This document shows positions 1 through 64,000 of a stretch of 64,000 bases of DNA, piece by piece. The stretch is taken from assembly GCF_014208035.1 (NCBI RefSeq), contig NZ_JACHMK010000001.1:1364001-1428000 (forward strand), read 5' to 3'. The first letter of the stretch is position 1, and the number at the start of each line of letters is the position of its first letter. The notes below the pieces were generated by a model that saw nothing but the letters and a program-made list of their open reading frames with translations, searched no databases and had not been told where the DNA came from. Made by a program: the position numbers and the translations under genes. This stretch comes from Schaalia hyovaginalis. Lineage in GTDB: Bacteria; Actinomycetota; Actinomycetes; Actinomycetales; Actinomycetaceae.

Positions 1-1
1 C

Positions 2-2098
2 GCGCTGGGGATCACGGCTGTGGACGCGGTGCGCCACCGCCTCCTCTTCGAACGCTTCCTCTCCGCGGGGCGCTCGGGTCCTCCCGACATCGACATCGAC
101 ATCGAGGCGGGGCGGCGCGAGGAGGTGATCCAGCACGTCTACTCGATGTACGGCCGCGAACGCGCGGCTCAAGTGGCGAACGTCATCACCTACCGCCCCC
201 GCTCGGCCATCCGGGACGCCGCGCGGGCATTGGGCTACGCGCCCGGCGTTGCGAAGGCATGGTCGAAGGAGGCGCCCGACCGGGATCCTTCGGGCCCCGA
301 AGGGGAGGGCGCATCGGCGGATGGCGGGATCCCGCCACTGGTCTCCTCGATCGCGCGTGCGCTGCAGGGATTGCCGCGGCACATGGGGATCCACTCCGGC
401 GGCATGGTCCTCAGCGAACAGCCGGTCGCCGGGATCTGCCCGATCGTCTGGGCGGCGAAAGAGGGGCGGAGTGTCCTTCAATGGGACAAGGAGGACTGCG
501 CGGATGCGGGGCTCGTGAAGTTCGACCTCCTCGGGCTGGGGATGCTCACCGCATTGAGGATCGCGTTCACGCGCCTCGCCGAGGCCGGGGAGTCCGGCCG
601 CGACGGGGCTCGCCTCGGCCTCCACAACCTGCCCGAAGAGGACCCCCGCGTCTACGACCTGCTGTGCGCGGCGGACACCGTCGGCGTGTTCCAAGTGGAA
701 TCGCGCGCTCAGATGAACACGCTGCCCCGTCTTCGCCCCCGCTGCTTCTACGACATCGTCGTCGAAGTGGCCCTCATCCGTCCCGGTCCGATCCAGGGAA
801 GGGCCGTGAACCCCTATCTGAGGCGCCGACTGGGAAGGGAACCCGTGTCCTACCCGCATCCGCTCCTCGAACCCGCTCTGGCGAAAACCTTCGGAGTCCC
901 GATCTTCCAGGAGCAGCTCATGCAGATCGCGATCGACGCCGCGGGTTTCTCCCCCGCGCAGGCCGATCGCCTGCGTCGGGCGATGGGGGCGAAGAGATCG
1001 CCGGAGCGCATGGAGGAACTGCGCCCGGCCCTCATGGAAGGGATGGCCGCGCACGGGATCGGGGCCGCTGTCGGCGAGGAGATCTTCGCCCAGCTCAAGA
1101 GCTTCGCCGACTTCGGTTTCCCCGAGTCCCACGCCTTCTCCTTCGCGCACATCGTCTACGCCTCCGCCTGGCTCAAGGTGCATCATCCCGAGGAGTTCTA
1201 CGCGGCCCTCCTCGCCGCTCAGCCGATGGGCTTCTACTCGCCGGCCTCGCTCGTTCATGACGCGCGCCGCCACGGGGTGCGCATCGCCGGCCCGGATGTG
1301 AACTCCTCGGAGCTTTCGGCACGAGTCGCCCGCTGCGAGGGGAGCGGGCCGAGGCCCTCCGTCGACGCCCCCGTCGCCCTCGACGTGGATCCCTCCTCCG
1401 TGCTGCGCCTGGGCTTCGACTCCGTGCGCGGAATCGGGGCCGGGGGAGACAAGATCCTGAAGGCGCGCGAAGAGGGGCCCTTCAAGGATCTCGGGGAGTG
1501 CGCCCGGCGGGCGAGTCTGTCGGAGTCCGAGATCCTTCGCCTCGCGAAAGCCGGGGCCTTCACGAGTCTGGGGGTGTCGGCCCGTGAAGGGGCGTGGGCG
1601 GCGGGGGCCCTCGGCAGGTCCTCGTGGGTTCAGCCCTTCCTCCCGGGAACCGAGGTCGGGGGTGATGCCCCCGGACTCCCGGAGATGGGCGAAGAGGAGG
1701 CCCTGCGGGTCGAATGGGACGCCATGGGTCTCACAGTCGAGCGCCACCCGCTGGAGTGCGCGCGCCCGGAGCTTCGCGAACGCGGCGTGATGAGGGCGAT
1801 CGATCTCACAGGCGAAGCCGAGGGGGCTGTCGTGAGCGTCGCGGGCATCGTCACCCACCGTCAGCGCCCGCACACCGCGAAGGGGATCACCTTCCTCTCG
1901 CTCGAGGATGAAACGGGTCTGATCAACGTGTCCTGCGCGAAGGGGGTGTGGGAGGCGCACAAGAGCGCGGGGCTCTTCTCGCGGGCGCTCGAAGTGCGCG
2001 GGCGCCTTCAGCTCGGCGACGGGGCCATCGGCATCGAGGCGCATTCCCTGCGCCCGCTGTCGATTCCCGTCCCCGCCCGCTCTCGAGACTTCCGTTAG
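2..2098 (+). CDS. dnaE2: Error-prone DNA polymerase DnaE2 (ImuC), 5' end cut by window
   Basis: The reading frame is open from the first complete codon, so the gene starts before the window; 698 residues of the C-terminal part are visible. This is a C-family DNA polymerase alpha subunit used in damage tolerance. The palm motif PDIDIDIE carries the catalytic aspartates near the visible N-terminus, followed by VANVITYRPRSAIRD, IRPGPIQG, FQEQLMQIA and FGFPESHAFSFAHIVYASAWLK, which are strongly conserved in the DnaE2 branch. The last ~100 residues form an OB-fold region (VSVAGIVTHRQRPHTAKG). The 3' end overlaps the convergent HAD phosphatase gene by four bases. ImuA/ImuB partners are not in the window and would have to be upstream. 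The DnaE2 rather than DnaE1 call rests on motif wording and the short C-terminus. Confidence 0.93.
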   Translation, partial: ALGITAVDAVRHRLLFERFLSAGRSGPPDIDIDIEAGRREEVIQHVYSMYGRERAAQVANVITYRPRSAIRDAARALGYAPGVAKAWSKEAPDRDPSGPEGEGASADGGIPPLVSSIARALQGLPRHMGIHSGGMVLSEQPVAGICPIVWAAKEGRSVLQWDKEDCADAGLVKFDLLGLGMLTALRIAFTRLAEAGESGRDGARLGLHNLPEEDPRVYDLLCAADTVGVFQVESRAQMNTLPRLRPRCFYDIVVEVALIRPGPIQGRAVNPYLRRRLGREPVSYPHPLLEPALAKTFGVPIFQEQLMQIAIDAAGFSPAQADRLRRAMGAKRSPERMEELRPALMEGMAAHGIGAAVGEEIFAQLKSFADFGFPESHAFSFAHIVYASAWLKVHHPEEFYAALLAAQPMGFYSPASLVHDARRHGVRIAGPDVNSSELSARVARCEGSGPRPSVDAPVALDVDPSSVLRLGFDSVRGIGAGGDKILKAREEGPFKDLGECARRASLSESEILRLAKAGAFTSLGVSAREGAWAAGALGRSSWVQPFLPGTEVGGDAPGLPEMGEEEALRVEWDAMGLTVERHPLECARPELRERGVMRAIDLTGEAEGAVVSVAGIVTHRQRPHTAKGITFLSLEDETGLINVSCAKGVWEAHKSAGLFSRALEVRGRLQLGDGAIGIEAHSLRPLSIPVPARSRDFR

Positions 2099-2757
2099 GA
2101 CGCCGTCTCCTTCAACCCCACGAGGGCGCCGAGCTCCTCGACGCTCGATGCGACCGCGACGCAGGGCGCCAAGTCCGAATCCTCGCCGTAGCCCCACGAG
2201 ACGCCGATGACTTCGACGCCCGCGGTCCGGGCGCCCTCGACGTCCCAGATCGAATCGCCCACGAGGACCGGGCGCGACACGTCCGCACCGAGCGCGTCGA
2301 GCCGGGCGAGGGCGTCCGCGATGACCGTCGCCTTCGTCGACCCCGGCCCGGGAGTGGCTCCGGCGATCACGTCGAAAGCCGGGGTCAGGCCCAGGTGCTC
2401 GAGCTGGGCGGCCGCCATGTACTGCTGCTTCGAGGTCGCCGTCGCCAGCGGGAGGCCCTGGGCGTGGAGGCGGTGGAGGAGTTCGACAATGCCGGGGAAG
2501 GGGAGCGGGTCCAGGAACATCGCATCGTAGATCCTGCGGTAGCTCTTGACGAGAGCCGCGACCAGATCGCCCTCATACCCGAGGTCCGAGAAGGAATGCC
2601 ACAGGGGCGGGCCCACATAGCGGCGGAGACGGTCGGCCCCGGGCACGTCCAGCCCCGCCTCCTCCAGGGCCAATTGGAAGGCGCGCGTCACCTGCGGTGC
2701 GGAATCGACGATCGTTCCGTCGACGTCGAAGAGGACGCAGCTCCAGGGCTCAGACAT
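2095..2757 (-). CDS. HAD-superfamily phosphatase, phosphoglycolate-phosphatase-like
   Basis: A 220-residue haloacid-dehalogenase-like hydrolase, subfamily IA. Motif I is FDVDGTIVDS at residues 9-18 (nucleophile and acid/base Asp), motif II is the TSK in the middle (ATATSKQQ), and motif III/IV is VLVGDSIWDVEGARTAG near the C-terminus. The helical cap between motifs I and II has the size typical of phosphoglycolate phosphatase Gph and related sugar-phosphate phosphatases. The ATG start is preceded by an AGAAGGAA ribosome binding site. It is convergent with dnaE2 and divergent from the MarR gene. The natural substrate cannot be read from the sequence; Gph, pyrophosphatase PpaX or a nucleotide phosphatase are all possible. 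Confidence 0.85.
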   Translation of the reverse strand: MSEPWSCVLFDVDGTIVDSAPQVTRAFQLALEEAGLDVPGADRLRRYVGPPLWHSFSDLGYEGDLVAALVKSYRRIYDAMFLDPLPFPGIVELLHRLHAQGLPLATATSKQQYMAAAQLEHLGLTPAFDVIAGATPGPGSTKATVIADALARLDALGADVSRPVLVGDSIWDVEGARTAGVEVIGVSWGYGEDSDLAPCVAVASSVEELGALVGLKETAS

Positions 2758-2811
2758 GGGGATTCCTTCTCCAATGGCGGTTTCAACGCCTATCCTCCCA
2801 TGAGGGACCGA

Positions 2812-2817
2812 TAGGCT
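2812..2817 (+). promoter_or_regulatory. -10 hexamer TAGGCT, likely leaderless promoter of MarR gene
   Basis: TAGGCT ends eight bases before the GTG start at 2826 and there is no Shine-Dalgarno sequence, which fits transcription beginning at or next to the start codon. Confidence 0.5.
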
Positions 2818-2825
2818 GAGACATC

Positions 2826-3332
2826 GTGAAAGATATCGACGAGGCTCGCAGAGCCGCCCGCAAGTCGGCAGCCGATGTGGAACGCGCGAGAGAGAAGGCG
2901 TGGCGCGTCTTCTTCGAGGCCTCGGGGCGCCTCCAAGGAATCCTGGAATCGCGCCTCAAGCGCTCATGGGGGCTCACCCTGGTGGACTACAACGTCCTCC
3001 TCGCCCTGTGGGAGACGCCCGATCACCGCCTCCGGATGAGCGATCTCGCCTCACGGGTCGTCTACTCGCCTTCGCGCCTCACCTACATCGCCGAGCATTT
3101 GGAGCGCGACGGATGGCTGCGCCGCGTGGCGTCGCCGAACGACCGGCGGAGCCTCATCGCGTGTCTCACCTCACAGGGGATTGCGACGATCGAATCGGCT
3201 GCGGAAGCGCATCGGCAGATCATCCGCGAATACCTCCTGAAAGGGGTGGATGACGAGGAGATCGGCGAAATCGTGCGGATCTTCTCGGCGATGGGCGACC
3301 GCCTGCGCTCCGAGGAGCCGAAGGGGCGCTGA
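2826..3332 (+). CDS. MarR-family transcriptional regulator
   Basis: A 168-residue winged-helix regulator of the MarR family. An N-terminal helical dimerisation segment is followed by the wHTH core (LKRSWGLTLVDYNVLLALWE, then RMSDLASRVVYSPSRLTYIAEHLERDGWLRR as recognition region, and the wing SPNDRRSLIACLT), and a C-terminal helix (EEIGEIVRIFSAMGDRL). The DRRS wing signature is typical of the family. The gene uses a GTG start immediately after a -10-like hexamer. It is divergent from the HAD phosphatase, with only ~70 bases between them, so it may control that gene or itself. No ligand or target can be inferred. Confidence 0.88.
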   Translation: MKDIDEARRAARKSAADVERAREKAWRVFFEASGRLQGILESRLKRSWGLTLVDYNVLLALWETPDHRLRMSDLASRVVYSPSRLTYIAEHLERDGWLRRVASPNDRRSLIACLTSQGIATIESAAEAHRQIIREYLLKGVDDEEIGEIVRIFSAMGDRLRSEEPKGR

Positions 3333-3407
3333 TCCGGCCCCCGTCTCGCTTTTTCGCCGTCAGCACGCGGGAAATCAGCATTCGTGAAGGTCGGGGCCGA
3401 CTTCGAT

Positions 3408-3438
3408 TTGCCAAGCGCCCATCGGCCCGTGTTAAAGT
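3408..3438 (+). promoter_or_regulatory. Promoter of tRNA-Leu
   Basis: TTGCCA at 3408-3413 and TAAAGT at 3433-3438 (19-base spacer) lie about 48 bases before the tRNA gene and resemble housekeeping sigma-factor hexamers. Confidence 0.5.
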
Positions 3439-3485
3439 CTTCCTCGTCCGAAAGCGAGTCCTTTTCGCCGAAGGGCGAGTCACCT

Positions 3486-3571
3486 GCGCGGGTGGCGGAA
3501 TAGGCAGACGCGCTAGCTTGAGGTGCTAGTCCTCGTATTAGAGGGTGGGGGTTCAAGTCCCCCTCCGCGCA
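3486..3571 (+). tRNA. tRNA-Leu (anticodon GAG)
   Basis: An 86-base type II tRNA. The acceptor stem GCGCGGG (3486-3492) pairs with TCCGCGC (3564-3570), with A as discriminator. The anticodon stem CTAGC/GCTAG encloses TTGAGGT, giving anticodon GAG for Leu CUC/CUU codons. A long variable arm and the T-arm GGGGG-TTCAAGT-CCCCC complete the structure. CCA is not encoded. No integrase gene or repeated tRNA 3' end lies nearby, so there is no sign that it serves as an attachment site. Confidence 0.95.
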
Positions 3572-3577
3572 CAAGGG

Positions 3578-3608
3578 GAGAGCCCGGAGCCGAAAGGTCC
3601 GGGCTCTC
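3578..3608 (+). terminator. Intrinsic terminator after tRNA-Leu
   Basis: An 11-bp perfect stem GAGAGCCCGGA/TCCGGGCTCTC with a nine-base loop begins seven bases after the tRNA. The downstream tract (gtcgttcc) is only weakly T-rich, as usual in this GC-rich genome. Confidence 0.75.
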
Positions 3609-3673
3609 GTCGTTCCCCCGGCCGATGGCGCACGGCGCCGCCGTCGAGCCGGATGCGGGAGGAAGGAGCCCTC

Positions 3674-4354
3674 GTGCACATTGACTACTGGTTCGATCTG
3701 ACCAGCCCCTGGTGCTACCTCGGACTGCGTCACCTTCGAAGCGCGCTGTCCGGCTTCGCCCACGCCGACGAGGTCGAGGTCGCGCTTCACGCCTTCCTCC
3801 TCGATCCCGAACTCGTCCCGTCGGAGGCGCTCCCGCGCCGCGTCCACCTCATCGAGAACGTCGGGCTCACCCTCGAAGAAGCCCGCGACCTCGACGCCCG
3901 CCTGATCGAGCTGGGGCGCGCCGAAGGCCTCGCCCTGGACCTCGACCACGCCCTGGTCGTCCCGACGTCCAACGCGCACCGGGCGATCGCGGCCGCCGCC
4001 GATTGGGACCTCGAACTCGGGGCGACGACGGGCGCCGATACCTACGGCCTCAAACTCGCCGAGGCGATCCACCGCTCCCACTTCGAGATGGGGCTCGACG
4101 TCTCCGATCCGGACGTCCTCGTCGGCTGCGCGCAGGACGTGGGGATCGAAGCCGAACGCATCGTCGCCGCCCTCGCCTCCGTGGAACACGGGTCCCGCGT
4201 CTTCTCCGACTTCCAGATCGGAGCGCAGATGGGCATCGATCTGGTCCCCACCTATCTCATCGATCAGCGCTTCCTCGTCCAGGACCATCAGACGGTGACG
4301 GCCATGGGCAATATCCTGAACGCCGCATGGACCAACTCGGGAAAGGAACAGTGA
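3674..4354 (+). CDS. DsbA-family (FrnE-like) thioredoxin-fold protein
   Basis: A 226-residue DsbA/2-hydroxychromene-carboxylate isomerase-like protein. The thioredoxin beta strand and active-site region read DYWFDLTSPWCYLG at residues 4-17, so the usual CPWC is SPWC with only the second cysteine kept. A helical insert follows, and the cis-proline strand is LVPTYLID near residue 192. There is no signal peptide, so it acts in the cytoplasm. The start chosen is GTG at 3674, five bases after GGAAGGAG; the open frame reaches back into the tRNA but that part cannot be coding. It overlaps the next gene by one base (TGATG), so the two are probably co-translated. With one cysteine it may be an isomerase or glutathione/mycothiol-type enzyme rather than a dithiol oxidase. 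Confidence 0.82.
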   Translation: MHIDYWFDLTSPWCYLGLRHLRSALSGFAHADEVEVALHAFLLDPELVPSEALPRRVHLIENVGLTLEEARDLDARLIELGRAEGLALDLDHALVVPTSNAHRAIAAAADWDLELGATTGADTYGLKLAEAIHRSHFEMGLDVSDPDVLVGCAQDVGIEAERIVAALASVEHGSRVFSDFQIGAQMGIDLVPTYLIDQRFLVQDHQTVTAMGNILNAAWTNSGKEQ

Positions 4355-5412
4355 TGACCGCCCTCGAAGCCGCGACCCTGCGTTCCGCCCGGCTGCTCCT
4401 CGATCCCATCGGAGCGGACGACGCGGAAGCACTCACCGAGATCCTCCAGGATGAGCGGATCTCGCTCACGACGACCGTTCCCCATCCCTACACGATCGAC
4501 ATGGCCGAATCGAACCTCGCCCTCTCGCCCGCCAAGTGGGAGGCGGGCAGCGCCGATTTCGCGATCCGAGCCGCCGACGATTCGCGCCTCCTGGGCCGCA
4601 TCGAGCTCATCCGCGGGGCGCGCGACCCGAAGAGCGTCGAACTGGCCTACCTCATGCGCGCCGACGAATGGGGCAAGGGCTACATGACCGAGGCAGTCGG
4701 GACGGCCGTCGACTACGCCTTCACAACGATGAACGCCGAGCGGGTCGAGTGGTTCGCCCACCTCGGCAATTGGGCGTCCTGGAAACCGGTGTGGCGCAAC
4801 GGTTTCAAGCGCGAGGGCGTGCGACGACGGGCCGGCGGCCCCGACCTGTGGGCGGCGGCCCTCCTCAAGACCGACCCGCGCGAGCCCGCGGCGCCCTGGG
4901 ACGGTCCCGGAGCGGGCCGCGGCCCCGCCCTCGACCCGACCCGCCCCATGGCTCTGGTCGAGCAATTCCACCGGACCTACTCCATGCCCGTGCGGCTGGG
5001 GACGGGCGCAGAGCCGAGCATCGACTACGAGCGCCTCGGGATGCGCATGTCCCTCATCGCGGAGGAGTTCGCGGAACTCATGGGCGCCGTCTACGGGCCC
5101 GAGGCGCGCAGGATCGTCGAGGGGGCGAACGCCGCCGCCGTGGCCTCCGACGATCGCACGCGCGACCTCGTCGAAACGGCGGACGCGCTCGCCGACCTCG
5201 TGTACGTCATCTACGGGATGGCCCTCGAATCGGGGATCGACCTGGACGCCGTCCTCGCCGAGGTGCAGGCGTCGAACCTGTCCAAGCTCATGCCCGACGG
5301 CTCGGTCAAGCTGCGCGAGGACGGGAAGGTGCTGAAGGGCCCGGATTTCTTCGCGCCCGACGTGGCGCGCGCCCTCGGCCTCCGGCCGCGGCCGGCCGAC
5401 GACGCGCGGTGA
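4354..5412 (+). CDS. Fusion of GNAT acetyltransferase and MazG/HisE-like NTP pyrophosphohydrolase domains
   Basis: A 352-residue two-domain protein. Residues ~1-185 are a RimJ/RimL-type GNAT N-acetyltransferase: the acetyl-CoA loop is WGKGYMTEA, followed by the helix VDYAFTTMNAERVEWFAHLGN. After a Pro/Gly-rich linker (~187-205), residues ~206-345 are an all-alpha NTP pyrophosphatase of the MazG/PRA-PH superfamily, with metal-binding motifs AEEFAELMGAVYG and DLVETADALADLVYVIYG and a C-terminal substrate-side segment ending in KGPDFFAPD. It begins one base inside the preceding DsbA-like gene. The C-terminal domain could hydrolyse damaged or non-canonical nucleotides; the acetyl acceptor is unknown. 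Reading is continuous with no stop or frameshift between domains. Confidence 0.83.
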   Translation: MTALEAATLRSARLLLDPIGADDAEALTEILQDERISLTTTVPHPYTIDMAESNLALSPAKWEAGSADFAIRAADDSRLLGRIELIRGARDPKSVELAYLMRADEWGKGYMTEAVGTAVDYAFTTMNAERVEWFAHLGNWASWKPVWRNGFKREGVRRRAGGPDLWAAALLKTDPREPAAPWDGPGAGRGPALDPTRPMALVEQFHRTYSMPVRLGTGAEPSIDYERLGMRMSLIAEEFAELMGAVYGPEARRIVEGANAAAVASDDRTRDLVETADALADLVYVIYGMALESGIDLDAVLAEVQASNLSKLMPDGSVKLREDGKVLKGPDFFAPDVARALGLRPRPADDAR

Positions 5413-5482
5413 CGCTGCTCCCGAGCGCATCGGCCCGCTCGATGACACAATAGGAACGACTCGAAGGCGAAGGAGAGATTCA

Positions 5483-6580
5483 GTGGCTCGTGTTGTCGTA
5501 ATCGGCGGAGGCTACGGTGGCATCACCGTGGCCAAGGGACTCGATCCGGTCGCCGAGGTCATCCTCGTCGAGCAGAAGGACCAGTTCGTCCACCATGCGG
5601 CGGCCCTGAGAGCCGCCGTTGACGAGGTGTGGGAGCAGGCGATCTTCATGCCCTACTCCAATGTCCTGACCCGGGGCGAGTTCGTGCACGGCACGGTGTC
5701 GCGGGTTGAGGGGACGAGCGTGCACGTCTTCGGCCGTGAGCCGATCGAAGCGGACTACGTCGTCCTCGCGACCGGGGCGACCTACCCCTTCCCCGCGAAG
5801 TACTCCTCGTCGAGGTCCGTCGTCGCGAAGGCGCGTCTCCACCAGCTCCATGAGGATCTCGCAGGCGCGCGTTCAGTCATGCTCGTCGGCGGCGGGACCG
5901 TGGGCATCGAGTTCGCGGGCGAGCTCGCGCACACCTTCCCGGATCTTTCGATCACGATCGTGGAGAAGACCGACACGATCCTGGGCACCCCCGGCTATTC
6001 GGACGAACTGCGCGCGGAGATCACCTCGCAGCTCGACGAGCTCGGCATCCGCGTGGTGACCGGCTCCGAGCTCGCCTTCCTCCCGCCCCACAACGTCGGT
6101 GAACTGGGCCACTTCCAGGTCAAGACGGTCGCCGGCGATCAGATCGAGGGCGACATCTGGTTCCAGTGCTACGGGTCGAGGGCGGCCTCCGGCTTCCTCG
6201 CGGGAACGGATTACGAGGCGCAGCTGCACCCGAACGGGACCATCCGCGTCGATCCGAACCTGCGCGTCATCGGGCACGATCGGACCTACGCCGTCGGAGA
6301 CATCACGGATGTCCGCGAATCGAAGCGCGCCGATGCCGCCCGCCAGCAGGCCCGCGTCGTCATCGCCAACATCTCCGCTCAGATCGCGGGTGAGACGCCC
6401 GAATCCGTGTACGAGCCGACGAAGGAATGGGTGATCCTCCCGCTCGGTCCGAACATGGGCGCCTCGCAGCTCATCGACTCCGAGGGGGTGTCGAGGATCG
6501 TCGGCGCCGATCAGACGATGGAGATCAAGGGCGCGGATCTCATGGTGTCCGTTATCCGCTCGCAACTCAATCTGCCCTGA
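5483..6580 (+). CDS. FAD-dependent pyridine nucleotide oxidoreductase (FSP1/NDH-2-like)
   Basis: A 365-residue flavoprotein of the pyridine nucleotide-disulfide oxidoreductase fold. The N-terminal FAD-binding Rossmann motif is VVVIGGGYGGI, the second NAD(P)H-binding motif is VMLVGGGTVGIEFAGEL near residue 133, and the FAD-ribityl contact TYAVGDITDV lies near residue 270. There is no redox-active CxxxxC pair, so it is not a disulfide reductase; layout matches AIFM2/FSP1-like and small type II NADH dehydrogenase-like quinone reductases. The GTG start at 5483 follows AAGGAGAG. No transmembrane segment is evident. The electron acceptor (quinone, other) is unassigned. Confidence 0.85.
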   Translation: MARVVVIGGGYGGITVAKGLDPVAEVILVEQKDQFVHHAAALRAAVDEVWEQAIFMPYSNVLTRGEFVHGTVSRVEGTSVHVFGREPIEADYVVLATGATYPFPAKYSSSRSVVAKARLHQLHEDLAGARSVMLVGGGTVGIEFAGELAHTFPDLSITIVEKTDTILGTPGYSDELRAEITSQLDELGIRVVTGSELAFLPPHNVGELGHFQVKTVAGDQIEGDIWFQCYGSRAASGFLAGTDYEAQLHPNGTIRVDPNLRVIGHDRTYAVGDITDVRESKRADAARQQARVVIANISAQIAGETPESVYEPTKEWVILPLGPNMGASQLIDSEGVSRIVGADQTMEIKGADLMVSVIRSQLNLP

Positions 6581-6600
6581 TCCGAAACGCCCGCTCACGG

Positions 6601-6606
6601 TAGGAT
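6601..6606 (+). promoter_or_regulatory. -10 hexamer TAGGAT, likely leaderless promoter
   Basis: TAGGAT lies six bases before the ATG at 6613 and no Shine-Dalgarno sequence is present. Confidence 0.5.
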
Positions 6607-6612
6607 CGTCGT

Positions 6613-6894
6613 ATGACTGAAGAATCGGGCCTCGCTCTCGAGCGTCTCATCGCCGCATTCCACGAGCACTACCTGATCGCCCGGGCGGGCGATCAGGCGG
6701 ATGCCGAATCCCTGGTCGCGGCCGAGGAGGCCCTGCGCGACGCCTTCTTCACCTACGACGACGAGCTGTTCACCCGCTTTGGAGTCGAGCTGCCCTTCGA
6801 CCTGCTCGACGATGAGTTCGACGATGAAGAGGACGACCTCGAAGAAGAGGAAGCCGAGGACGGCGACGACGGTTTCATCGACGTCGACGACTGA
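6613..6894 (+). CDS. Small highly acidic protein of unknown function
   Basis: A 93-residue protein I do not recognise. The first ~60 residues look like an amphipathic helical domain (LALERLIAAFHEHYLIARAG, then AEEALRDAFFTYDDELFTRFG). The last ~30 residues are almost only Asp and Glu (DDEFDDEEDDLEEEEAEDGDD). No membrane segment or cysteine is present. The gene stands alone after the FAD oxidoreductase with a probable leaderless promoter. The acidic tail could bind cations, RNA polymerase or a basic partner, but nothing in the sequence decides this. GC-skewed codon usage and a plausible start support that it is a real gene. Confidence 0.65.
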   Translation: MTEESGLALERLIAAFHEHYLIARAGDQADAESLVAAEEALRDAFFTYDDELFTRFGVELPFDLLDDEFDDEEDDLEEEEAEDGDDGFIDVDD

Positions 6895-7131
6895 ACCCGC
6901 TCCCTCCCGGGCCCGGAGCCCTCCTCCCGACGCGGAAATGTTGACATTCGTCGACTATTGCAGCGCTTCTTCGGGCGCTAGTCTTGTTCCGAGGAGGCCG
7001 AGCGAAGGTGTCGGCCGCTGGATGGAGGTGGAAACGCCTCGTTTTTCATGGGTGAGCGCTTTGCGCGCTTCGCCGTTCATCTTCTTTGGCTCTGCGGGAA
7101 AAGGTCAGAACAACTAGAGAGGAGATGGATG

Positions 7132-7350
7132 ATGCATCCGCTCACCCGTACAGGAATCGTCATCGCAGGAGTGGGACTCGTCCTGCTCCTCATCGTCCAG
7201 GTCCTCTTGCGCGTGCTCTCAGCCGACACTGGGGCGAACATCGGCCTCGGAATCCTCGGCACCGCCTCCTACATCGCGATCGCCTTCGGCGTCATAGCAT
7301 TCATCGCCGGGCTCCTCATGCGCTCAAGGCGCGAAGAAGAGGACTTCTGA
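7132..7350 (+). CDS. Small two-helix membrane protein of unknown function
   Basis: A 72-residue protein with two hydrophobic segments: TGIVIAGVGLVLLLIVQVLL and a second around SYIAIAFGVIAFIAGLLM, ending in a charged cytoplasmic tail RSRREEEDF. Two adjacent ATGs are possible; the one at 7132 is seven bases after AGAGAGGAG and is preferred over 7129. Longer open frames upstream are unlikely to be translated. It sits alone before a strong bidirectional hairpin. No family is recognised. Confidence 0.6.
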   Translation: MHPLTRTGIVIAGVGLVLLLIVQVLLRVLSADTGANIGLGILGTASYIAIAFGVIAFIAGLLMRSRREEEDF

Positions 7351-7360
7351 CATGACGGAA

Positions 7361-7398
7361 CAGGCGGCCGCCCGCGAACTCTAACGGGCGGCCGCCTG
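7361..7398. terminator. Bidirectional terminator hairpin
   Basis: A perfect 14-bp stem (7361-7374 with 7385-7398, core GGCGGCCGCCCG) with a 10-base loop lies between the small membrane gene and the convergent aldo/keto reductase gene. Confidence 0.7.
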
Positions 7399-7485
7399 AG
7401 TATGCCGCCGATCGCATTCGACGTCGAGCGCGCTTCTCGGCTGCGCCCGGCTCAGCAAAGCGGGCGGGGACTGAAGGCCGTCTTC

Positions 7486-8424
7486 TCACAAGCCCGCGAT
7501 CTCGTCGAGCACCGAGCGGATCGGAGCGGGGATCGCCTCACCGGACTCCAGATTCACCTCGAGCTGGCGCAGGGTGCGCGGACCGATGAGCGCCGAGGTC
7601 ACGGCGCTCGAATCACGGACCCACGACAGGGCCAGGTCGAGCGCACTGCGGTCGAGCCCCTCGGCGGCGCGGGCGACGCCCTCGACGAGGGCGCGCGGCC
7701 CCGAACGCAGATGCGGGTCGACGAGCGCGCGCAGATGCGGCGACGCGGCCCTCGAATCCGGGGGAGTGGAGTGCCGGTATTTCCCGGTGAGGACGCCGCC
7801 CGCGAGCGGCGACTGGGCGATGACCCCCATGCCCAAGCGCCGGGCGCGCGTGACGAGCTCCGACGAATCCTTCGCCGTCAAGAGCGAATAGGGGACCTGG
7901 ACGACGGCGGGCCTGACATCTGCGACATCGTCGAGGAGCGTGATCGCCCTGGCCGCATCCCACAGGCCGAAGCCGTTGAGACCGATGTAATGGGCGCGCC
8001 CGGAGCGGTGCGCGGCCTCCAGGGCGCCGAGAGTCTCCTCGAGGGGAACGGCGGGGTCGAAGCTCGCCAGCCACAGATCGACCTCGTCGATGTCGAGCCG
8101 GGCGAGCGCATCGTCAAGGCTGCGGAGCATGTCGCCCCTGGCGCCCGAGGAGGTCCAGCTCCCCGAATCGAGGCGCCTGGAGGCGCCCCTCATCGCAACG
8201 ACCGTCCTGTGGCGCCCCACGCGCGCGAGCGCGGAGCCGAGGACGTCGAGGGCGCGACCGTCACCGTCCAGGGGGGAGACCTCCACGAAGGTCCCGCCCG
8301 CTTCGACGAAACGGGCGAGCATGTCACAGGCTTCAGGCGCTTCGGTGTCCCGCCCCCACGTGAGCGCGCCGAGTCCGACGGCCGACACGCGCAAGCCCGA
8401 TGTCCCGCACTGACGAATCTCCAT
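7486..8424 (-). CDS. Aldo/keto reductase-family protein with all four catalytic residues replaced
   Basis: A 312-residue AKR-fold protein; the start [24 protein letters not shown] and the C-terminal NADPH-site region ([16 protein letters not shown]) are typical of the IolS/YajO branch. The usual catalytic Asp-Tyr-Lys-His set is missing: the FDTADVYG position reads FVEVSPLDG (Asp to Glu, Tyr to Asp), the Lys position reads VVAMRGA (Arg), and the His position reads LWLASFDP (Ser). The frame is intact and the cofactor region looks preserved, so this is probably a folded, NADP-binding but non-canonical protein rather than a pseudogene. It is convergent with the small membrane gene and divergent from uppP. 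Confidence 0.82.
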
Positions 8425-8430
8425 GCCGCC

Positions 8431-8436
8431 AGCCTA
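8431..8436 (-). promoter_or_regulatory. -10 hexamer TAGGCT (minus strand), likely leaderless promoter of AKR-like gene
   Basis: On the minus strand TAGGCT lies six bases before the ATG at 8424 and there is no Shine-Dalgarno sequence. Confidence 0.5.
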
Positions 8437-8520
8437 CTCGGCCCGAAGGGGCTCGGGCCCGCGTGTCGGGTCCCACACCCGACTTCGACGAAGGAGCGCG
8501 CCCGGGCGCGATGACGGTCA

Positions 8521-8526
8521 TAGGGT
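8521..8526 (+). promoter_or_regulatory. -10 hexamer TAGGGT, likely leaderless promoter of uppP
   Basis: TAGGGT lies seven bases before the ATG at 8534, with no Shine-Dalgarno sequence. Confidence 0.45.
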
Positions 8527-8533
8527 GGCACCC

Positions 8534-9388
8534 ATGACCTGGTTCGACGCGATCCTCCTCGGCCTCATTCAAGGCCTGACGGAATTCCTCCCCATCTCCT
8601 CGTCCGCGCACCTGCGGATCTTCGGCGAACTCTTCGGCTCGAAGGACCCGGGCGCTGCTTTCACGGCGATCACGCAGATCGGCACCGAGACCGCGGTGCT
8701 CATCGTCTTCTGGAAGGACATCGTGAGGATCCTGTCGCGCTGGTGGAGGGCCCTGCCCTTCCACGCCGCTGAATCGCGAATCCCCTCGACTGATCCCGAT
8801 GCGCGCATGGGATGGATGATCATCGTCGGATCACTGCCGATCGGCATCCTCGGCCTCGCCCTGCAGGACTGGATCGACACCAGCTTCCGCAACCTCTGGA
8901 TCACCGTGGCCATGCTCGCCGTCTTCGGCATCCTCCTCGGACTCGCGGACCGCTTCGCCCCGCTCAAGCGCAATCTCGACGAGATGAGCTGGAGGGACGC
9001 GATCCTCTACGGATGCGCACAGGCGATGGCGCTCATCCCCGGCGTGTCCAGATCCGGCGGGACGATCACCATGGGGCGCGCGCTCGGCTACACGCGCGAG
9101 GCCGCCGCCCGCTACTCCTTCCTCCTCGCGATGCCCGCCGTGTTCGCCTCGGGCCTGTACAAGGTCTACAAGGTCGTCGCAGGCGGCGAGCAGATCGCCG
9201 TCGGGCCGACGATCATCGCGACCCTCATCGCCTTCGGCGTCGCCTGGGCCGTCATCATCTGGTTCCTCAAGCTCGTGTCGACGAAGTCGTACAAGCCCTT
9301 CGTCTACTACCGGATCGGACTGGCGCTCCTCGTGGCGATACTCCTGGGCGCGGGGGTCCTCACCGCGACCTCGACGGCCTTCGCCTGA
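8534..9388 (+). CDS. uppP: Undecaprenyl-diphosphatase UppP (BacA)
   Basis: A 284-residue polytopic membrane phosphatase that converts undecaprenyl diphosphate to the monophosphate for cell-wall lipid recycling; overexpression of this family gives bacitracin resistance. Family signatures are [18 protein letters not shown] at residues ~10-27, the catalytic [17 protein letters not shown] at ~171-187, and seven to eight hydrophobic helices. The start was set at the ATG at 8534, which gives the usual [14 protein letters not shown] terminus; upstream in-frame sequence is not conserved-looking. It is divergent from the AKR-like gene and convergent with the nuclease gene. Confidence 0.96.
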
Positions 9389-9425
9389 GGCCTTCGCTGC
9401 GGCCCCGAGCCCCTCGTCCCCGGGC

Positions 9426-10295
9426 TCACGCCCCGCGGGCGACGCGAGTGCGCAGCAGACGCTCGAATCCGCCCTCGGGGGGTTCGGGCGTCCGCCCGTC
9501 GAAGAGCGGGCACAGGGACTGCAGATGGCACCAGGGGCACAGGGGATTGCTCCGGGGGGCGAAATCCCCGCGTTCGGCATCCCTTTCGATCCGTGCCCAC
9601 AGGGCGTCGATCTCCTCGCTGAAGCGCGCGATGTCGGCGGCGGTCGGATCGAAGGTGAGGACCTGCCCGGTCCGCAGATACACCAGCTGAGTCCGCGCGG
9701 GAAGACGCGAGACCAGGGACAGCAGCAGGGCGTAGAAGCGCATCTGGAAGAGCGCTTCATCCTGGAAGCGCGGTGAGGGCGCCTTGCCGGTCTTGTAGTC
9801 GACGACGCGCAGCGCGCCCTCGGCGTTGGAATCGATGCGGTCGATGAATCCGCGCAGTCGCACCCCCGAGGGCGTGACCGCCTCGACGAGCTTCTCACGC
9901 GCCGCGGGGGCCAGCCACTGAGGATTCTCGATCGCGAAGTAGCCGGAGACGAGATCACGGGCGCCGTCGATCCAGGCCGCCAGATCCGCCTCACCCTCGA
10001 AGAGCTCAAGGACGCGGGGGTCCGTCTCGCGGGTCGCCCGCCACTGGGCCTCGAAGAGCTCGAGGGCGGCCTCGGCGCTGCGCTCGGGCGCGGGAAGATC
10101 GAAGAGGCGCTCGAGCACCGAATGGATGAGCGTGCCGAGGGCCGTGTGCCGCGTCGGAGGGTCTTGAATCCGGTCCACGACGTGCAGGCGGTACTGCAGG
10201 GGACAGCGTTCGTATTCCTTCGCGCGTGAGGCGGACAGGGCCGGCCCCTGCAATCCGGCGGTGCGCTTCGTCGAAGCGGATGCGTGCGAGTTCAT
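9426..10295 (-). CDS. RecB-family PD-(D/E)XK nuclease with predicted 4Fe-4S cluster
   Basis: A 289-residue Cas4/AddB-like nuclease. The fold is marked by LSASRAKEYERCPLQYRL, GTLIHSVLERLF, and the catalytic core RGFIDRID...LRVVDYKTGK (Asp, Asp, Lys). Cys31 together with Cys253, Cys256 and Cys262 (LCPWCHLQSLC) forms the iron-sulfur pattern seen in AddB and Cas4. It is divergent from trmI with a short shared promoter region; the same order (recB-like, trmI, arc/mpa) is the usual actinobacterial arrangement. No CRISPR array is near, so a DNA-repair role is more likely than spacer acquisition. Confidence 0.9.
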   Translation of the reverse strand: MNSHASASTKRTAGLQGPALSASRAKEYERCPLQYRLHVVDRIQDPPTRHTALGTLIHSVLERLFDLPAPERSAEAALELFEAQWRATRETDPRVLELFEGEADLAAWIDGARDLVSGYFAIENPQWLAPAAREKLVEAVTPSGVRLRGFIDRIDSNAEGALRVVDYKTGKAPSPRFQDEALFQMRFYALLLSLVSRLPARTQLVYLRTGQVLTFDPTAADIARFSEEIDALWARIERDAERGDFAPRSNPLCPWCHLQSLCPLFDGRTPEPPEGGFERLLRTRVARGA

Positions 10296-10301
10296 GCCCC
10301 C

Positions 10302-10307
10302 ACGCTA
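10302..10307 (-). promoter_or_regulatory. -10 hexamer TAGCGT (minus strand), likely leaderless promoter of RecB-type gene
   Basis: TAGCGT lies six bases before the minus-strand ATG at 10295 with no Shine-Dalgarno sequence. Confidence 0.4.
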
Positions 10308-10361
10308 ACGCCCGCCGCCCTCGTCTGCGGATCTCACACGGGCCGGGATCGACTTCGGCGG

Positions 10362-10367
10362 TAGAAT
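10362..10367 (+). promoter_or_regulatory. -10 hexamer TAGAAT, likely leaderless promoter of trmI-arc operon
   Basis: TAGAAT lies seven bases before the ATG at 10375 with no ribosome binding site. Confidence 0.5.
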
Positions 10368-10374
10368 CGCCGGG

Positions 10375-11418
10375 ATGAACACGACACCCCTGAACGAGTC
10401 CCCTTCGGCGCCCATCGGACAGCAGCGCAGGCGCGGGCCGCTTGCCGAGGGCGATCGGGTGCAGGTGAGGGACCCGAAGGGACGCCTTCACCAGGTGATC
10501 CTGGTGGGAGGGGGCACCTTCCAATCGAATCGCGGATCCTTCAAGCACGATGACGTGATCGGCCTGCCCGACGGCCAGGTGATCGAAACCGAAGAGGGCC
10601 GCCAGTTCCAGATCCTGCGCCCCCTCCTCGTGGACTACACGATGGCGATGCCCCGCGGCGCGGCGGTCGTCTACCCCAAGGACGCGGGGACGATCCTCCA
10701 TATGGCGGACATCTTCCCCGGCGCGAGGGTCGTCGAAGCCGGTGCCGGTTCCGGAGCGCTGTCGATGGCGCTGCTCAACGCCGTGGGGCCCCGGGGGAGC
10801 CTCGTGTCGGTCGAGCGCCGCCAGGACTTCGCCGACATCGCGCGTGCGAACGTGGACCTCTGGTTCGGGGCCGAGCACCCCGCGTGGGACCTGCGCGTCG
10901 GCGACCTCGACGCCGAACTGGAGACGATGGAGGCCGACAGCGTCGACCGCGTCGTGCTGGACATGCTCGCCCCCTGGGAGAACATCGAGGCCGTGGCCCG
11001 CGCGCTCATTCCCGGCGGCGTCCTGTGCTGCTACGTCGCGACGGTGACCCAGCTGTCGCGCCTCACCGAGGACCTGCGCGCCTCGGGCAGATTCACGGAT
11101 CCGGTCGCCTGGGAGGACATGCGGCGCGAATGGCATCTCGACGGCCTCGCGGTCCGCCCCGAGCACCGGATGGTCGCCCATACGGGCTTCCTCCTCATCA
11201 CCCGTTCGCTCGCCCCGGGGATCTCGCCGCAGGCGCGTTCGACGCGTCCGGCGAAGTCCTCGGAGGGCATGGGCGGCCAGTGGGACGGGGAGGCCGGCTG
11301 GTCCGAGCAATCCGTCGGAGTGCGCGTCTCCTCGGAGAAGAAGATCCGCAAGGTGCGCCGCGATGTGACCGCGAAGGCCGACACCTGGGTCGACGGAAGG
11401 GAGGGCGCCAATGAGTGA
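10375..11418 (+). CDS. trmI: tRNA (adenine-N1)-methyltransferase TrmI (m1A58)
   Basis: A 347-residue class I SAM methyltransferase that makes 1-methyladenosine at position 58 of tRNA. An N-terminal beta domain (GPLAEGDRVQVRDPKGRLHQ) precedes the Rossmann core: motif I VVEAGAGSGALSMALL, acidic SAM ribose contact VSVERR, and VVLDMLAPWENIEAVARAL with the catalytic Asp. RPLLVDYTMAMPRGAAVVYPKD is the family signature. The C-terminus is extended by about 60 low-complexity, basic residues. It overlaps arc by eight bases, so the two genes are translationally coupled. Confidence 0.95.
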   Translation: MNTTPLNESPSAPIGQQRRRGPLAEGDRVQVRDPKGRLHQVILVGGGTFQSNRGSFKHDDVIGLPDGQVIETEEGRQFQILRPLLVDYTMAMPRGAAVVYPKDAGTILHMADIFPGARVVEAGAGSGALSMALLNAVGPRGSLVSVERRQDFADIARANVDLWFGAEHPAWDLRVGDLDAELETMEADSVDRVVLDMLAPWENIEAVARALIPGGVLCCYVATVTQLSRLTEDLRASGRFTDPVAWEDMRREWHLDGLAVRPEHRMVAHTGFLLITRSLAPGISPQARSTRPAKSSEGMGGQWDGEAGWSEQSVGVRVSSEKKIRKVRRDVTAKADTWVDGREGANE

Positions 11419-12961
11419 GGACTTCCACGCCACTCGCATCGATGAGCTCCAGCGCCTCGTCGTATCGCTCGAGGAGAAGAACGGCCGCCTCGCCGCCGCC
11501 CTCACGCAGGCCCGCGGGGAGCTCGTGAAGGCCCAGTCGCAACTGCTCGAGGTCAACCGGCCGCCGCTCACACTCGCGATGTTCCTGCGCTCGGACCCGA
11601 GCGCGCGAGAGATCGAGGTCGTGCTGAACGGCCGGCGCATGCGCCTGGCCGCGGCCCCCGGGCTCGACCTCGCCGCACTGTCGTACGGGCAGCTCGTCCG
11701 CGTCGACGACAAGCTCGTCGCCGTCGCCCCCGATCGTTTCGCGCGGACCGGTTCGATGGCGTCCGTCCTCGAACTCGTCGGGCCCGATCGCGTCCTCGTC
11801 GCCTCCCAGGCCGGCCAGGAGCACCTCCTTGTCCTCGCGGGCCCCCTCAGGCACGGGAATCTGCGCCCCGGCGATTCGCTCGTGGTCGACCTGCGCGCCG
11901 GCGTCGCCCTCGAGAAGGTCGTGCGCTCGGATGTCGAGCAGCTCCTCACACCCGAGGTGCCCGACACGACCTATGAGGACATCGGCGGTCTGGACGCGCA
12001 GATCCAGCAGGTCCGCGATGCGATCGAACTCCCGCTCACCCATCCCGAGCTGTACCGCGCCTACGGCTTGCGCCCGCCCAAGGGCATCCTCCTGTACGGG
12101 CCCCCCGGTTCGGGCAAGACCCTCATCGCGAAGGCCGTTGCGAACGCCCTGTCCGCGAAGGGCTCGGGGAAGAGGACCTGCTTCCTGTCGATCAAGGGCC
12201 CCGAACTGCTCAACAAGTTCGTGGGGGAGACCGAGCGCCAGATCCGCGCGATCTTCTCCAGGGCCCGCTCCCTGGCCGCGGGGGACGTTCCGGTCGTCGT
12301 CTTCTTCGATGAGATGGAGGCCCTGTTCCGCACCCGCGGAACCGGCGTCTCCTCCGATGTGGAGACGATGATCGTGCCCCAGCTCCTCGCCGAGATGGAC
12401 GGTGTCGAGGCCCTCGACAACGTCGTCATCATCGGCGCCTCGAACCGCGCGGACATGATCGATCCCGCGGTCCTGCGGCCCGGACGACTGGACGTGCGCA
12501 TCCGCGTGGAGCGCCCCGATCGCGCGGGCGCCCGCGACATCATGGCGAAGCACCTCCGGTCCGGTCTTCCGGTGCGCTCCGACGAGATCGCGCGTACCGG
12601 CTCGGCCTCATCCGCGATCGGGGGGATGATCGACGCCGCGGTCGAGCGCCTGTTCACCGAGGACTCGTCCACCGCCCTCTTCGATGCGAGGCTCGCCTCG
12701 GGCAGGCGCATGCGGATCCACCTGTCCGACGTGGTCTCGGGGGCGATGATCGCCGGAATCGTTGAGCGGGCGAAGAAACTCGCCATCAAGGACTCGCTTT
12801 CGGGCGCGGCCCCCGGGCTCGCGGTCGAGCACGTCCTGGCGGGCGTCGACGAGGAGATGCGCGAATCGATCGAACTGGCGCAGACCTCCTCCCCGGATGA
12901 CTGGGCGCGCACGATCGGCCTGAGGGAAGAGATCGTCTCCATCGCACCGGTGAAGGACTGA
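11411..12961 (+). CDS. arc: AAA ATPase forming ring-shaped complexes (ARC/Mpa) lacking the proteasome-docking tail
   Basis: A 516-residue AAA unfoldase that recognises pupylated proteins. It has an N-terminal coiled coil (~residues 8-50, the Pup-binding part), two OB folds (~55-185), and an AAA module with Walker A GPPGSGKT (~230-237), pore loop LLNKFVGETER, Walker B VVFFDEMEALFRTRG and GASNRADMIDPAVLRPGRLD. In proteasome-bearing relatives the protein continues about 25-30 residues past the DDWAR...I segment and ends in GQYL, which docks into the 20S core. Here it stops at EEIVSIAPVKD, so the docking tail is absent. It is coupled to trmI and lies two bases before dop. Confidence 0.94.
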   Translation: MSEDFHATRIDELQRLVVSLEEKNGRLAAALTQARGELVKAQSQLLEVNRPPLTLAMFLRSDPSAREIEVVLNGRRMRLAAAPGLDLAALSYGQLVRVDDKLVAVAPDRFARTGSMASVLELVGPDRVLVASQAGQEHLLVLAGPLRHGNLRPGDSLVVDLRAGVALEKVVRSDVEQLLTPEVPDTTYEDIGGLDAQIQQVRDAIELPLTHPELYRAYGLRPPKGILLYGPPGSGKTLIAKAVANALSAKGSGKRTCFLSIKGPELLNKFVGETERQIRAIFSRARSLAAGDVPVVVFFDEMEALFRTRGTGVSSDVETMIVPQLLAEMDGVEALDNVVIIGASNRADMIDPAVLRPGRLDVRIRVERPDRAGARDIMAKHLRSGLPVRSDEIARTGSASSAIGGMIDAAVERLFTEDSSTALFDARLASGRRMRIHLSDVVSGAMIAGIVERAKKLAIKDSLSGAAPGLAVEHVLAGVDEEMRESIELAQTSSPDDWARTIGLREEIVSIAPVKD

Positions 12962-12962
12962 C

Positions 12963-14474
12963 ATGAGGATCATCGGAACCGAGACCGAGTACGGCATCTA
13001 CCGCCCGGGGGACCCCTGGGCCAATCCGATCGCCCTGTCCGCGCAGGCGGTCCGCCACTACGCCGAGATCTCCCGGCGGGGAACCGCCGCCGAGGGGGCG
13101 CCGCCGGTGAGATGGGACTACACGGGCGAGGACCCCCTCAACGACCTGCGCGGGATGAGGATGTCGAGGGCGGCGGCCGACCCCTCCCTGCTCACCGACG
13201 ATCCGTACCGCCTCGCGCCCTCGGGGGGCTCGGAGAAGATCGCACGGCCGACGCCGGAGGAACTCGCGCTGCCCGCCCAGACGACCGCGGTCCTCACCAA
13301 CGGCGCGCGGCTCTACGTCGATCACGCCCACCCCGAGTACTCGTCCCCGGAGGCCCTCGGCGCCCTCGACGCCGCGCTGTGGGATCGGGCGGGCGAGGTG
13401 ATCGCCCAGCGCATCATGACCAGGGCCGAGCAGGCCGGCGAGCCCCTCGTCCTCGTCAAGAACAACACCGACGGCAAGGGCGCGGCCTACGGCACCCACG
13501 AGAACTACCTCATGCGCCGCGACGTCGATTTCGACGAGGTCGTGCGCGGCCTCACCCCCTTCTTCGTGACGCGCCCCGTCATCTGCGGGGCCGGCCGCGT
13601 CGGCATCGGCCAGAAGTCGCAGATCCCCGGCTTCCAGATGTCTCAGCGCGCCGACTTCGTCGAGAACGAAGTCGGCTTGGAGACCACCTTCAACCGCCCA
13701 ATCATCAACACCCGCGATGAGCCGCACGCGAATCCCGCTTCGCACCGGCGCCTCCATGTGATCGGCGGCGACGGCAACATGTTCGACGCCTCGATCCTCC
13801 TCAAACTGGGAACGACCTCGCTCGTCCTGTGGGCGATCGAACAGGGCATCGGCCTGCAGTGGGACGCCCTCGTCCTCGACGATCCGGTGGCGGAGACCTG
13901 GAACGTCTCGCATCACCCGGATCTCGACTACCGGCTCTCGACGGCCGGAGGGGGCTCCTACACGGCCGCCGAGCTCCAGCAGGTGATCCTCGACCTCGTC
14001 GTGGAGACCTTCGACCGGCTCGGGCAGACTCCGGACGAGGGCGACCGGGCCGTGCTAGAACTCTGGCAGTCGGTGCTCGATCGCATGCGCGCCGACCTCT
14101 TCTCCGTCGCCGCCGAAGTCGAATGGGTCGGCAAATACGCCCTCCTCGGGCGCCTCAAGGAGCGTTCGGGACTCGAATGGTCCGACCCGCGTCTTCAAGC
14201 GATGGATCTTCAATGGGCCGACCTGCGCCCGGAGAAGTCGCTCGCCCTCAAACTCTCGCGCGCAGGACGGGTGAGGCGCCTCTTCACCGACGAGCAGGTC
14301 GAGGAGGCCGCCGACAAGCCGCCGGCGAACACACGCGCGGCGATCCGAGGAGGGGCCGTCTCCTCGCGGCCCGATCTCGTCAAGGCATCCTGGAGCTCGC
14401 TCGTCGTCGACCCCGGCGCAGGCGACCTGATCCGTTACCCGATCGCGGATCCCTGGGCGGCGGCCCGCCCCTGA
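12963..14474 (+). CDS. dop: Pup deamidase/depupylase Dop
   Basis: A 503-residue carboxylate-amine ligase-like enzyme. Dop deamidates the C-terminal Gln of Pup to Glu and also removes Pup from substrates. The N-terminal beta strand GTETEYGIY carries the ATP/Mg glutamates, the Dop-specific loop rich in charged residues (about 54-85, [18 protein letters not shown]) is present and distinguishes it from PafA, and [32 protein letters not shown] and [10 protein letters not shown] are active-site motifs. It starts directly after arc and precedes pup by 22 bases. Confidence 0.96.
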
Positions 14475-14496
14475 CCGCGGATATTCGAAGGAGACA

Positions 14497-14682
14497 ATGA
14501 TGGACATCACCCAGCTCTTCGCACCCTCCGCAGATCCGGACGACCCGGACGGCGTCGAGGCCGCCGGGCGCGTCACGGCGCGCGCCGAGTCGCTCGACGA
14601 CATCCTCGACGAGATCGATTCCGTGCTGGAGACGAACGCCGAGGCCTTCGTCCAGGGATTCGTCCAGAAGGGCGGCCAGTGA
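14497..14682 (+). CDS. pup: Prokaryotic ubiquitin-like protein Pup
   Basis: A 61-residue, acidic, mostly disordered protein modifier ending in Gly-Gly-Gln; the Gln must be deamidated by Dop before PafA joins it to lysines. The helical ARC-binding part is [32 protein letters not shown] in sequence order from residue 30 (given here as the region, with key residues DDILDEID and [11 protein letters not shown]). The ATG at 14497 follows GAAGGAGAC. Only one base separates its stop from the pafA start, so the prcB and prcA genes that usually follow pup are missing. Confidence 0.96.
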
Positions 14683-14683
14683 G

Positions 14684-16072
14684 GTGAGGCGCCGCGTCGT
14701 CGGAATCGAGACGGAGTACGGGCTGATGGCGGCCCGGGCCGATGGGGGAGCATCCGCGATGGATGCCGAGCACGCCGCTCAGCACCTCTTCCAACCGCTG
14801 CTCCGCGCCGGACGCAGTTCGAACCTGTTCCTCGCGAACGGCGGGCGCCTCTACCTCGACGTGGGCGCGCACCCCGAATACGCGACCGCCGAATGCGACC
14901 GTCTGGAGGACCTGCTCGAGCAGGATCGGGCCGGTGCCGCGATCCTCGCCGAGCTCGCACTGCGGGCCGATGAGTCCTTCGCGGAAGTGGGCGCTCCGGA
15001 GCGTCTTCACCTCTTCCGGAACAATCTCGACGCCGAGGGCAACTCCTGCGGCTGCCACGAGAACTACCTGCTCCATCGGCGCAGGGACTTCCGTCAGGTC
15101 GCCGACGCGCTCATCACCTTCTTCATCACGCGGCAGATCCTCGTCGGCAACGGGAGGATCCGGATCGGGGCCTCGGGGGCCCATCTCGTCTTCTCGCAGC
15201 GCGCCGAGCAGATGTGGGACGCGGTCTCGGCCGCCACGACCCGGTCCCGGCCGATCATCAATACGCGCGATGAGCCCCTGGCGGATTCGGGCTCCTACCG
15301 GCGCATGCACGTCATCGTGGGCGACACGAATGTCGCAGAGCCCACCACCGCGCTCAAGATCGGCGCGACCGAGATGCTCCTCCAGGCGGTCGAAGACGGA
15401 TTGCGCATCGAGGACCTCGCCCTCGCCGACCCGATGCGGGCGATCCGCGAGGTCTCGCTCGACCTCAGCGGCCGCACCGAGGTCGAACTCGCCGACGGCA
15501 GGAGGATGAGCGCGACCGCGATCCAGAAGGAGATCCGGGATCGCGTCCTCGCCTCGCTCGCTCCGGGAAGCCTCGACGAGATGCACGCCTACGTCGCCGA
15601 TCTGTGGGGGCGCGGGATCGCGGCCCTCGAGTCGGGGGACTGGTCCGGCATCGATACCGAGCTCGACATCGCGATCAAGAAGAAGCTCCTCGAGACCTAT
15701 GCGGCGCGCCTGGGCGCGGGCCTGGCGGATGCGCGCATCCGGCGTCTCGACATGTCCTATCACGATATCACGGATGCGGGGATCGTGAAGAAACTGGAGA
15801 AGGCCGGTCTTGTTCGCCGGCTCACGACCGACGAGGGCGTCAGGCACGCGATGACGAGGGCGCCGCTCACGACGCGCGCGCATCTTCGAGGACGGATCGT
15901 CGCCGCGGGAGAGGCCGCGCGGACGGATGTCACGGTCGATTGGGTGCATGCGCGCCTGGACGATCAGTCGACCCCGCCGCTCACCCTGAACGACCCTCTC
16001 GCCAGTGAAGATCCCCGCGTGGACGCCTTCATCGAGAAGATCTCATCATCGGCGCCGGTGCTTCCAGCATGA
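14684..16072 (+). CDS. pafA: Pup-protein ligase PafA
   Basis: A 462-residue ligase that uses ATP to form an isopeptide bond between the C-terminal Glu of deamidated Pup and substrate lysines. Signatures are RRRVVGIETEYGL at the N-terminus, GRSSNLFLANGGRLYLDVGAHPEYAT in two adjacent motifs, FRNNLDAEGNSCGCHENYL and [11 protein letters not shown]. It lacks the Dop-specific loop. The GTG start at 14684 lies one base after the pup stop, with the Shine-Dalgarno sequence inside the end of pup. It overlaps the FKBP gene by four bases. Confidence 0.96.
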   Translation: MRRRVVGIETEYGLMAARADGGASAMDAEHAAQHLFQPLLRAGRSSNLFLANGGRLYLDVGAHPEYATAECDRLEDLLEQDRAGAAILAELALRADESFAEVGAPERLHLFRNNLDAEGNSCGCHENYLLHRRRDFRQVADALITFFITRQILVGNGRIRIGASGAHLVFSQRAEQMWDAVSAATTRSRPIINTRDEPLADSGSYRRMHVIVGDTNVAEPTTALKIGATEMLLQAVEDGLRIEDLALADPMRAIREVSLDLSGRTEVELADGRRMSATAIQKEIRDRVLASLAPGSLDEMHAYVADLWGRGIAALESGDWSGIDTELDIAIKKKLLETYAARLGAGLADARIRRLDMSYHDITDAGIVKKLEKAGLVRRLTTDEGVRHAMTRAPLTTRAHLRGRIVAAGEAARTDVTVDWVHARLDDQSTPPLTLNDPLASEDPRVDAFIEKISSSAPVLPA

Positions 16073-17067
16073 GCGGACCCGGGCTTCCCCCCTCCTTCCC
16101 CTCGCGGCGCACGGCTCAACCCCCTCGCCCGCGCAGGCGCTTCAGGCCGCTCGTACTGCTCGTGGTCCTCGCCGTGACACTGGCGGCCGCGGCGGGCGTC
16201 TGGCGCCTCCTGCCTTCGAGGAACGGCGTCGAAGGGACCCTTCAGGAGCTGATCGGCCCCTTCGACCGCATCTCCGTCTCCGGCCGCGTGGGAGCAACGC
16301 CCGTCGTCGACTTCTTAGGACCGGTCCGGACCTCGGCGGTCAAGGTCCGCGAGCTCATCGCCGGTGACGGCCGCGAGATCGAGCAGGGGACCCCGGTCCT
16401 CCTGTCGATCAGCGCCTTCGACGCAACGACGGGAGAGAACCTGGCCGAATCGGCACGGCCCGATCTCTTCGTGGGCACGGCGACGCCGGAGGAGCTGGGT
16501 GCGGATCTCGCGTCTCTCGTCATCGGCCGAAAGGAGGGGGAGCGCCTCCTCGCGATCCACCCGGTCTCCCAGGAATCGGGGCGGACGGCCAGTGAAGTCG
16601 TGGTCGTCGACATCCTCTGGACGACCGCGAAGGGCGCAGAGGACACCGTCAACGAATTCGGCGCGGTATCGGTGGCGATGAGCCCGACGGGCCCGATCGT
16701 CTCCCACGATGAGAAGGCGCCGGACGGTTTGACGGTTCAGAGCCTCATCGTCGGCGATGGCCCCCAGGTCGGAGTCGACGACTCCATCGTCGCCCAGTAC
16801 CAGGTGGTGGGGTGGACGGACGGCGCGGTCCGCTCGTCGACGTGGCGCACGGGAATGCCGGAGGTCATCGCACTGCCCGAGGCGATGAAGGGACTCGTGC
16901 AGGGGGTGACGGACCGGCGCGTCGGATCGCGTCTGGCGATCACCATCCCCGCGGACTTCGCCTCCGGGGACGACACCCTCATCGTCGTCATCGACATCCT
17001 GGGAACGGAGCCGAGGTCCTCCTCGGATCCTGAGAGCGCGCCCGGCGAGGCCGCGCAGTCGAAGTAG
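16069..17067 (+). CDS. Membrane-anchored FKBP-type peptidyl-prolyl isomerase, two-domain
   Basis: A 332-residue exported or membrane-tethered protein. A basic N-terminus (PRPRRRFRP) is followed by one transmembrane/signal segment LVLLVVLAVTLAAAAGVW. Two FKBP-like modules follow, roughly 55-195 and 200-320; the second carries the more recognisable pattern (VGDGPQVGVDDSIVAQYQVVGWTDG, then LPEAMKGLVQGVTDRRVGSRLAITIPADFASG). The first module is weakly conserved and may be structural. The gene overlaps pafA by four bases; an FKBP gene next to the pupylation locus is common in Actinobacteria. It probably assists folding of secreted proteins. Confidence 0.82.
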   Translation: MSGPGLPPSFPSRRTAQPPRPRRRFRPLVLLVVLAVTLAAAAGVWRLLPSRNGVEGTLQELIGPFDRISVSGRVGATPVVDFLGPVRTSAVKVRELIAGDGREIEQGTPVLLSISAFDATTGENLAESARPDLFVGTATPEELGADLASLVIGRKEGERLLAIHPVSQESGRTASEVVVVDILWTTAKGAEDTVNEFGAVSVAMSPTGPIVSHDEKAPDGLTVQSLIVGDGPQVGVDDSIVAQYQVVGWTDGAVRSSTWRTGMPEVIALPEAMKGLVQGVTDRRVGSRLAITIPADFASGDDTLIVVIDILGTEPRSSSDPESAPGEAAQSK

Positions 17068-17070
17068 GAT
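17065..17070 (+). promoter_or_regulatory. -10 hexamer TAGGAT overlapping the FKBP stop codon, likely leaderless promoter of hisF
   Basis: TAGGAT lies six bases before the hisF ATG at 17077 and its first three bases are the stop codon of the FKBP gene. Confidence 0.5.
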
Positions 17071-17076
17071 CGGCCC

Positions 17077-17850
17077 ATGTCTGTCGCTCTGCGCATCATC
17101 CCCTGCCTCGATGTCGATGCCGGCCGTGTCGTCAAGGGGGTGAATTTCGAGAACCTCCGCGATGCCGGGGACCCGGTGGAGCTCGCCCGCCGTTACGGCG
17201 GCATGGGCGCAGACGAGATCACCTTCCTCGACGTCTCCGCCTCGGTCGAGGGCCGCGCGACGATGCTCGACGTCGTGTCCGCAACCGCTGAACAGGTGTT
17301 CGTCCCCCTGACGGTCGGAGGAGGCGTCCGTTCCGTCGACGATGTGGCGCGCCTGCTCGCGCACGGCGCCGACAAAGTGGGGATCAATACGGCGGCGATC
17401 ACGGATCCGGATCTGCTCAGCCGCGTCTCGGACCGTTTCGGCGATCAGGTGATCGTCCTGTCCGTCGATGCGAGGCGCTGCCCCCGGGGCGTGAGCACCG
17501 CATCGGGCTTCGAGGTCACGACCCACGGCGGGAAGCGCTCGACGGGCATCGATGCGCTCGAGTGGGCCAAGCGCGCCGAGGCGCTCGGGGCGGGCGAGAT
17601 CCTCCTGAACTCGATGGACGCCGATGGCGTGCGCCGGGGCTTCGACATCGAGATGCTCCGTCTCTTCCGCTCCGAGGTGAAGGTCCCCCTCATCGCCTCG
17701 GGCGGGGCGGGCGCGGCCGAGCACTTCGTCGAGGCGGCGCGCGCCGGCGCGAACGCCCTGCTCGCCGCGTCCGTCTTCCACTTCGGGACGGTGGGGATCG
17801 ACGAGGTCAAGCTCGCCCTCGATCGCGAGGGCTTCGACGTGAGGATCTGA
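17077..17850 (+). CDS. hisF: Imidazole glycerol phosphate synthase cyclase subunit HisF
   Basis: A 257-residue (beta-alpha)8 barrel that takes ammonia from HisH and converts PRFAR to imidazole glycerol phosphate and [37 protein letters not shown] at the N-terminus contains the catalytic Asp (CLDVD), [14 protein letters not shown] is the first phosphate site, LSVDARR holds the second catalytic Asp, and [13 protein letters not shown] the second phosphate site. The length is normal for the family. hisH and hisA are not in the window; hisE and hisG are 32 kb away. Confidence 0.97.
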
Positions 17851-17880
17851 ACGCGCGAAGAGAGCCCGGGGCGCCTGTGG

Positions 17881-17886
17881 GACACT
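17881..17886 (+). promoter_or_regulatory. -10-like hexamer GACACT before aroC
   Basis: GACACT lies six bases before the aroC ATG at 17893, where no Shine-Dalgarno sequence is seen; it fits the leaderless pattern but is a weaker match. Confidence 0.3.
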
Positions 17887-17892
17887 GGACCC

Positions 17893-19101
17893 ATGCTCAC
17901 GTGGATGACTGCGGGCGAGTCGCACGGCCCCGCCCTCGTTGCTGTGATTGACGGCGTGCCCTCCGGCTTGGAACTGACCACCGCCGACCTGGAGCGCGCC
18001 CTGGCCCGCCGCAGGCTCGGCTACGGCCGGGGCGCCCGCCAGGCCTTCGAGCGCGACGAGGTCCGCATCCTCTCGGGGGTGCGCCACGGGCGCACGATCG
18101 GATCCCCGATCGCGGTGGAGATCGCGAATTCCGAATGGCCCAAGTGGCGCACGGTCATGGCGGCCGACCCCGTCGATCCCGCGGAGCTCCTCATCGACGC
18201 GGGCACGGGGGACGAGCGCGAGATCGCCCGCAACCGTCCGCTCACGCGCCCGCGCCCCGGTCACGCCGATCTTGCGGGGATGCTCTCCTACGACCTGCCG
18301 GAGGCCCGCCCGGTCCTCGAGCGGGCGAGCGCTCGCGAGACCGCGGCGCGCGTCGCGCTCGGGGCGATCGCCGAGGCGCTCCTCGCGCAGGCGGGCGGGA
18401 TCGAACTGGTCGCGCACGTGGTCGCGGTCGGCCCCCTGCGCGCCGAGGGCGAGCTCCCGCGCCCGCAGGACGCGGAGGCGCTCGACGGGGCGCGGATGCG
18501 GGCCCTCGATCCTCTGACGGATCAGGCCTTCGTCGATCTCGTGGACGAGGCGAAGGTGCAGGGCGACACCATCGGCGGCGTCGTCGAGGTCGTCGCCTGG
18601 GGCGTGCCCGTCGGACTGGGCTCGCACGTCGCGGCCGCGCGACGACTCGATGCCGCGATCGCGCAGGCGGTCATGTCGATCCAGTCGGTGAAGGGCGTCG
18701 AGATCGGGGACGGCTTCGCCCAGGCGGCCCTGCTCGGTTCGCAGGCGCATGACGAGATCCTCAAGAGCGCCGATGGGCGCCTCCACCGCGCTTCGAATCG
18801 GGCGGGCGGGATCGAGGGCGGCACCTCCAACGGCGAAGCGATCGTGGTGCGCGCGGCCTTCAAACCGATTTCGACGGTTCCGAGGGCCCTGCGCAGCGTG
18901 GATCTGGCGACGGGCGAGGAGGCCCGCGGACTTCATCAGCGCTCCGACACCTGTCAATTGGTGCCGGGTGCGCTCATCGTTCAGGCGGAGCTCGCCCTGG
19001 TCCTGGCCGACGCGCTCTTCGCGCACGCGGGGGGCAATTCCGTCTCCGAGATGAAACGCAATCTGACGGCCTACCTCGAGCGAGTGGCGGAACGCGCATG
19101 A
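17893..19101 (+). CDS. aroC: Chorismate synthase AroC
   Basis: A 402-residue flavin-dependent enzyme making chorismate from EPSP. The N-terminal signature is MLTWMTAGESHGPALVAVIDG, with the catalytic His in GESHGP; further conserved stretches are RRLGYGRGARQAFERDEV, RPRPGHADLAG and RASARETAARVA, and the C-terminal RSDTCQLVPGALIVQAELALVLADA region is present. The length agrees with other actinobacterial enzymes. It overlaps the aroK-aroB fusion by four bases (ATGA), so the shikimate genes form an operon. Confidence 0.97.
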   Translation: MLTWMTAGESHGPALVAVIDGVPSGLELTTADLERALARRRLGYGRGARQAFERDEVRILSGVRHGRTIGSPIAVEIANSEWPKWRTVMAADPVDPAELLIDAGTGDEREIARNRPLTRPRPGHADLAGMLSYDLPEARPVLERASARETAARVALGAIAEALLAQAGGIELVAHVVAVGPLRAEGELPRPQDAEALDGARMRALDPLTDQAFVDLVDEAKVQGDTIGGVVEVVAWGVPVGLGSHVAAARRLDAAIAQAVMSIQSVKGVEIGDGFAQAALLGSQAHDEILKSADGRLHRASNRAGGIEGGTSNGEAIVVRAAFKPISTVPRALRSVDLATGEEARGLHQRSDTCQLVPGALIVQAELALVLADALFAHAGGNSVSEMKRNLTAYLERVAERA

Positions 19102-20687
19102 GGGGCCTGGAACTGCCGATCGTCCTCGCGGGCCTTCCCGGGTCGGGCAAGTCGAAGGTCGGACGCATCCTCGCGAAGATGCTCGGCGTGGAGCACGTGG
19201 ATACGGACGATCTCATCGTGGCCGAGGCGGGGGTCCCGATCGCGCGGATCTTCGACGAGGAGGGGGAGGAGGCCTTCCGGCTCCGGGAGGCGCGCGCCGT
19301 CGAACGGGCCCTGTCCCTGCACGCCGTCGTCTCCCTGGGGGGAGGGGCGGTGACGACCCCGCGTGTGCGCGCCCTCCTCGCCGATGCGAGTGTCGTGACG
19401 ATCGACGTCGAGCACGACGAGCTCCTGCGGCGCGTGACCCGCGAGTCGCATCGGCCGCTCCTGCGCGAGGATCCGGAGGGGGCGCTCCGGCGTTTGAGGA
19501 GCGAGCGCGAGCCGTATTACCGCGAGGTCGAGAAGCTTCGTGTCCCCTCGGATTCGGGGCCCGCCGTCGAGGTGGCGGAGAGGATCTTCCGCATGGTCGA
19601 AGGCGTTTTCACGACTGTGCCGGTCGAAGGCGAAGCCCCCTATGACGTGCTCATCGGCAGGGCCATCCCCTCGCGCTTCGTGCGAGAGGCGCTGCGGCCG
19701 GAGGCGACGCGCGCGCTCATCGTTCACGCCCCCGAACTCGATGGCCCCGCTCGGGCTCTGGCCGAGGACCTGCGCGCAGGGGGGCTGAGCGTCCATCTCG
19801 CCTCCCATCCCCGGGGTGAGGCGGCCAAGTCCCTCGAGGTCGTCGAGGGCCTGTGGGGGCTCGCGGGCGAGCTCAAGCTCGGGCGGGCCGACGCCATCAT
19901 CGCAATGGGCGGCGGAGCCACGACGGATATGGCGGGATTCGTCGCCGCGACGTGGTTGAGGGGCATCGATTTCTGTTCGCTTCCCACGACTTTGCTCGCC
20001 ATGGTCGATGCGGCGGTCGGCGGCAAGACCGGCATCAACTCCTCCGCGGGGAAGAACCTGATCGGCTCCTTCCACCCCGCCCGGCGCGTCCTGTGCGATC
20101 TCGAATACCTGAAGACCCTGCCCGAGGCCGAGTTCCGCGCGGGCCTGGGAGAGGTGGTGAAGTGCGGGTTCATCGCCGATGAGGCGATTCTCGAGATCAT
20201 CGGGAGGGCCGATGAGGGGGCCCTCATCGACCCCGCGTCCCCCGAGGTCGCCGAGCTCATCGGCCGCGCGATCGGAGTCAAGGCGAAGGTCGTGTCCGCG
20301 GACCTCAAGGAATCGGGCTTGAGGGAGATCCTCAACTACGGCCACACTTTCGCGCATGCGATCGAACGCTGCGAGGACTACTCGGTGCGGCACGGCGAGG
20401 CGGTCGCGATCGGCTGCGTCTTCGCCGCCCGTCTCGCCCAGGCCAGGGGCATGCTCACCCCCGCCGAGGTCGAGCGGCACATCGCGGCCTTCACGAAGGC
20501 CGGATTGGCGACGACCTACTCGGGCGCGGCTCTGAGCGATCTGACGGATGCCATGCTCTCGGACAAGAAGGTGCGGGCGGGCGCGCTGCGCTTCGTCCTG
20601 CTCGAGGGGATCGGGAATCCCCGGACCGTGAGGATCGATCCGAGTGAGCTCGCGCTCCCCGCATCGCGGATCGGGGTGAAGCGATGA
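19098..20687 (+). CDS. aroKB: Fused shikimate kinase - 3-dehydroquinate synthase (AroK-AroB)
   Basis: A 529-residue bifunctional shikimate-pathway enzyme. Residues ~1-170 are shikimate kinase: Walker A LAGLPGSGKSKVG, shikimate-binding DTDDL, FRLREA, LGGGAV, lid Arg in HRPLLR and Arg in SEREPYY are all present. Residues ~175-529 are 3-dehydroquinate synthase: NAD site MGGGATTDMAGFVAATWLRG, PTTLLAMVDAAVGGKTGIN, and zinc ligands Glu in GLGEVVKCG, His in NYGHTFAHAIE and His in RHGEAVAIG. The frame runs through without interruption. It overlaps both neighbours by four bases. The enzymes catalyse steps 5 and 2 of the pathway. Confidence 0.95.
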   Translation: MRGLELPIVLAGLPGSGKSKVGRILAKMLGVEHVDTDDLIVAEAGVPIARIFDEEGEEAFRLREARAVERALSLHAVVSLGGGAVTTPRVRALLADASVVTIDVEHDELLRRVTRESHRPLLREDPEGALRRLRSEREPYYREVEKLRVPSDSGPAVEVAERIFRMVEGVFTTVPVEGEAPYDVLIGRAIPSRFVREALRPEATRALIVHAPELDGPARALAEDLRAGGLSVHLASHPRGEAAKSLEVVEGLWGLAGELKLGRADAIIAMGGGATTDMAGFVAATWLRGIDFCSLPTTLLAMVDAAVGGKTGINSSAGKNLIGSFHPARRVLCDLEYLKTLPEAEFRAGLGEVVKCGFIADEAILEIIGRADEGALIDPASPEVAELIGRAIGVKAKVVSADLKESGLREILNYGHTFAHAIERCEDYSVRHGEAVAIGCVFAARLAQARGMLTPAEVERHIAAFTKAGLATTYSGAALSDLTDAMLSDKKVRAGALRFVLLEGIGNPRTVRIDPSELALPASRIGVKR

Positions 20688-21232
20688 CGGGTGCTCCCAG
20701 AATCGTGCTGCTCGGCGTTTCCGGGGCCGGCAAGACGAGCGCGGGCAGGATCCTCGCCGAGCGCCTCGGCGCGGATTTCGTCGATGCCGATGACCTGGTC
20801 GCGCAGGAGGCGGGCGCGCCGCTCGCCGAGCTCGTCATCGCGCGGGACCCGCGGCTGGAGCGCTTGAGGCGGTCGGCCGCGCGGCGGGCGCTCGCGCGCC
20901 CCGGCGCGGTCGTGGCCCTCGGTGCGAGCCAGATCGAGGACGCCGACACCGTCGACGGCATTCGCGAGGCCAAGACGCGAGGGGCCTTCGTCGTCGAGCT
21001 CGTCGCCGATACTGCGGAGGTCGCCCGGCGCACGGGCCTCAACCGCCCTCGATCGGTGGGCCTGGGAGCGCCGAGGGCGATGCTGACCGCGATGATCGCC
21101 GCCCTCCATGAGCGCTATGCGGATGTGGCGGATTCGTCAGTGCCAACGGGGGGCGCGGACCCCGCCCTCGTGGCCGATCGGGTGCTGGGGGAGTGTAGAC
21201 TAGCGGGCGATTCCCCGAACAACCGAGATTGA
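20684..21232 (+). CDS. Degenerate shikimate-kinase-like P-loop protein
   Basis: A 182-residue paralogue of the shikimate kinase domain just upstream. It keeps Walker A (LLGVSGAGKTSAGRI), the DADDL segment and the lid NRPRS, but the substrate site is eroded: the FRR arginine aligns with Glu (LERLRRS), the GGG loop reads LGASQ, and the Arg before PLY aligns with Leu (AALHERYADVA). ATP binding may survive, but shikimate phosphorylation looks unlikely. It overlaps aroK-aroB by four bases and is probably co-expressed. It may be a gluconate-kinase-like or nonspecific nucleotide-binding protein, or a regulatory partner. Confidence 0.75.
   Translation: MTGAPRIVLLGVSGAGKTSAGRILAERLGADFVDADDLVAQEAGAPLAELVIARDPRLERLRRSAARRALARPGAVVALGASQIEDADTVDGIREAKTRGAFVVELVADTAEVARRTGLNRPRSVGLGAPRAMLTAMIAALHERYADVADSSVPTGGADPALVADRVLGECRLAGDSPNNRD
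21196..21201 (+). promoter_or_regulatory. -10 hexamer TAGACT upstream of efp
   Basis: TAGACT lies about 40 bases before the efp start, inside the end of the shikimate-kinase-like gene, giving a short conventional leader. Confidence 0.4.
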
Positions 21233-21241
21233 GGTACATCT

Positions 21242-21805
21242 GTGGCAACGACGAATGATCTGAAGAACGGCCTTGTCATGGTCATCGAGGGCCAGCTCTG
21301 GCAGGTCGTCGAGTTCCAGCACGTCAAGCCCGGCAAGGGCCCGGCCTTCGTTCGCACGAAGATCAAGAACGTCCTGTCCGGCAAGACCGTCGACAAGACC
21401 TTCAACGCCGGTATCAAGATCGAGACGGCGACCGTCGATCGTCGCGATATGACCTACCTGTACCAGGACGGCGCCGATTACGTCTTCATGGATCAGTCCA
21501 CCTACGAGCAGATCAATGTTCCGGGTGAGACCGTCGGCGACGCCCGCAACTTCATGGTCGAGAACCAGGACGTCATCGTCTCGCTGCACGACGGCAACGT
21601 CCTTTTCGTCGAGCTGCCCGCGACCGTGGTCCTCACGATCACGCACACCGAACCCGGGCTGCAGGGCGACCGCTCCTCGGCGGGCACGAAGCCGGCGACC
21701 CTTGAGACGGGTTATGAGATCCAGGTGCCGCTCTTCATGGAAGAGGGCACTCGCGTCAAGGTCGATACCCGCGACGGCTCCTACTCCGGCCGCGTCACCG
21801 ACTGA
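21242..21805 (+). CDS. efp: Elongation factor P
   Basis: A 187-residue, three-domain tRNA-mimicking factor that relieves ribosome stalling at polyproline. The domain I tip loop reads [13 protein letters not shown], with the functional lysine in PGKGPA; this proline-flanked loop type is known to work without modification in Actinobacteria and no modification gene is visible here. [28 protein letters not shown] is the domain III signature. The start is GTG at 21242. It overlaps nusB by one base. The order aro genes - efp - nusB is typical of Actinobacteria. Confidence 0.97.
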
Positions 21806-22413
21806 TGTCGAAGTTCCGTTTCACTTCCCGCACGAAGGCGCGCAAGCGCGCGGCCGATGTCGTCTTCGAGGCCGACCAGCGGGGGATGGGCCGCAATCCT
21901 GAGGTTCTGCGCGACATCCTCCGCCAGCGCCGCGCGGTGACCGCGGCCCAGACGCCGCTGCCCGAGTATTCGGTGCGGATCGTCGAGGGCGTGGCCGATC
22001 ACCTCCGCAGGATCGACGATCTCATCTCGGCCCGTGCGAAGGTCGCCGGCCTCGACCGGGTCGCGGCGGTCGACCTGGCCGTCATGCGCGTGGCCGTGTG
22101 GGAGATGCTCGAGAACTCCGAGGACGTGCCGGCGGTCATCGCGATCGACGAGGCGATTTCGATCGTGAAGTCCCTCTCGACGGAGTCTGCCCCCTCCTTC
22201 GTGAACGCGGTTCTCGATGCGATCCGCAAGGACATCGAGGCTCCCGCGTGGTCGCGCAGGTCTTCTGAAAGCGGGGGCGCGTCGTCCTCGGCCGGGGACG
22301 GGCCGATCGGGGAGGCCGTCCAGGACGGCGCCGAGACGCCGGTGGCGACCTCGGCCGAGGAGATGTCGGTCGAGGACCTTGAGGAGCTCGACGAGCTGCT
22401 TGGGGAGTACTGA
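21805..22413 (+). CDS. nusB: Transcription antitermination factor NusB
   Basis: A 202-residue protein. The NusB fold occupies residues ~1-145: SRTKARKRAADVVFEADQRG, then VRIVEGVADHLRRIDDLI and LDRVAAVDLAVMRVAVWEML with IDEAISIVKSLSTESAPSFVNAVLD. It binds boxA RNA with NusE/S10 during rRNA antitermination. A further ~55 residues form a disordered Ser/Gly then Glu/Asp-rich tail that ordinary NusB proteins lack or have much shorter. It starts inside the efp stop codon and ends just before a strong hairpin. Confidence 0.95.
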   Translation: MSKFRFTSRTKARKRAADVVFEADQRGMGRNPEVLRDILRQRRAVTAAQTPLPEYSVRIVEGVADHLRRIDDLISARAKVAGLDRVAAVDLAVMRVAVWEMLENSEDVPAVIAIDEAISIVKSLSTESAPSFVNAVLDAIRKDIEAPAWSRRSSESGGASSSAGDGPIGEAVQDGAETPVATSAEEMSVEDLEELDELLGEY

Positions 22414-22424
22414 TACGAAGACGG

Positions 22425-22473
22425 GCCCACCGCCCCGGTGATGCGCAAACCGCGCGTCGCCGGGGCGGTGGGC
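22425..22473 (+). terminator. Intrinsic terminator after nusB
   Basis: A perfect 14-bp stem GCCCACCGCCCCGG (22425-22438) pairs with CCGGGGCGGTGGGC (22460-22473), followed by the pyrimidine-rich TCTTCTGCTTCC. It closes the aro-efp-nusB operon. Confidence 0.85.
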
Positions 22474-22633
22474 TCTTCTGCTTCCTCCTCGGAGGAGGGC
22501 GGTGCGGAGGGCCGGCCGGAGCGTTTCTGCACGTGCGCCGTGGCTGTCGTGAGGATTGCGGAGTAGAGTGTCCCTGAATTTGTCGATTGTCAACGGCTGG
22601 CGCGTGCCCAGTCGTCGAGGTGGAGGATCTGCG

Positions 22634-23275
22634 ATGCCGGGCATCATTCGACTCACGCTGCGCGAGCAGGTGTGGGCGACTCTGCGAGAAGAGATCCTCG
22701 ACGGCACCCTTCCCGCGGGCGCGCGTCTGGGCGAGGTCGAATTGGCGGAGCGCCTCGGGGTCAGTCGCGGGACGGTGCGCGAAGCGCTGCGAAGGCTCCA
22801 GCAGTCCGGCCTGGTCGAAGGCGAGGATCGGGCGGGGCTCAGCGTCGCCCGTTTCGACTCGCGTCAACTGCGGGAGCTCTTCGATGTGAGGGCGGCCCTC
22901 GAGGGGCTCGCCGCTACGACCATCGTGAAGAGCGGGCGCGGTGAGGATGTGGCCGAGCGCCTGGAGAAGCGCCTCCCCGAACCCGAGCGAACCGCGAGCC
23001 TGGCGGAGGTCCTCGACATCGATCTCGGTTTCCATGAGGCCCTGTGTCGTGAAGCGGGCAATGCGACGCTTCTGGAGATGTGGCACGATCTGCAAGATCG
23101 TATGCGCATCGCGGTCATGACCGATCCGGAGGCGCTGAGTTCGCAGTTCCTCGGCAGTGCTTATCACCAGCCGATCGTCGACGCCTTGAGATCGGGTGAT
23201 CCTGAACAGGCGCGGATCACGATGGAGCAGCATATGCACGGTGCTGCGGAGTCCTGGGCGAGCCGCCGGGACTAG
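22634..23275 (+). CDS. GntR-family regulator, FadR/FCD subfamily
   Basis: A 213-residue repressor. The N-terminal wHTH (LREQVWATLREEILDGTL, LAERLGVSRGTVREALRRLQ, then SGLVEGEDR) is a GntR DNA-binding domain. The C-terminal helical FCD domain keeps the metal/ligand residues: Asp and His in DIDLGFHEALC, His in YHQPIV and His in MEQHMHGA. FCD regulators usually sense small carboxylates or sugar acids. The ATG at 22634 follows GGTGGAGG; the open frame extends upstream but without a site. It stands directly before a dehydrogenase/TRAP/transketolase cassette and most likely controls it. Confidence 0.9.
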   Translation: MPGIIRLTLREQVWATLREEILDGTLPAGARLGEVELAERLGVSRGTVREALRRLQQSGLVEGEDRAGLSVARFDSRQLRELFDVRAALEGLAATTIVKSGRGEDVAERLEKRLPEPERTASLAEVLDIDLGFHEALCREAGNATLLEMWHDLQDRMRIAVMTDPEALSSQFLGSAYHQPIVDALRSGDPEQARITMEQHMHGAAESWASRRD

Positions 23276-23488
23276 TCCGCTCGTCTCAACGGCATCGGTG
23301 CTCGGTCCGGTGCGGGCTTCGGAGGCGGCTCCTTCTCCGGGGCTGAAGATCTCCGCGTCAGATGCGTGTTCATGCTGCGTCGCCGAGGCGTGCCTTGTGA
23401 GCAGTTCTTCCGAAGTTCGGACTTTCCTCCGGACAGGCTCGTCGCGCGCCGCGCGGCTCCCGTTCCTTATATGAATCGTGTGATCTGA
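23276..23488. other. Intergenic region without a gene, AT-richer at its 3' end
   Basis: No coding sequence or strong hairpin is supported in this part of the 290-base gap between the GntR gene and the SDR gene. The following bases (23489-23521) hold the promoter and palindrome described separately. Confidence 0.5.
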
Positions 23489-23517
23489 TTGACAGTAGAA
23501 GGTTAACTGCTTACTGT
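23489..23517 (+). promoter_or_regulatory. Promoter of the SDR-TRAP-transketolase operon
   Basis: TTGACA at 23489-23494 is a perfect -35 hexamer; TACTGT at 23512-23517 stands 17 bases downstream as a -10. It lies in an unusually AT-rich pocket, about 50 bases before the SDR start. Confidence 0.65.
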
Positions 23518-23521
23518 TAAC
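23502..23521. promoter_or_regulatory. Palindromic operator candidate (GTTAAC-N8-GTTAAC)
   Basis: Two GTTAAC half-sites, each itself palindromic, are separated by eight bases and cover the spacer and -10 of the promoter. Position and symmetry suit repression by the dimeric GntR/FCD protein encoded just upstream. Confidence 0.55.
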
Positions 23522-23565
23522 AATAACGAGCAAGGGTGCTCGTCATCACGAAGAAGTGAGGATCA

Positions 23566-24342
23566 ATGAGCTACGGCACAGGCATCGGAACAAGGACCGC
23601 CGTCGTCACGGGGGCGTCGTCTTTGAAGGGAATCGGCTTTCACGCCGCCCTTCGCTTCGCGCAGGAAGGATGGGCGGTGGCGATGCTCGACATCAACGCC
23701 GCCGGAGTCGAAAGAGCAACCGCGCAGGTGCGCGAACGCGTCCCAGGCGCCCGGGTCGCCTCATTCGTCGCCGATGTCGGCGACCCGGAGTCGGTCGGAG
23801 CCGTCGCAAAAGCGATCACCGGCTCCGATCTGCCCCCCGTCGGCGCACTCGCGAACATCGCGGGCGTCCCTTCTCCCGCGCGCTTCCTCGATCTGACGCT
23901 CGCCGAATGGAATCGCGTCATCACCATCAACCTCACGGGCTGCTTCCTCCTCTCGCAGGCCCTCGTGCCGATGATGATCGAAGGAGGATACGGGCGCGTC
24001 GTCAACATGTCCTCGGTGACGGCCCAGCACGGAGGCGGCGTCTTCTCGAAGACCTCCTACGCGGCGGCGAAGGCGGGCGTCATCGGCCTCACGCGGGGAA
24101 TGGCCCGTGAACTCGCCCAGTACGGCATCACCGTCAATGCGGTGGCCCCGGGCGTCGTGAACACCGATATCCGTTCCGGGAACTCCGAGGAGAACGAGTT
24201 GGCCCTCGCCGAGGCGGTGCCGCTCGGCCGTCAAGCGGAGCCCTGGGAGATCGCGGCGCTGGTGTGCTGGCTGAGTTCGGAGGACTCCGCATACATCACC
24301 GGCATCACCCACTCCATCAACGGCGGAACCTACATCTGCTGA
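23566..24342 (+). CDS. Short-chain dehydrogenase/reductase
   Basis: A 258-residue classical SDR. The nucleotide-binding motif is VVTGASSLKGIGFHAAL (a TGxxxxxGxG form with two extra residues), with the acidic LDIN after beta-2 favouring NAD(H). NIAGV is the NNAG-type motif, MSSVTA carries the catalytic Ser, and SYAAAKAG the Tyr-Lys pair. GITHSINGGTYIC is the FabG-like C-terminus. It is the first gene of a cassette with a TRAP importer and split transketolase, so it probably oxidises an imported polyol, sugar or sugar acid. The substrate is not predictable from sequence. Confidence 0.9.
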   Translation: MSYGTGIGTRTAVVTGASSLKGIGFHAALRFAQEGWAVAMLDINAAGVERATAQVRERVPGARVASFVADVGDPESVGAVAKAITGSDLPPVGALANIAGVPSPARFLDLTLAEWNRVITINLTGCFLLSQALVPMMIEGGYGRVVNMSSVTAQHGGGVFSKTSYAAAKAGVIGLTRGMARELAQYGITVNAVAPGVVNTDIRSGNSEENELALAEAVPLGRQAEPWEIAALVCWLSSEDSAYITGITHSINGGTYIC

Positions 24343-24377
24343 CCCCCATCCCATCACCATGAGATAGGAGGAAACAC

Positions 24378-25421
24378 ATGCCTCGCTCTCGCCAGATCGC
24401 ACGACGTGCGATTACGGCCGCGGCTGTGACCGCACTCCTCGCCGGTTGCGCCGGCGGTACAGGCCCCCGCAACACCGATTCGATCCGCATCATCCTGGGG
24501 CACGGCGCGGCTCCCGGGAATCCGCGCTCCAATGCGGCGCTCCTCTTCGAAAAGCTCGTCGAGGAGAAGTCGAATGACGCGATCGACATCCAGATCCTCG
24601 GTCAGGAGACCGTGGGATCGGACTCCGAGATGATGATCTCGGTCGCATCGGGCACCCTCGACATGACGATCAACTCGCAGGGCCCCTTCGCGACCTACGT
24701 CCCCGAGGCCGCGCTCATCGGCCTGCCCTTCCTCTTCGAGAACTCCCAGCACGCCTACGCGGTCATCGACTCGAAGAAGATCAGCGGATATCTCGCCGAG
24801 AAGGCTGAAGAACGGGGCTTCCACCTCCTCGGATTCTGGGATAACGGCATGCGTGATCTCACGAATTCCAAGCACCCGATCGAAACCCCTAAAGACGTCG
24901 CCGGCCTCAAGATCCGCACCCCCGACGACACGATGACGATCTCGATCTTCAACGAACTCGGCGCGAACCCCACACCGATGGCATTCGGGGAACTCTACCT
25001 CGCGCTCAGGACCGGTGCCGTTGACGGCCAGGAGAATCCCGTCGTCAACATCAAGAGCTCGAAACTCGACGAGGTCCAGCCGAATCTCGCGGTCACCGGT
25101 CACAAGTACGAGGCGAATCCCTTCGTCATCTCGACGGCGCGCTGGTCGAGGCTCACGCCCGAGCAGCGGTCCATTCTCCAGGAAGCGGCGGACGGGGCCC
25201 GCGCATCCCAGCGCGAGGAGATGAGCGTTCAGACGAAGCGGATCTACGAGGAGTTCGAGCTAAAGCTCGCCGTCACCCACCCGGACAAGGAGGCCTTCCG
25301 CACCCTCAGCGCTCCGGTCTACGACTCCTGGTCCGCGAAGTTCCCGGAGTTCTTCGCAACGATCACCTCCACGGCGGACGAGCTCCGTCCCGAGTACACA
25401 CAAGGGGATGAGGCCAAGTGA
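24378..25421 (+). CDS. TRAP transporter solute-binding lipoprotein (DctP family)
   Basis: A 347-residue extracytoplasmic receptor. The signal peptide ends in a lipobox, LLAGC, with the lipidated Cys near residue 24, as expected for a Gram-positive cell. The mature part has the DctP fold: ILGHGAAPGNPRSNAALLFEKLVEEKS, DMTINSQGPFATYVPE, GFWDNGMRDLTNSKHPI, and the conserved ligand-carboxylate Arg in GLKIRTPD. AFGELYLALRTGAVDGQENPV is a family signature. The Arg indicates a ligand with a carboxylate group, such as a sugar acid. It overlaps the small permease gene by four bases (GTGA). Confidence 0.92.
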   Translation: MPRSRQIARRAITAAAVTALLAGCAGGTGPRNTDSIRIILGHGAAPGNPRSNAALLFEKLVEEKSNDAIDIQILGQETVGSDSEMMISVASGTLDMTINSQGPFATYVPEAALIGLPFLFENSQHAYAVIDSKKISGYLAEKAEERGFHLLGFWDNGMRDLTNSKHPIETPKDVAGLKIRTPDDTMTISIFNELGANPTPMAFGELYLALRTGAVDGQENPVVNIKSSKLDEVQPNLAVTGHKYEANPFVISTARWSRLTPEQRSILQEAADGARASQREEMSVQTKRIYEEFELKLAVTHPDKEAFRTLSAPVYDSWSAKFPEFFATITSTADELRPEYTQGDEAK

Positions 25422-26065
25422 CGAAGCCACCTCACGCAGCAGACGGAACGACGGCCGTCGGCACCGTCATCACCGAGGACGACATCGCCGCCCTCGATAC
25501 TCAATCCGTCCTCGACGAACCGCTCGAAGCGACCGATCCGATCAACCAGAAGTTCCTCAGGGCAGCCTCATGGGCCGCCGGCGCGATCACGATCATCATG
25601 CTCGTCCTCGTGACGCTCTCGGTGGTCATGAGATACGTCTTCAACTCGTCGATCGACCTCGCCGCCGAAGGGCCGAGCTACCTCCTGCCCTGGCTGATCT
25701 GCGCCGGTGCGATCGTCGCCCAGGCGCAGATGGCGCACGTCGGAGTGAACTTCTTCCTCGAGAAGCTCCACGGCAGGGCCTTCGAGATCGCCTCCATCGC
25801 GATCTGGATCTTCGTCGCGATCCTGATGGCCTACCTCACCTACCTGGGCGCATACATGGCCGGCCCCATGTCCGCCCAGATCACCCCGATCATGGGATGG
25901 CCGCAGATCGGCAGCTTCGCCGCTTTCATCGTCATGACAGCCTGCCTGAGCATTCAGGCCGCGGTCAGGGCGTGGTTCTTCTACCGCAAGGGTGCGGTCC
26001 GCAGCATTGACATCGGTTCCCCGGTCGAGGCCGAGGACGCCGTGAAGGAGGTCCACGGTGTTTGA
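25418..26065 (+). CDS. TRAP transporter small permease (DctQ family)
   Basis: A 215-residue membrane protein with four predicted helices (around ITIIMLVLVTLSVVMRYVF, a WLICAGAIVAQAQMAHVGV region, IASIAIWIFVAILMAYLTYL and FAAFIVMTACLSIQAA). A 45-residue polar N-terminal extension precedes the first helix, longer than in most DctQ proteins. DctQ pairs with the large permease. The GTG start overlaps the binding-protein gene, and the 3' end overlaps the large permease gene by eight bases, so the three are translated together. Confidence 0.9.
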   Translation: MTKPPHAADGTTAVGTVITEDDIAALDTQSVLDEPLEATDPINQKFLRAASWAAGAITIIMLVLVTLSVVMRYVFNSSIDLAAEGPSYLLPWLICAGAIVAQAQMAHVGVNFFLEKLHGRAFEIASIAIWIFVAILMAYLTYLGAYMAGPMSAQITPIMGWPQIGSFAAFIVMTACLSIQAAVRAWFFYRKGAVRSIDIGSPVEAEDAVKEVHGV

Positions 26066-27335
26066 AGTCGCCGTCGCAATCATCGTCTTCATCGCTCTCC
26101 TCCTCCTCGGAGTCCCGGTCGCCTTCTCGGTGATCGCCGGAACCGTCGTCGGCCTCTTCGCGATCGGATCCCTTCCGATGGAGGCGCTCGCCCTTCAATC
26201 CTTCGGCGGAGCGACCGACTACTCGATGCTCGCCATCCCCTTCTTCATCCTCACCGCCGACCTCCTCTTCTCGGGCAGGCTCGGCGCGCAGGTCATCGGC
26301 CTGGCCACCCGCGTGGTGGGACGTTTCCGAGGCGGAGTCGGCATGACCTCCGTCCTCACCAACGCCGTCTTCGCCGGCGTCTCGGGCTCGGCCGTCGCTG
26401 ACGCGACCGGCCTGGGCAAAGTCATGATCCCCTGGACGAAGAAGCTCGGCTACCCGGCGCGGTACGCCGCGGCCGTCAACGCCTCCTCATCGGTCCTCGG
26501 CGTCATCATCCCGCCCTCAATCCCGATGATCCTCTTCTCAGCGGCCTCGGGAGCCTCGGTTGCAGCGGTGTTCAACGCGGGCCTCATCCCCGGCATCGTC
26601 ATGGCCGCGGCCCTCATGTTCGGGTGCTGGTTCCTCGCATTCAAGAACAACTATCCGCGAGTGCGGGCGAAGCTCACCATGAAGAAGCTCCTCATCGACC
26701 TGCTCATCGCGACGCCGGCGATCTTCATCCCCGTGATCCTCATCCGTGTCTTCCTCTTCACAGGCACCGCGACTGTCACGGAGGTCTCGATCCTCGCAGC
26801 CGTCTACGCGCTGCTCATCCGCACGACGATGTACAGAGACCTCACCTGGAAGTCCTTCATGCGCTCCGTGACGGAGTCGGCGGCATCGACGGCGGTGGTC
26901 ATGGTGCTCATCATGTTCTCCGCCGCGCTGTCCTGGCTGCTCACGATCCAGGAAGCCCCCCAGAAGCTCGCCTCCGCACTGCTCTCGCAGACGGATTCGA
27001 CTGCGCTCATCATCCTCTTCATCGTGATCATCCTGATCATCACGGGAATGTTCCTCGACATGGCGCCGGCGATCCTGCTGCTCACGCCCGTTCTCCTGCC
27101 TCTCGCCTCGGCGATCGGCATGGGAACGGTCCAGCTGGGAATCCTCATGGTCTGCACGCTCGCCATGGGCCTGTACACCCCGCCCGTCGGCACGACCCTG
27201 TACATCTCCGCAGGCATCGGCCGCGTCGGCATCAACAAGGTGACCCGCGAACTCCTGCTCTTCTACGTGCTCATCATCGCGTTCGTGCTCATCATCGCCT
27301 ACGCCCCGGGCCTCATGCTCATCCCGACGAGCTGA
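26058..27335 (+). CDS. TRAP transporter large permease (DctM family)
   Basis: A 425-residue polytopic secondary transporter subunit with about 12 hydrophobic segments, sodium-coupled in known members. Signatures include LLGVPVAFSVIAGTVVGLF, MLAIPFFILTADLLFSGRL, VFAGVSGSAVADATGLGKVMIP, VLGVIIPPSIPMILFSAASGAS, ITGMFLDMAPAILLLTPVLLP and LYTPPVGTTLYISAGIG. The GTG start at 26058 lies inside the end of the small permease gene. The transketolase subunit gene follows after 50 bases. Confidence 0.94.
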   Translation: MFEVAVAIIVFIALLLLGVPVAFSVIAGTVVGLFAIGSLPMEALALQSFGGATDYSMLAIPFFILTADLLFSGRLGAQVIGLATRVVGRFRGGVGMTSVLTNAVFAGVSGSAVADATGLGKVMIPWTKKLGYPARYAAAVNASSSVLGVIIPPSIPMILFSAASGASVAAVFNAGLIPGIVMAAALMFGCWFLAFKNNYPRVRAKLTMKKLLIDLLIATPAIFIPVILIRVFLFTGTATVTEVSILAAVYALLIRTTMYRDLTWKSFMRSVTESAASTAVVMVLIMFSAALSWLLTIQEAPQKLASALLSQTDSTALIILFIVIILIITGMFLDMAPAILLLTPVLLPLASAIGMGTVQLGILMVCTLAMGLYTPPVGTTLYISAGIGRVGINKVTRELLLFYVLIIAFVLIIAYAPGLMLIPTS

Positions 27336-27385
27336 GCTCCGCAGACCTCACCGACACGCATCCGCACAAGACGAAGGACAAGATC

Positions 27386-28225
27386 ATGGTGCAACCAGTC
27401 ACCACCGAAGAATTGAAGGAGCGCGCCAAGCAGCTCCGCATGACATCCGTCCAGATGATCTACGAGGCCCAGTCCGGACACCCGGGCGGCTCCCTCTCCG
27501 CGGCCGATGTCGTGGCGAACCTGTACTTCAGGGAGATGCGCTACGACCCGGCGGACCCGAAGTGGGAGGACCGCGACCGCTTCGTCCTCTCCAAGGGCCA
27601 TGTCGCGCCGGTGCTCTACTCGGCGCTGGCGATCACCGGCTTCGTCCCGATGGAGACGATCCACACCCTGAGGAAGAAGGGCTCCGCCTTCCAGGGGCAC
27701 CCCGACTCCAAGAAGTGCCCGGGCGTCGAGATCTCCACCGGATCGCTCGGGCAGGGCATCTCCGCCGCAGTCGGCATGGCGATCGGCCTCAAGCGCGATG
27801 GCAAGGACGCGAGGGTCTACACCCTGCTCGGCGACGGCGAGACCCAGGAAGGGCAGGTCTGGGAGGCCATTCAATGCGCCCGCACCTACGAACTCGACGC
27901 CTTCACCGTGATCATCGACGAGAACAACCTCCAGATCGACGGGCATTGCGATGAGGTGAGCCCGAACTTCGATTTCGTGAAGAAGCTCGAGGCCTTCGAC
28001 TACGACGTGATCCGTATCGACGGACACGACATGGAGGCGATCTCGAACGCCTTCGACGCCTTCCGCGAGATGAAGAACGGCAAACCGAAGGCCCTGATCC
28101 TCAAGACGATCAAGGGCAGGGGGGTGTCGTACATGGAGGACGTGGCGGGGTGGCACGGCGCCGCGCCGAATGATGAGCAGTACGCGCAGGCCATGGCCGA
28201 ACTCGAGAAGGGACTGGATCGATGA
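27386..28225 (+). CDS. Transketolase-like, N-terminal (TPP-binding) subunit
   Basis: A 279-residue half transketolase. GHPGGSLSAADVVANLYF and FVLSKGHVAPVLYSALA are the N-terminal signatures, STGSLGQGISAAVGMAIGLKR follows, and the thiamine diphosphate/Mg motif is GDGETQEGQVWEA...IIDENNLQID. The ATG at 27386 gives the normal MVQPVTTEELKERAKQLRM terminus; the open frame upstream runs over dctM and is not coding. It overlaps the C-terminal subunit gene by four bases (ATGA). Split transketolases of this type occur in dedicated sugar pathways (for instance apulose-phosphate or sulfosugar routes). Confidence 0.92.
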   Translation: MVQPVTTEELKERAKQLRMTSVQMIYEAQSGHPGGSLSAADVVANLYFREMRYDPADPKWEDRDRFVLSKGHVAPVLYSALAITGFVPMETIHTLRKKGSAFQGHPDSKKCPGVEISTGSLGQGISAAVGMAIGLKRDGKDARVYTLLGDGETQEGQVWEAIQCARTYELDAFTVIIDENNLQIDGHCDEVSPNFDFVKKLEAFDYDVIRIDGHDMEAISNAFDAFREMKNGKPKALILKTIKGRGVSYMEDVAGWHGAAPNDEQYAQAMAELEKGLDR

Positions 28226-29169
28226 GCCTCACCGTTGACTACACGAACAAGAAGCCCACGCGCACGGGCTTCGGCGACGAGATCCTCGCGCTCGGTCGAG
28301 ACCGTCCGGAGATCTTCGTCGTCGACTGCGACATCGCGAAGTCCTGCCAGACGACGGCCTTCTCGAAGGAGCTTCCGGCCCAGCACGTCAATGTCGGCAT
28401 CGCCGAGCAGAACGGCGCGGGCGTCGCAGCCGGCCTGGCCACGACCGGGAAGATCCCCTTCGTCGTCACCTACGCCGTGTTCGGCTCCCTGCGCATGGGG
28501 GAGCAGATCCGCCAATCGATCTGCTACCCGAAGCTCAACGTGAAGATCGCGTGCTCCCACGGCGGACTCACCCCGGGCAATGACGGCGGTTCGCACCAGG
28601 CGATCGAGGACATGGGGACCATGCGCGGCCTGCCGGGAATGACGGTCGTCATGCCGGCCGACTACAACTCGGCGCGCAAGCTGGTGCGCGAGGCCGCCGA
28701 TTGGGCGGGGCCGATGTTCCTCCGATTCACCCGCGATGCCGTTCCGGAGATCTACGGGCCGGACGAGACCTTCGAGATCGGCAAGGCCAAGCTCCTCTCC
28801 GAAGGAGACGACCTCGCGATCATCGCCAACGGCGACACCCTCCGCCTCGCGATCGAAGCCGCTCATGCCCTCGAAAGCGAGGGTGTCTCGGTGCGCGTCG
28901 TCGACATGCACACGATCAAGCCCCTCGACGTCGACGAAGTGAGGCGCTGCATGACGACCGGACGGATCGTGACCGTCGAGGATCACACGATCATGCACGG
29001 CCTGGGGGCTGCGGTCAGCCAGGTCGTAGCGGCCGAGGGCGGTGCGCGCGTCGCGCAGATCGGCATCCAGGACCAGTTCGGCCAGTCCGCGACCTACGAG
29101 GAACTGCTCGAGATGAACTCCATCACGGTGGAGGGCATCCTCGGGGCCGCGAAGTCGCTCCTGGACTGA
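28222..29169 (+). CDS. Transketolase-like, C-terminal subunit
   Basis: A 315-residue partner containing the pyrimidine-binding and C-terminal domains. The catalytic Glu that activates thiamine lies in VGIAEQNGAGVAAGLA; other conserved stretches are CSHGGLTPGNDGGSHQAIEDM, MRGLPGMTVVMPADYNSARK, and the C-terminal domain from VRVVDMHTIKPLDVDEV. It overlaps its partner gene by four bases, so the heteromer is probably assembled co-translationally. A long hairpin follows 20 bases later and ends the cassette. Confidence 0.92.
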   Translation: MSLTVDYTNKKPTRTGFGDEILALGRDRPEIFVVDCDIAKSCQTTAFSKELPAQHVNVGIAEQNGAGVAAGLATTGKIPFVVTYAVFGSLRMGEQIRQSICYPKLNVKIACSHGGLTPGNDGGSHQAIEDMGTMRGLPGMTVVMPADYNSARKLVREAADWAGPMFLRFTRDAVPEIYGPDETFEIGKAKLLSEGDDLAIIANGDTLRLAIEAAHALESEGVSVRVVDMHTIKPLDVDEVRRCMTTGRIVTVEDHTIMHGLGAAVSQVVAAEGGARVAQIGIQDQFGQSATYEELLEMNSITVEGILGAAKSLLD

Positions 29170-29189
29170 TACGCCCTCCTCCTCGCCCG

Positions 29190-29233
29190 AGCCCGCCTTC
29201 GCACCGCTCTCCAACCCGGTGCGAAGACGGGCT
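29190..29233 (+). terminator. Terminator after the transketolase genes
   Basis: AGCCCGCCTTCGCACCG pairs with CGGTGCGAAGACGGGCT through a 16-bp stem with one mismatch and a 10-base loop (29207-29216). There is no T-tract. Confidence 0.7.
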
Positions 29234-29273
29234 TGAGCGCGCGGCGGCGCCTTCGCGCCCGTGATGGACAGTG

Positions 29274-29302
29274 CTGAGCGCGAAGCGAAGAAGCGGTAGG
29301 CT
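29274..29302 (+). promoter_or_regulatory. Promoter of the pyr operon
   Basis: TAGGCT at 29297-29302 serves as -10; CTGAGC at 29274-29279 is a weak -35 at 17-base spacing. Transcription would start about 15 bases before the PyrR-binding leader. Confidence 0.45.
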
Positions 29303-29318
29303 CAGACGCGGAAGCATT

Positions 29319-29352
29319 CCTTTAAGGACCGTCCAGAGAGGCGGGGAAGGAG
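29319..29352 (+). promoter_or_regulatory. PyrR-binding RNA hairpin covering the pyrR ribosome binding site
   Basis: The leader contains the conserved PyrR recognition loop GTCCAGAGAGGC. CCTT (29319-29322) can pair with AAGG (29347-29350) and CCG with CGG inside, placing the loop at 29332-29341. The paired 3' arm is the Shine-Dalgarno GGAAGGAG (29345-29352) of pyrR, so binding of PyrR with UMP would block translation. This matches the known actinobacterial mode of PyrR control. Confidence 0.75.
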
Positions 29353-29358
29353 ATCCGC

Positions 29359-29928
29359 ATGGGATCAGTGCATTCAATCGAGGCGCGAGGCGCGGGCGGC
29401 AAGGAAGTGCTCGGCGCGGGCGACATCTCCCGCTCGCTCACCCGGATCGCCTACGAGATCATCGAACGCAACTCCGGGGCGGAGGGCCTCGTGATCGCGG
29501 GCATTCCGACCAGGGGGGCGACGCTCGCGCGACGCCTGGTCTCGCGGATCGAGGAGGTCGGCGGGGGCTCGGCCGGACTCGCCATCATCGACACGACGAT
29601 GTACCGGGACGACCTGCGATCACAGCCGCTCAGAGTCCCCCAGGAGACGCTGATCCCGGCTTCGGGGATCGACGCCCGGACCGTCGTCCTCGTCGATGAC
29701 GTCCTCTACACGGGCCGGACCATCAAGGCCGCCCTCGACGCCCTCGGCGGCCTCGGCCGTCCTGCCGCCGTGCAACTCGCGGTCCTCGTCGATCGCGGCC
29801 ACCGCGAACTGCCGATCCGCCCCGACTTCGTCGGCAAGAACCTGCCGACATCGCGCCACGAAACCGTGACGATCCTGCTGGAGGAGACGGACGGCCGCGA
29901 TGCGGTCCTGCTGGGGAAGAGGGACTGA
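29359..29928 (+). CDS. pyrR: Bifunctional pyr operon regulator / uracil phosphoribosyltransferase PyrR
   Basis: A 189-residue phosphoribosyltransferase-fold protein that binds pyr leader RNA in the presence of uridine nucleotides. The PRPP-binding motif is [21 protein letters not shown] near residue 110; [12 protein letters not shown] and TMYRDDLR are further signatures, and [21 protein letters not shown] is the PyrR-specific segment. The ATG at 29359 follows GGAAGGAG by six bases. It is the first gene of a tightly packed pyrimidine operon; the next start is one base beyond its stop. Confidence 0.96.
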
Positions 29929-29929
29929 C

Positions 29930-30922
29930 ATGAGCCTCGACCATCTCATCTCGATCCGCGACCTCGACTACCGCGAAGCCCTCCTGCTCCTCGACACGGC
30001 CGAGCAGATGGCCGCCACCCAATTCAGGCGCGTCAAGAAGCTCCCGACGCTTCACGGCAGGACGGTCGTCAACCTCTTCTTCGAGGACTCCACCCGCACC
30101 CGCCTCTCATTCGAGGCCGCGGCCAAGCGCCTGTCCGCCGATGTCATCAACTTCTCCGCGAAGGGCTCATCGGTCTCAAAGGGGGAGTCGCTCAAGGACA
30201 CCGCCCTGACCCTCCAGGCGATGGGCGCGGACGCCGTCATCGTCCGGCACTCCTCGTCGGGCGCCGCTCACCGGCTCGCGCACGCCGGGTGGATGGACCT
30301 GCCGGTCCTCAACGCGGGCGACGGGACGCACCAGCATCCGACTCAGGCCCTCCTCGACGCGATGACCCTGCGCCGCCACTTCCACCGGGACCCGACCGAC
30401 CCAGAGGTCGAGCCCCTCGCGCCCGGGACGGACCTCGCCGGTGCGCGCGTCGTCATCGTCGGCGACGTCCTCCACTCCAGGGTCGCCCGCTCGAACGTCG
30501 ACCTGCTCACCCTGCTCGGCGCCTCCGTCACCCTCGTCGCGCCGCCGACGCTCCTCCCCGTCGGCGTGGAGACCTGGAACTGCGAGGTCGAGTACGACTT
30601 CGATCGCGCACTCGCGCAGGAGCCCGACGCCGTGATGATGCTCCGCGTGCAGCGCGAGCGCATGAGCGCGGCAGGAGGGGGCTTCTTCCCGTCCCCCGGC
30701 GAATACCACCTGGCCTACGGCCTCGACCGGCAGCGCTTCGACGCCCTCGGCCCCGACACGATCATCATGCATCCCGGTCCGATGAACCGCGGTCTCGAGA
30801 TCAGCGCCGAAGCCGCTGACTCCCCGCGATCGGTCGTCGTCGAACAGGTCGCCAACGGCGTCTCGGTCCGCATGGCCGCCCTCTATCTTCTCCTCGCCCC
30901 GGAAGGAAACCCCCGTGACTGA
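29930..30922 (+). CDS. pyrB: Aspartate carbamoyltransferase catalytic subunit PyrB
   Basis: A 330-residue enzyme of the second pyrimidine step, joining carbamoyl phosphate to aspartate. The carbamoyl-phosphate loop is [19 protein letters not shown], the mobile-loop motif is [17 protein letters not shown], the HPTQALLD motif binds carbamoyl phosphate, and [12 protein letters not shown] holds the aspartate-site arginine. The ATG at 29930 starts one base after the pyrR stop. No pyrI regulatory subunit is present, as expected in Actinobacteria. It overlaps pyrC by eight bases. Confidence 0.97.
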
Positions 30923-32234
30923 ATCCTCTCGCTCCTGGTTCATCTCCTCGGTCGACATCTGCGGTGAGGGGCGCTCCGACATCCTCGTCCGCGAGGGCGT
31001 GATCGTCGCCCTCGGGAAGGAGGCGCGCGACGGCGCAGGGGAAGCGAGGCGCATCGACGCCGACGGGCTCATCGCCCTTCCCGGCCTGGTCGATCTGCAC
31101 ACTCACCTGCGCCAACCGGGCCAAGAGGACGCCGAGACGATCGAAACGGGCACGCGCGCCGCGGCGATCGGCGGATACACGGCGGTCCACGCGATGGCGA
31201 ACACCACGCCGGTCGCCGATACGGCCTCGGTCGTCGATCAGGTGTGGGAGGTCGGGCGTGAAGCCGGATGGGTCGAAGTCCGTCCCGTCGGAGCCGTGAC
31301 CAAGGGGCTCGCGGGGGAGCACCTGTCCTCGATGGGCGCGATGGCGAAGTCGCGCTCGCAGGTCAGGGTCTTCTCCGACGACGGCAAGTGCGTGTTCGAC
31401 CCGGTCCTCATGCGTCGCGCCCTCGAATACGTCAAGGCCTTCGACGGCGTCGTCGCACAGCACTCCCAGGACCCCGGTCTGACCGAGGGCGCCCAGATGA
31501 ACGAGTCCGCCCTGTCGGGAGAACTCGGACTCGCCGGCTGGCCCGCCGTGGCCGAGGAGGCGATCATCGCGCGCGACATCCTCCTGGCCAAGCACGTGGG
31601 CTCCAGGCTCCACGTCTGCCACCTGTCCACGGCGGGGTCGGTGGACCTCATCCGATGGGGCAAGCGCATGGGGGTCGACGTCACCGCTGAAGTGACCCCG
31701 CACCATCTGCTCCTCACCGAGGAGCTCGCGCGAACCTACGATCCGCTCTACAAGGTGAACCCGCCGCTGCGCAGCGCCGAGGACGTCGAAGCGGTGCGCG
31801 AAGGCCTCGCCGACGGGACGATCGACATCGTCGGCACCGACCACGCGCCCCATCCGCTCGAATCGAAGGACTGCGAATGGCAGGCGGGCGCCTTCGGCAT
31901 GACCGGATTGGAGACGGCGCTGCCCGTCGTCATCGAGACGATGGTGAACACCGGGCGGATGACGTGGAAGGACGTCGCCCGAGTGCTTTCGACGGCGCCG
32001 GCGCGAATCGGCCGAGTCGCGAGCCAGGGGAGGGGCCTCGTCGTCGGCGCGCCGGCGAACATCACCCTCGTCGATCCGGCGGTCCGAAGGACGGTCGACC
32101 CGTCCGCCCAGTGGACCCGTTCGACGAACACCCCCTATCGGGGCATGGAATTGCCGGGACACGTGCTCTACACATTCCACAGGGGCGATTCGACCGTGCG
32201 CGAAGGAAGCCCCATCGCCAAGGAGGACCGCTGA
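30915..32234 (+). CDS. pyrC: Dihydroorotase PyrC (type I)
   Basis: A 439-residue amidohydrolase that closes carbamoyl aspartate to dihydroorotate. The metal-binding motif is [23 protein letters not shown]; further metal and substrate residues are in [25 protein letters not shown] and [17 protein letters not shown] with the catalytic Asp. The class is the type I (long, PyrC/allantoinase-like) form usual in Gram-positives. The GTG start lies in the end of pyrB and the stop overlaps the carA start by one base. Confidence 0.96.
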
Positions 32235-33429
32235 TGCGAAGCGAACTCGCCCTTCTCGTACTCGAGGACGGAAGCGTATTTCCGGGGCGCGCGTGGGGAG
32301 CGCGCGGCAGGACCCTCGGCGAGATCGTCTTCTTCACCGGCATGACCGGATACCAGGAGACCCTGACGGATCCGTCCTACCACCGCCAGATCGTCGTGAT
32401 GACGGCGCCCCACATCGGCAACACCGGCGTGAACGACGAGGATCCGGAATCGAAGCGGATCTGGGTGGCGGGCTTCGCCGTCCGCGACCCCGCCAGGCGC
32501 GCCTCGAACTGGCGCTCGACGCGCTCCCTCGACGAGGAGCTCTGCGCGCAGGGGATCGTCGGCATCTGCGAGCTCGACACGCGCGCCGTGACGCGCCACA
32601 TCCGCTCCCAGGGCGCCATGCGCGCGGGGATCTTCTCCGGTGACGCGCTTCCGGCGGGCGCCGAGCACCTGGGCGAGCAGGTCCGCGAAGCGCTCGTGAG
32701 GATCGTCGTCGACCAGCCCTCGATGTCGGGGGCCGCCCTCGCCCAGGAGGTCTCGACGAACGAGTCCTACGTCGTCGAAGCCGTAGGGGACAGGCGCGCG
32801 CGGATCGTGGCCGTTGACCTCGGCATCAAGTCGCGCACTCCCGAGCAGCTCGCCGAACGCGGCATCGAGGTGACGATCGTGCCCAACACGGTCACCTTCG
32901 CCGAGATCACGGCGCTCAACCCCGACGGCGTGTTCTTCTCGAACGGACCGGGCGACCCCGCATCCGCCGATCATGAGATCGAGTTGCTGCGCGCGGTCCT
33001 CGATGCCGGAATCCCGTACTTCGGGATCTGCTTCGGGCACCAGCTCTTCGGGCGCGCCCTCGGCTACGGCACCTACAAACTGGACTTCGGGCACCGCGGC
33101 GTCAATCAACCCGTCAAGGACCTCCAGACGGGCCGCGTCGAGATCACGGCCCACAATCACGGCTTCGCCGTGGATGCGCCCATCGGCGAGCCCTCGATCG
33201 CGCCCTTCGATTCGGGCCGTTACGGCCGTGTCGCGGTCAGCCACGTCGGACTCAACGACGGCGTCGTCGAGGGCCTGCGCGCCCTCGACATCCCCGCCTT
33301 CTCCGTCCAATACCATCCCGAGGCCGCCGCGGGCCCGCATGACGGCGAGCACCTCTTCGACCGTTTCTGCACCATGATCCTCGACCGCGCCTCCACGGGC
33401 GCCCCCGAGGGAGAAAGCGAGAACGACTG

Positions 33430-33430
<1 letters not shown>
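32234..33430 (+). CDS. carA: Carbamoyl-phosphate synthase small (glutaminase) subunit CarA
   Basis: A 398-residue subunit that hydrolyses glutamine and channels ammonia to CarB. The N-terminal CPSase domain contains [21 protein letters not shown]. The class I glutamine amidotransferase domain carries the nucleophile Cys in [15 protein letters not shown] and the His-Glu pair in [19 protein letters not shown] and AHNHGFAVD are also conserved. The start codon overlaps the pyrC stop, and the stop overlaps the carB start. Confidence 0.97.
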
Positions 33431-36725
<3,295 letters not shown>

Positions 36726-36729
<4 letters not shown>

Positions 36730-37571
36730 GCCCGCGTTCCTTCGGCGATCGGCTCGCCGATTCCATGTCCGAGCACGGCGGGCTCGCCGTCGGCATCGAT
36801 CCCCATCCCGGACTGCTGGCCGCATGGGGCCTCCCGGATGATCCCGCGGGGCTGCGGAGCTTCTCCCTGGGCGTCGTCGAGGCCCTCGGCGGCCGGGTCG
36901 GCGCCTTCAAGCCCCAGGCCGCCTTCTTCGAGCGCTTCGGCTCGGCGGGGATCGCGGTCCTCGAGGAGACGATCGACGCCTGCCGGGGCGCGCAGTCCCT
37001 GTGCATCGTCGACGCCAAGCGCGGTGACATCGGTTCGACGATGCGCGGCTATGCCGGCGCATTCCTCGCCGAGGGCTCGCCCTTGGCCGGCGACGCGGTG
37101 ACCCTGTCGCCCTACCTGGGCGTCGGGGCGCTGGCGCCCGCGCTGGAGCTCGCCGCCCAGACCGGGCGCGGAGTGTTCGTTCTCGCGCTCACCTCGAATC
37201 CGGAAGGCGCGTCGATCCAGCACGCCCGTTCGGCCCGGGGGGCCTGCGTCGCCGCGGGCGTCGTCTCGGAGCTGGCGGCCTTCAACCGGAGCGTTCCCCA
37301 CGGGCGCCTCGGCCCGGCGGGAGTCGTCGTCGGAGCCACGGTCGGACGCGCCGTGCACGACCTGGGCATCGACCTCGAGGCCCTCGAAGGCCCGATCCTG
37401 GCGCCCGGCGTCGGCGCTCAAGGCGCGGGGCCCGCAGAGCTCGACGTGGTGTTCGCTTCGGCGAAGCATGCCGTGCTCGCCTCCTCATCGAGGGCGATCC
37501 TCGCTGCGGGGCCGGATCCGGAGGGATTGAGGCGGGCCTACGACGCGGCCGTGCGGGGCCTGGCCGAATAG
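36726..37571 (+). CDS. pyrF: Orotidine 5'-phosphate decarboxylase PyrF
   Basis: A 281-residue TIM-barrel enzyme making UMP. The active-site Asp-x-Lys-x-x-Asp is in [17 protein letters not shown], which is the form found in the longer, actinobacterial/plant-type group 2 enzymes. VGIDPHP near the N-terminus and [11 protein letters not shown] near the C-terminus hold other substrate contacts. It overlaps carB by four bases (ATGA) and ends the operon. pyrD and pyrE are not part of this operon. Confidence 0.96.
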
Positions 37572-37614
37572 TGAATCGCCGCCCATTCCCCAGCCGGATG
37601 TGTGATCTTGGCGA

Positions 37615-37620
37615 TAGGAT
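37615..37620 (+). promoter_or_regulatory. -10 hexamer TAGGAT upstream of mihF
   Basis: TAGGAT lies 36 bases before the mihF start; a conventional leader with AAGGAG follows. Confidence 0.45.
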
Positions 37621-37656
37621 GCACACGCAATACCCGACGCAAAGGAGTGGGCGGCA

Positions 37657-37968
37657 ATGGCGCTACCTCAACTGACCCCGCAGCAGCGCGCTGAAGCGCT
37701 CGAGAAGGCGACGGTCGCGCGGCGACGCCGCGCTGAGATCAAGACGAAGCTGAAGAACAGGGAAATGACGCTCTCCGAGGTCCTCGGCTTGGCCGAGTCG
37801 GACGAGGCGGTGGCGAAGATGCGGGTCCTCTCGCTCCTCGAATCGCTGCCGCGCGTCGGCGTCACCACCGCCGCGAAGCTGATGGACGAGTACGGCATCG
37901 CCGAAACCCGCCGGGTGCGCGGACTGGGGCACGTCCAGACGCAGGCCCTCATCGAACGATTCGGCTGA
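37657..37968 (+). CDS. mihF: Actinobacterial integration host factor mIHF
   Basis: A 103-residue nucleoid protein unrelated to enterobacterial IHF. A long basic N-terminal helix ([30 protein letters not shown] in part) is followed by a helix-two-turn-helix module [32 protein letters not shown] that binds DNA non-specifically and bends it. The gene stands directly before gmk and rpoZ, the conserved actinobacterial order. It starts after AAGGAG. Confidence 0.96.
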
Positions 37969-37996
37969 TCGGAGGGTCGGTGGCAGACTTGGGGGC

Positions 37997-38554
37997 ATGA
38001 CACCCCCTCGTCTCACCGTCCTCGCGGGGCCGACGGCCGTCGGCAAGGGCACCGTCGTCCAGGCGCTTCGCGAACTTCATCCAGAACTCGTCGTCTCGGT
38101 GTCCGCGACGACGCGCCCGCCCAGGCCCGGCGAGGTCGACGGCGTCCACTACCGTTTCCTCAGCGATGATGAGTTCGATGAACTCATCGCCTCAGATGGG
38201 ATGCTCGAATGGGCGACCGTCCACGGCCGTCACCGCTACGGAACGCCCCGCGGCCCCGTCGAGGAGGCCCTGGCGCGCGGCGAGCGTGTCCTCCTCGAGA
38301 TCGATCTCGATGGCGCGCGCCAAGTGCGGGCGAGCATGCCCCAAGCCCAGTTCGTCTTCCTCGCCCCGCCGAGTTGGGACGCCCTCGTCGCCCGACTCGT
38401 GGGCAGGGGCACCGAGGACGAGGAGGAGCGGCTGCGGCGCCTGGAGACCGCGAAGATCGAACTCGCGGCCGAGGAGGAATTCGACACGACTGTGATCAAC
38501 GACGACCTCGATCGCACCGTCTCGGAACTGGCCCAGGTCATGGGCCTGGAGTAG
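37997..38554 (+). CDS. gmk: Guanylate kinase
   Basis: A 185-residue P-loop kinase phosphorylating GMP to GDP. The P-loop is [16 protein letters not shown], the GMP-binding signature is [24 protein letters not shown], and [13 protein letters not shown] and [20 protein letters not shown] (lid region) are conserved. It lies 28 bases after mihF and its stop codon overlaps a -10 hexamer that may drive rpoZ. Confidence 0.97.
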
Positions 38555-38557
38555 ACT
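38552..38557 (+). promoter_or_regulatory. -10 hexamer TAGACT upstream of rpoZ
   Basis: TAGACT begins in the gmk stop codon, 42 bases before the rpoZ start; a good ribosome binding site (GAGGAG) follows. Confidence 0.4.
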
Positions 38558-38599
38558 GGCTGCTCGTGGCCGAACGGCCGAGGAAATCAGGAGGAGTCA

Positions 38600-38866
38600 A
38601 TGTCCGGAATCGTCGCGCAGCCCGAAGGCATCACGTCCCCGCCGATCGACGATCTCCTCGAGCACGTCGACTCGAAGTACGCGCTCGTGATCTTCGCGGC
38701 CCGTCGCGCCCGGCAGATCAACTCGTACAATCTCCAGCTCGAGCAGAACATGATCCAGTACGTCGGGCCGGTCGTCGAGACCGAGCCCGATGAGAAGCCG
38801 CTGGCCATCGCCCTGCGCGAGATCAACGAGGGCCTGCTCACGCTCGAAGCCTCGTCAAAGGCCTGA
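38600..38866 (+). CDS. rpoZ: RNA polymerase omega subunit
   Basis: An 88-residue protein aiding beta' assembly. The core motif is [25 protein letters not shown] with the conserved RRARQIN, and the C-terminal [15 protein letters not shown] helix is typical. It has the usual actinobacterial position between gmk and coaBC, with three bases to the coaBC start. Confidence 0.96.
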
Positions 38867-38869
38867 GAC

Positions 38870-40093
38870 ATGACCGCCTCGATCGTCGTCGGGGTCGGAG
38901 CCGGAATCGCCGCCTACAAGGCGGCGATTCTTGTACGCGAGCTCATCCGCTCCGGCGCGCGGGTCGATGTCGTGCCGACCCCCCGCTCCCTCGAATTCGT
39001 CGGCAAGGCGACATGGGAGGGGCTCACCGGGCGCCCCGTCCACGTGGGCGTCTTCGACCACCCCGGATCCGACCACGTCGAGCTCGCCCGGCGCGCCGAC
39101 CTCGTCGTGGTGGCCCCCGCGACCGCCGACCTCATGGCCCGGGTCCGGGCAGGCATCGCGGACGACCTCCTCACGACCACGATCCTCGCGGCCTCATGCC
39201 CCGTGCTCCTCGCTCCCGCGATGCACTCGGCGATGTGGACGAATCCGGCGACGCAGGACAACGTCCGCGAGTTGCGCGCCCGAGGATTCACGGTCATCGA
39301 GCCCGAGGTCGGCGCCCTCGGCTCGGGGGATTCGGGCATCGGGCGCCTTCCGGATCCCTCCGACATCGCCGCGCGCGCCTTCGAATGCCTGGGCGGCGGC
39401 GAGCGGCGCCTCGCGGGCAGACGGATCCTCGTCTCCGCAGGGGGGACCCGCGAGCCCGTCGATCCCGTCCGCTTCATCGGGAACCGCTCCTCCGGGCGGC
39501 AGGGGATCGAGATCGCGAGGGCCGCTGCGGACGAGGGCGCCGATGTCGTCCTCGTCGCGGCCAACATCGAGGAGGCCCTGCTCGCGCCCCTGGCGAGACG
39601 GATGCGGATCATCGACGCCCCGACCGCAGCCGACGTCGAAGCGGCCGTTCTGGGCGGACTGGCGGACCTCGACGCGGTGGTGATGACCGCCGCAGTCGCC
39701 GACTTCCGGCCGGTCAGCGTCGAGACGGCGAAGATCAAGAAGGACCCGGACTCCTCGGAGGCGCCGACGCTCGTCCTCGAACGGACCGTCGACGTCCTCA
39801 AAGCCGTGTGCGATTCCGATTCCCGCCCCGCGCTCGTCGTCGGCTTCGCGGCCGAAACGGGTACCCGGGAGCAGGTCGAGGCCTTCGGAAGGGACAAGGC
39901 GCGCCGCAAGGGCGCCGATCTCCTCGCGGTGAACCGGGTGGGCGAGGGCCTCGGATTCGGGGACGTGGACAACGAGGTCCTCCTGCTTGATTCGGCAGGG
40001 CGGCGCCTGGGCGGCGAGAGCGGATCGAAGGCGGAGGTCGCCCGCTTCCTCGTCGGCATGATCGCGAAGAGACTCGATAGGATGGCCCAATGA
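38870..40093 (+). CDS. coaBC: Bifunctional phosphopantothenoylcysteine decarboxylase / phosphopantothenate-cysteine ligase CoaBC
   Basis: A 407-residue coenzyme A pathway enzyme. The N-terminal flavodoxin-like CoaC domain (~1-175) has [19 protein letters not shown], the active-site His in [10 protein letters not shown] and the PAMHSAMW motif (PAMN in E. coli). The E. coli catalytic-Cys loop ACGDxGxGRM reads [13 protein letters not shown], so the Cys is Ser here, a deviation I recall in other actinobacterial proteins. The C-terminal CoaB domain (~180-407) has [27 protein letters not shown] and KIKKD. It overlaps metK by four bases. Confidence 0.95.
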
Positions 40094-41283
40094 CATCTGC
40101 GCTCCAGCTTTTCACGTCCGAATCCGTCACCGAGGGCCACCCCGACAAGGTGTGCGATCGCATTTCGGATGCGATCCTCGACTCCCTCCTCGAGAAGGAC
40201 CCCGCTTCGAGGGTCGCGATCGAGACGATGGTGACGACGGGGCTCGTCCACGTCGCCGGCGAGGTGACGACCGAGGCCTATGTGGAGATCCCCCAGATCG
40301 TCCGCGACGAGATCCTCAAGATCGGGTACGACTCATCGAGGATGGGATTCGACGGCGCGTCGTGCGGCATTTCGGTCTCCCTCGATTCGCAGAGCCCGGA
40401 CATCGCCGGCGGCGTGGACAACGCGCTCGAGGCCCGCGAGGGGTCGGCGCGCGACGAGCGCGACGCCCAGGGCGCGGGTGATCAGGGCATCATGTTCGGC
40501 TACGCCTGCGACGACACGCCGGATCTCATGCCCGCGCCGATCTGGCTGTCGCATCGCCTCGCCAAGCGCCTCGCCGAGGTCCGCCACTCGGGCTTCGCGC
40601 GGGGATTGCGCCCGGACGGCAAGACCCAGGTGACTCTCGCCTACGAGGGCGATCGGCCCGTCGGCATCGACACCGTCCTCGTCTCGTCCCAGCATGACGA
40701 GTCCCTGGGCCGGGCGGAGCTCACGGACCTCATCGAGTCGCTCGTGGTGGCCCCCGTGCTCGAAGAGAGCGGGCTCGACCTCGACACCTCGGCGATGAAG
40801 CTCCTCGTCAATCCTTCGGGGCGCTTCGTCATTGGGGGCCCCGCGGGCGATGCGGGCCTGACGGGCCGGAAGATCATCGTCGACACCTACGGCGGCATGG
40901 CGCGCCACGGCGGGGGGGCCTTCTCCGGGAAGGACCCGTCGAAGGTCGACCGCTCGGCGGCCTACGCCGCCCGGTGGATCGCCAAGAACGTGGTCGCCGC
41001 CGGTCTTGCGAAGCGCTGCGAGCTTCAGCTCGCCTACGCGATCGGACGCGCGAATCCCGTGGGGCTGTACGTCCAGACCTTCGGCACGGGCGCCGTCGAG
41101 GACGCCCGGATCGGGGCGGCCATCCGCGAGGTCTTCGACCTGCGTCCCGCGGGGATGATCGCCGACCTCGACCTCCTGCGCCCGATCTACGCCGAGACCT
41201 CCGCGTACGGCCACTTCGGCCGTCCGGGTTTCCCCTGGGAGGAGACGAACCGCGTGGAGGCCCTGAAAGCGGTGGTGTCATGA
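40090..41283 (+). CDS. metK: S-adenosylmethionine synthetase
   Basis: A 397-residue three-domain enzyme making SAM from ATP and methionine. [23 protein letters not shown] at the N-terminus, [13 protein letters not shown], the phosphate loop [23 protein letters not shown], and GRPGFPWE near the C-terminus are all present. It overlaps coaBC and the VKOR gene by four bases each, so it lacks a leader of its own and no SAM riboswitch precedes it. Confidence 0.98.
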
Positions 41284-41882
41284 ACGCGCCCGACGAGGGC
41301 TTCGACCTGCGCTGGCGGCGACGGACGAGCCTGGAGATGGCGGTCTCGGGCGCGATCGGCCTGATCGCCTCCTTCGTGCTGTCGATCGAGGCCTGGCAGC
41401 TCGCCAAGGACGCCTCGGCGAACTTCGCCTGCGATGTCTCCTCCGTCCTGTCCTGCTCGACGGTCGCGCTGACGCCGCAGGCCCACGTGCTCGGCTTCCC
41501 CAACGCCTTCCTGGGGATCCTCTTCGAGGCGGTCGTCCTGGCGATCTCGGTCGCGTTGTTCGCAGGTGTCCGCTTCCCGCGGTGGTACATGCTCGGCGCG
41601 AACCTTATGTACCTCATCGCGATCTGCTTCGCCTACTGGTTGTTCCTCCAGTCGTATTTCGTCATCCACGTGCTGTGCCCGTGGTGCCTGCTCATCACGG
41701 TGACGACGACGCTCGTGTTCGCAGGGCTGACGAGGATCAACGTCCGGGAGGGCGTCATCGCCTCGTCGCCCGGCGTCCGGCGCTTCGTCGCCCGCGGCTA
41801 CGACTGGACGATCACGGGACTGCTGCTCTTCATCATCCTCGCGATGCTCGTCGCCGGATACGGGGTCGCTCTCCTCGGCTGA
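41280..41882 (+). CDS. Vitamin K epoxide reductase (VKOR)-family membrane oxidoreductase
   Basis: A 200-residue, five-helix membrane protein that reoxidises a periplasmic/extracytoplasmic DsbA-type thiol oxidase and passes electrons to menaquinone. Cys51 and Cys59 (CDVSSVLSC) are the loop pair, and Cys133/Cys136 in CPWC are the active-site pair next to the quinone. No fused thioredoxin domain is present, so it needs a separate partner; in Actinomyces the known partner is MdbA. The start codon overlaps the end of metK by four bases. Confidence 0.92.
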
Positions 41883-41919
41883 GGACGAAGACGCCCGCGG
41901 CTCGTGGTGCAATAGGAGC

Positions 41920-43881
41920 GTGGACGAGCAGATAGCCCTTGAGGGATTCGCACCGGCGTCGGCGGAAGCGGCGCCGGTGGCGGCCGTGCTCGTCGATATC
42001 GATCTGCCCCACCTCGATCGTCCCCTGGATTACTCCGTCCCCGATGCCCTCGCGGGCGAGGTCGAGCCCGGAAGGATCGTCCGGGTGAGCCTCGCCGGCA
42101 AGCGCCGCTTCGGCTGGGTCGTGGAGGTGAAGTCCGCTTCGCCTCTCACGGCGCTCGCCCCGATCGAACGCGTGGTCTCGCGCGCCCCGGTGCTCACGCC
42201 CGGGCTCATCGATGTCGCGCGCAGGATCGCGCAGCGCAATCTCGCCACTTTGTCGCAGACGCTGTCCCTGGCGATCCCCGTCCGCCACGCGACAACGGAG
42301 AAGGACGTGCTGGCCTCGCCGCTTCCGGCGCTCGCCGCCTGCAGGGCGCCCGATGCGGCGCCCTGGCAGGGCGTTGCGGCGGCTCCGGCCCTCCTCGAGC
42401 GCATCGGTGCGGGACGGGTCCCCCGCGCGGTCTGGACCGCTCTCGGCCCGAAGCGGGACGCGCGCATCGTCGAGCTGGTCGCCGCAGCCGCCCATGCCGG
42501 GCGGGGCGTCCTCCTCATCGCCCCCACTTCGGCCCAGGCGCGGGCGATGGCGGAGCTCCTCACCCGGAGCCTCGGCGCCGAGGTCCGCCTCATCGACTCC
42601 GAATCGACCCCGGCCCACCGGTACCGCGTCCACCTCGAGGCCATGAAGGGCTTCACCCGCATCGTCGTCGGCACTCGTTCGGCCGTGTGGACGCCTCTGG
42701 CGAACCTCGGCCTCATCCTCGTCTGGGATGACGGGGATGATCGCCTGAGGGAGCAGCGCGCGCCCAGGTGCGACGCCCTCGACGTGGCCGTGGCCAGGTC
42801 CCACATCGAAGGATGCGCGCTCGTCGCCGCCGCCTACTCGCGCTCCGTGAAGGCCCAGCGCCTCGTGGAGACGGGCTGGGCGGTGAGCCTCGTCGAAGGC
42901 GTCGAGGCCAGGCGCGGGCTCTCGCCGATCGTGCGCGTCGCCGACGAGGTCGACGCCGAGGCCCAGGGGCCGGCCGGGGCGATGCGGATCTCCCCGTGGG
43001 CGCTGCGGACGATCCGTGAGGGGCTCGCATCGGGGCCGGTGCTCGTCCAGGTCGGGGCCTCCGGGTACGTGCCCGTCGTCTCCTGCGACAGGTGCCGCGC
43101 GATCGCCCATTGCCTGTACTGCTCGGGACCGGTGTCCAAGACCTCCGACTCGCATTTCGCATGCGCGTGGTGCTCGCGGCCCATGGCCGATTGGCGCTGC
43201 CCGAAGTGCTCGGGCACCCGGCTGCGCCATACGCGCGTGGGTTCGGAGCGCACCGCCGAGGAGATCGCCCGGGCGATGCCCACGGCATCGGTCCTCGCTT
43301 CGTCTTCGACGCACGCGATCACGCGGAGGATCCCCGCGGACCCGCAGGTCGTGATCGCCACCGCCGGTGCGGAGCCCGAGGCGAGCGGCGGCTATGCGGC
43401 CCTGGTGATCCTCGACGCCCGGGCGATCGCGGGACGGGCCGAGCTCTGGGCCCCGGAAGAGGCGATGCGCCGATGGTTCAACGCCCTCGCCCTCGTCCGG
43501 CCGGGCGCTCCCGCCCTCGTCGCCTCCTCCTTGGAAACCGCGATGGCGCAGGCCCTGATCCGTTTCGACCCGGTGGACTACGCTCAGCGCCTCCTCGACG
43601 AACGCACGGCGCTGGGGTACTTCCCCGCGAAGACGCTCATCGCCATCGACGGGCCCGGCCCGGATGTCGCGGCGGTGGCGCAGGCCGCCCAGTCCGAGGT
43701 GATCGGCACGATCCCGATCGGATCCGACGATGAACGGGCGCCGAGGGCGAGGGCGCTCGTCCGCTGCGATCACGCCGACTCCGCGAAGGTCTTCGCGAAC
43801 ATCTGGGCCGTCATGCAGCATCGCTCCTCCAAGCGCCTGCCGCCCCTCCGCCTCACCGTGAATCCGCCCGAGCTCTTCTGA
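41920..43881 (+). CDS. priA: Probable primosomal protein N' (PriA), helicase motifs lost
   Basis: A 653-residue PriA-family replication-restart protein. The N-terminal 3'-DNA-binding domain is clear (VLVDIDLPHLDRPLDYSVPDAL, GRIVRVSLAGKRRFGWVVE). The zinc-binding region has four CxxC pairs (CDRC, CLYC, CAWC, CPKC). Walker A GxGK(S/T) is absent: the corresponding stretch reads LLIAPTSAQARAM, and the DEEH box reads WDDGDD. Actinobacterial PriA proteins are known to lack helicase motifs, so this is the family norm and not decay. The GTG start at 41920 is chosen from the conserved N-terminus. Confidence 0.92.
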   Translation: MDEQIALEGFAPASAEAAPVAAVLVDIDLPHLDRPLDYSVPDALAGEVEPGRIVRVSLAGKRRFGWVVEVKSASPLTALAPIERVVSRAPVLTPGLIDVARRIAQRNLATLSQTLSLAIPVRHATTEKDVLASPLPALAACRAPDAAPWQGVAAAPALLERIGAGRVPRAVWTALGPKRDARIVELVAAAAHAGRGVLLIAPTSAQARAMAELLTRSLGAEVRLIDSESTPAHRYRVHLEAMKGFTRIVVGTRSAVWTPLANLGLILVWDDGDDRLREQRAPRCDALDVAVARSHIEGCALVAAAYSRSVKAQRLVETGWAVSLVEGVEARRGLSPIVRVADEVDAEAQGPAGAMRISPWALRTIREGLASGPVLVQVGASGYVPVVSCDRCRAIAHCLYCSGPVSKTSDSHFACAWCSRPMADWRCPKCSGTRLRHTRVGSERTAEEIARAMPTASVLASSSTHAITRRIPADPQVVIATAGAEPEASGGYAALVILDARAIAGRAELWAPEEAMRRWFNALALVRPGAPALVASSLETAMAQALIRFDPVDYAQRLLDERTALGYFPAKTLIAIDGPGPDVAAVAQAAQSEVIGTIPIGSDDERAPRARALVRCDHADSAKVFANIWAVMQHRSSKRLPPLRLTVNPPELF

Positions 43882-43901
43882 GGGCCGGGGCCCCGCACGG
43901 G

Positions 43902-43907
43902 TAGACT
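43902..43907 (+). promoter_or_regulatory. -10 hexamer TAGACT, likely leaderless promoter of fmt
   Basis: TAGACT lies six bases before the fmt GTG at 43914 and no Shine-Dalgarno sequence is present. Confidence 0.5.
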
Positions 43908-43913
43908 GGTGCG

Positions 43914-44855
43914 GTGCGCATAGTCTTCGCGGGTACGCCCGCCCCTGCAGTCCCGGTCCTGCGCGGCCTCATCGGATCCGATCATGAGGTCGTCGCCGTT
44001 TTGACCCGCCCTCCGGCGAGGAAGGGGCGGGGGCGCGCTCTGTCGCCCTCACCCGTCGGGGAGCTCGCGGCGGAAGCGAGCCTGGAGGTCATCGAGGCCT
44101 CGAACTTCAAGGACGCCGAGATCCGCGATCGGGTGCGCCGCCTCGGTGCGGACCTGGGAGTGGTCGTCGCCTACGGCGCCCTTATCCCCGCCGAGGTGCT
44201 CGAGATGCCCGCCCACGGGTGGATCAATCTCCACTTCTCCGATCTTCCCCAGTACCGCGGCGCCGCACCGGTTCAATGGGCGATCCTCCGCGGCGAAACC
44301 CGCACCGCTTCCTCGGTGTTCCAACTGGAGGCGGGATTGGATTCGGGTCCGGTGTTCTCGCGCCTCCCGGTGGACATCGGCCACGAGACGGCGGGGCAGC
44401 TGCTCGATCGCATGGCCGAGCTGGGCGTCGGCCAGGTCCTCGAGGTCGTCGACGCCATCGAGGCAGGGAGCGCTGTGGCCGTGCCCCAGGACGAGGGGGA
44501 GGGGCTCATCCACGCCCGGAGGCTCTCCGTGCAGGACGGGTTCATCGATTTCCTCTCATCGGCCGCCGAGGTCGATCGGCGGATCCGGGCGCTGTCGCCC
44601 AACCCGGGCGCATGGACCGTCCTTCCCGACGGCAAGCGCCTCAAGCTCGGCGCGGTGACGGTGAGCGATGAGGACGGTCCTGAACCGGGGATCGTGGAAG
44701 CGGCGAAGCGATGCGTGAGGGTCGGCTGCGGCATCGGCTCCGTTGAACTGGGCCGGGTCGCCCCTGCCGGCAAGGGGTGGATGGAGGCGAGCGCATGGGC
44801 TCGCGGGGCCCGCCTCGCGCCGGGCGCGCGGCTCGGCCGAGGGGAGGGGTCCTGA
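43914..44855 (+). CDS. fmt: Methionyl-tRNA formyltransferase
   Basis: A 313-residue enzyme formylating initiator Met-tRNA. The N-terminal catalytic domain starts RIVFAGTPAPAVPVLRGLI; the active-site Asn and His are in WINLHFSDLPQYRGAAPVQWAI and the Asp in GLDSGPVF. The C-terminal OB domain begins near residue 205 (RIRALSPNPGAWTV). The GTG start follows a -10 hexamer by six bases. The stop overlaps the rsmB start by one base. Confidence 0.96.
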   Translation: MRIVFAGTPAPAVPVLRGLIGSDHEVVAVLTRPPARKGRGRALSPSPVGELAAEASLEVIEASNFKDAEIRDRVRRLGADLGVVVAYGALIPAEVLEMPAHGWINLHFSDLPQYRGAAPVQWAILRGETRTASSVFQLEAGLDSGPVFSRLPVDIGHETAGQLLDRMAELGVGQVLEVVDAIEAGSAVAVPQDEGEGLIHARRLSVQDGFIDFLSSAAEVDRRIRALSPNPGAWTVLPDGKRLKLGAVTVSDEDGPEPGIVEAAKRCVRVGCGIGSVELGRVAPAGKGWMEASAWARGARLAPGARLGRGEGS

Positions 44856-46324
44856 TGGCGACCCATCGCTACAAGGACGGCTACAGGGCGCTGTCGAAGG
44901 TCGACGGCGCTCGGCGCATCGCCTTCGACGTCCTCATGCAGGTCTATTCCGAAGACGCCTACGCCAATCTCGCCCTCGCGAAGGCCCTGCGGCGCGCCCG
45001 CGCGGATGAGCGCCTCGACTCACGCGATGCGGGGCTCGCATCCGAGCTCGTCAACGGCACCTTGCGGGCCCAGGGGCGCCTCGATTGGGCGCTGTCTCGC
45101 CACCTGTCGCGGCCGATGGCCGACCTGGATCTCGAAGTCCGGGTCCTCCTGCGCATGGGCGCGCATCAGATCCTGGACATGCGCGTCCCCGACCACGCGG
45201 CGGTCTCGACGACGGTCGACATCGCCCGTCACGTCCTCACCGACGGCCCGACGCGCATGGTGAACGCCGTGCTCCGTTCGCTCACGCGGATGGCGCCCGG
45301 AGAACTCGACGAGGCGCTCGAAGGGATCGCGGACCCGATCGAGCGCGCCGCGATCACCCATTCCCATCCCGCATGGATGGTCCGCGAATTCACCAGGGCG
45401 CTCGATGCTCACGGCTATCCGGGCGAGGAACTCGAGCCGCTGCTGGCGGGGGACAACGAACCCCCGCTCGTGACGCTCGTCGCCCGGCCCGGCCTCATAG
45501 GGGCGCAGGAGCTCGCCGATGAGGCGGCCGATGTCCTCGGGACCCGGGTCGCGCCGGGCTCCTTCAGCGAGTACGCCGTGCACATCGAGCACGGGGATCC
45601 CGCCGCCCTCACCGCGATCCGTACGGGGCTCGCGGGGGTTCAGGACGAGGGCTCCCAGCTCGCCGCGATCCTGCTCGCGGGAGCCGGGCTCACAGGCCCC
45701 GATGCCTCCTGGCTCGACCTGTGCGCCGGCCCCGGGGGCAAGGCGAGCCTCCTCGCAGCACTGGCCGGCCCCAGGGGCGCTGCGCTCACGGCGAACGAGG
45801 TGCACCCGCACCGGGCCCGGCTGGTCGAGCGCGCCTGCCGCGCCTTCGACAACGTCGACGTCGTCTCCGCCGACGGAAGGACTTTCGGCGGGCCGAAGAC
45901 GCCGTGGCCGTTGGCCTCCTTCGACCGGATCATGGTCGACGCCCCCTGCACCGGCATGGGGTCGATGCGCCGCCGCCCGGAGTCCCGGTGGCGCCGCAAG
46001 CCGGAGGATCTTCAGGATCTCCTCCCACTCCAAGCGGCATTGGCCGCACGGGGCGCCGAGCTCTTGCGACCCGGGGGAGTGCTCGCCTACGTCACCTGTT
46101 CGCCCCAGGTCGATGAGACCCTCGGGCAGGTGGAGCGCCTTCTCGACAGGGGCGACCTCGAGCTGCTCGACGCGGTGGCCTTGGCGGAGTCGCTCGTCCC
46201 CGAATCGCTCGGAGTCCCCGAGGGCGCAGGGACGGTCGGCGCTTCGAAGGGGCGGGTGCTCCAGCTCTGGGAGCACCGGATGGGCACCGACCTCATGTTC
46301 ATCTCCCTGTTCAGGCGTCGATGA
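44855..46324 (+). CDS. rsmB: 16S rRNA (cytosine-C5)-methyltransferase RsmB
   Basis: A 489-residue rRNA methyltransferase. An N-terminal NusB-like RNA-binding domain (~15-150: ARRIAFDVLMQVYSEDAYANLALAKAL) precedes the Rossmann SAM domain: LDLCAGPGGKASLLAAL (motif I), the VDAPCTGMGSMRRRPE motif with the catalytic Pro-Cys, and YVTCSPQVDETLGQV with the second catalytic Cys. The start at 44855 overlaps the fmt stop and has GGGGAGGGG upstream; the open frame extends further back but over fmt. The fmt-rsmB-rpe order is common in Actinobacteria. Confidence 0.95.
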   Translation: MATHRYKDGYRALSKVDGARRIAFDVLMQVYSEDAYANLALAKALRRARADERLDSRDAGLASELVNGTLRAQGRLDWALSRHLSRPMADLDLEVRVLLRMGAHQILDMRVPDHAAVSTTVDIARHVLTDGPTRMVNAVLRSLTRMAPGELDEALEGIADPIERAAITHSHPAWMVREFTRALDAHGYPGEELEPLLAGDNEPPLVTLVARPGLIGAQELADEAADVLGTRVAPGSFSEYAVHIEHGDPAALTAIRTGLAGVQDEGSQLAAILLAGAGLTGPDASWLDLCAGPGGKASLLAALAGPRGAALTANEVHPHRARLVERACRAFDNVDVVSADGRTFGGPKTPWPLASFDRIMVDAPCTGMGSMRRRPESRWRRKPEDLQDLLPLQAALAARGAELLRPGGVLAYVTCSPQVDETLGQVERLLDRGDLELLDAVALAESLVPESLGVPEGAGTVGASKGRVLQLWEHRMGTDLMFISLFRRR

Positions 46325-46350
46325 ACGGCGTTTCGCGGGTCCGGAACCGA

Positions 46351-46356
46351 TAGCAT
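46351..46356 (+). promoter_or_regulatory. -10 hexamer TAGCAT, likely leaderless promoter of rpe
   Basis: TAGCAT lies six bases before the rpe ATG at 46363, with no Shine-Dalgarno sequence. Confidence 0.45.
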
Positions 46357-46362
46357 GGGCGC

Positions 46363-47025
46363 ATGAACGCGACGATCTCACCTTCGATCCTCAACTGCGA
46401 CATCGGCGACCTGCGCGGGGAGCTCGAGAAGATCTCCGGGGCGGACGTCGCCCACGTCGACGTGATGGACAACCACTTCGTGCCGAACCTGTCATGGGGT
46501 CTGCCGGTCGTCGAAGCGGTCGTGAAGTCGGGCGTCCTCCCCGTCGATGCGCACCTCATGATCGAGGACCCCGATCGCTGGGCGCCCCTGTACGCGGAGG
46601 CGGGATGCGCCTCGGTGACCTTCCACGCGGAGGCCGCGCACGCGCCGCTCCGCCTGGCCCGGGAGCTGCACCGCATCGGCTCCAAGGTGGGGCTCGGCCT
46701 CAAGCCCGCGACCGATATCGCGCCCTTCGTCGACATCCTCTCCGAGTTCGACATGATCCTCGTGATGACGGTCGAACCGGGATTCGGCGGTCAGTCCTTC
46801 ATCGAGTCGATGCTGCCGAAGGTGCGCCGCACCCGGGAGGCGGCGCGCGCCGCGGGACTGGAGCTGTCCATTCAGGTCGACGGCGGCGTGTCGAGGGCCA
46901 CGATCGAGCGGGCGGCCGAGGCCGGCGCGGACAATTTCGTAGCGGGATCGGCGGTCTTCAAGGCCGAGGACGCCTACGCCGAGGTCGAGGTGCTTCGCGC
47001 CCTGGCGAACGCGCACATGCACTGA
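46363..47025 (+). CDS. rpe: Ribulose-phosphate 3-epimerase
   Basis: A 220-residue TIM barrel interconverting ribulose 5-phosphate and xylulose 5-phosphate. [17 protein letters not shown] begins the barrel; [20 protein letters not shown] contains a metal His and catalytic Asp; [30 protein letters not shown] and the second catalytic Asp in [14 protein letters not shown] are conserved. [11 protein letters not shown] is the phosphate-binding end. The length is typical. Confidence 0.97.
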
Positions 47026-47032
47026 GCCCCCG

Positions 47033-47076
47033 GCGCGGCGCGCCGTTCGTGAGGGGCGGTTCGCCCTCCGCCGCGC
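47033..47076 (+). terminator. Possible terminator after rpe
   Basis: GCGCGGCG (47033-47040) can pair with CGCCGCGC (47069-47076), enclosing a smaller GAGGG/CCCTC hairpin. There is no T-tract; it may separate rpe from the riboswitch transcript. Confidence 0.35.
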
Positions 47077-47096
47077 GCAGTGGCATGATAGGAGCG

Positions 47097-47211
47097 GCTC
47101 CGGGGTCGGTGAAAGTCCGAGCCGGCGGTGACAGTCCGCGACCCATCTGCCAGCAGATGGTTGAATCGGTGGAATTCCGATACCGACGGTGAAAGTCCGG
47201 ATGGGAGGAGC
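47097..47211 (+). promoter_or_regulatory. FMN riboswitch (RFN element)
   Basis: The conserved RFN core is present in order: GGGGTCGGTGAAAGTCC, GCCGGCGGTGACAGTCCGCGACCC in two adjoining elements, a variable stem ATCTGCCAGCAGAT, GGTGGAATTCCGATACCGAC and GGTGAAAGTCCGGATGGGAG. The closing stem P1 is GCTCC (47097-47101) with GGAGC (47207-47211). It binds FMN and turns down the downstream genes when flavin is plentiful. It precedes a transporter rather than riboflavin biosynthesis genes. A weak -10 (CATGAT at 47084-47089) is just upstream. Confidence 0.95.
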
Positions 47212-47212
47212 A

Positions 47213-47249
47213 ACGGGTGCGCCTCGGCGCACCCGTGCCGTGCGCACCC
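47213..47249 (+). promoter_or_regulatory. Expression platform: two competing hairpins after the FMN aptamer
   Basis: ACGGGTGCGC (47213-47222) can pair with GCGCACCCGT (47227-47236) in a 10-bp tetraloop hairpin, and the core GGGTGCGC can alternatively pair with a second GCGCACCC at 47242-47249. The ribosome binding site GGAAGGA of the permease gene begins only eight bases later, so this could act on termination or on translation. Confidence 0.6.
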
Positions 47250-47268
47250 CGGTGCCGGAAGGACCGCT

Positions 47269-48042
47269 GTGGCACGCAGACATCGCCCGACGCGTCGCGC
47301 GAGCGTCATTGCGCCCATTGCGCTCCTCGTCTTCGCACTCCTCGCATGGTGGGCGACGACGAGTCTTTCCGGCATCGAAGCGTGGCGCCTGCCGAGTCCC
47401 GGCGGCACCTGGGCGCGCCTGGTCACAATGGCCTCGTCCGCCTCGCTGTGGTCGAAGACCGCGGTGACGGCCGGCGAAGCGCTATCGGGTTCGCTGCTCG
47501 GCGCCCTCGTCGCCCTTCCCCTCGCGTATCTCATCTACCGCTCGCCCCTCGTATCGGCGGCGGTCGAGCCCTTCCTCGGCGCCACTCAAGCGCTTCCGGC
47601 GATCGCCCTCGCGCCGCTCCTCGTTCTGTGGATCGGCTACGGGCCCGCTTCGATCACGGTGCTCTGCGCACTCATCGTCTTCTTCCCGATCCTCGTCTCG
47701 ACTTCCGTCGGCCTTCGTCATCTCGACCCGGAGATCCTCGAAGCCGCGGAGCTCGATGGCGCTTCGGGGCTGACGATGGTGTTCGGCATCGAGTTCCCGC
47801 TCGCCGCCCCTTCGATCCTCGGCGGCATCCGCAACGGCTTCACCCTGTCGGTGACCGGTGCGGTGGTCGGCGAGATGGTGATGGGCGGGGCGGGCCTCGG
47901 CCAGGTCCTCACGCAGGCCCGGGCCGCGGTCGACACGGCGGGGATGTTCGTGATCATTGGGATCCTGTGCCTGCTCGCGACGATCGTGTACGTCGTGATC
48001 TACCGGATCGAGCGCTCGCACAAGTACACCCTCGCTCAGTGA
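47269..48042 (+). CDS. ribX: ABC transporter permease, predicted riboflavin importer RibX
   Basis: A 257-residue permease of the ThiX/SsuC/TauC type with six hydrophobic helices. The ABC-permease EAA loop is EAAELDGASGLTMVFGIEFPLAAP. The start is GTG at 47269, five bases after GGAAGGA; an open frame runs upstream into the riboswitch but is not coding. The FMN riboswitch in front and the NMT1-like binding protein behind match the predicted RibXY riboflavin uptake system of Actinobacteria and Chloroflexi. Substrate assignment is therefore by regulation and family, not by tests. Confidence 0.85.
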   Translation: MARRHRPTRRASVIAPIALLVFALLAWWATTSLSGIEAWRLPSPGGTWARLVTMASSASLWSKTAVTAGEALSGSLLGALVALPLAYLIYRSPLVSAAVEPFLGATQALPAIALAPLLVLWIGYGPASITVLCALIVFFPILVSTSVGLRHLDPEILEAAELDGASGLTMVFGIEFPLAAPSILGGIRNGFTLSVTGAVVGEMVMGGAGLGQVLTQARAAVDTAGMFVIIGILCLLATIVYVVIYRIERSHKYTLAQ

Positions 48043-48052
48043 AGGAGCCCTC

Positions 48053-49078
48053 ATGACGCACTCCATGCCCCGTCTCGCCGCCCTCGCGGCGTGCTCCGCC
48101 CTCGTCCTCGCGGCGTGCGGCGGGCAGACTGCGCCCGACGCCTCGCAGTCCGCGGCCGCCGACGCGGCCCCCCTGGTCCTCGGCCTCACCTACATCCCCA
48201 ACGTCCAGTTCGCACCCGCCTACATCGCTGCGGATGACGGATTCTTCACCGAACGCGGCATCGATGCGACCATCCGCCACCACGGCGCGGACGAGGGGCT
48301 CTTCACGGCGCTCGTCGCGGGCGACGAGGACGTGGTCATCGCCTCGGGCGACGAGGCGGTCGTGGGCGCGGCCTCCGGGATGGATCTCGTCTCGATCGGC
48401 GCCTACTACCGCTCGTACCCCGGCGTCGTCATCGTCCCCTCGGGCTCGGATGTCACGGAGCTGGCCGACCTCAAGGGCAAGACGATCGGGATCCCGGGCG
48501 AGTACGGCTCGAACTGGTACGCCACTCTCGCCGCCCTCAACGAGGCCGGGCTCTCGACTGAGGACGTGACCATCGCGTCGATCGGATACACCCAGCAGGC
48601 GGCGATCGCCGCCGGGCAGGTCGATGCCGTCGTCGGATTCACGAACAACGACCTCGTTCAGATGGAGCGCGCCGGTCTGAACGTCCATTCGATCCCGCTG
48701 GGATCCGATGTCCCCCTCGTCGGCGCCTCGATCATCACGACACGGGCGTGGGCCGAGGCCAACCCCGGGCTCGCGAAGCAGGCGGTCGCGGCGATCGCCG
48801 CCGGCGTCGACGCCGCGATCTCCTTCCCGGATCACGCCTTGGAGGTGACCGCCCTAAGGGACGACACCCTGTCGGATGCGGCGACCCTGCAGACGGCGAA
48901 GTCCGTGCTGGATGCGACGATCCCCCTGTGGCGGGGCGATGACGGTGCGCCGACCCCCGTTCAGGACACCGGCACCTGGACGAAGATGGTCTCCTTCCTC
49001 GGGACGATCCCCGGTCTGCTCCAGGGGGGCGTCGATCCCGCCGCGGTGGTGACGAACGACTATGCGGGTGGCGAGTAG
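48053..49078 (+). CDS. ribY: NMT1/THI5-like substrate-binding lipoprotein, predicted riboflavin-binding RibY
   Basis: A 341-residue extracytoplasmic binding protein. The signal peptide ends in a lipobox, LVLAACGG, near residue 23. The mature protein is of the NMT1/SsuA-like type II fold: LTYIPNVQFAPAYIAADDGFFTERGID, SGDEAVVGAASGMDLVSIGAY, DLKGKTIGIPGEYGSNW and AGQVDAVVGFTNNDL. Such proteins bind thiamin precursors or, in the RibY branch, riboflavin. The FMN riboswitch upstream favours riboflavin. It starts ten bases after ribX. No ATPase gene follows. Confidence 0.85.
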   Translation: MTHSMPRLAALAACSALVLAACGGQTAPDASQSAAADAAPLVLGLTYIPNVQFAPAYIAADDGFFTERGIDATIRHHGADEGLFTALVAGDEDVVIASGDEAVVGAASGMDLVSIGAYYRSYPGVVIVPSGSDVTELADLKGKTIGIPGEYGSNWYATLAALNEAGLSTEDVTIASIGYTQQAAIAAGQVDAVVGFTNNDLVQMERAGLNVHSIPLGSDVPLVGASIITTRAWAEANPGLAKQAVAAIAAGVDAAISFPDHALEVTALRDDTLSDAATLQTAKSVLDATIPLWRGDDGAPTPVQDTGTWTKMVSFLGTIPGLLQGGVDPAAVVTNDYAGGE

Positions 49079-49127
49079 CCCCGTTCCGAGTTTCGGCGCG
49101 CCGGGGCGGCGGAGTGCGCCCTGCCTC

Positions 49128-49133
49128 TAGAGT
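49128..49133 (+). promoter_or_regulatory. -10 hexamer TAGAGT, likely leaderless promoter of hisE-hisG
   Basis: TAGAGT lies six bases before the hisE GTG at 49140 with no Shine-Dalgarno sequence. Confidence 0.5.
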
Positions 49134-49139
49134 GGGCCC

Positions 49140-49403
49140 GTGACTACATTCGAGAACCTCTTCGCCGAACTGTCCGAGAAGGCCCAGACCCGCCCCGAGG
49201 GTTCCGGGACCGTTGCCGAACTCGACAAGGGCGTCCATGCGATCGGGAAGAAGATCATCGAGGAGGCCGGCGAGGTCTGGATGGCCGCGGAGTACGAGAG
49301 CCTCGACGACTGCGCCCTGGAGATCTCCCAGCTCCTCTACCACGCCCAGGTCATGATGATCGCCAAGGGGCTCACGCTCGACGACGTCTACCGTCACCTC
49401 TGA
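49140..49403 (+). CDS. hisE: Phosphoribosyl-ATP pyrophosphatase HisE
   Basis: An 87-residue all-alpha pyrophosphohydrolase for the second histidine step. The metal-binding segment is [17 protein letters not shown] and the second acidic helix is [18 protein letters not shown]. It is a stand-alone HisE, not fused to HisI. The GTG start follows a -10 hexamer by six bases. It lies seven bases before hisG; the hisE-hisG pair is conserved in Actinobacteria. Confidence 0.95.
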
Positions 49404-49410
49404 GGAAACC

Positions 49411-50256
49411 ATGCTGCGCATTGCCGTCCCCAACAAGGGGTCACTGTCCGAACCCGCCATCGAGCTCCTCGCAGAAGCGGGGTACCGCACGCGTCGGCGG
49501 GGCCGCGAACTCGTCCTCACCGACGCGGTCAACGATGTGGAGCTGTTCTTCCTGCGTCCGCGCGACATCGCGGTGTACGTGGGGAGCGGCTCAATCCACG
49601 CCGGGATCACGGGACGGGATCTCCTGCTCGATTCGGCGACGCGCGCGGTCGAGCACCGGGCGCTCGGATTCGCCCGCTCGACCTTCCGATTCGCCGCGCC
49701 GATCGGGTGGATCGGCGATCTTCGCGAGATCGCGGGGAAGCGGGTCGGTGCCTCCTACGATCACCTCGTTCGCTCCTACCTGGAGTCGAAGGGGATCGAG
49801 GCCGAGGTCGTGCACCTCGACGGGGCCGTCGAGTCCTCGGTGCGCCTGGGCGTGGCCGACCTCATCGCGGATGTCGTCGAGACCGGTTCGACGCTGAGGG
49901 CGGCGGGCCTCGAGGTCTTCGGCGATCCGATCCTCGAATCCGAGGCGGTCCTCATCACCCGTGAGGAGCTGCGCGACGACCCGGCCCTGGCGACCCTGGA
50001 CCGCAGGCTCCAGGGCGTGCAGGTCGCGCGCTCCTACGTGATCGTCGACTTCAACGTCCGCGAGCAGGACCTGGAGAAGACGATCGCGATCGCGCCCGGT
50101 TTCGATTCGCCAACCATCAGCCCGCTCCTCGATTCGGAGTGGCGCGCGGTGCGCGTCATGGTCGAGGTCGAGGGGATCAATCTCGTGCTCGACCGTCTCC
50201 ATGAGGCCGGCGCGCGCGGGATCATCGTCACCGAGCTCAAGGCATCCCGACTCTGA
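49411..50256 (+). CDS. hisG: ATP phosphoribosyltransferase HisG (long form)
   Basis: A 281-residue enzyme for the first, feedback-regulated step of histidine synthesis. [22 protein letters not shown] begins the catalytic part; the PRPP-binding motif is [21 protein letters not shown]. The last ~75 residues (from [15 protein letters not shown]) form the ACT-like histidine-binding domain, so no HisZ is needed. It follows hisE closely. Confidence 0.96.
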
Positions 50257-50282
50257 TCGGCGCCGGTGCCGCCTCCGGGTCG

Positions 50283-50288
50283 TAGGCT
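50283..50288 (+). promoter_or_regulatory. -10 hexamer TAGGCT, likely leaderless promoter of pafB
   Basis: TAGGCT lies six bases before the pafB GTG at 50295 with no clear Shine-Dalgarno sequence. Confidence 0.45.
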
Positions 50289-50294
50289 TGGCCC

Positions 50295-51221
50295 GTGAAG
50301 GAGAACGTTTCAACGAGCACCCGGGTCCTCGGGCTCCTCATCGAGCTCCTCGGTGCCGAGCGCCCGAGGAGCAAACGGAGGCTGAGGGAGCTGCCGGGCT
50401 ATCGCGGTCTGAGCGGCGCCGCTTTCGAGTCGCAGTTCCAAAGGGACAAGTCGGCGTTGCGCGATGCGGGCATCCTCGTCGAACTCGTCGGCGGCGGGGA
50501 CGACGCCTACACGATCTCCTCCGATTCCTTCGCGTCGGCGCCGGTCGCCCTCGATGATCTCGATGGGGCGCTCGTCCAGCTCGCTGTGTCGGCCTGGAAC
50601 CCGCGCGAGGCGGATCCTTCACTCATCGATCCGAAGATCGCGGCCCTTTCCACGGGCGCTTCTCCAGCGGCGGGGCGCCTCACCCTCGGGCTCGAGGGTG
50701 CGGAGACGGTCGCCCGAATCGTCGAGGCGATCGCGGATCGGCGGATCGTGTCCTTCGAGTACCGTTCGGTGAACGGCGCTTTCGCCCGAGCGGTCGAGCC
50801 CTGGCGACTGGTCGTTAGAGGGCGGGCCCTGTACCTGTGGGGGGCGGATCTCGATCGTGAGGGCCAACGCCTGTTCAGGCTGTCGCGATTCGATTCGCCC
50901 GTCGAGTTCCTGGGAGAGCCCGGCGATGCCGGGCCCGTCCCGGAGGACCTCGCGGCTCCTTTCGAGGCGCAGCTCATCGCCCCGCTGCTGCTCGTCCGGG
51001 AGACAGCGGCGGCCGGGATCCGGCGCTTCATCGATGAGGGCGATGGGCTCCGCGACGGGAAGTGGCGCGAGGCCCGGGGAGAGCCGGGGGAGAGGGGAGA
51101 GTGGGTGTCCCGCATTCTCAGCGAGGTCGAGGACGTGGTCGTCCTCGAACCTGAGGACTTGCGCGAGGAGATTCTCGAGCGTCTTCGCGTCGCGGAGTCG
51201 TGGGGTGGTGCCAATGCCTGA
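50295..51221 (+). CDS. pafB: WYL-domain regulator PafB
   Basis: A 308-residue winged-helix/WYL protein. The N-terminal wHTH (TRVLGLLIELLGAERPRSKRRLRELPG) is followed by a WYL domain with IVSFEYRSVNG, PWRLVVRGRALYLWGADLDR and FRLSRF, and a C-terminal WCX extension. PafB and PafC form a heteromeric activator of the LexA-independent DNA damage response in mycobacteria, with the WYL domain thought to sense single-stranded DNA. It overlaps pafC by eight bases. In many relatives these genes follow pafA directly; here pafA is about 34 kb away. Confidence 0.9.
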   Translation: MKENVSTSTRVLGLLIELLGAERPRSKRRLRELPGYRGLSGAAFESQFQRDKSALRDAGILVELVGGGDDAYTISSDSFASAPVALDDLDGALVQLAVSAWNPREADPSLIDPKIAALSTGASPAAGRLTLGLEGAETVARIVEAIADRRIVSFEYRSVNGAFARAVEPWRLVVRGRALYLWGADLDREGQRLFRLSRFDSPVEFLGEPGDAGPVPEDLAAPFEAQLIAPLLLVRETAAAGIRRFIDEGDGLRDGKWREARGEPGERGEWVSRILSEVEDVVVLEPEDLREEILERLRVAESWGGANA

Positions 51222-52152
51222 GGTCGTCCCCGTCGCGATCGCGCGTCTGCTGTCCCTCCTCGCCTGGATCGGGGAGCATCCCGGTGCCGATGTGGCGGAC
51301 GCCGCCGCGCGCTTCCAGCGTTCCAAGCGCCAGATCCGGCGCGATATCGAGGCACTCGGCTCAGTGGGTGATTCTCTTCCTGGAGCGTCCTTCGAGATCG
51401 ATTGGGATCTTTACGAGGTCGAGGATCGTCTCCGGATCCACTCCACGATGGGCGTGGACCTGCCGCCGCGCCTGACCGCGAAGGAGGCCTCGGCGATCCT
51501 GGTGGGGCTGGCCGCCCTCGCGCCCAGTCTGGGCGCGGAGCTGAGGGCCCGGATCCCTCGGACGGCGCTCGCCGTGCGCGCCCTGGCGGGTGCGGGCGTC
51601 CCCGATCCGCTCGTGATCGCGGAGGAGGGCGCCGACGTCCGGGTGCGTCTGGACCTTCTCGCCCGGGCGATCGGCGGCGCGATCCCGGTGGCCTTCACCT
51701 ACGCGCGCGATGGCGCTCCCGCGAAGCGCAGGGAGGTGGAGCCCTGGGATGCGCGTCTCGACGGGGGAGAGTGGATTCTCCGTGGATGGTGCCGTGAATC
51801 CGAGGGCGAGAGGAACTTCGCCGTCTCGCGGATGTCGGATCTCGAACTCCTCCCGGGACGGGTCATGCACTCGGCTCCGACCGCGGCGAACGAGGGTGAG
51901 ACGGTGATCGTGCGGACCACTGCCAGGGGGCGCTGGGTCGGCGAGGAATTCGCGACGGTGAGGACGCGGGAATCCGGCGAGGACATCGAATTGGAAGTCC
52001 CCGTATGGAACGAGGGATGGTTCGACTCCCTGCTGCTCGACCTCGCCCCCTGCGTCATCGAGGCGCCCGCGGATGCGAAGGCGCGCAGCGCCGCTCGGGC
52101 GCGCAGGGCCCTTCGGGCCTGGGAAGAGGCGACTGCGGGGGAGGGGCGATGA
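51214..52152 (+). CDS. pafC: WYL-domain regulator PafC
   Basis: A 312-residue partner of PafB. The N-terminal HTH (ARLLSLLAWIGEHPGADVADAAARFQRSKRQIRRDIEAL) is of the DeoR-like WYL class; the WYL domain is recognisable in PVAFTYARDGAPAKRREVEPWDARLDGGEWILRGWCRE read across two strands, ending in FAVSRMSDLELL. A C-terminal WCX domain follows. The start at 51214 lies inside the end of pafB, and helY begins in its last four bases (ATGA), giving a coupled pafB-pafC-helY unit. Confidence 0.9.
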   Translation: MPEVVPVAIARLLSLLAWIGEHPGADVADAAARFQRSKRQIRRDIEALGSVGDSLPGASFEIDWDLYEVEDRLRIHSTMGVDLPPRLTAKEASAILVGLAALAPSLGAELRARIPRTALAVRALAGAGVPDPLVIAEEGADVRVRLDLLARAIGGAIPVAFTYARDGAPAKRREVEPWDARLDGGEWILRGWCRESEGERNFAVSRMSDLELLPGRVMHSAPTAANEGETVIVRTTARGRWVGEEFATVRTRESGEDIELEVPVWNEGWFDSLLLDLAPCVIEAPADAKARSAARARRALRAWEEATAGEGR

Positions 52153-54908
52153 GTCCGAAGCGGAGGCGCTCCCGTGAAGCGCCGGTCGACGCGGATGATG
52201 AGGCGCCGAGCGCGGCCGAGCGCATGGCCCTCTTCAAGGCCGCGATGAGGCAGGAGAAGACGCATCGGGCCGAGTACGTGCGCGGGCTCTCCTTCCTCCC
52301 CGATGCCTTCCAGATCGAGGCGATGGATGCCCTCGAGGCGGAGGAGAACGTCCTCGTCGCCGCGCCGACGGGGGCGGGGAAGACCATGATCGGCGAGTTC
52401 GCCACGTCATTGGCGCTCTCCAGGGGGCGGCGGAGCTTCTACACCGCTCCGATCAAGGCCTTGTCGAACCAGAAGTTCGCCGAATTGAGCGAGCGCTTCG
52501 GCCCCGGATGCGTGGGCCTGCTCACCGGCGACGCTTCGATCAACCCGGGCGCTCCGGTCGTCGTCATGACGACCGAGGTCCTGAGGAACATGATTTACGC
52601 GGGTTCGGATCTGGGCGACGTGGATTCGGTCGTGCTCGACGAGGTGCATTACCTCGCGGACCGCTTCCGGGGCCCGGTGTGGGAGGAGGTCATCATCCAC
52701 CTGCCGAGGAGCGCCCGGGTCGTCGCTCTTTCCGCCACGGTTTCGAATGCAGAGGAGTTCGGCGCGTGGATCCAGGAGGTCAGGGGCGGCTGCCGGGTGA
52801 TCGTCTCCGAGATCCGGCCGGTTCCCCTGTACCAGCACATGGTGGTCGGCAGGACGATCTACGACCTCTACGGCCCCGGGAGGCGCGCGGAGGAGGGACG
52901 GCTCAATCCGGAGCTCCTCGCCGCTGTGTCGAACCCCTCCGCGTCCGAGGGCGGGCGCGGTTCACGGAATTGGCGCCTCCCCCGTTCCCGGGCGCCCCGA
53001 GAATCGAGGCCCTCGACGCTCATCAGCCTCGATCGCGCGGGGCTCCTGCCCGCCATCACATTCGTCTTCTCCCGAGCGGGATGCGAGGCCGCGGTCGATC
53101 AGGTGCTCGCTGCGGGGATCGTGCTCACCTCGCCCGAGGAGGCGCGGAGGATCCGTCATGAGATCGAGTCGGTGACGGCGGCGATCTCGCCGGAGGACTT
53201 CGCGGTGCTGGGCGTGTCCCATTGGGCCGAGGGGCTGGAGCGCGGTGTCGCGGCGCATCATGCGGGGATGCTCCCCCTCATGAAGGAGACCGTCGAGCGC
53301 CTCTTCGCCCGGGGCCTCATCAAGATGGTGTACGCGACGGAGACCCTCGCCCTGGGGATCAACATGCCGGCGCGTTCGGTCGTCATCGAGTCCTTGATGA
53401 AGTGGAACGGCGTCGAGCACGTGCGCCTGAGCCCGGGGGAGTACACGCAGCTGTCCGGGAGGGCCGGTCGGCGCGGCATCGACACGGAGGGGCACGCGCT
53501 CGTCCTTCATCGCGGCTCGGTGGCCCCCGAGGAGGTCGCTTCGCTCGCCTCGAAGCGCACCTATCCGCTCATCAGCGCCTTCACCCCGCGGTACAACATG
53601 GTCGTCAATCTGCTCGATCACTCGACCCGCGCCAAGACGCGCTCGCTGCTGGAGACCTCCTTCGCGCAGTTCCAGGCGGATGCTTCGCTCGTGCGCCTTG
53701 CGGCGCGGGTCAAGGAGCTTCAGTCGGACAAGGACGCGCTGCGCGAGGCGATGCGCTGCGATCTGGGGGATGCGGGCGAGTACTTCCGACTGCGCGACGA
53801 GCTCTCCCTGGCTCAGAAGGCGGCGGCCCGCGAGCGCAGGAGCGCGATGCGGGTCGCCCAGTCCGATCTGCTCGCCTCCTTGGGGCCGGGGGACGTCATC
53901 GCCTATGGGCGAGGGCGCAGGAGCCTGTACGCGGTCGTCGCCTTCCAGTCCCAGACCGCGATCGGGAGGGTTTCGACGACGGTCATCGGAACCGATGGGA
54001 AGTTCCATACCCTCGGGGCCCAGGACTGCGCGGCGGATCTGCGCAAGGCGGGCCGGATGAGCATCGCGGGAGGCTCGGCGCTGCGCAGGAACAAGGAGCG
54101 CACGCGCATCGCGGAGCAGTTGCGGCGCCTCGTGCGCTCCGGTCGGCTCGTCGAGGCCCGTCCCGTCGTCGCAGGTGCGCAGGCCTGCGACCTTGAGGCC
54201 CTCGAAGCGAGGCTCCGCTCTCATGGGGTGCACCGCTGCCCGAAACGTGAAGAACACGCGAAGGCCGGGTACCGCTGGGCGCGTCTGGACCGGGAGGGGA
54301 GTGCGCTCGAGAAGAAGATCGACGCGCGCTCGCACTCCGTGGCGAAGCGTTTCGACAAGGTGTGCGTGGTCCTCGAGGAGCTGGGCTTCATCGACGGCGA
54401 TCGCGTGACCGAGCGCGGGCAGCAGCTGCGCCGGATCTTCGGCGAACGCGACCTCATCGTCATGGAAGCGCTCGCATCTCGAGCCTGGGAGGGGCTGGAC
54501 GATCCGGAACTCGCTGCGATCGTATCGACCTGCGTCTTCGAGTCGCGGTCCGAGAACGGGCCGGCGGGCCCGCCCGAGCACCTGCCGCCCTCGCTCTCGC
54601 GCGCCTGGGATGCGACGATCCGGGCGGCTGAACGCGTGCGCGAGGCTGAGGAGGCTGCGGGCCTCGAGGCCTCTGCGCTTCCGGATCCGGGATTGATGGG
54701 GCCCTGCTTGGCATGGGCGAATGGTGCGAGTCTGTCCACTGCCCTCCTCGAGGAGGAGATGCAGGGCGGCGACTTCGTCCGCTGGATCCGTCAGGTGGTG
54801 GATCTGCTCGATCAGCTCCGCGGGCTCGACGATCCCGGGCTCGCGGTCGGTGCGCGTCGAGCGAAGGACCTTCTGGTCCGCGGCGTCGTCTCCTGGAGCG
54901 CGCCGTGA
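52149..54908 (+). CDS. helY: Ski2/Mtr4-like DEAD/DEAH RNA helicase HelY
   Basis: A 919-residue superfamily 2 helicase. Motifs in order: I APTGAGKT, Ia APIKALSNQKF, II DEVHYL, III ALSATVSN, V ATETLALGINMPAR, and VI QLSGRAGRRGID. The ratchet/arch-like C-terminal region (~from 470) contains a DSHCT-type helical end (FDKVCVVLEELGFIDGD, then CVFESRS). These proteins act in RNA decay and processing. In mycobacteria the order is pafB-pafC-tatA-tatC-helY; here helY follows pafC directly. It overlaps lnt by four bases. Confidence 0.94.
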   Translation: MSPKRRRSREAPVDADDEAPSAAERMALFKAAMRQEKTHRAEYVRGLSFLPDAFQIEAMDALEAEENVLVAAPTGAGKTMIGEFATSLALSRGRRSFYTAPIKALSNQKFAELSERFGPGCVGLLTGDASINPGAPVVVMTTEVLRNMIYAGSDLGDVDSVVLDEVHYLADRFRGPVWEEVIIHLPRSARVVALSATVSNAEEFGAWIQEVRGGCRVIVSEIRPVPLYQHMVVGRTIYDLYGPGRRAEEGRLNPELLAAVSNPSASEGGRGSRNWRLPRSRAPRESRPSTLISLDRAGLLPAITFVFSRAGCEAAVDQVLAAGIVLTSPEEARRIRHEIESVTAAISPEDFAVLGVSHWAEGLERGVAAHHAGMLPLMKETVERLFARGLIKMVYATETLALGINMPARSVVIESLMKWNGVEHVRLSPGEYTQLSGRAGRRGIDTEGHALVLHRGSVAPEEVASLASKRTYPLISAFTPRYNMVVNLLDHSTRAKTRSLLETSFAQFQADASLVRLAARVKELQSDKDALREAMRCDLGDAGEYFRLRDELSLAQKAAARERRSAMRVAQSDLLASLGPGDVIAYGRGRRSLYAVVAFQSQTAIGRVSTTVIGTDGKFHTLGAQDCAADLRKAGRMSIAGGSALRRNKERTRIAEQLRRLVRSGRLVEARPVVAGAQACDLEALEARLRSHGVHRCPKREEHAKAGYRWARLDREGSALEKKIDARSHSVAKRFDKVCVVLEELGFIDGDRVTERGQQLRRIFGERDLIVMEALASRAWEGLDDPELAAIVSTCVFESRSENGPAGPPEHLPPSLSRAWDATIRAAERVREAEEAAGLEASALPDPGLMGPCLAWANGASLSTALLEEEMQGGDFVRWIRQVVDLLDQLRGLDDPGLAVGARRAKDLLVRGVVSWSAP

Positions 54909-56548
54909 GCTGGTCGGGTCTTCGACGGCTCCTGCTCGCCGCCGGCGCCGGATTCGCCATGTGGGCCGCGTTCCCCGACCTGTCGTGGTGGTGGCTCATC
55001 GTCCCCTCGTTGGCGGTCCTCTTCGTCCTCGTCGATCACGCCTCGACGGGCCGGGCCCTCGTGGCCGCCTTCGTCTTCGGCGCGTGCTGGTGGCTTCCCC
55101 TCACCGATTGGGTCGTCCTGGCGACAGGAGGGAGGCTTCCGTGGTTCGCCTTGGCGGCGACGCAGGTCTGCTGGCTCCTGGTCTGGGTGCTCATCGTGCG
55201 GGTCGCATCGGTATGGGCCTGGGCGCAGGCCTGGTGGGGCCAGATCCTCGTCTACGTCCTGAGCTGGGTGGGCGTCGAACAGGCGCGCGGGCATTTCCCC
55301 TGGTCCGGTTTCCCCTGGGGCAATGTCGCGATTCCCCAGGTCGACTCGCCATTGGGGAGGCTCGCCCCCTTCGGGGGAGAGGTCCTCGTCTCCATGGTCG
55401 TCGTCACGCTCGCGGTGCTCGTGCGCAGGGCCTTCTCCTTGCGCACCGATGAGGACGTGAAGCACTGGTGGACCCGCCCCTTCCTTCTCCTTTTCGCGCT
55501 GGCCTTCGTCGTCGGCAGCGCCCTGGCGCCCCTCGCCGCCGCCCAGGAGGCGGGATCGGTGCGAGTGGGCGTCGTCCAGGGGAACATCGAGCTGCCCGGT
55601 CCGCGGACTTTCGCGATCGAGGGCAAGGTGACCGCGAATCATGCGGCGGTCTCGCGCGAGCTCGCTGAACACGCCGAGGCGCCGATCGACTTCGCGATCT
55701 GGGGGGAGACCGCCGCGGACCGCGATCCCCGGGAGTCCTCGATCGTGTCCGCCTCCCTCGATTCGGCCGCGCGGGTCCTCGACGCGCCGATCCTCTTCGG
55801 ATTCGCGAATATGAGGGACGGGTACCGGTGGAACTGGCTGGGCGTCTGGTACCGGGGGTCGGGCGTGGACGAGGGGGAGCTGTACGCGAAGCAGAAGCCC
55901 GTCCCCTTCGGGGAATTCATTCCCTTCCGCTCGTTCATCTCGGCGCTCGCCACGGAGGCCGCGCAGGTCAACGTCGATATGGCCGCGGCTGATAATCCTG
56001 CGCTCATGCGCGTCGGGCTCGCGGATTCTCGCACGATCCCCGTCGCGGTCGGCATCTGCTTCGAATCGGCCTACTCCTCGGTGATCGGGCAGGGCGTGCG
56101 CGAGGGCGGTCAGCTCATCATCGCGCCCTCGAACAACTACCATTTCCGCACTTCGGCCGAATCCGCTCAGCAGGCGCAATTGCTGAGATTCCGCGCATTG
56201 GAGTTCTCACGTTCTGCGGTCCAGGCCTCGACAACCGGAGAATCCGTTGTGATCAGGCCGAATGGTGCGATTCAAGCGAAGACCGGGCGCCAGAGCGCGG
56301 AGTATCTCATCGAATCGCTCCCATTGCGGACCACGCTCACGCCCTCGGCGCGCATGGGGGAGTGGCCGGCCTTCATCATCATGTCGGCGTGCGCCTTCTT
56401 CACCCTCCTCAGCCTCGCGGTGCTCATCGGCCGCGCGCTGTCGGTCCGACGCCGGAAGCGGCCGGGCGCTCAGGCGTCCCGGGCGAGCCTCCGAGAAGAG
56501 GCGGGGGCGCCGAGGGGCGGGACGGGAATCCGTGAAGCGGGGGGATGA
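54905..56548 (+). CDS. lnt: Apolipoprotein N-acyltransferase Lnt
   Basis: A 547-residue membrane enzyme adding a third acyl chain to lipoproteins. About six N-terminal helices (WAAFPDLSWWWLIVPSLAVLFVLV etc. in sequence order) are followed by an extracytoplasmic nitrilase domain with the catalytic triad Glu in IWGETAA (~270), Lys in KQKPVPFGEF (~329) and Cys in VGICFESAYSS (~385). PSNNYHFRTSAESAQQAQL is also conserved. A last helix near 490-510 closes the protein, with a basic tail. GTG start overlaps helY. It can act on the lipoproteins encoded nearby (DctP-like, RibY). Confidence 0.94.
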   Translation: MSWSGLRRLLLAAGAGFAMWAAFPDLSWWWLIVPSLAVLFVLVDHASTGRALVAAFVFGACWWLPLTDWVVLATGGRLPWFALAATQVCWLLVWVLIVRVASVWAWAQAWWGQILVYVLSWVGVEQARGHFPWSGFPWGNVAIPQVDSPLGRLAPFGGEVLVSMVVVTLAVLVRRAFSLRTDEDVKHWWTRPFLLLFALAFVVGSALAPLAAAQEAGSVRVGVVQGNIELPGPRTFAIEGKVTANHAAVSRELAEHAEAPIDFAIWGETAADRDPRESSIVSASLDSAARVLDAPILFGFANMRDGYRWNWLGVWYRGSGVDEGELYAKQKPVPFGEFIPFRSFISALATEAAQVNVDMAAADNPALMRVGLADSRTIPVAVGICFESAYSSVIGQGVREGGQLIIAPSNNYHFRTSAESAQQAQLLRFRALEFSRSAVQASTTGESVVIRPNGAIQAKTGRQSAEYLIESLPLRTTLTPSARMGEWPAFIIMSACAFFTLLSLAVLIGRALSVRRRKRPGAQASRASLREEAGAPRGGTGIREAGG

Positions 56549-56551
56549 GGA

Positions 56552-56586
56552 CGCCCCGGACTCAACATTATGTCAGATCCGGGGCG
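56552..56586. terminator. Bidirectional terminator between lnt and rbpA
   Basis: CGCCCCGGA (56552-56560) pairs with TCCGGGGCG (56578-56586) around a 17-base loop, followed by CTTCTTT. It lies between the convergent lnt and rbpA genes. The loop contains a 15-base sequence repeated at 57079. Confidence 0.75.
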
Positions 56587-56636
56587 CTTCTTTCGGCTGC
56601 CGATCATGCCGGGCTCTCGGCCCGAGGGCGAGGGGT

Positions 56637-57002
56637 TCAGCTCTTGCGGTAGTGGCCCTCGGGGCGCAGACGGCCTTCGCGGTAGGCGGTGAGCTGTTCG
56701 TTGAGGACGACTTCGAGCTCTTCGAGGCTGCGGCGCTCGCAGAGCATGTCCCAGTGGGTGCGTACGGGCTTCGCCGGCTTCGTCTCGGTGTCCTCGGGGG
56801 CCTCGCCGACGAGTTCCGCGGTGGTGCCGCAGCGGCATCCCCAGGTGGGCGGCGCAGTGGCCTCCACCGACAAGGGCATCTCGAAGACGTGCCCGTTGGG
56901 GCAGGCGTACTTCACCGTGTAGCGATCCGCGAAGACGACGCCGTCCTCGGACTCCATCGACTTCGATCCGATCTGCATGCCTCGAAGTGCGCGATCCGCC
57001 AT
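56637..57002 (-). CDS. rbpA: RNA polymerase-binding protein RbpA
   Basis: A 121-residue actinobacterial transcription factor that binds sigma-A and stabilises the open complex. The N-terminal tail MADRALRGMQIGSKSMESE leads into the RbpA core domain with a zinc-ribbon-like set of cysteines (CPNGH ... WGCRCG). The basic/sigma-interaction C-terminal helices contain RTHWDMLCERRSLEELEVVLNEQL. ATG start after GAGGAGG. It is divergent from the PAP2 gene, with an AT-rich palindrome in between. Confidence 0.96.
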   Translation of the reverse strand: MADRALRGMQIGSKSMESEDGVVFADRYTVKYACPNGHVFEMPLSVEATAPPTWGCRCGTTAELVGEAPEDTETKPAKPVRTHWDMLCERRSLEELEVVLNEQLTAYREGRLRPEGHYRKS

Positions 57003-57071
57003 GACATCCTCCTCAGTGGATAATGGAACCCCCGGTATTTTAGCGGACTTCCCCCCCTGCCCGCCGAGCCG

Positions 57072-57085
57072 ATAATGTACATTAT
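57072..57085. promoter_or_regulatory. Perfect 14-bp palindrome ATAATGTACATTAT in the rbpA/PAP2 divergent region
   Basis: The sequence equals its own reverse complement and stands in an AT-rich pocket of an otherwise GC-rich intergenic region of about 217 bases. It may be an operator or a pair of overlapping -10 elements. Confidence 0.5.
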
Positions 57086-57219
57086 GTCAGATCGTCGCTT
57101 TCGTATCAGGGATCACTCCCGATTCCCCCCGATTCGCACCGGAGTTTCTCGAGAACTCCCCTCACCGCGCATACGATGAACGCCGGACGCCGAAATAGCC
57201 GGCGGGAATCGAGGAACAC

Positions 57220-57999
57220 GTGAGCACCGCTCTTGAGGCAGTCGGAGTCGCGACCCAGGTGAAGCGCCGGAGCGGCATCATCGAGATCGCCCTCGTCCTG
57301 GCGAGCGCGGCCGCCTACTCCGTGCTCTGCTTCCTCGCGCCGGTCCTGCCCCGCACCGCCTTCGCCAACGCGCGTCAGATCCTCGCCGTCGAGCACGCGC
57401 TCGGCATCGACATCGAGCTCGACGCCAACCTCTGGCTGCACGCCCGCCCCCTCCTCGCGAGCATCTCCTCCACGTACTACTCCCTCTCCTTCTTCGCGAT
57501 CACATGCACTGCGCTGGCCATCGTGTGGATGAAGCGCCATGAGCGCTACGGACTCGCCCGCAATTCGCTCTTCCTCATGACGGGGGGCGCCGCCCTCACC
57601 TATTGGACCTATCCCCTGGCCCCTCCGCGTCTCATGCCGGAACTCGGCTACGTCGACGCCGTTGCGACCCAATCGGCCGTCGGCTCGGGCTACACGCAGT
57701 TCGCAGAGGCCCTCGCGAATCCCTACGGCGCCATGCCCTCGATGCACACGGGATGGGCCGTCTGGACGGCCGTCGTCCTCGGCGCCTTCGTCTGGACGAA
57801 GTGGTGGCAGCGCCTCCTCCTGCTCATCCACCCGCTGATGACGATCGCGGTCATCATCGCGACCGGGAACCACTACGTCCTCGACGCCTTCGCCGGCGTC
57901 TCGTACTGCATCGCGGCCGCAGTCATCGTGGGCGCAGTCACCGCCTTGCGCACCCCTCCCCCGGAGCCGTATCCGCCGAGGAGGGCTGAAAGGACTTGA
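57220..57999 (+). CDS. PAP2-superfamily membrane phosphatase/phosphotransferase
   Basis: A 259-residue integral membrane protein with about six helices. The PAP2 active-site motifs are YPLAPPRLMPE (C1-like region), AMPSMHTGWAVW (C2, catalytic His) and GNHYVLDAFAG (C3, second His with Asp). The arrangement resembles the PAP2_3 group that includes inositol phosphorylceramide synthase-like and dolichyl/phosphatidate phosphatases. The start is GTG at 57220. It lies alone between divergent rbpA and the Hsp70 gene. The lipid or polyprenyl substrate is unknown. Confidence 0.85.
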   Translation: MSTALEAVGVATQVKRRSGIIEIALVLASAAAYSVLCFLAPVLPRTAFANARQILAVEHALGIDIELDANLWLHARPLLASISSTYYSLSFFAITCTALAIVWMKRHERYGLARNSLFLMTGGAALTYWTYPLAPPRLMPELGYVDAVATQSAVGSGYTQFAEALANPYGAMPSMHTGWAVWTAVVLGAFVWTKWWQRLLLLIHPLMTIAVIIATGNHYVLDAFAGVSYCIAAAVIVGAVTALRTPPPEPYPPRRAERT

Positions 58000-58065
58000 C
58001 CGTTCGCAGGAGGCTGGGGGTGTTCGCACCGCGCTCGGCGTGAACCGCGTCGGCCCGAGCGGCGA

Positions 58066-58071
58066 TAGTCT
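58066..58071 (+). promoter_or_regulatory. -10 hexamer TAGTCT, likely leaderless promoter of Hsp70-like gene
   Basis: TAGTCT lies six bases before the ATG at 58078 and there is no Shine-Dalgarno sequence. Confidence 0.45.
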
Positions 58072-58077
58072 GGGCGC

Positions 58078-59592
58078 ATGAAGTTCGGAGTAGATTTCGG
58101 CACCACGCGCACGACCGTCGCCCTCGTCGATCGGGGCAACTATCCCCTGGTCTCCTTCATCGATCCGAGTGGAGACGATCACGACTACGTGCCCTCCGTG
58201 ATCGCCCTCGGCGAGGACGGCCTGCTCTTCGGCTTCGAGGCGGAGGCCGCGGCCCTCGAGGGCGCCCCTCATCTGCGCTCCTTCAAGCGCCTGCTCTCCG
58301 ATCCCGAGCTGTCCCCGACATCGACGGTCCGCCTCGCCAACCGCGACTACCCCCTCCTCGAACTCGTCTCCCGCTTCCTCGCCCACATCGCCGACATGAT
58401 CCGCACCTCGTCCTCGGTGTCGATCGGGCGGGCGGGAGAGCCCCTCGAGGCGGTCGTCGGCATCCCCGCGCACGCCTGGTCCGCCCAGCGCTTCCTCACG
58501 CTCGAGGCCTTCCGCTCGGCGGGATGGACGGTTCGTGAAATGCTCAACGAGCCCTCGGCGGCGGGGCTCGAGTACACGCATCGCCACGCCGGGACTCTGA
58601 ACTCGCGGCGCACGTCGGTGCTCGTCTACGACCTCGGCGGCGGCACCTTCGACGCCTCGCTCGTCGAAGCCGCCGGCACCGCCCATACGGTCATCGCCTC
58701 GCGCGGCGACAACATGCTCGGCGGTGACGACTTCGATGAGGTGCTCCTCGCCTGCGCACTCGAGTGCGCAGGGCTGCGCGCCGTCGACCTCCTGGAGTCG
58801 GAGCGGGCCGCGCTGCTCCGTGAATGCCGGATCGCGAAGGAATCCCTCTCGCCGCAATCGAAGACGATGAGCGTGGAGGTCCGCGCTCGCACGGTCATGA
58901 TCCCGGTCCCCGTCTTCTACGAGAGGGCGTCGGCCCTCGTTGCGCACACATTCGGCGTCCTCGACCCCCTGCTCGACAGTCGCGGGGACGGCGAGCGGGT
59001 CCTCCCGGACTCGGTGGCCGGGCTCTACGTCGTCGGAGGCGGATCCCGACTCCCCCTCGTGGCCCGGATGCTGCGGACGAAGTTCGGGCGCCGGGTGCAT
59101 CGCTCGGCGCATACGGCGGGATCGACGGCGATCGGCCTGGCGATCGCCGCGGATGAGACGGCGGGCTACTCCCTCGCCGATCGTCTTTCGCGGGGCGTCG
59201 GAGTCTTCAGGGAACTTGATTCCGGTCGAGCGGTTTCCTTCGACGCGCTCCTCTCCCCCGATGCCAGATGGACGCCGGGAGAATCCACCGTCGTCACCCG
59301 CCGCTATCGCGCGGCGCACAACATCGGCTACTACCGCTTCGTCGAGTACCGTCAGCGCGATGAAGAAGGCGTTCCCCGCGGCGAGGTCTCGCCCTTCGGT
59401 GAGCTGCTGATGCCCTTCGACCCGGGGCTCCGCGTGAAAGGACTCGACCTTAGCCGCATCGGCATCGTGCGCACCGAGGACGGCCCCCTGGTCGAGGAGC
59501 GCTATCTCGTCGACGAGAACGGGATCGTGAAGGTCGAAATCGAGGATCTCGAAACCGGCTACGTGGCCGCCGCCCACCTGGGCGAGGGGTGA
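58078..59592 (+). CDS. Divergent Hsp70-family protein (YegD/actin-like ATPase)
   Basis: A 504-residue protein. Residues ~1-370 form an Hsp70 nucleotide-binding domain: phosphate 1 VDFGTTRTTVAL, connect region VGIPAHAWSAQRF with LNEPSAAGLEYT, phosphate 2 YDLGGGTFDASLVE (~185), GGDDFDEVL, and the adenosine motif YVVGGGSRLPLV. The remaining ~130 residues are not a typical DnaK substrate-binding domain with lid; they form an unfamiliar beta-rich segment (RRYRAAHNIGYYRFVEYRQRDEE). No DnaJ or GrpE gene is nearby. It is convergent with a MerR gene. Function is probably a specialised chaperone or assembly factor. Confidence 0.85.
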   Translation: MKFGVDFGTTRTTVALVDRGNYPLVSFIDPSGDDHDYVPSVIALGEDGLLFGFEAEAAALEGAPHLRSFKRLLSDPELSPTSTVRLANRDYPLLELVSRFLAHIADMIRTSSSVSIGRAGEPLEAVVGIPAHAWSAQRFLTLEAFRSAGWTVREMLNEPSAAGLEYTHRHAGTLNSRRTSVLVYDLGGGTFDASLVEAAGTAHTVIASRGDNMLGGDDFDEVLLACALECAGLRAVDLLESERAALLRECRIAKESLSPQSKTMSVEVRARTVMIPVPVFYERASALVAHTFGVLDPLLDSRGDGERVLPDSVAGLYVVGGGSRLPLVARMLRTKFGRRVHRSAHTAGSTAIGLAIAADETAGYSLADRLSRGVGVFRELDSGRAVSFDALLSPDARWTPGESTVVTRRYRAAHNIGYYRFVEYRQRDEEGVPRGEVSPFGELLMPFDPGLRVKGLDLSRIGIVRTEDGPLVEERYLVDENGIVKVEIEDLETGYVAAAHLGEG

Positions 59593-59610
59593 AGCGAAAG
59601 GGTGAAAGCG

Positions 59611-59630
59611 CGCGGGGCTGCGGCCCCGCG
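59611..59630. terminator. Hairpin between convergent Hsp70-like and MerR genes
   Basis: CGCGGGGC pairs with GCCCCGCG around a TGCG loop; short but very stable and between two convergent genes. There is no T-tract. Confidence 0.5.
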
Positions 59631-59661
59631 GGTTCCGATGAGGGATCCGGGGCCCGCCCGA

Positions 59662-60210
59662 TCAGGACACCGAGCGCTTCTTGCGCCGGCGCTCCGCGAG
59701 TTCGTCCACCGGTTCGAGGCGCTCGATCGGCAGATCGGCGAGCGTGCCCTCGACCTCGCGCCAGACGCGCCCCACCGCGATGCCGAAGACGCCCTGACCG
59801 CCTTGAAGAAGATCGATCACCTCATCGGTCGATGTGCATTCGTACACGGAGGCGCCGTCGCTCATGAGGGTGATGGAGGCGAGGTCGTCCACTCCCCTGT
59901 CCTGGAGCTGGACGACCGCCGTGCGCACCTGCTGCAGGGAGACCCCCGTGTCCAGGAGCTTCTTGACGATCTTGAGAACCAGGATGTCCTTGAAGGAGTA
60001 GAGGCGCTGCGAGCCCGAGCCGCGCGCGGCCCGAACGGAGGGCTGCAGGAGCCCGGTGCGCGCCCAGTAGTCGAGCTGACGATAGGTGATGCCGGCGGCG
60101 GAGCAGGCGACGGGCCCGCGGTACCCGAGGCCGTCGCCCTCAAGACCTTCCAAGGGGTCGCCGAAGAGCATGGCTTGCCGCTGGGCGGCATCAATGGATT
60201 CGGCGCTCAC
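59662..60210 (-). CDS. MerR-family regulator (Rv1830-like)
   Basis: A 182-residue MerR-type protein. The HTH is ITYRQLDYWARTGLLQPSVRAARGSGSQRLYSFKDI, with the typical YRQLDYWARTGL second helix; a dimerisation helix follows (VKKLLDTGVSLQQVRTAVVQL), then a C-terminal module of unknown role with repressor-like length. No metal-binding cysteines are in the effector part. It corresponds in context to M. tuberculosis Rv1830, which sits beside the FtsR/GarA genes. The start is GTG, six bases after GAAGGAG. It lies 116 bases downstream of ftsR on the same strand. Confidence 0.85.
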   Translation of the reverse strand: MSAESIDAAQRQAMLFGDPLEGLEGDGLGYRGPVACSAAGITYRQLDYWARTGLLQPSVRAARGSGSQRLYSFKDILVLKIVKKLLDTGVSLQQVRTAVVQLQDRGVDDLASITLMSDGASVYECTSTDEVIDLLQGGQGVFGIAVGRVWREVEGTLADLPIERLEPVDELAERRRKKRSVS

Positions 60211-60326
60211 TGAGCACTCCTTCGAAGGGTCGGGGTGTTGACGGCAGCTCTCACGCTAGGCGCAGGCGGGAGCCCGGTCAATGAGGCGCGCGGAGAGTCT
60301 CACCTTCAAGTTGAGATTGAGAGTTC

Positions 60327-61085
60327 TCAACCGCCCTGAGGATGCAGCTGGGACAAGGACACGCGCAGGAACTCCCGATGCAGGTCGGCGAGGAGCTCCC
60401 CCGCCTCCCCCGTACGCGCGATCGCGCGTTCGGCATCCCCCGAGCGCAAACGCGAGGACTGCGAGGAAACGGTCTGGGCGATGATGTCCGCGCTGCGTTC
60501 CGCACCGGTGCGCACCGACCTCAAGAGCCTCACGTCGAACCCGGAATCCTCCAGGCCCACGAGCAGGGAGACGATCTGCACCGTCCGGGAGGGGAAATAG
60601 CCCCCGAGATCCGGCGCGATGAGCCCGAGCTTCACGAAGCGCTCGAGCGCCTCGACCCCGACGCCCGTCAGATCGGCGAGGTCGCGCGCCGAAATCGAAC
60701 GCGCGTTGCCCGGCAGCACGACGCGCCCCCGGGAGGCCACCACGCGCGCCCTGGGGGTCGGGCGGACCTCGTGCCCCGCGTCGAGGGCGCGCAGCTGATC
60801 CCCGATGACCTTGAGGGGGGTGAAGGAATCCCGCTGCGCGGCAAGGATGAAGCGGAGGCGCTCGATGTCCGCGCGCGAGTACTTGCGATACCCCGCCCCC
60901 GTGCGCGCCGGGCTGACGAGCCCCTGCTCCTCCAGGAAGCGCACCTTGGAGAGGGTGATCGCGGGATACTCGGACTTCAGCTCCGAAACGACCTGCCCGA
61001 TCGACAAGACGGGCGAGCGGTCGACGTCCCGGGGCCACGGTTCGGGCGCCTCAAGGGGCGCCTCGACCTGACGAAGGGCGCTCAT
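60327..61085 (-). CDS. ftsR: MerR-family regulator FtsR (Rv1828-like)
   Basis: A 252-residue MerR-type protein. The N-terminal HTH is SIGQVVSELKSEYPAITLSKVRFLEEQGLVSP with GYRKYSRADIERLRFIL, followed by a second winged-helix-like C-terminal part (ARDLADLTGVGVEALERFVKLGLIAP) as in Rv1828. The Corynebacterium homologue FtsR activates ftsZ. The ATG overlaps the garA stop by three to four bases, so both are made together. The symbol is given by orthology in context; no binding site has been tested here. Confidence 0.85.
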   Translation of the reverse strand: MSALRQVEAPLEAPEPWPRDVDRSPVLSIGQVVSELKSEYPAITLSKVRFLEEQGLVSPARTGAGYRKYSRADIERLRFILAAQRDSFTPLKVIGDQLRALDAGHEVRPTPRARVVASRGRVVLPGNARSISARDLADLTGVGVEALERFVKLGLIAPDLGGYFPSRTVQIVSLLVGLEDSGFDVRLLRSVRTGAERSADIIAQTVSSQSSRLRSGDAERAIARTGEAGELLADLHREFLRVSLSQLHPQGG

Positions 61086-61510
61086 GCGTTCTTCGTGGAG
61101 GGCTGGTAGGTGAGGCGGTACTTCCCGATCTGAACCTCGTCACCGGCGTTGAGGCGGAGCTGCTCGACGCGCTCGCGATTCACGTAGGTGCCGTTGAGGG
61201 ATCCCGAATCGCGCACGACGTGCCCGCCGTCCTCGGCGAGGAACTGGCAGTGCCTGCGCGAGACCGTCACATCGTCCAAGAAGATGTCGGACTTCGGCGA
61301 ACGCCCCGCATTCGTCACCTCACGATCGAGGAGGAAACGGGCCCCCGTGTTGGGGCCGCGCTGGACGATGAGGAGCGCGGAACCGGCGGGCAGGGCCTCG
61401 ACCGCCTCACGATCCCGGGCCGACAGAACGACGGGGGCGTCGGTGTCATCGGCGGCGGTCAGACCGAATAGCGAGGTGGAAGTCGGATCGATCATAGGCG
61501 ACTGCTCCAT
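61082..61510 (-). CDS. garA: FHA-domain metabolic regulator GarA/OdhI
   Basis: A 142-residue FHA protein. The FHA domain (~45-135) has the phosphothreonine-binding residues in NAGRSPKSD (Arg), VSRRH (Ser) and LNGTYVN (Asn). In its family the N-terminal tail is phosphorylated by PknB/PknG and then binds its own FHA domain, releasing 2-oxoglutarate dehydrogenase and glutamate dehydrogenase. The usual ETTSVF motif is here TSTSLF (residues 10-15), so Ser/Thr sites remain but the sequence differs. ATG follows AAGGAGG. It leads the garA-ftsR pair. Confidence 0.9.
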   Translation of the reverse strand: MEQSPMIDPTSTSLFGLTAADDTDAPVVLSARDREAVEALPAGSALLIVQRGPNTGARFLLDREVTNAGRSPKSDIFLDDVTVSRRHCQFLAEDGGHVVRDSGSLNGTYVNRERVEQLRLNAGDEVQIGKYRLTYQPSTKNA

Positions 61511-61588
61511 CGTCCCTCCTTGTCAATGGTTGAACACAACATCTGGGGCAAGTCTAAGCGCTCTTCGGGCCCGTGAGCGCGCCGATGC

Positions 61589-62350
61589 CTATTCCGAACC
61601 TTCGGCGGAGGCGAATCGGGGCTCGAGCGGCGCGGCGGTGGACTCGATGAGGACGTCATCGGCCTCGACGATCGACACCTGCGCCCCCTTGGCCCGCATC
61701 TGCGCCGCGGCGCCGGCCTGGATCTCCAATGCGGTCGAGATCGTGTCCGGATCGCCGATGATCTTCCAATCGTAAGGGGCGGTCATCGGCTGGCCGTCGA
61801 CGTAGACCGTCGAAGAATCGGAGGAGGTGAAGGAGGAACGGGCCGTCAGACGCACGCCGTTGAGCTCGACGGCCTCTGCGCCGGCGTTGCGCAGCTCGCC
61901 GAGGGTCATGACGAATTCAGTCGACGCGAGCCTCGAGGCGGGATCGGTGACGCGCACGAGGAACCCCGGCCCGTGCACCGCGACGAGCCCCGCGTTGATG
62001 CGCGCCTGCTCGAGGGTCCGGCGCGCGGCCTCGGCAGCGGCCTCCTGCTCCGTGGCGGCGCTCTCGAGCTCTTGAACCTGCTGCTGAAGGGAATTGCGCT
62101 CCTGGCGCAGGGAGTCCTCCTGAGTGGACAACTCCGAGAGGAGCACGACGAGATCCTCCTCGGAGAGAGAATCGAGGGGATCCATGCGCTGCGCCCGCAC
62201 CTGGGTGACGAGCGCGAACCCGAGGATGAGGCAGATGACGAGCAGCAGCACGTGCATCGCGCGCGGACGGGCGAAGAGCGCCTTGCGGAATCGGGTGCCC
62301 AGGGTGACGCGCGAGGCGCGGGTAGCGGGCGGAGGCGGCGGTGTCGACAT
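61589..62350 (-). CDS. DUF881 membrane-anchored protein (Rv1825-like)
   Basis: A 253-residue protein with an N-terminal cytoplasmic tail, one transmembrane segment (MHVLLLVICLILGFALVTQV), a coiled coil (~85-130, rich in Glu/Gln) and a C-terminal DUF881 domain (LVAVHGPGFLVRVTD..., NAGAEAVELNGVRLTARSSF). The domain probably sits outside the cell. Same-strand order DUF881-sbp-DUF881 is conserved in Actinobacteria and Firmicutes, often near division genes. Its function is unknown. It starts two bases after the sbp stop. Confidence 0.85.
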   Translation of the reverse strand: MSTPPPPPATRASRVTLGTRFRKALFARPRAMHVLLLVICLILGFALVTQVRAQRMDPLDSLSEEDLVVLLSELSTQEDSLRQERNSLQQQVQELESAATEQEAAAEAARRTLEQARINAGLVAVHGPGFLVRVTDPASRLASTEFVMTLGELRNAGAEAVELNGVRLTARSSFTSSDSSTVYVDGQPMTAPYDWKIIGDPDTISTALEIQAGAAAQMRAKGAQVSIVEADDVLIESTAAPLEPRFASAEGSE

Positions 62351-62351
62351 G

Positions 62352-62684
62352 TCAGGCCTTGAAGATGAGTCGGCGGATCGAAGCCGTATTCGAGAAGATG
62401 CGGATGCCGAGGACGACGACGACCGCCGTGGTCATGGCCGAACCCACGCCGAGCTGGGTGCCGAGCAGGACGAGGAGGCAGGCGACGACGACGTTCCAGA
62501 AGAACGACATGACGAAGACCCGGTCGTGGAAGGCGCCCTCGAGCCAGGCCCTGGTCGCGCCGAAGAGGGCGTCGAGCCCGGCGACGACGGCGACCGGGAG
62601 GAACGGCTGCACCCATGAGGGCACGGTCGGGTCGAAGTAGAGTCCGAGGGCGATGCCCAGGACGAGACCGATGACGGCGAGCAC
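62352..62684 (-). CDS. sbp: Small basic membrane protein Sbp (DUF1290)
   Basis: A 110-residue, three-helix membrane protein of the small basic protein family: VIGLVLGIALGLYFDPTVPSW, FLPVAVVAGLDALFGATRAWLEG, and VFVMSFFWNVVVACLLVLLGTQLG. The GTG at 62684 is six bases after GAAGGAG; the longer open frame upstream overlaps the DUF881 gene and is discarded. It lies between two DUF881 genes, one base after one of them and two bases before the other, and is likely to form a membrane complex with their products. Function is unknown. Confidence 0.85.
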   Translation of the reverse strand: MLAVIGLVLGIALGLYFDPTVPSWVQPFLPVAVVAGLDALFGATRAWLEGAFHDRVFVMSFFWNVVVACLLVLLGTQLGVGSAMTTAVVVVLGIRIFSNTASIRRLIFKA

Positions 62685-62685
62685 G

Positions 62686-63525
62686 TCATTCTCCTTCGCT
62701 GGTGTCGAGGGTCTGGACTGTACGCGTGACGCGCAGGTCGAGCGCGGGAAGGCTGAGTGAGGAATCGGCCGCGCTGGTGAGCGCGATGCCGTTGACCGAT
62801 GATGCGCTCGAGAGGAAGTCCCCGGTCGAGCCCCTGACGAGGGCGACCGACATCGGATTGGCATCGCCGATGGCGGTGACGACATAGGGCGATTGGATCG
62901 GCGTGATGTTGATGAGGATCACCGATCCGGCCTGTCTGATGAAGGTTCCGGGGCCGATGCGGATGTCGTTGATGGCGATCGCCTCCGCGCCGGCCGACCA
63001 CAGCGCGTTCACGACCACGTTGAGGTCGATATCGCGGACCTGACCGGCGGTGGTGCCGTTCTTCGGGGCCGCTTCGGAGTCCTTGAGGGTCACGACGAGG
63101 CCGGGCCCTTGCGCGGCCTTCAGGGAATTCGCGAGGGCGAGGGAGGGGGCCAGATCCGCGGAGGCGTTCGAGCTCGATGTCCGATTCGCCCTGGCGGACA
63201 GGGCGCTCAGGTCCGATTGGAGGGTCTCGACCGCAAACTGGCGGGATTTCGCCTGGTCGCGCAGCTCGTCGGCCACATCATGCTCGGATGCGGCCCGCAG
63301 GGCGCTCACGGCCGTCACCGAGGCGAGGCCGAGGGCGATGGAGAAGAGGACCACGAGGACCTTGTGCCAGGCCTTGAGCGCCCCGGAGGCGGGCTCCTCG
63401 TAGTGCGTGTACCCGAGGTCGAGCGGATTGGCGAGGAGCTGGTTGAGGAGGGACATGGAGGCCGCGGGGTCCTCCCCCTCCCCCGCGCCCGCCGGCCCCT
63501 TCGTCATGCGGGGATCGGAGCTCAT
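62686..63525 (-). CDS. DUF881 membrane-anchored protein (Rv1823-like)
   Basis: A 279-residue paralogue of the other DUF881 protein. An N-terminal tail of ~50 residues precedes one transmembrane segment (VLVVLFSIALGLASVTAVSAL), a coiled coil (~85-120) and the DUF881 domain (AAQGPGLVVTLKDSEA, VVVNALWSAGAEAIAINDIRIG). The ATG at 63525 overlaps the stop of the pepN-like gene (ATGA) and is preferred over an in-frame ATG four codons upstream. It heads the DUF881-sbp-DUF881 group. Confidence 0.83.
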   Translation of the reverse strand: MSSDPRMTKGPAGAGEGEDPAASMSLLNQLLANPLDLGYTHYEEPASGALKAWHKVLVVLFSIALGLASVTAVSALRAASEHDVADELRDQAKSRQFAVETLQSDLSALSARANRTSSSNASADLAPSLALANSLKAAQGPGLVVTLKDSEAAPKNGTTAGQVRDIDLNVVVNALWSAGAEAIAINDIRIGPGTFIRQAGSVILINITPIQSPYVVTAIGDANPMSVALVRGSTGDFLSSASSVNGIALTSAADSSLSLPALDLRVTRTVQTLDTSEGE

Positions 63526-64000
63526 GGGCGACCCCACAGGGACTGGACGCGGAGGCGGCGCTCGCTTGAGTCGAGGGTCTCGATGAGGAGGCGCCTCAAG
63601 GGCGCGGGAGCATCGGGATGGGCGTCGAGCCAGGTCGTCAATGATTCGACGCGATAAGCGCCGGTCGAGGGGTCGTCGACGTCGACCTGCCCGAGGAAGG
63701 CGCCGGTGACGAAGCGAATGCCGAGGCCGATCGTGCGGGTGCTCCAGAACTCCTCGAGGATCGCCAAGGCCCGGTCCTCGCGACCCGGGTCGGCCAGGCC
63801 GGAGATCGCCAAGCCCTCGAAAGCCGCGGAGAGATGATCATTAGCTGTGCCGACGGCCGTGATGAGGCTCCATGCCGCCTCGTGCGCCTCGACGGAGGGC
63901 AGAGCCGCTCGAGCACGGACCAGGGCCCGTGCGGCTTCACCGCTCGGCGACTCGTGGAAGCGCTCGAGGAGCCAGGCCTCGTCGACCTCGCCGCGGGCGG
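63522..64000 (-). CDS. pepN: C-terminal part of probable aminopeptidase N (PepN), cut by window end
   Basis: The minus-strand frame is open from the window edge to the stop at 63522, giving about 158 residues. The all-helical stretch (HEAAWSLITAVGTANDHLSAAF, LAILEEFWSTRTIGLGIRFVTG, and the end PAPLRRLLIETLDSSERRLRVQSL in sequence order) resembles the ERAP1-like C-terminal domain of actinobacterial M1 aminopeptidases, including the RRLL...R...R end. The catalytic HExxH domain would lie beyond the window, so the call rests only on the tail. The stop overlaps the DUF881 start. Confidence 0.65.
   Translation of the reverse strand, partial: ARGEVDEAWLLERFHESPSGEAARALVRARAALPSVEAHEAAWSLITAVGTANDHLSAAFEGLAISGLADPGREDRALAILEEFWSTRTIGLGIRFVTGAFLGQVDVDDPSTGAYRVESLTTWLDAHPDAPAPLRRLLIETLDSSERRLRVQSLWGRP

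Follow-up and report, generated by a model that had tools for sequence, protein, structure and literature searches.

Pup is the bacterial counterpart of ubiquitin, and the proteins tagged with it are normally destroyed by the proteasome. The locus described here encodes members of the ARC/Mpa, Dop, Pup and PafA families, as does the canonical system of Mycobacterium and Streptomyces, in which Pup works with the proteasome; unlike that system, it lacks prcB, prcA, Bpa and the GQYL tail of ARC. The pupylation loci of corynebacteria without a proteasome were grouped as cluster III (Barandun 2012, PMC3511204), and in C. glutamicum, which has the same four genes and no 20S, iron is mobilised from ferritin via pupylation. 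The unfolding of pupylated ferritin by ARC and the recycling by Dop are the authors' proposal for this organism (PMC8223512, PMC12288473). Leptospirillum ferrooxidans carries two complete pupylation loci (PMC3511204).

The window, a stretch of 64,000 nucleotides from the genome of Schaalia hyovaginalis (2.65 Mb, two contigs, rated 100% complete), has the genomic traits of the corynebacterial kind: the gene order arc-dop-pup-pafA, pup directly before pafA, a single ARC that is kept but carries no GQYL end, and neither prcBA nor any other 20S gene. Loci of this kind were described in 2012 (PMC3511204, section 5), and the window carries a further instance rather than a special case. It differs from the corynebacterial loci in belonging to the family Actinomycetaceae and in the absence of ferritin from the genome; its Pup ends with GGQ. 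What we add here are the survey of 20S and ARC across the family, the absence of ferritin, alternative ARC tails, a second ARC locus and loci without ARC.

All genes of the locus lie on the + strand, and each of the four pupylation proteins is full length and exceeds the cut-off of its own NCBIfam equivalog, as the preliminary description had assumed in calling them intact. Upstream, a trmI-like tRNA methyltransferase gene (10375..11418; PF08704 80 bits, PF14801 75 bits) overlaps arc by eight bases; trmI adjoins the pupylation genes in most locus-I loci too. The arc gene (11411..12961) encodes the AAA+ unfoldase ring subunit (Mpa/ARC) of 516 aa (TIGR03689, 674 bits, cut-off 505), which aligns with Mpa 7ljf across residues 8-507. 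It contains GPPGSGKT at 230, FVGETE at 270, VVFFDEME at 296 and RPGRLD at 356, which we take to be the conserved ARC motifs. The Pup deamidase/depupylase gene dop (12963..14474, 503 aa; TIGR03688, 560 bits, cut-off 492) follows, its product matching solved Dop 9cku and 4b0r with 415 bits and aligning with solved Dop at the aspartate at 120, which lies within a string of ten residues. Pup (14497..14682, 61 aa; TIGR03687, 74 bits, cut-off 41) matches Pup of 7px9 and 3m9d, and since it ends with GGQ, deamidation by Dop is expected. The Pup ligase gene pafA (14684..16072, 462 aa, GTG start; TIGR03686, 561 bits, cut-off 551) encodes a protein with 404 bits to PafA 4b0t and with the aspartate of LYLDVGAHPEY at 59, which aligns with that of solved PafA and is Asn in the 4bjr chain. 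The two matches of the Pup-ligase family PF03136 in the genome are Dop and PafA. An ORF of 332 aa (16069..17067), which overlaps pafA by four bases and has homologues 3' of pafA in most locus-I loci, gave no match in Pfam or NCBIfam; from its position and Iyer 2008 it is probably the FKBP-like neighbour. Compared with five relatives, pN/pS was 0.25-0.36 for arc, 0.22-0.38 for dop and 0.26-0.39 for pafA, so that purifying selection on the three genes (0.22-0.39) is about as strong as on the neighbouring trmI (0.27-0.41), which argues that ARC is in use; for the 332-aa ORF the ratio was 0.52-0.73.

In proteasome-bearing relatives prcB and prcA occupy the place that is taken here by the single base 14683 between the pup stop and the pafA start, exactly the spacing noted at the outset. 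A search of the whole genome for the 20S subunit family PF00227 gave no match, so prcBA elsewhere in the genome could be rejected; of the 14 known genomes that served as control, 10 were positive, and as E. coli was one of these, HslV would also have been detected. Bpa (PF10759), reportedly a companion of the 20S, was found in none of the 151 family genomes, the present one included; the first search had been positive in no control, and its repeat on 20S-bearing genomes was positive in 8 of 8. A second ARC, with a GQYL end or otherwise, was sought in the genome and not found. The one other ARC match shares 43% identity with residues 180-392 and belongs to a frame of 731 codons, which we take for a putative FtsH.

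The ARC of the window ends with EEIVSIAPVKD and a stop codon (12926..12961) and lacks the docking tail, as had been read from the sequence before; it is indeed shorter than its GQYL relatives, but by about 21 residues in an alignment by eye rather than by the 25-30 given earlier. Among the close relatives the last ARC residues differ. Within a set of 80 named ARC loci, seven of which could not be evaluated (L042, L043, L048, L056, L068, L075, L089), pup and pafA were 1.5-2.0 kb apart in 48 of 48 GQYL-type loci and at most 57 bases apart in all 25 loci of the other type. The claim that the ARC of the window does not feed a 20S core thus holds, there being neither a 20S gene nor a docking tail. 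The missing prcBA and the missing tail were also taken for independent features, and this could not be upheld: none of the 151 family genomes has a PF00227 match, yet 53 of 122 locus-I ARCs carry a recognisable other tail (-GYL/-DYL, -GLI, -GGKL or -DVL). The presence of a 20S can therefore not be read from the length of the tail by itself.

By the same search, 20S subunits were present in 122 of 198 genomes of the order. The family retains the tagging system: of its 151 genomes, 139 have ARC above the cut-off and 145 have a PF03136 match; absence of 20S coupling and the layout of the locus are common to the sampled family. In total 147 ARC loci from 129 of these genomes were read, ARC matches below about 581 bits being left out and two contig-end fragments (G323, G309) skipped, and none of the 147 ends with GQYL. 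Type II was given to loci whose stretch showed neither trmI nor the FKBP-like gene; in the trees L191, whose contig is cut, groups with locus I, and for L190 the type is uncertain. Some gaps came out negative, since they were computed from the longest ORF and its start is not certain. The best 120 of a list of 7999 proteins were near relatives and brought nothing further. The tail classes did not occur in 27 ARCs from genomes of the order that lie outside the family and have no 20S match; these were parsed from 30 loci read out of 45 genomes with ARC. Tailed locus-I ARCs stand mostly in basal lineages of both ARC trees, which are quick trees with long branches. The loss of the 20S is probably as old as the common ancestor of the family or older, a single loss being the simplest, if unproven, reading; if it was lost once, the tails in basal lineages imply that the docking tail disappeared later in the clade of the window, an order of losses that we regard as probable.

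Codon comparisons indicate that the larger tail groups, whose classes were defined after inspection of the tails, are constrained at the protein level. For sets chosen by genus, pN/pS was 0.22/0.34 at residues -4 to -10 against 0.56/0.47 at -15 to -21 in the Georgenia-like genera (11 ARCs), 0.47/0.71 against 0.66/0.71 in g2, g7 and g74 (19 ARCs), and 0.45/0.82 against 0.70/0.74 in g88 (6 ARCs). Between nearest neighbours the last eight residues were more alike than eight linker residues in 7 of 8 -YL pairs (one tie) and in 12 of 13 -GLI pairs. In the -GLI class 22 of 26 arc genes have a GGAG-like string in their last 18 bases, which may serve as the ribosome-binding site of dop and is a Shine-Dalgarno confounder. 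In the other four, few sequences as these are, the -GLI motif is still constrained at the protein level (pN 0.22 and pS 1.00 over the last six codons, 0.35 and 1.00 over the last three, 0.63 and 0.77 for residues -15 to -30). Against constraint stand the -DVL class (four sequences; last ten residues, 0.27/0.24) and the -YL class as a whole (last eight, 0.31/0.29), the latter because it joins clades with different motifs. Tailless controls gave 0.39/0.26 (g3), 0.57/0.61 (g90), 0.37/0.37 (g1) and 0.65/0.45 (g83) over the last four residues, and g85, unlike these, 0.30/0.49. It is conceivable, and we put it forward tentatively, that ARC was kept after the loss of the 20S with a C-terminal docking tail reshaped for another partner, and that the clade of the window gave up both machine and tail. 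On this view ARC might serve an undescribed machine other than the 20S as its docking ring, each short tail motif staying conserved in the protein while the linker before it evolves freely. In the same tentative scheme -TPxGYL and -ETRDYL would be basal, approximately -WDxVVxxGLI would mark a large clade with repeated losses and -DFGGKL another clade, and two relatives that lost ARC and kept Pup, PafA and Dop could stand at the far end of the reduction. Conserved non-GQYL tails that dock a partner would point to a novel ARC machine.

For the window itself, a reversible pupylation cycle with unfolding by ARC and without 20S proteolysis is in our view the best reading and more likely right than not. 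Dop would convert the GGQ end of Pup to GGE and PafA would attach it to lysines of target proteins; ARC would grip the Pup tail and pull, unfolding the tagged subunit or extracting it from a complex, after which Dop would take Pup off and the target could refold or reassemble. What is observed is the gene set, the absence of 20S genes and tail, the conserved motifs and the purifying selection, whereas the enzyme reactions and the unfolding are those expected from the known families. For the cycle speak the four intact proteins with the ARC motifs and the Dop and PafA aspartates, the purifying selection on arc, dop and pafA, the retention of ARC and PF03136 in most of the family without 20S or Bpa, and the precedent of C. 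glutamicum. Against it counts that a partner peptidase might bind ARC away from its tail, and that the precedent target is absent: ferritin was rejected as target here since PF00210 (ferritin/Dps) had no match in the genome, whereas all 14 known genomes of the control, with C. glutamicum among them, were positive. Ferritin disassembly of the C. glutamicum type, which had been cited as a known case, therefore cannot apply, and a different target is needed. Counting ferritin and Dps together, PF00210 matched in 95 of the 151 family genomes, and these comprise all 11 congeneric genomes of the set besides that of the window. The earlier interpretation as a whole is supported in part: the missing 20S and tail stand, while the independence of the two features and the ferritin model are not supported, and the locus is no special case.

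Reversible pupylation could instead act as a tag only, altering the activity or partners of the target with ARC in a secondary role. In two relatives, G341 (98% complete, two contigs) and G238 (92% complete, 170 contigs), the arrangement is trmI-dop-pup-pafA-fkbp with arc missing from its usual place, and the best ARC matches in these genomes (E 2.5e-47 and 3.5e-33) are weak, no stronger than what a non-ARC AAA protein gives elsewhere; since pup, pafA and dop are kept there, the tag can matter without unfolding. We consider this explanation unlikely for the window, whose arc is an intact gene on which purifying selection acts, and ARC is above the cut-off in most of the family. Somewhat less likely still, another peptidase such as ClpP might take the tagged proteins from ARC in place of the 20S. 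The conserved tails in other lineages suggest the docking of something, but the ARC of the window is tailless with last residues that vary among close relatives, HslV, a PF00227 member, was not found in the genome, and ARC is not known to have a ClpP-binding loop. That the locus is a relic slowly decaying after proteasome loss is very improbable: five family genomes (G226, G272, G292, G301 and G334) have no Pup ligase match and at most a weak ARC match, so loss of the system is possible, but the low pN/pS of arc, dop and pafA and the retention of PF03136 across the family argue against it. A 20S missed by a profile-based search through a gap in the two-contig assembly or extreme divergence is hardly credible, given the completeness of the genome, the contrast between family and order and the equal absence of Bpa.

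The locus widens a known exception, as a ubiquitin-like tag is uncoupled from the 20S in every sampled family genome which keeps the tag. The family represents a natural series, from no 20S with a reshaped tail, over no 20S and no tail, to two parallel sets and Pup without ARC, which lets comparison test roles of Pup besides degradation, an old question. A second ARC locus, present in at least 18 family genomes, forms an old clade, and 15 relatives of the window carry two diverged arc-dop-pup-pafA sets. These recall the two sets of L. ferrooxidans, from which the present case differs in that the genome of the window has one set and that the second set of its relatives has its own ARC clade within a family without 20S.

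The four pupylation genes of the window, arc (11411-12961), dop (12963-14474), pup (14497-14682) and pafA (14684-16072), are intact, each scores above the cut-off of its own NCBIfam equivalog, and pup and pafA are separated by one base, as the preliminary description had it. Such a locus is already known with corynebacteria as example: section 5 of Barandun 2012 (PMC3511204) states that proteasome genes are absent in some actinobacteria, e.g., corynebacteria, and the same source describes that in proteasome-less organisms pup lies directly before pafA, the ATPase gene is retained and the C-terminal motif is absent from the ATPases. The window locus is thus a further case of this arrangement. 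For Plesiocystis and Rhodopirellula, a passage of Iyer 2008 describes Pup and Pup ligase that are not linked to proteasome genes. Searches of open-licence papers showed no report of remodelled ARC tails, nor of a second pupylation locus or ARC-less pupylation in this family.

As judged from its sequence, the four-gene set including ARC is maintained. GPPGSGKT, FVGETE, VVFFDEME and RPGRLD are all present in the window ARC, and Pup retains its C-terminal half and ends in GGQ. The aspartate aligned with that of the solved enzymes is present in Dop and PafA; the PafA-Pup chain 4bjr has Asn at this position. Compared with five relatives, pN/pS was 0.25-0.36 (arc), 0.22-0.38 (dop) and 0.26-0.39 (pafA), near the values of the neighboring trmI (0.27-0.41), and 0.31-0.65 for pup (56-61 codons). 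An ORF of 332 amino acids (16069-17067), which overlaps pafA by four bases and is conserved in its place, evolves fast (pN/pS 0.52-0.73) and has no match in Pfam or NCBIfam.

The genome holding the window (2.65 Mb, two contigs, completeness rating 100%) was screened for both findings that the preliminary description had named as counter-evidence, prcBA elsewhere or a second ARC with a GQYL tail, and neither was found: the whole-genome profile search with PF00227 detected no 20S subunit, and there is a single ARC, the further match being an AAA domain within a longer frame, presumably FtsH. Two Pup-ligase-family matches were found and none for Bpa, for which the positive control worked in a separate search. 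When ARC is compared, Actinomyces culturomici (84%), Actinomyces sp. B33 (80%) and Schaalia cardiffensis (78%) come closest among the named organisms, which points to Actinomycetaceae as the probable family.

A reversible pupylation cycle appears the most likely function and is favored here with moderate confidence; Pup would be attached and removed reversibly, and ARC would act as a stand-alone unfoldase on Pup-tagged proteins. The worked-out precedent, described in passages of PMC8223512 and PMC12288473, has ferritin as target in Corynebacterium glutamicum, the case that the preliminary description had named; this route cannot apply here, because the genome lacks a PF00210 (ferritin/Dps) match. 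The 11 other sampled genomes of the genus all encode a PF00210 protein.

The lack of a 20S extends over the sampled family: PF00227 matched in none of 151 family genomes, whereas across the order the same search was positive for 122 of 198 genomes. ARC (TIGR03689) scored above the cut-off in 139 and the Pup-ligase family (PF03136) matched in 145 of the 151. Across 129 of the family genomes we examined 147 ARC loci, and in the 142 measurable ones the distance from pup to the conserved pafA start was at most 237 bases, which leaves no room for prcBA in any of them. The simplest reading is a single 20S loss no later than the family's common ancestor, since both ARC trees unite the family on one branch relative to the outgroup rows (99 in each). 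These trees, one from FastTree and one from a brief IQ-TREE run, have long branches, and several losses are the alternative. Pupylation seems wholly lost in five genomes from three genera (G226, G272, G292, G301, G334), which have no Pup-ligase match and weak ARC matches only.

The window ARC ends in EEIVSIAPVKD; in relatives that have a 20S the corresponding region is of the type [32 protein letters not shown]. Its alignment to solved Mpa stops at residue 507 of 516 of the window ARC. The GQYL tail is absent as previously noted; the missing part, linker and docking motif, comprises about 21 residues rather than 25-30. Among 80 named ARC loci, seven of them not evaluable, GQYL-type loci had a pup-pafA spacing of 1.5-2.0 kb (48/48, including one GHYL) and the others of at most 57 bases (25/25). 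The GHYL end belongs to L047, with a normal spacing of 1.5 kb; L068, on a short contig, ends in GPYL.

None of the 147 family ARCs ends in GQYL, in agreement with the motif absence described in the cited section of Barandun 2012. Of 122 ARCs at locus I, the set with a trmI-like or FKBP-like neighbor, 69 have no recognizable tail, 26 a -GLI-like end (often -WDxVVxxGLI), 17 end in -YL or -FL (e.g., -GGYL, -PGYL, -RDYL), five in -GGKL or -GGRL and five in -DVL or similar. Conserved tails such as -TPxGYL, -ETRDYL and -WDxVVxxGLI occur in genomes that have no 20S match (L171-L186, -YL; L192-L231, many -GLI). In the Georgenia-like genera (g89, g77, g81) the last three residues are the same in 11/11 ARCs (pN 0.00, pS 0.29) and residues -15 to -30 are unconstrained (pN 0.60, pS 0.46). 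In the -GLI class pN was 0.39 and pS 0.70 over the last ten codons, compared with 0.69 and 0.74 at residues -15 to -30. Over their last four codons, the 53 GQYL-type ARCs that served as positive control gave 0.01/0.41. Against a general tail constraint count the -DVL class, with no constraint seen, and some constraint in one tailless genus; the reading is further weakened by the definition of classes after inspection of the tails, and -GLI codons may double partly as the dop ribosome-binding site. The -YL tails occupy basal family branches, and the window ARC lies within a tailless clade (46 rows in one tree, 21 in the other). With a single 20S loss, the tail would have persisted past it in several lines and been dropped later in the window's line. 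Missing prcBA and missing tail, previously taken as two independent features, are not independent witnesses, since tails persist in 20S-less lines.

In G341 and G238 arc is missing from the locus (L308:6491-11753 and L309:1847-6990): trmI directly adjoins dop, and pup, pafA and the FKBP-like gene come after it; genome-wide ARC searches gave weak best matches, none of ARC level. Pup of G341 ends in GGE. G286 has two PF03136 matches and a weak ARC match only, a pattern shared by the incomplete genomes G235 and G306.

Two full-length ARCs were detected in at least 18 of the 151 family genomes; the genome of the window carries just locus I. All four genes are present at locus I in 18/18 and at locus II, assigned by the lack of both trmI and FKBP-like neighbors, in 15/18, so that 15 genomes carry both complete; locus II of G256 is truncated at a contig end. 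Apart from L191 (cut contig), locus II forms one ARC clade (97 and 98 in the two trees). Diverged second arc-dop-pup-pafA sets are L131, L133, L135, L141, L144, L146, L150, L152, L153, L156, L158, L160, L162, L164 and L165. In G317 and G151, locus II (L137 and L139) contains arc, pup (end GGQ) and pafA but no dop within the stretch; as both genomes have four PF03136 matches each, the second dop may lie elsewhere in the genome.
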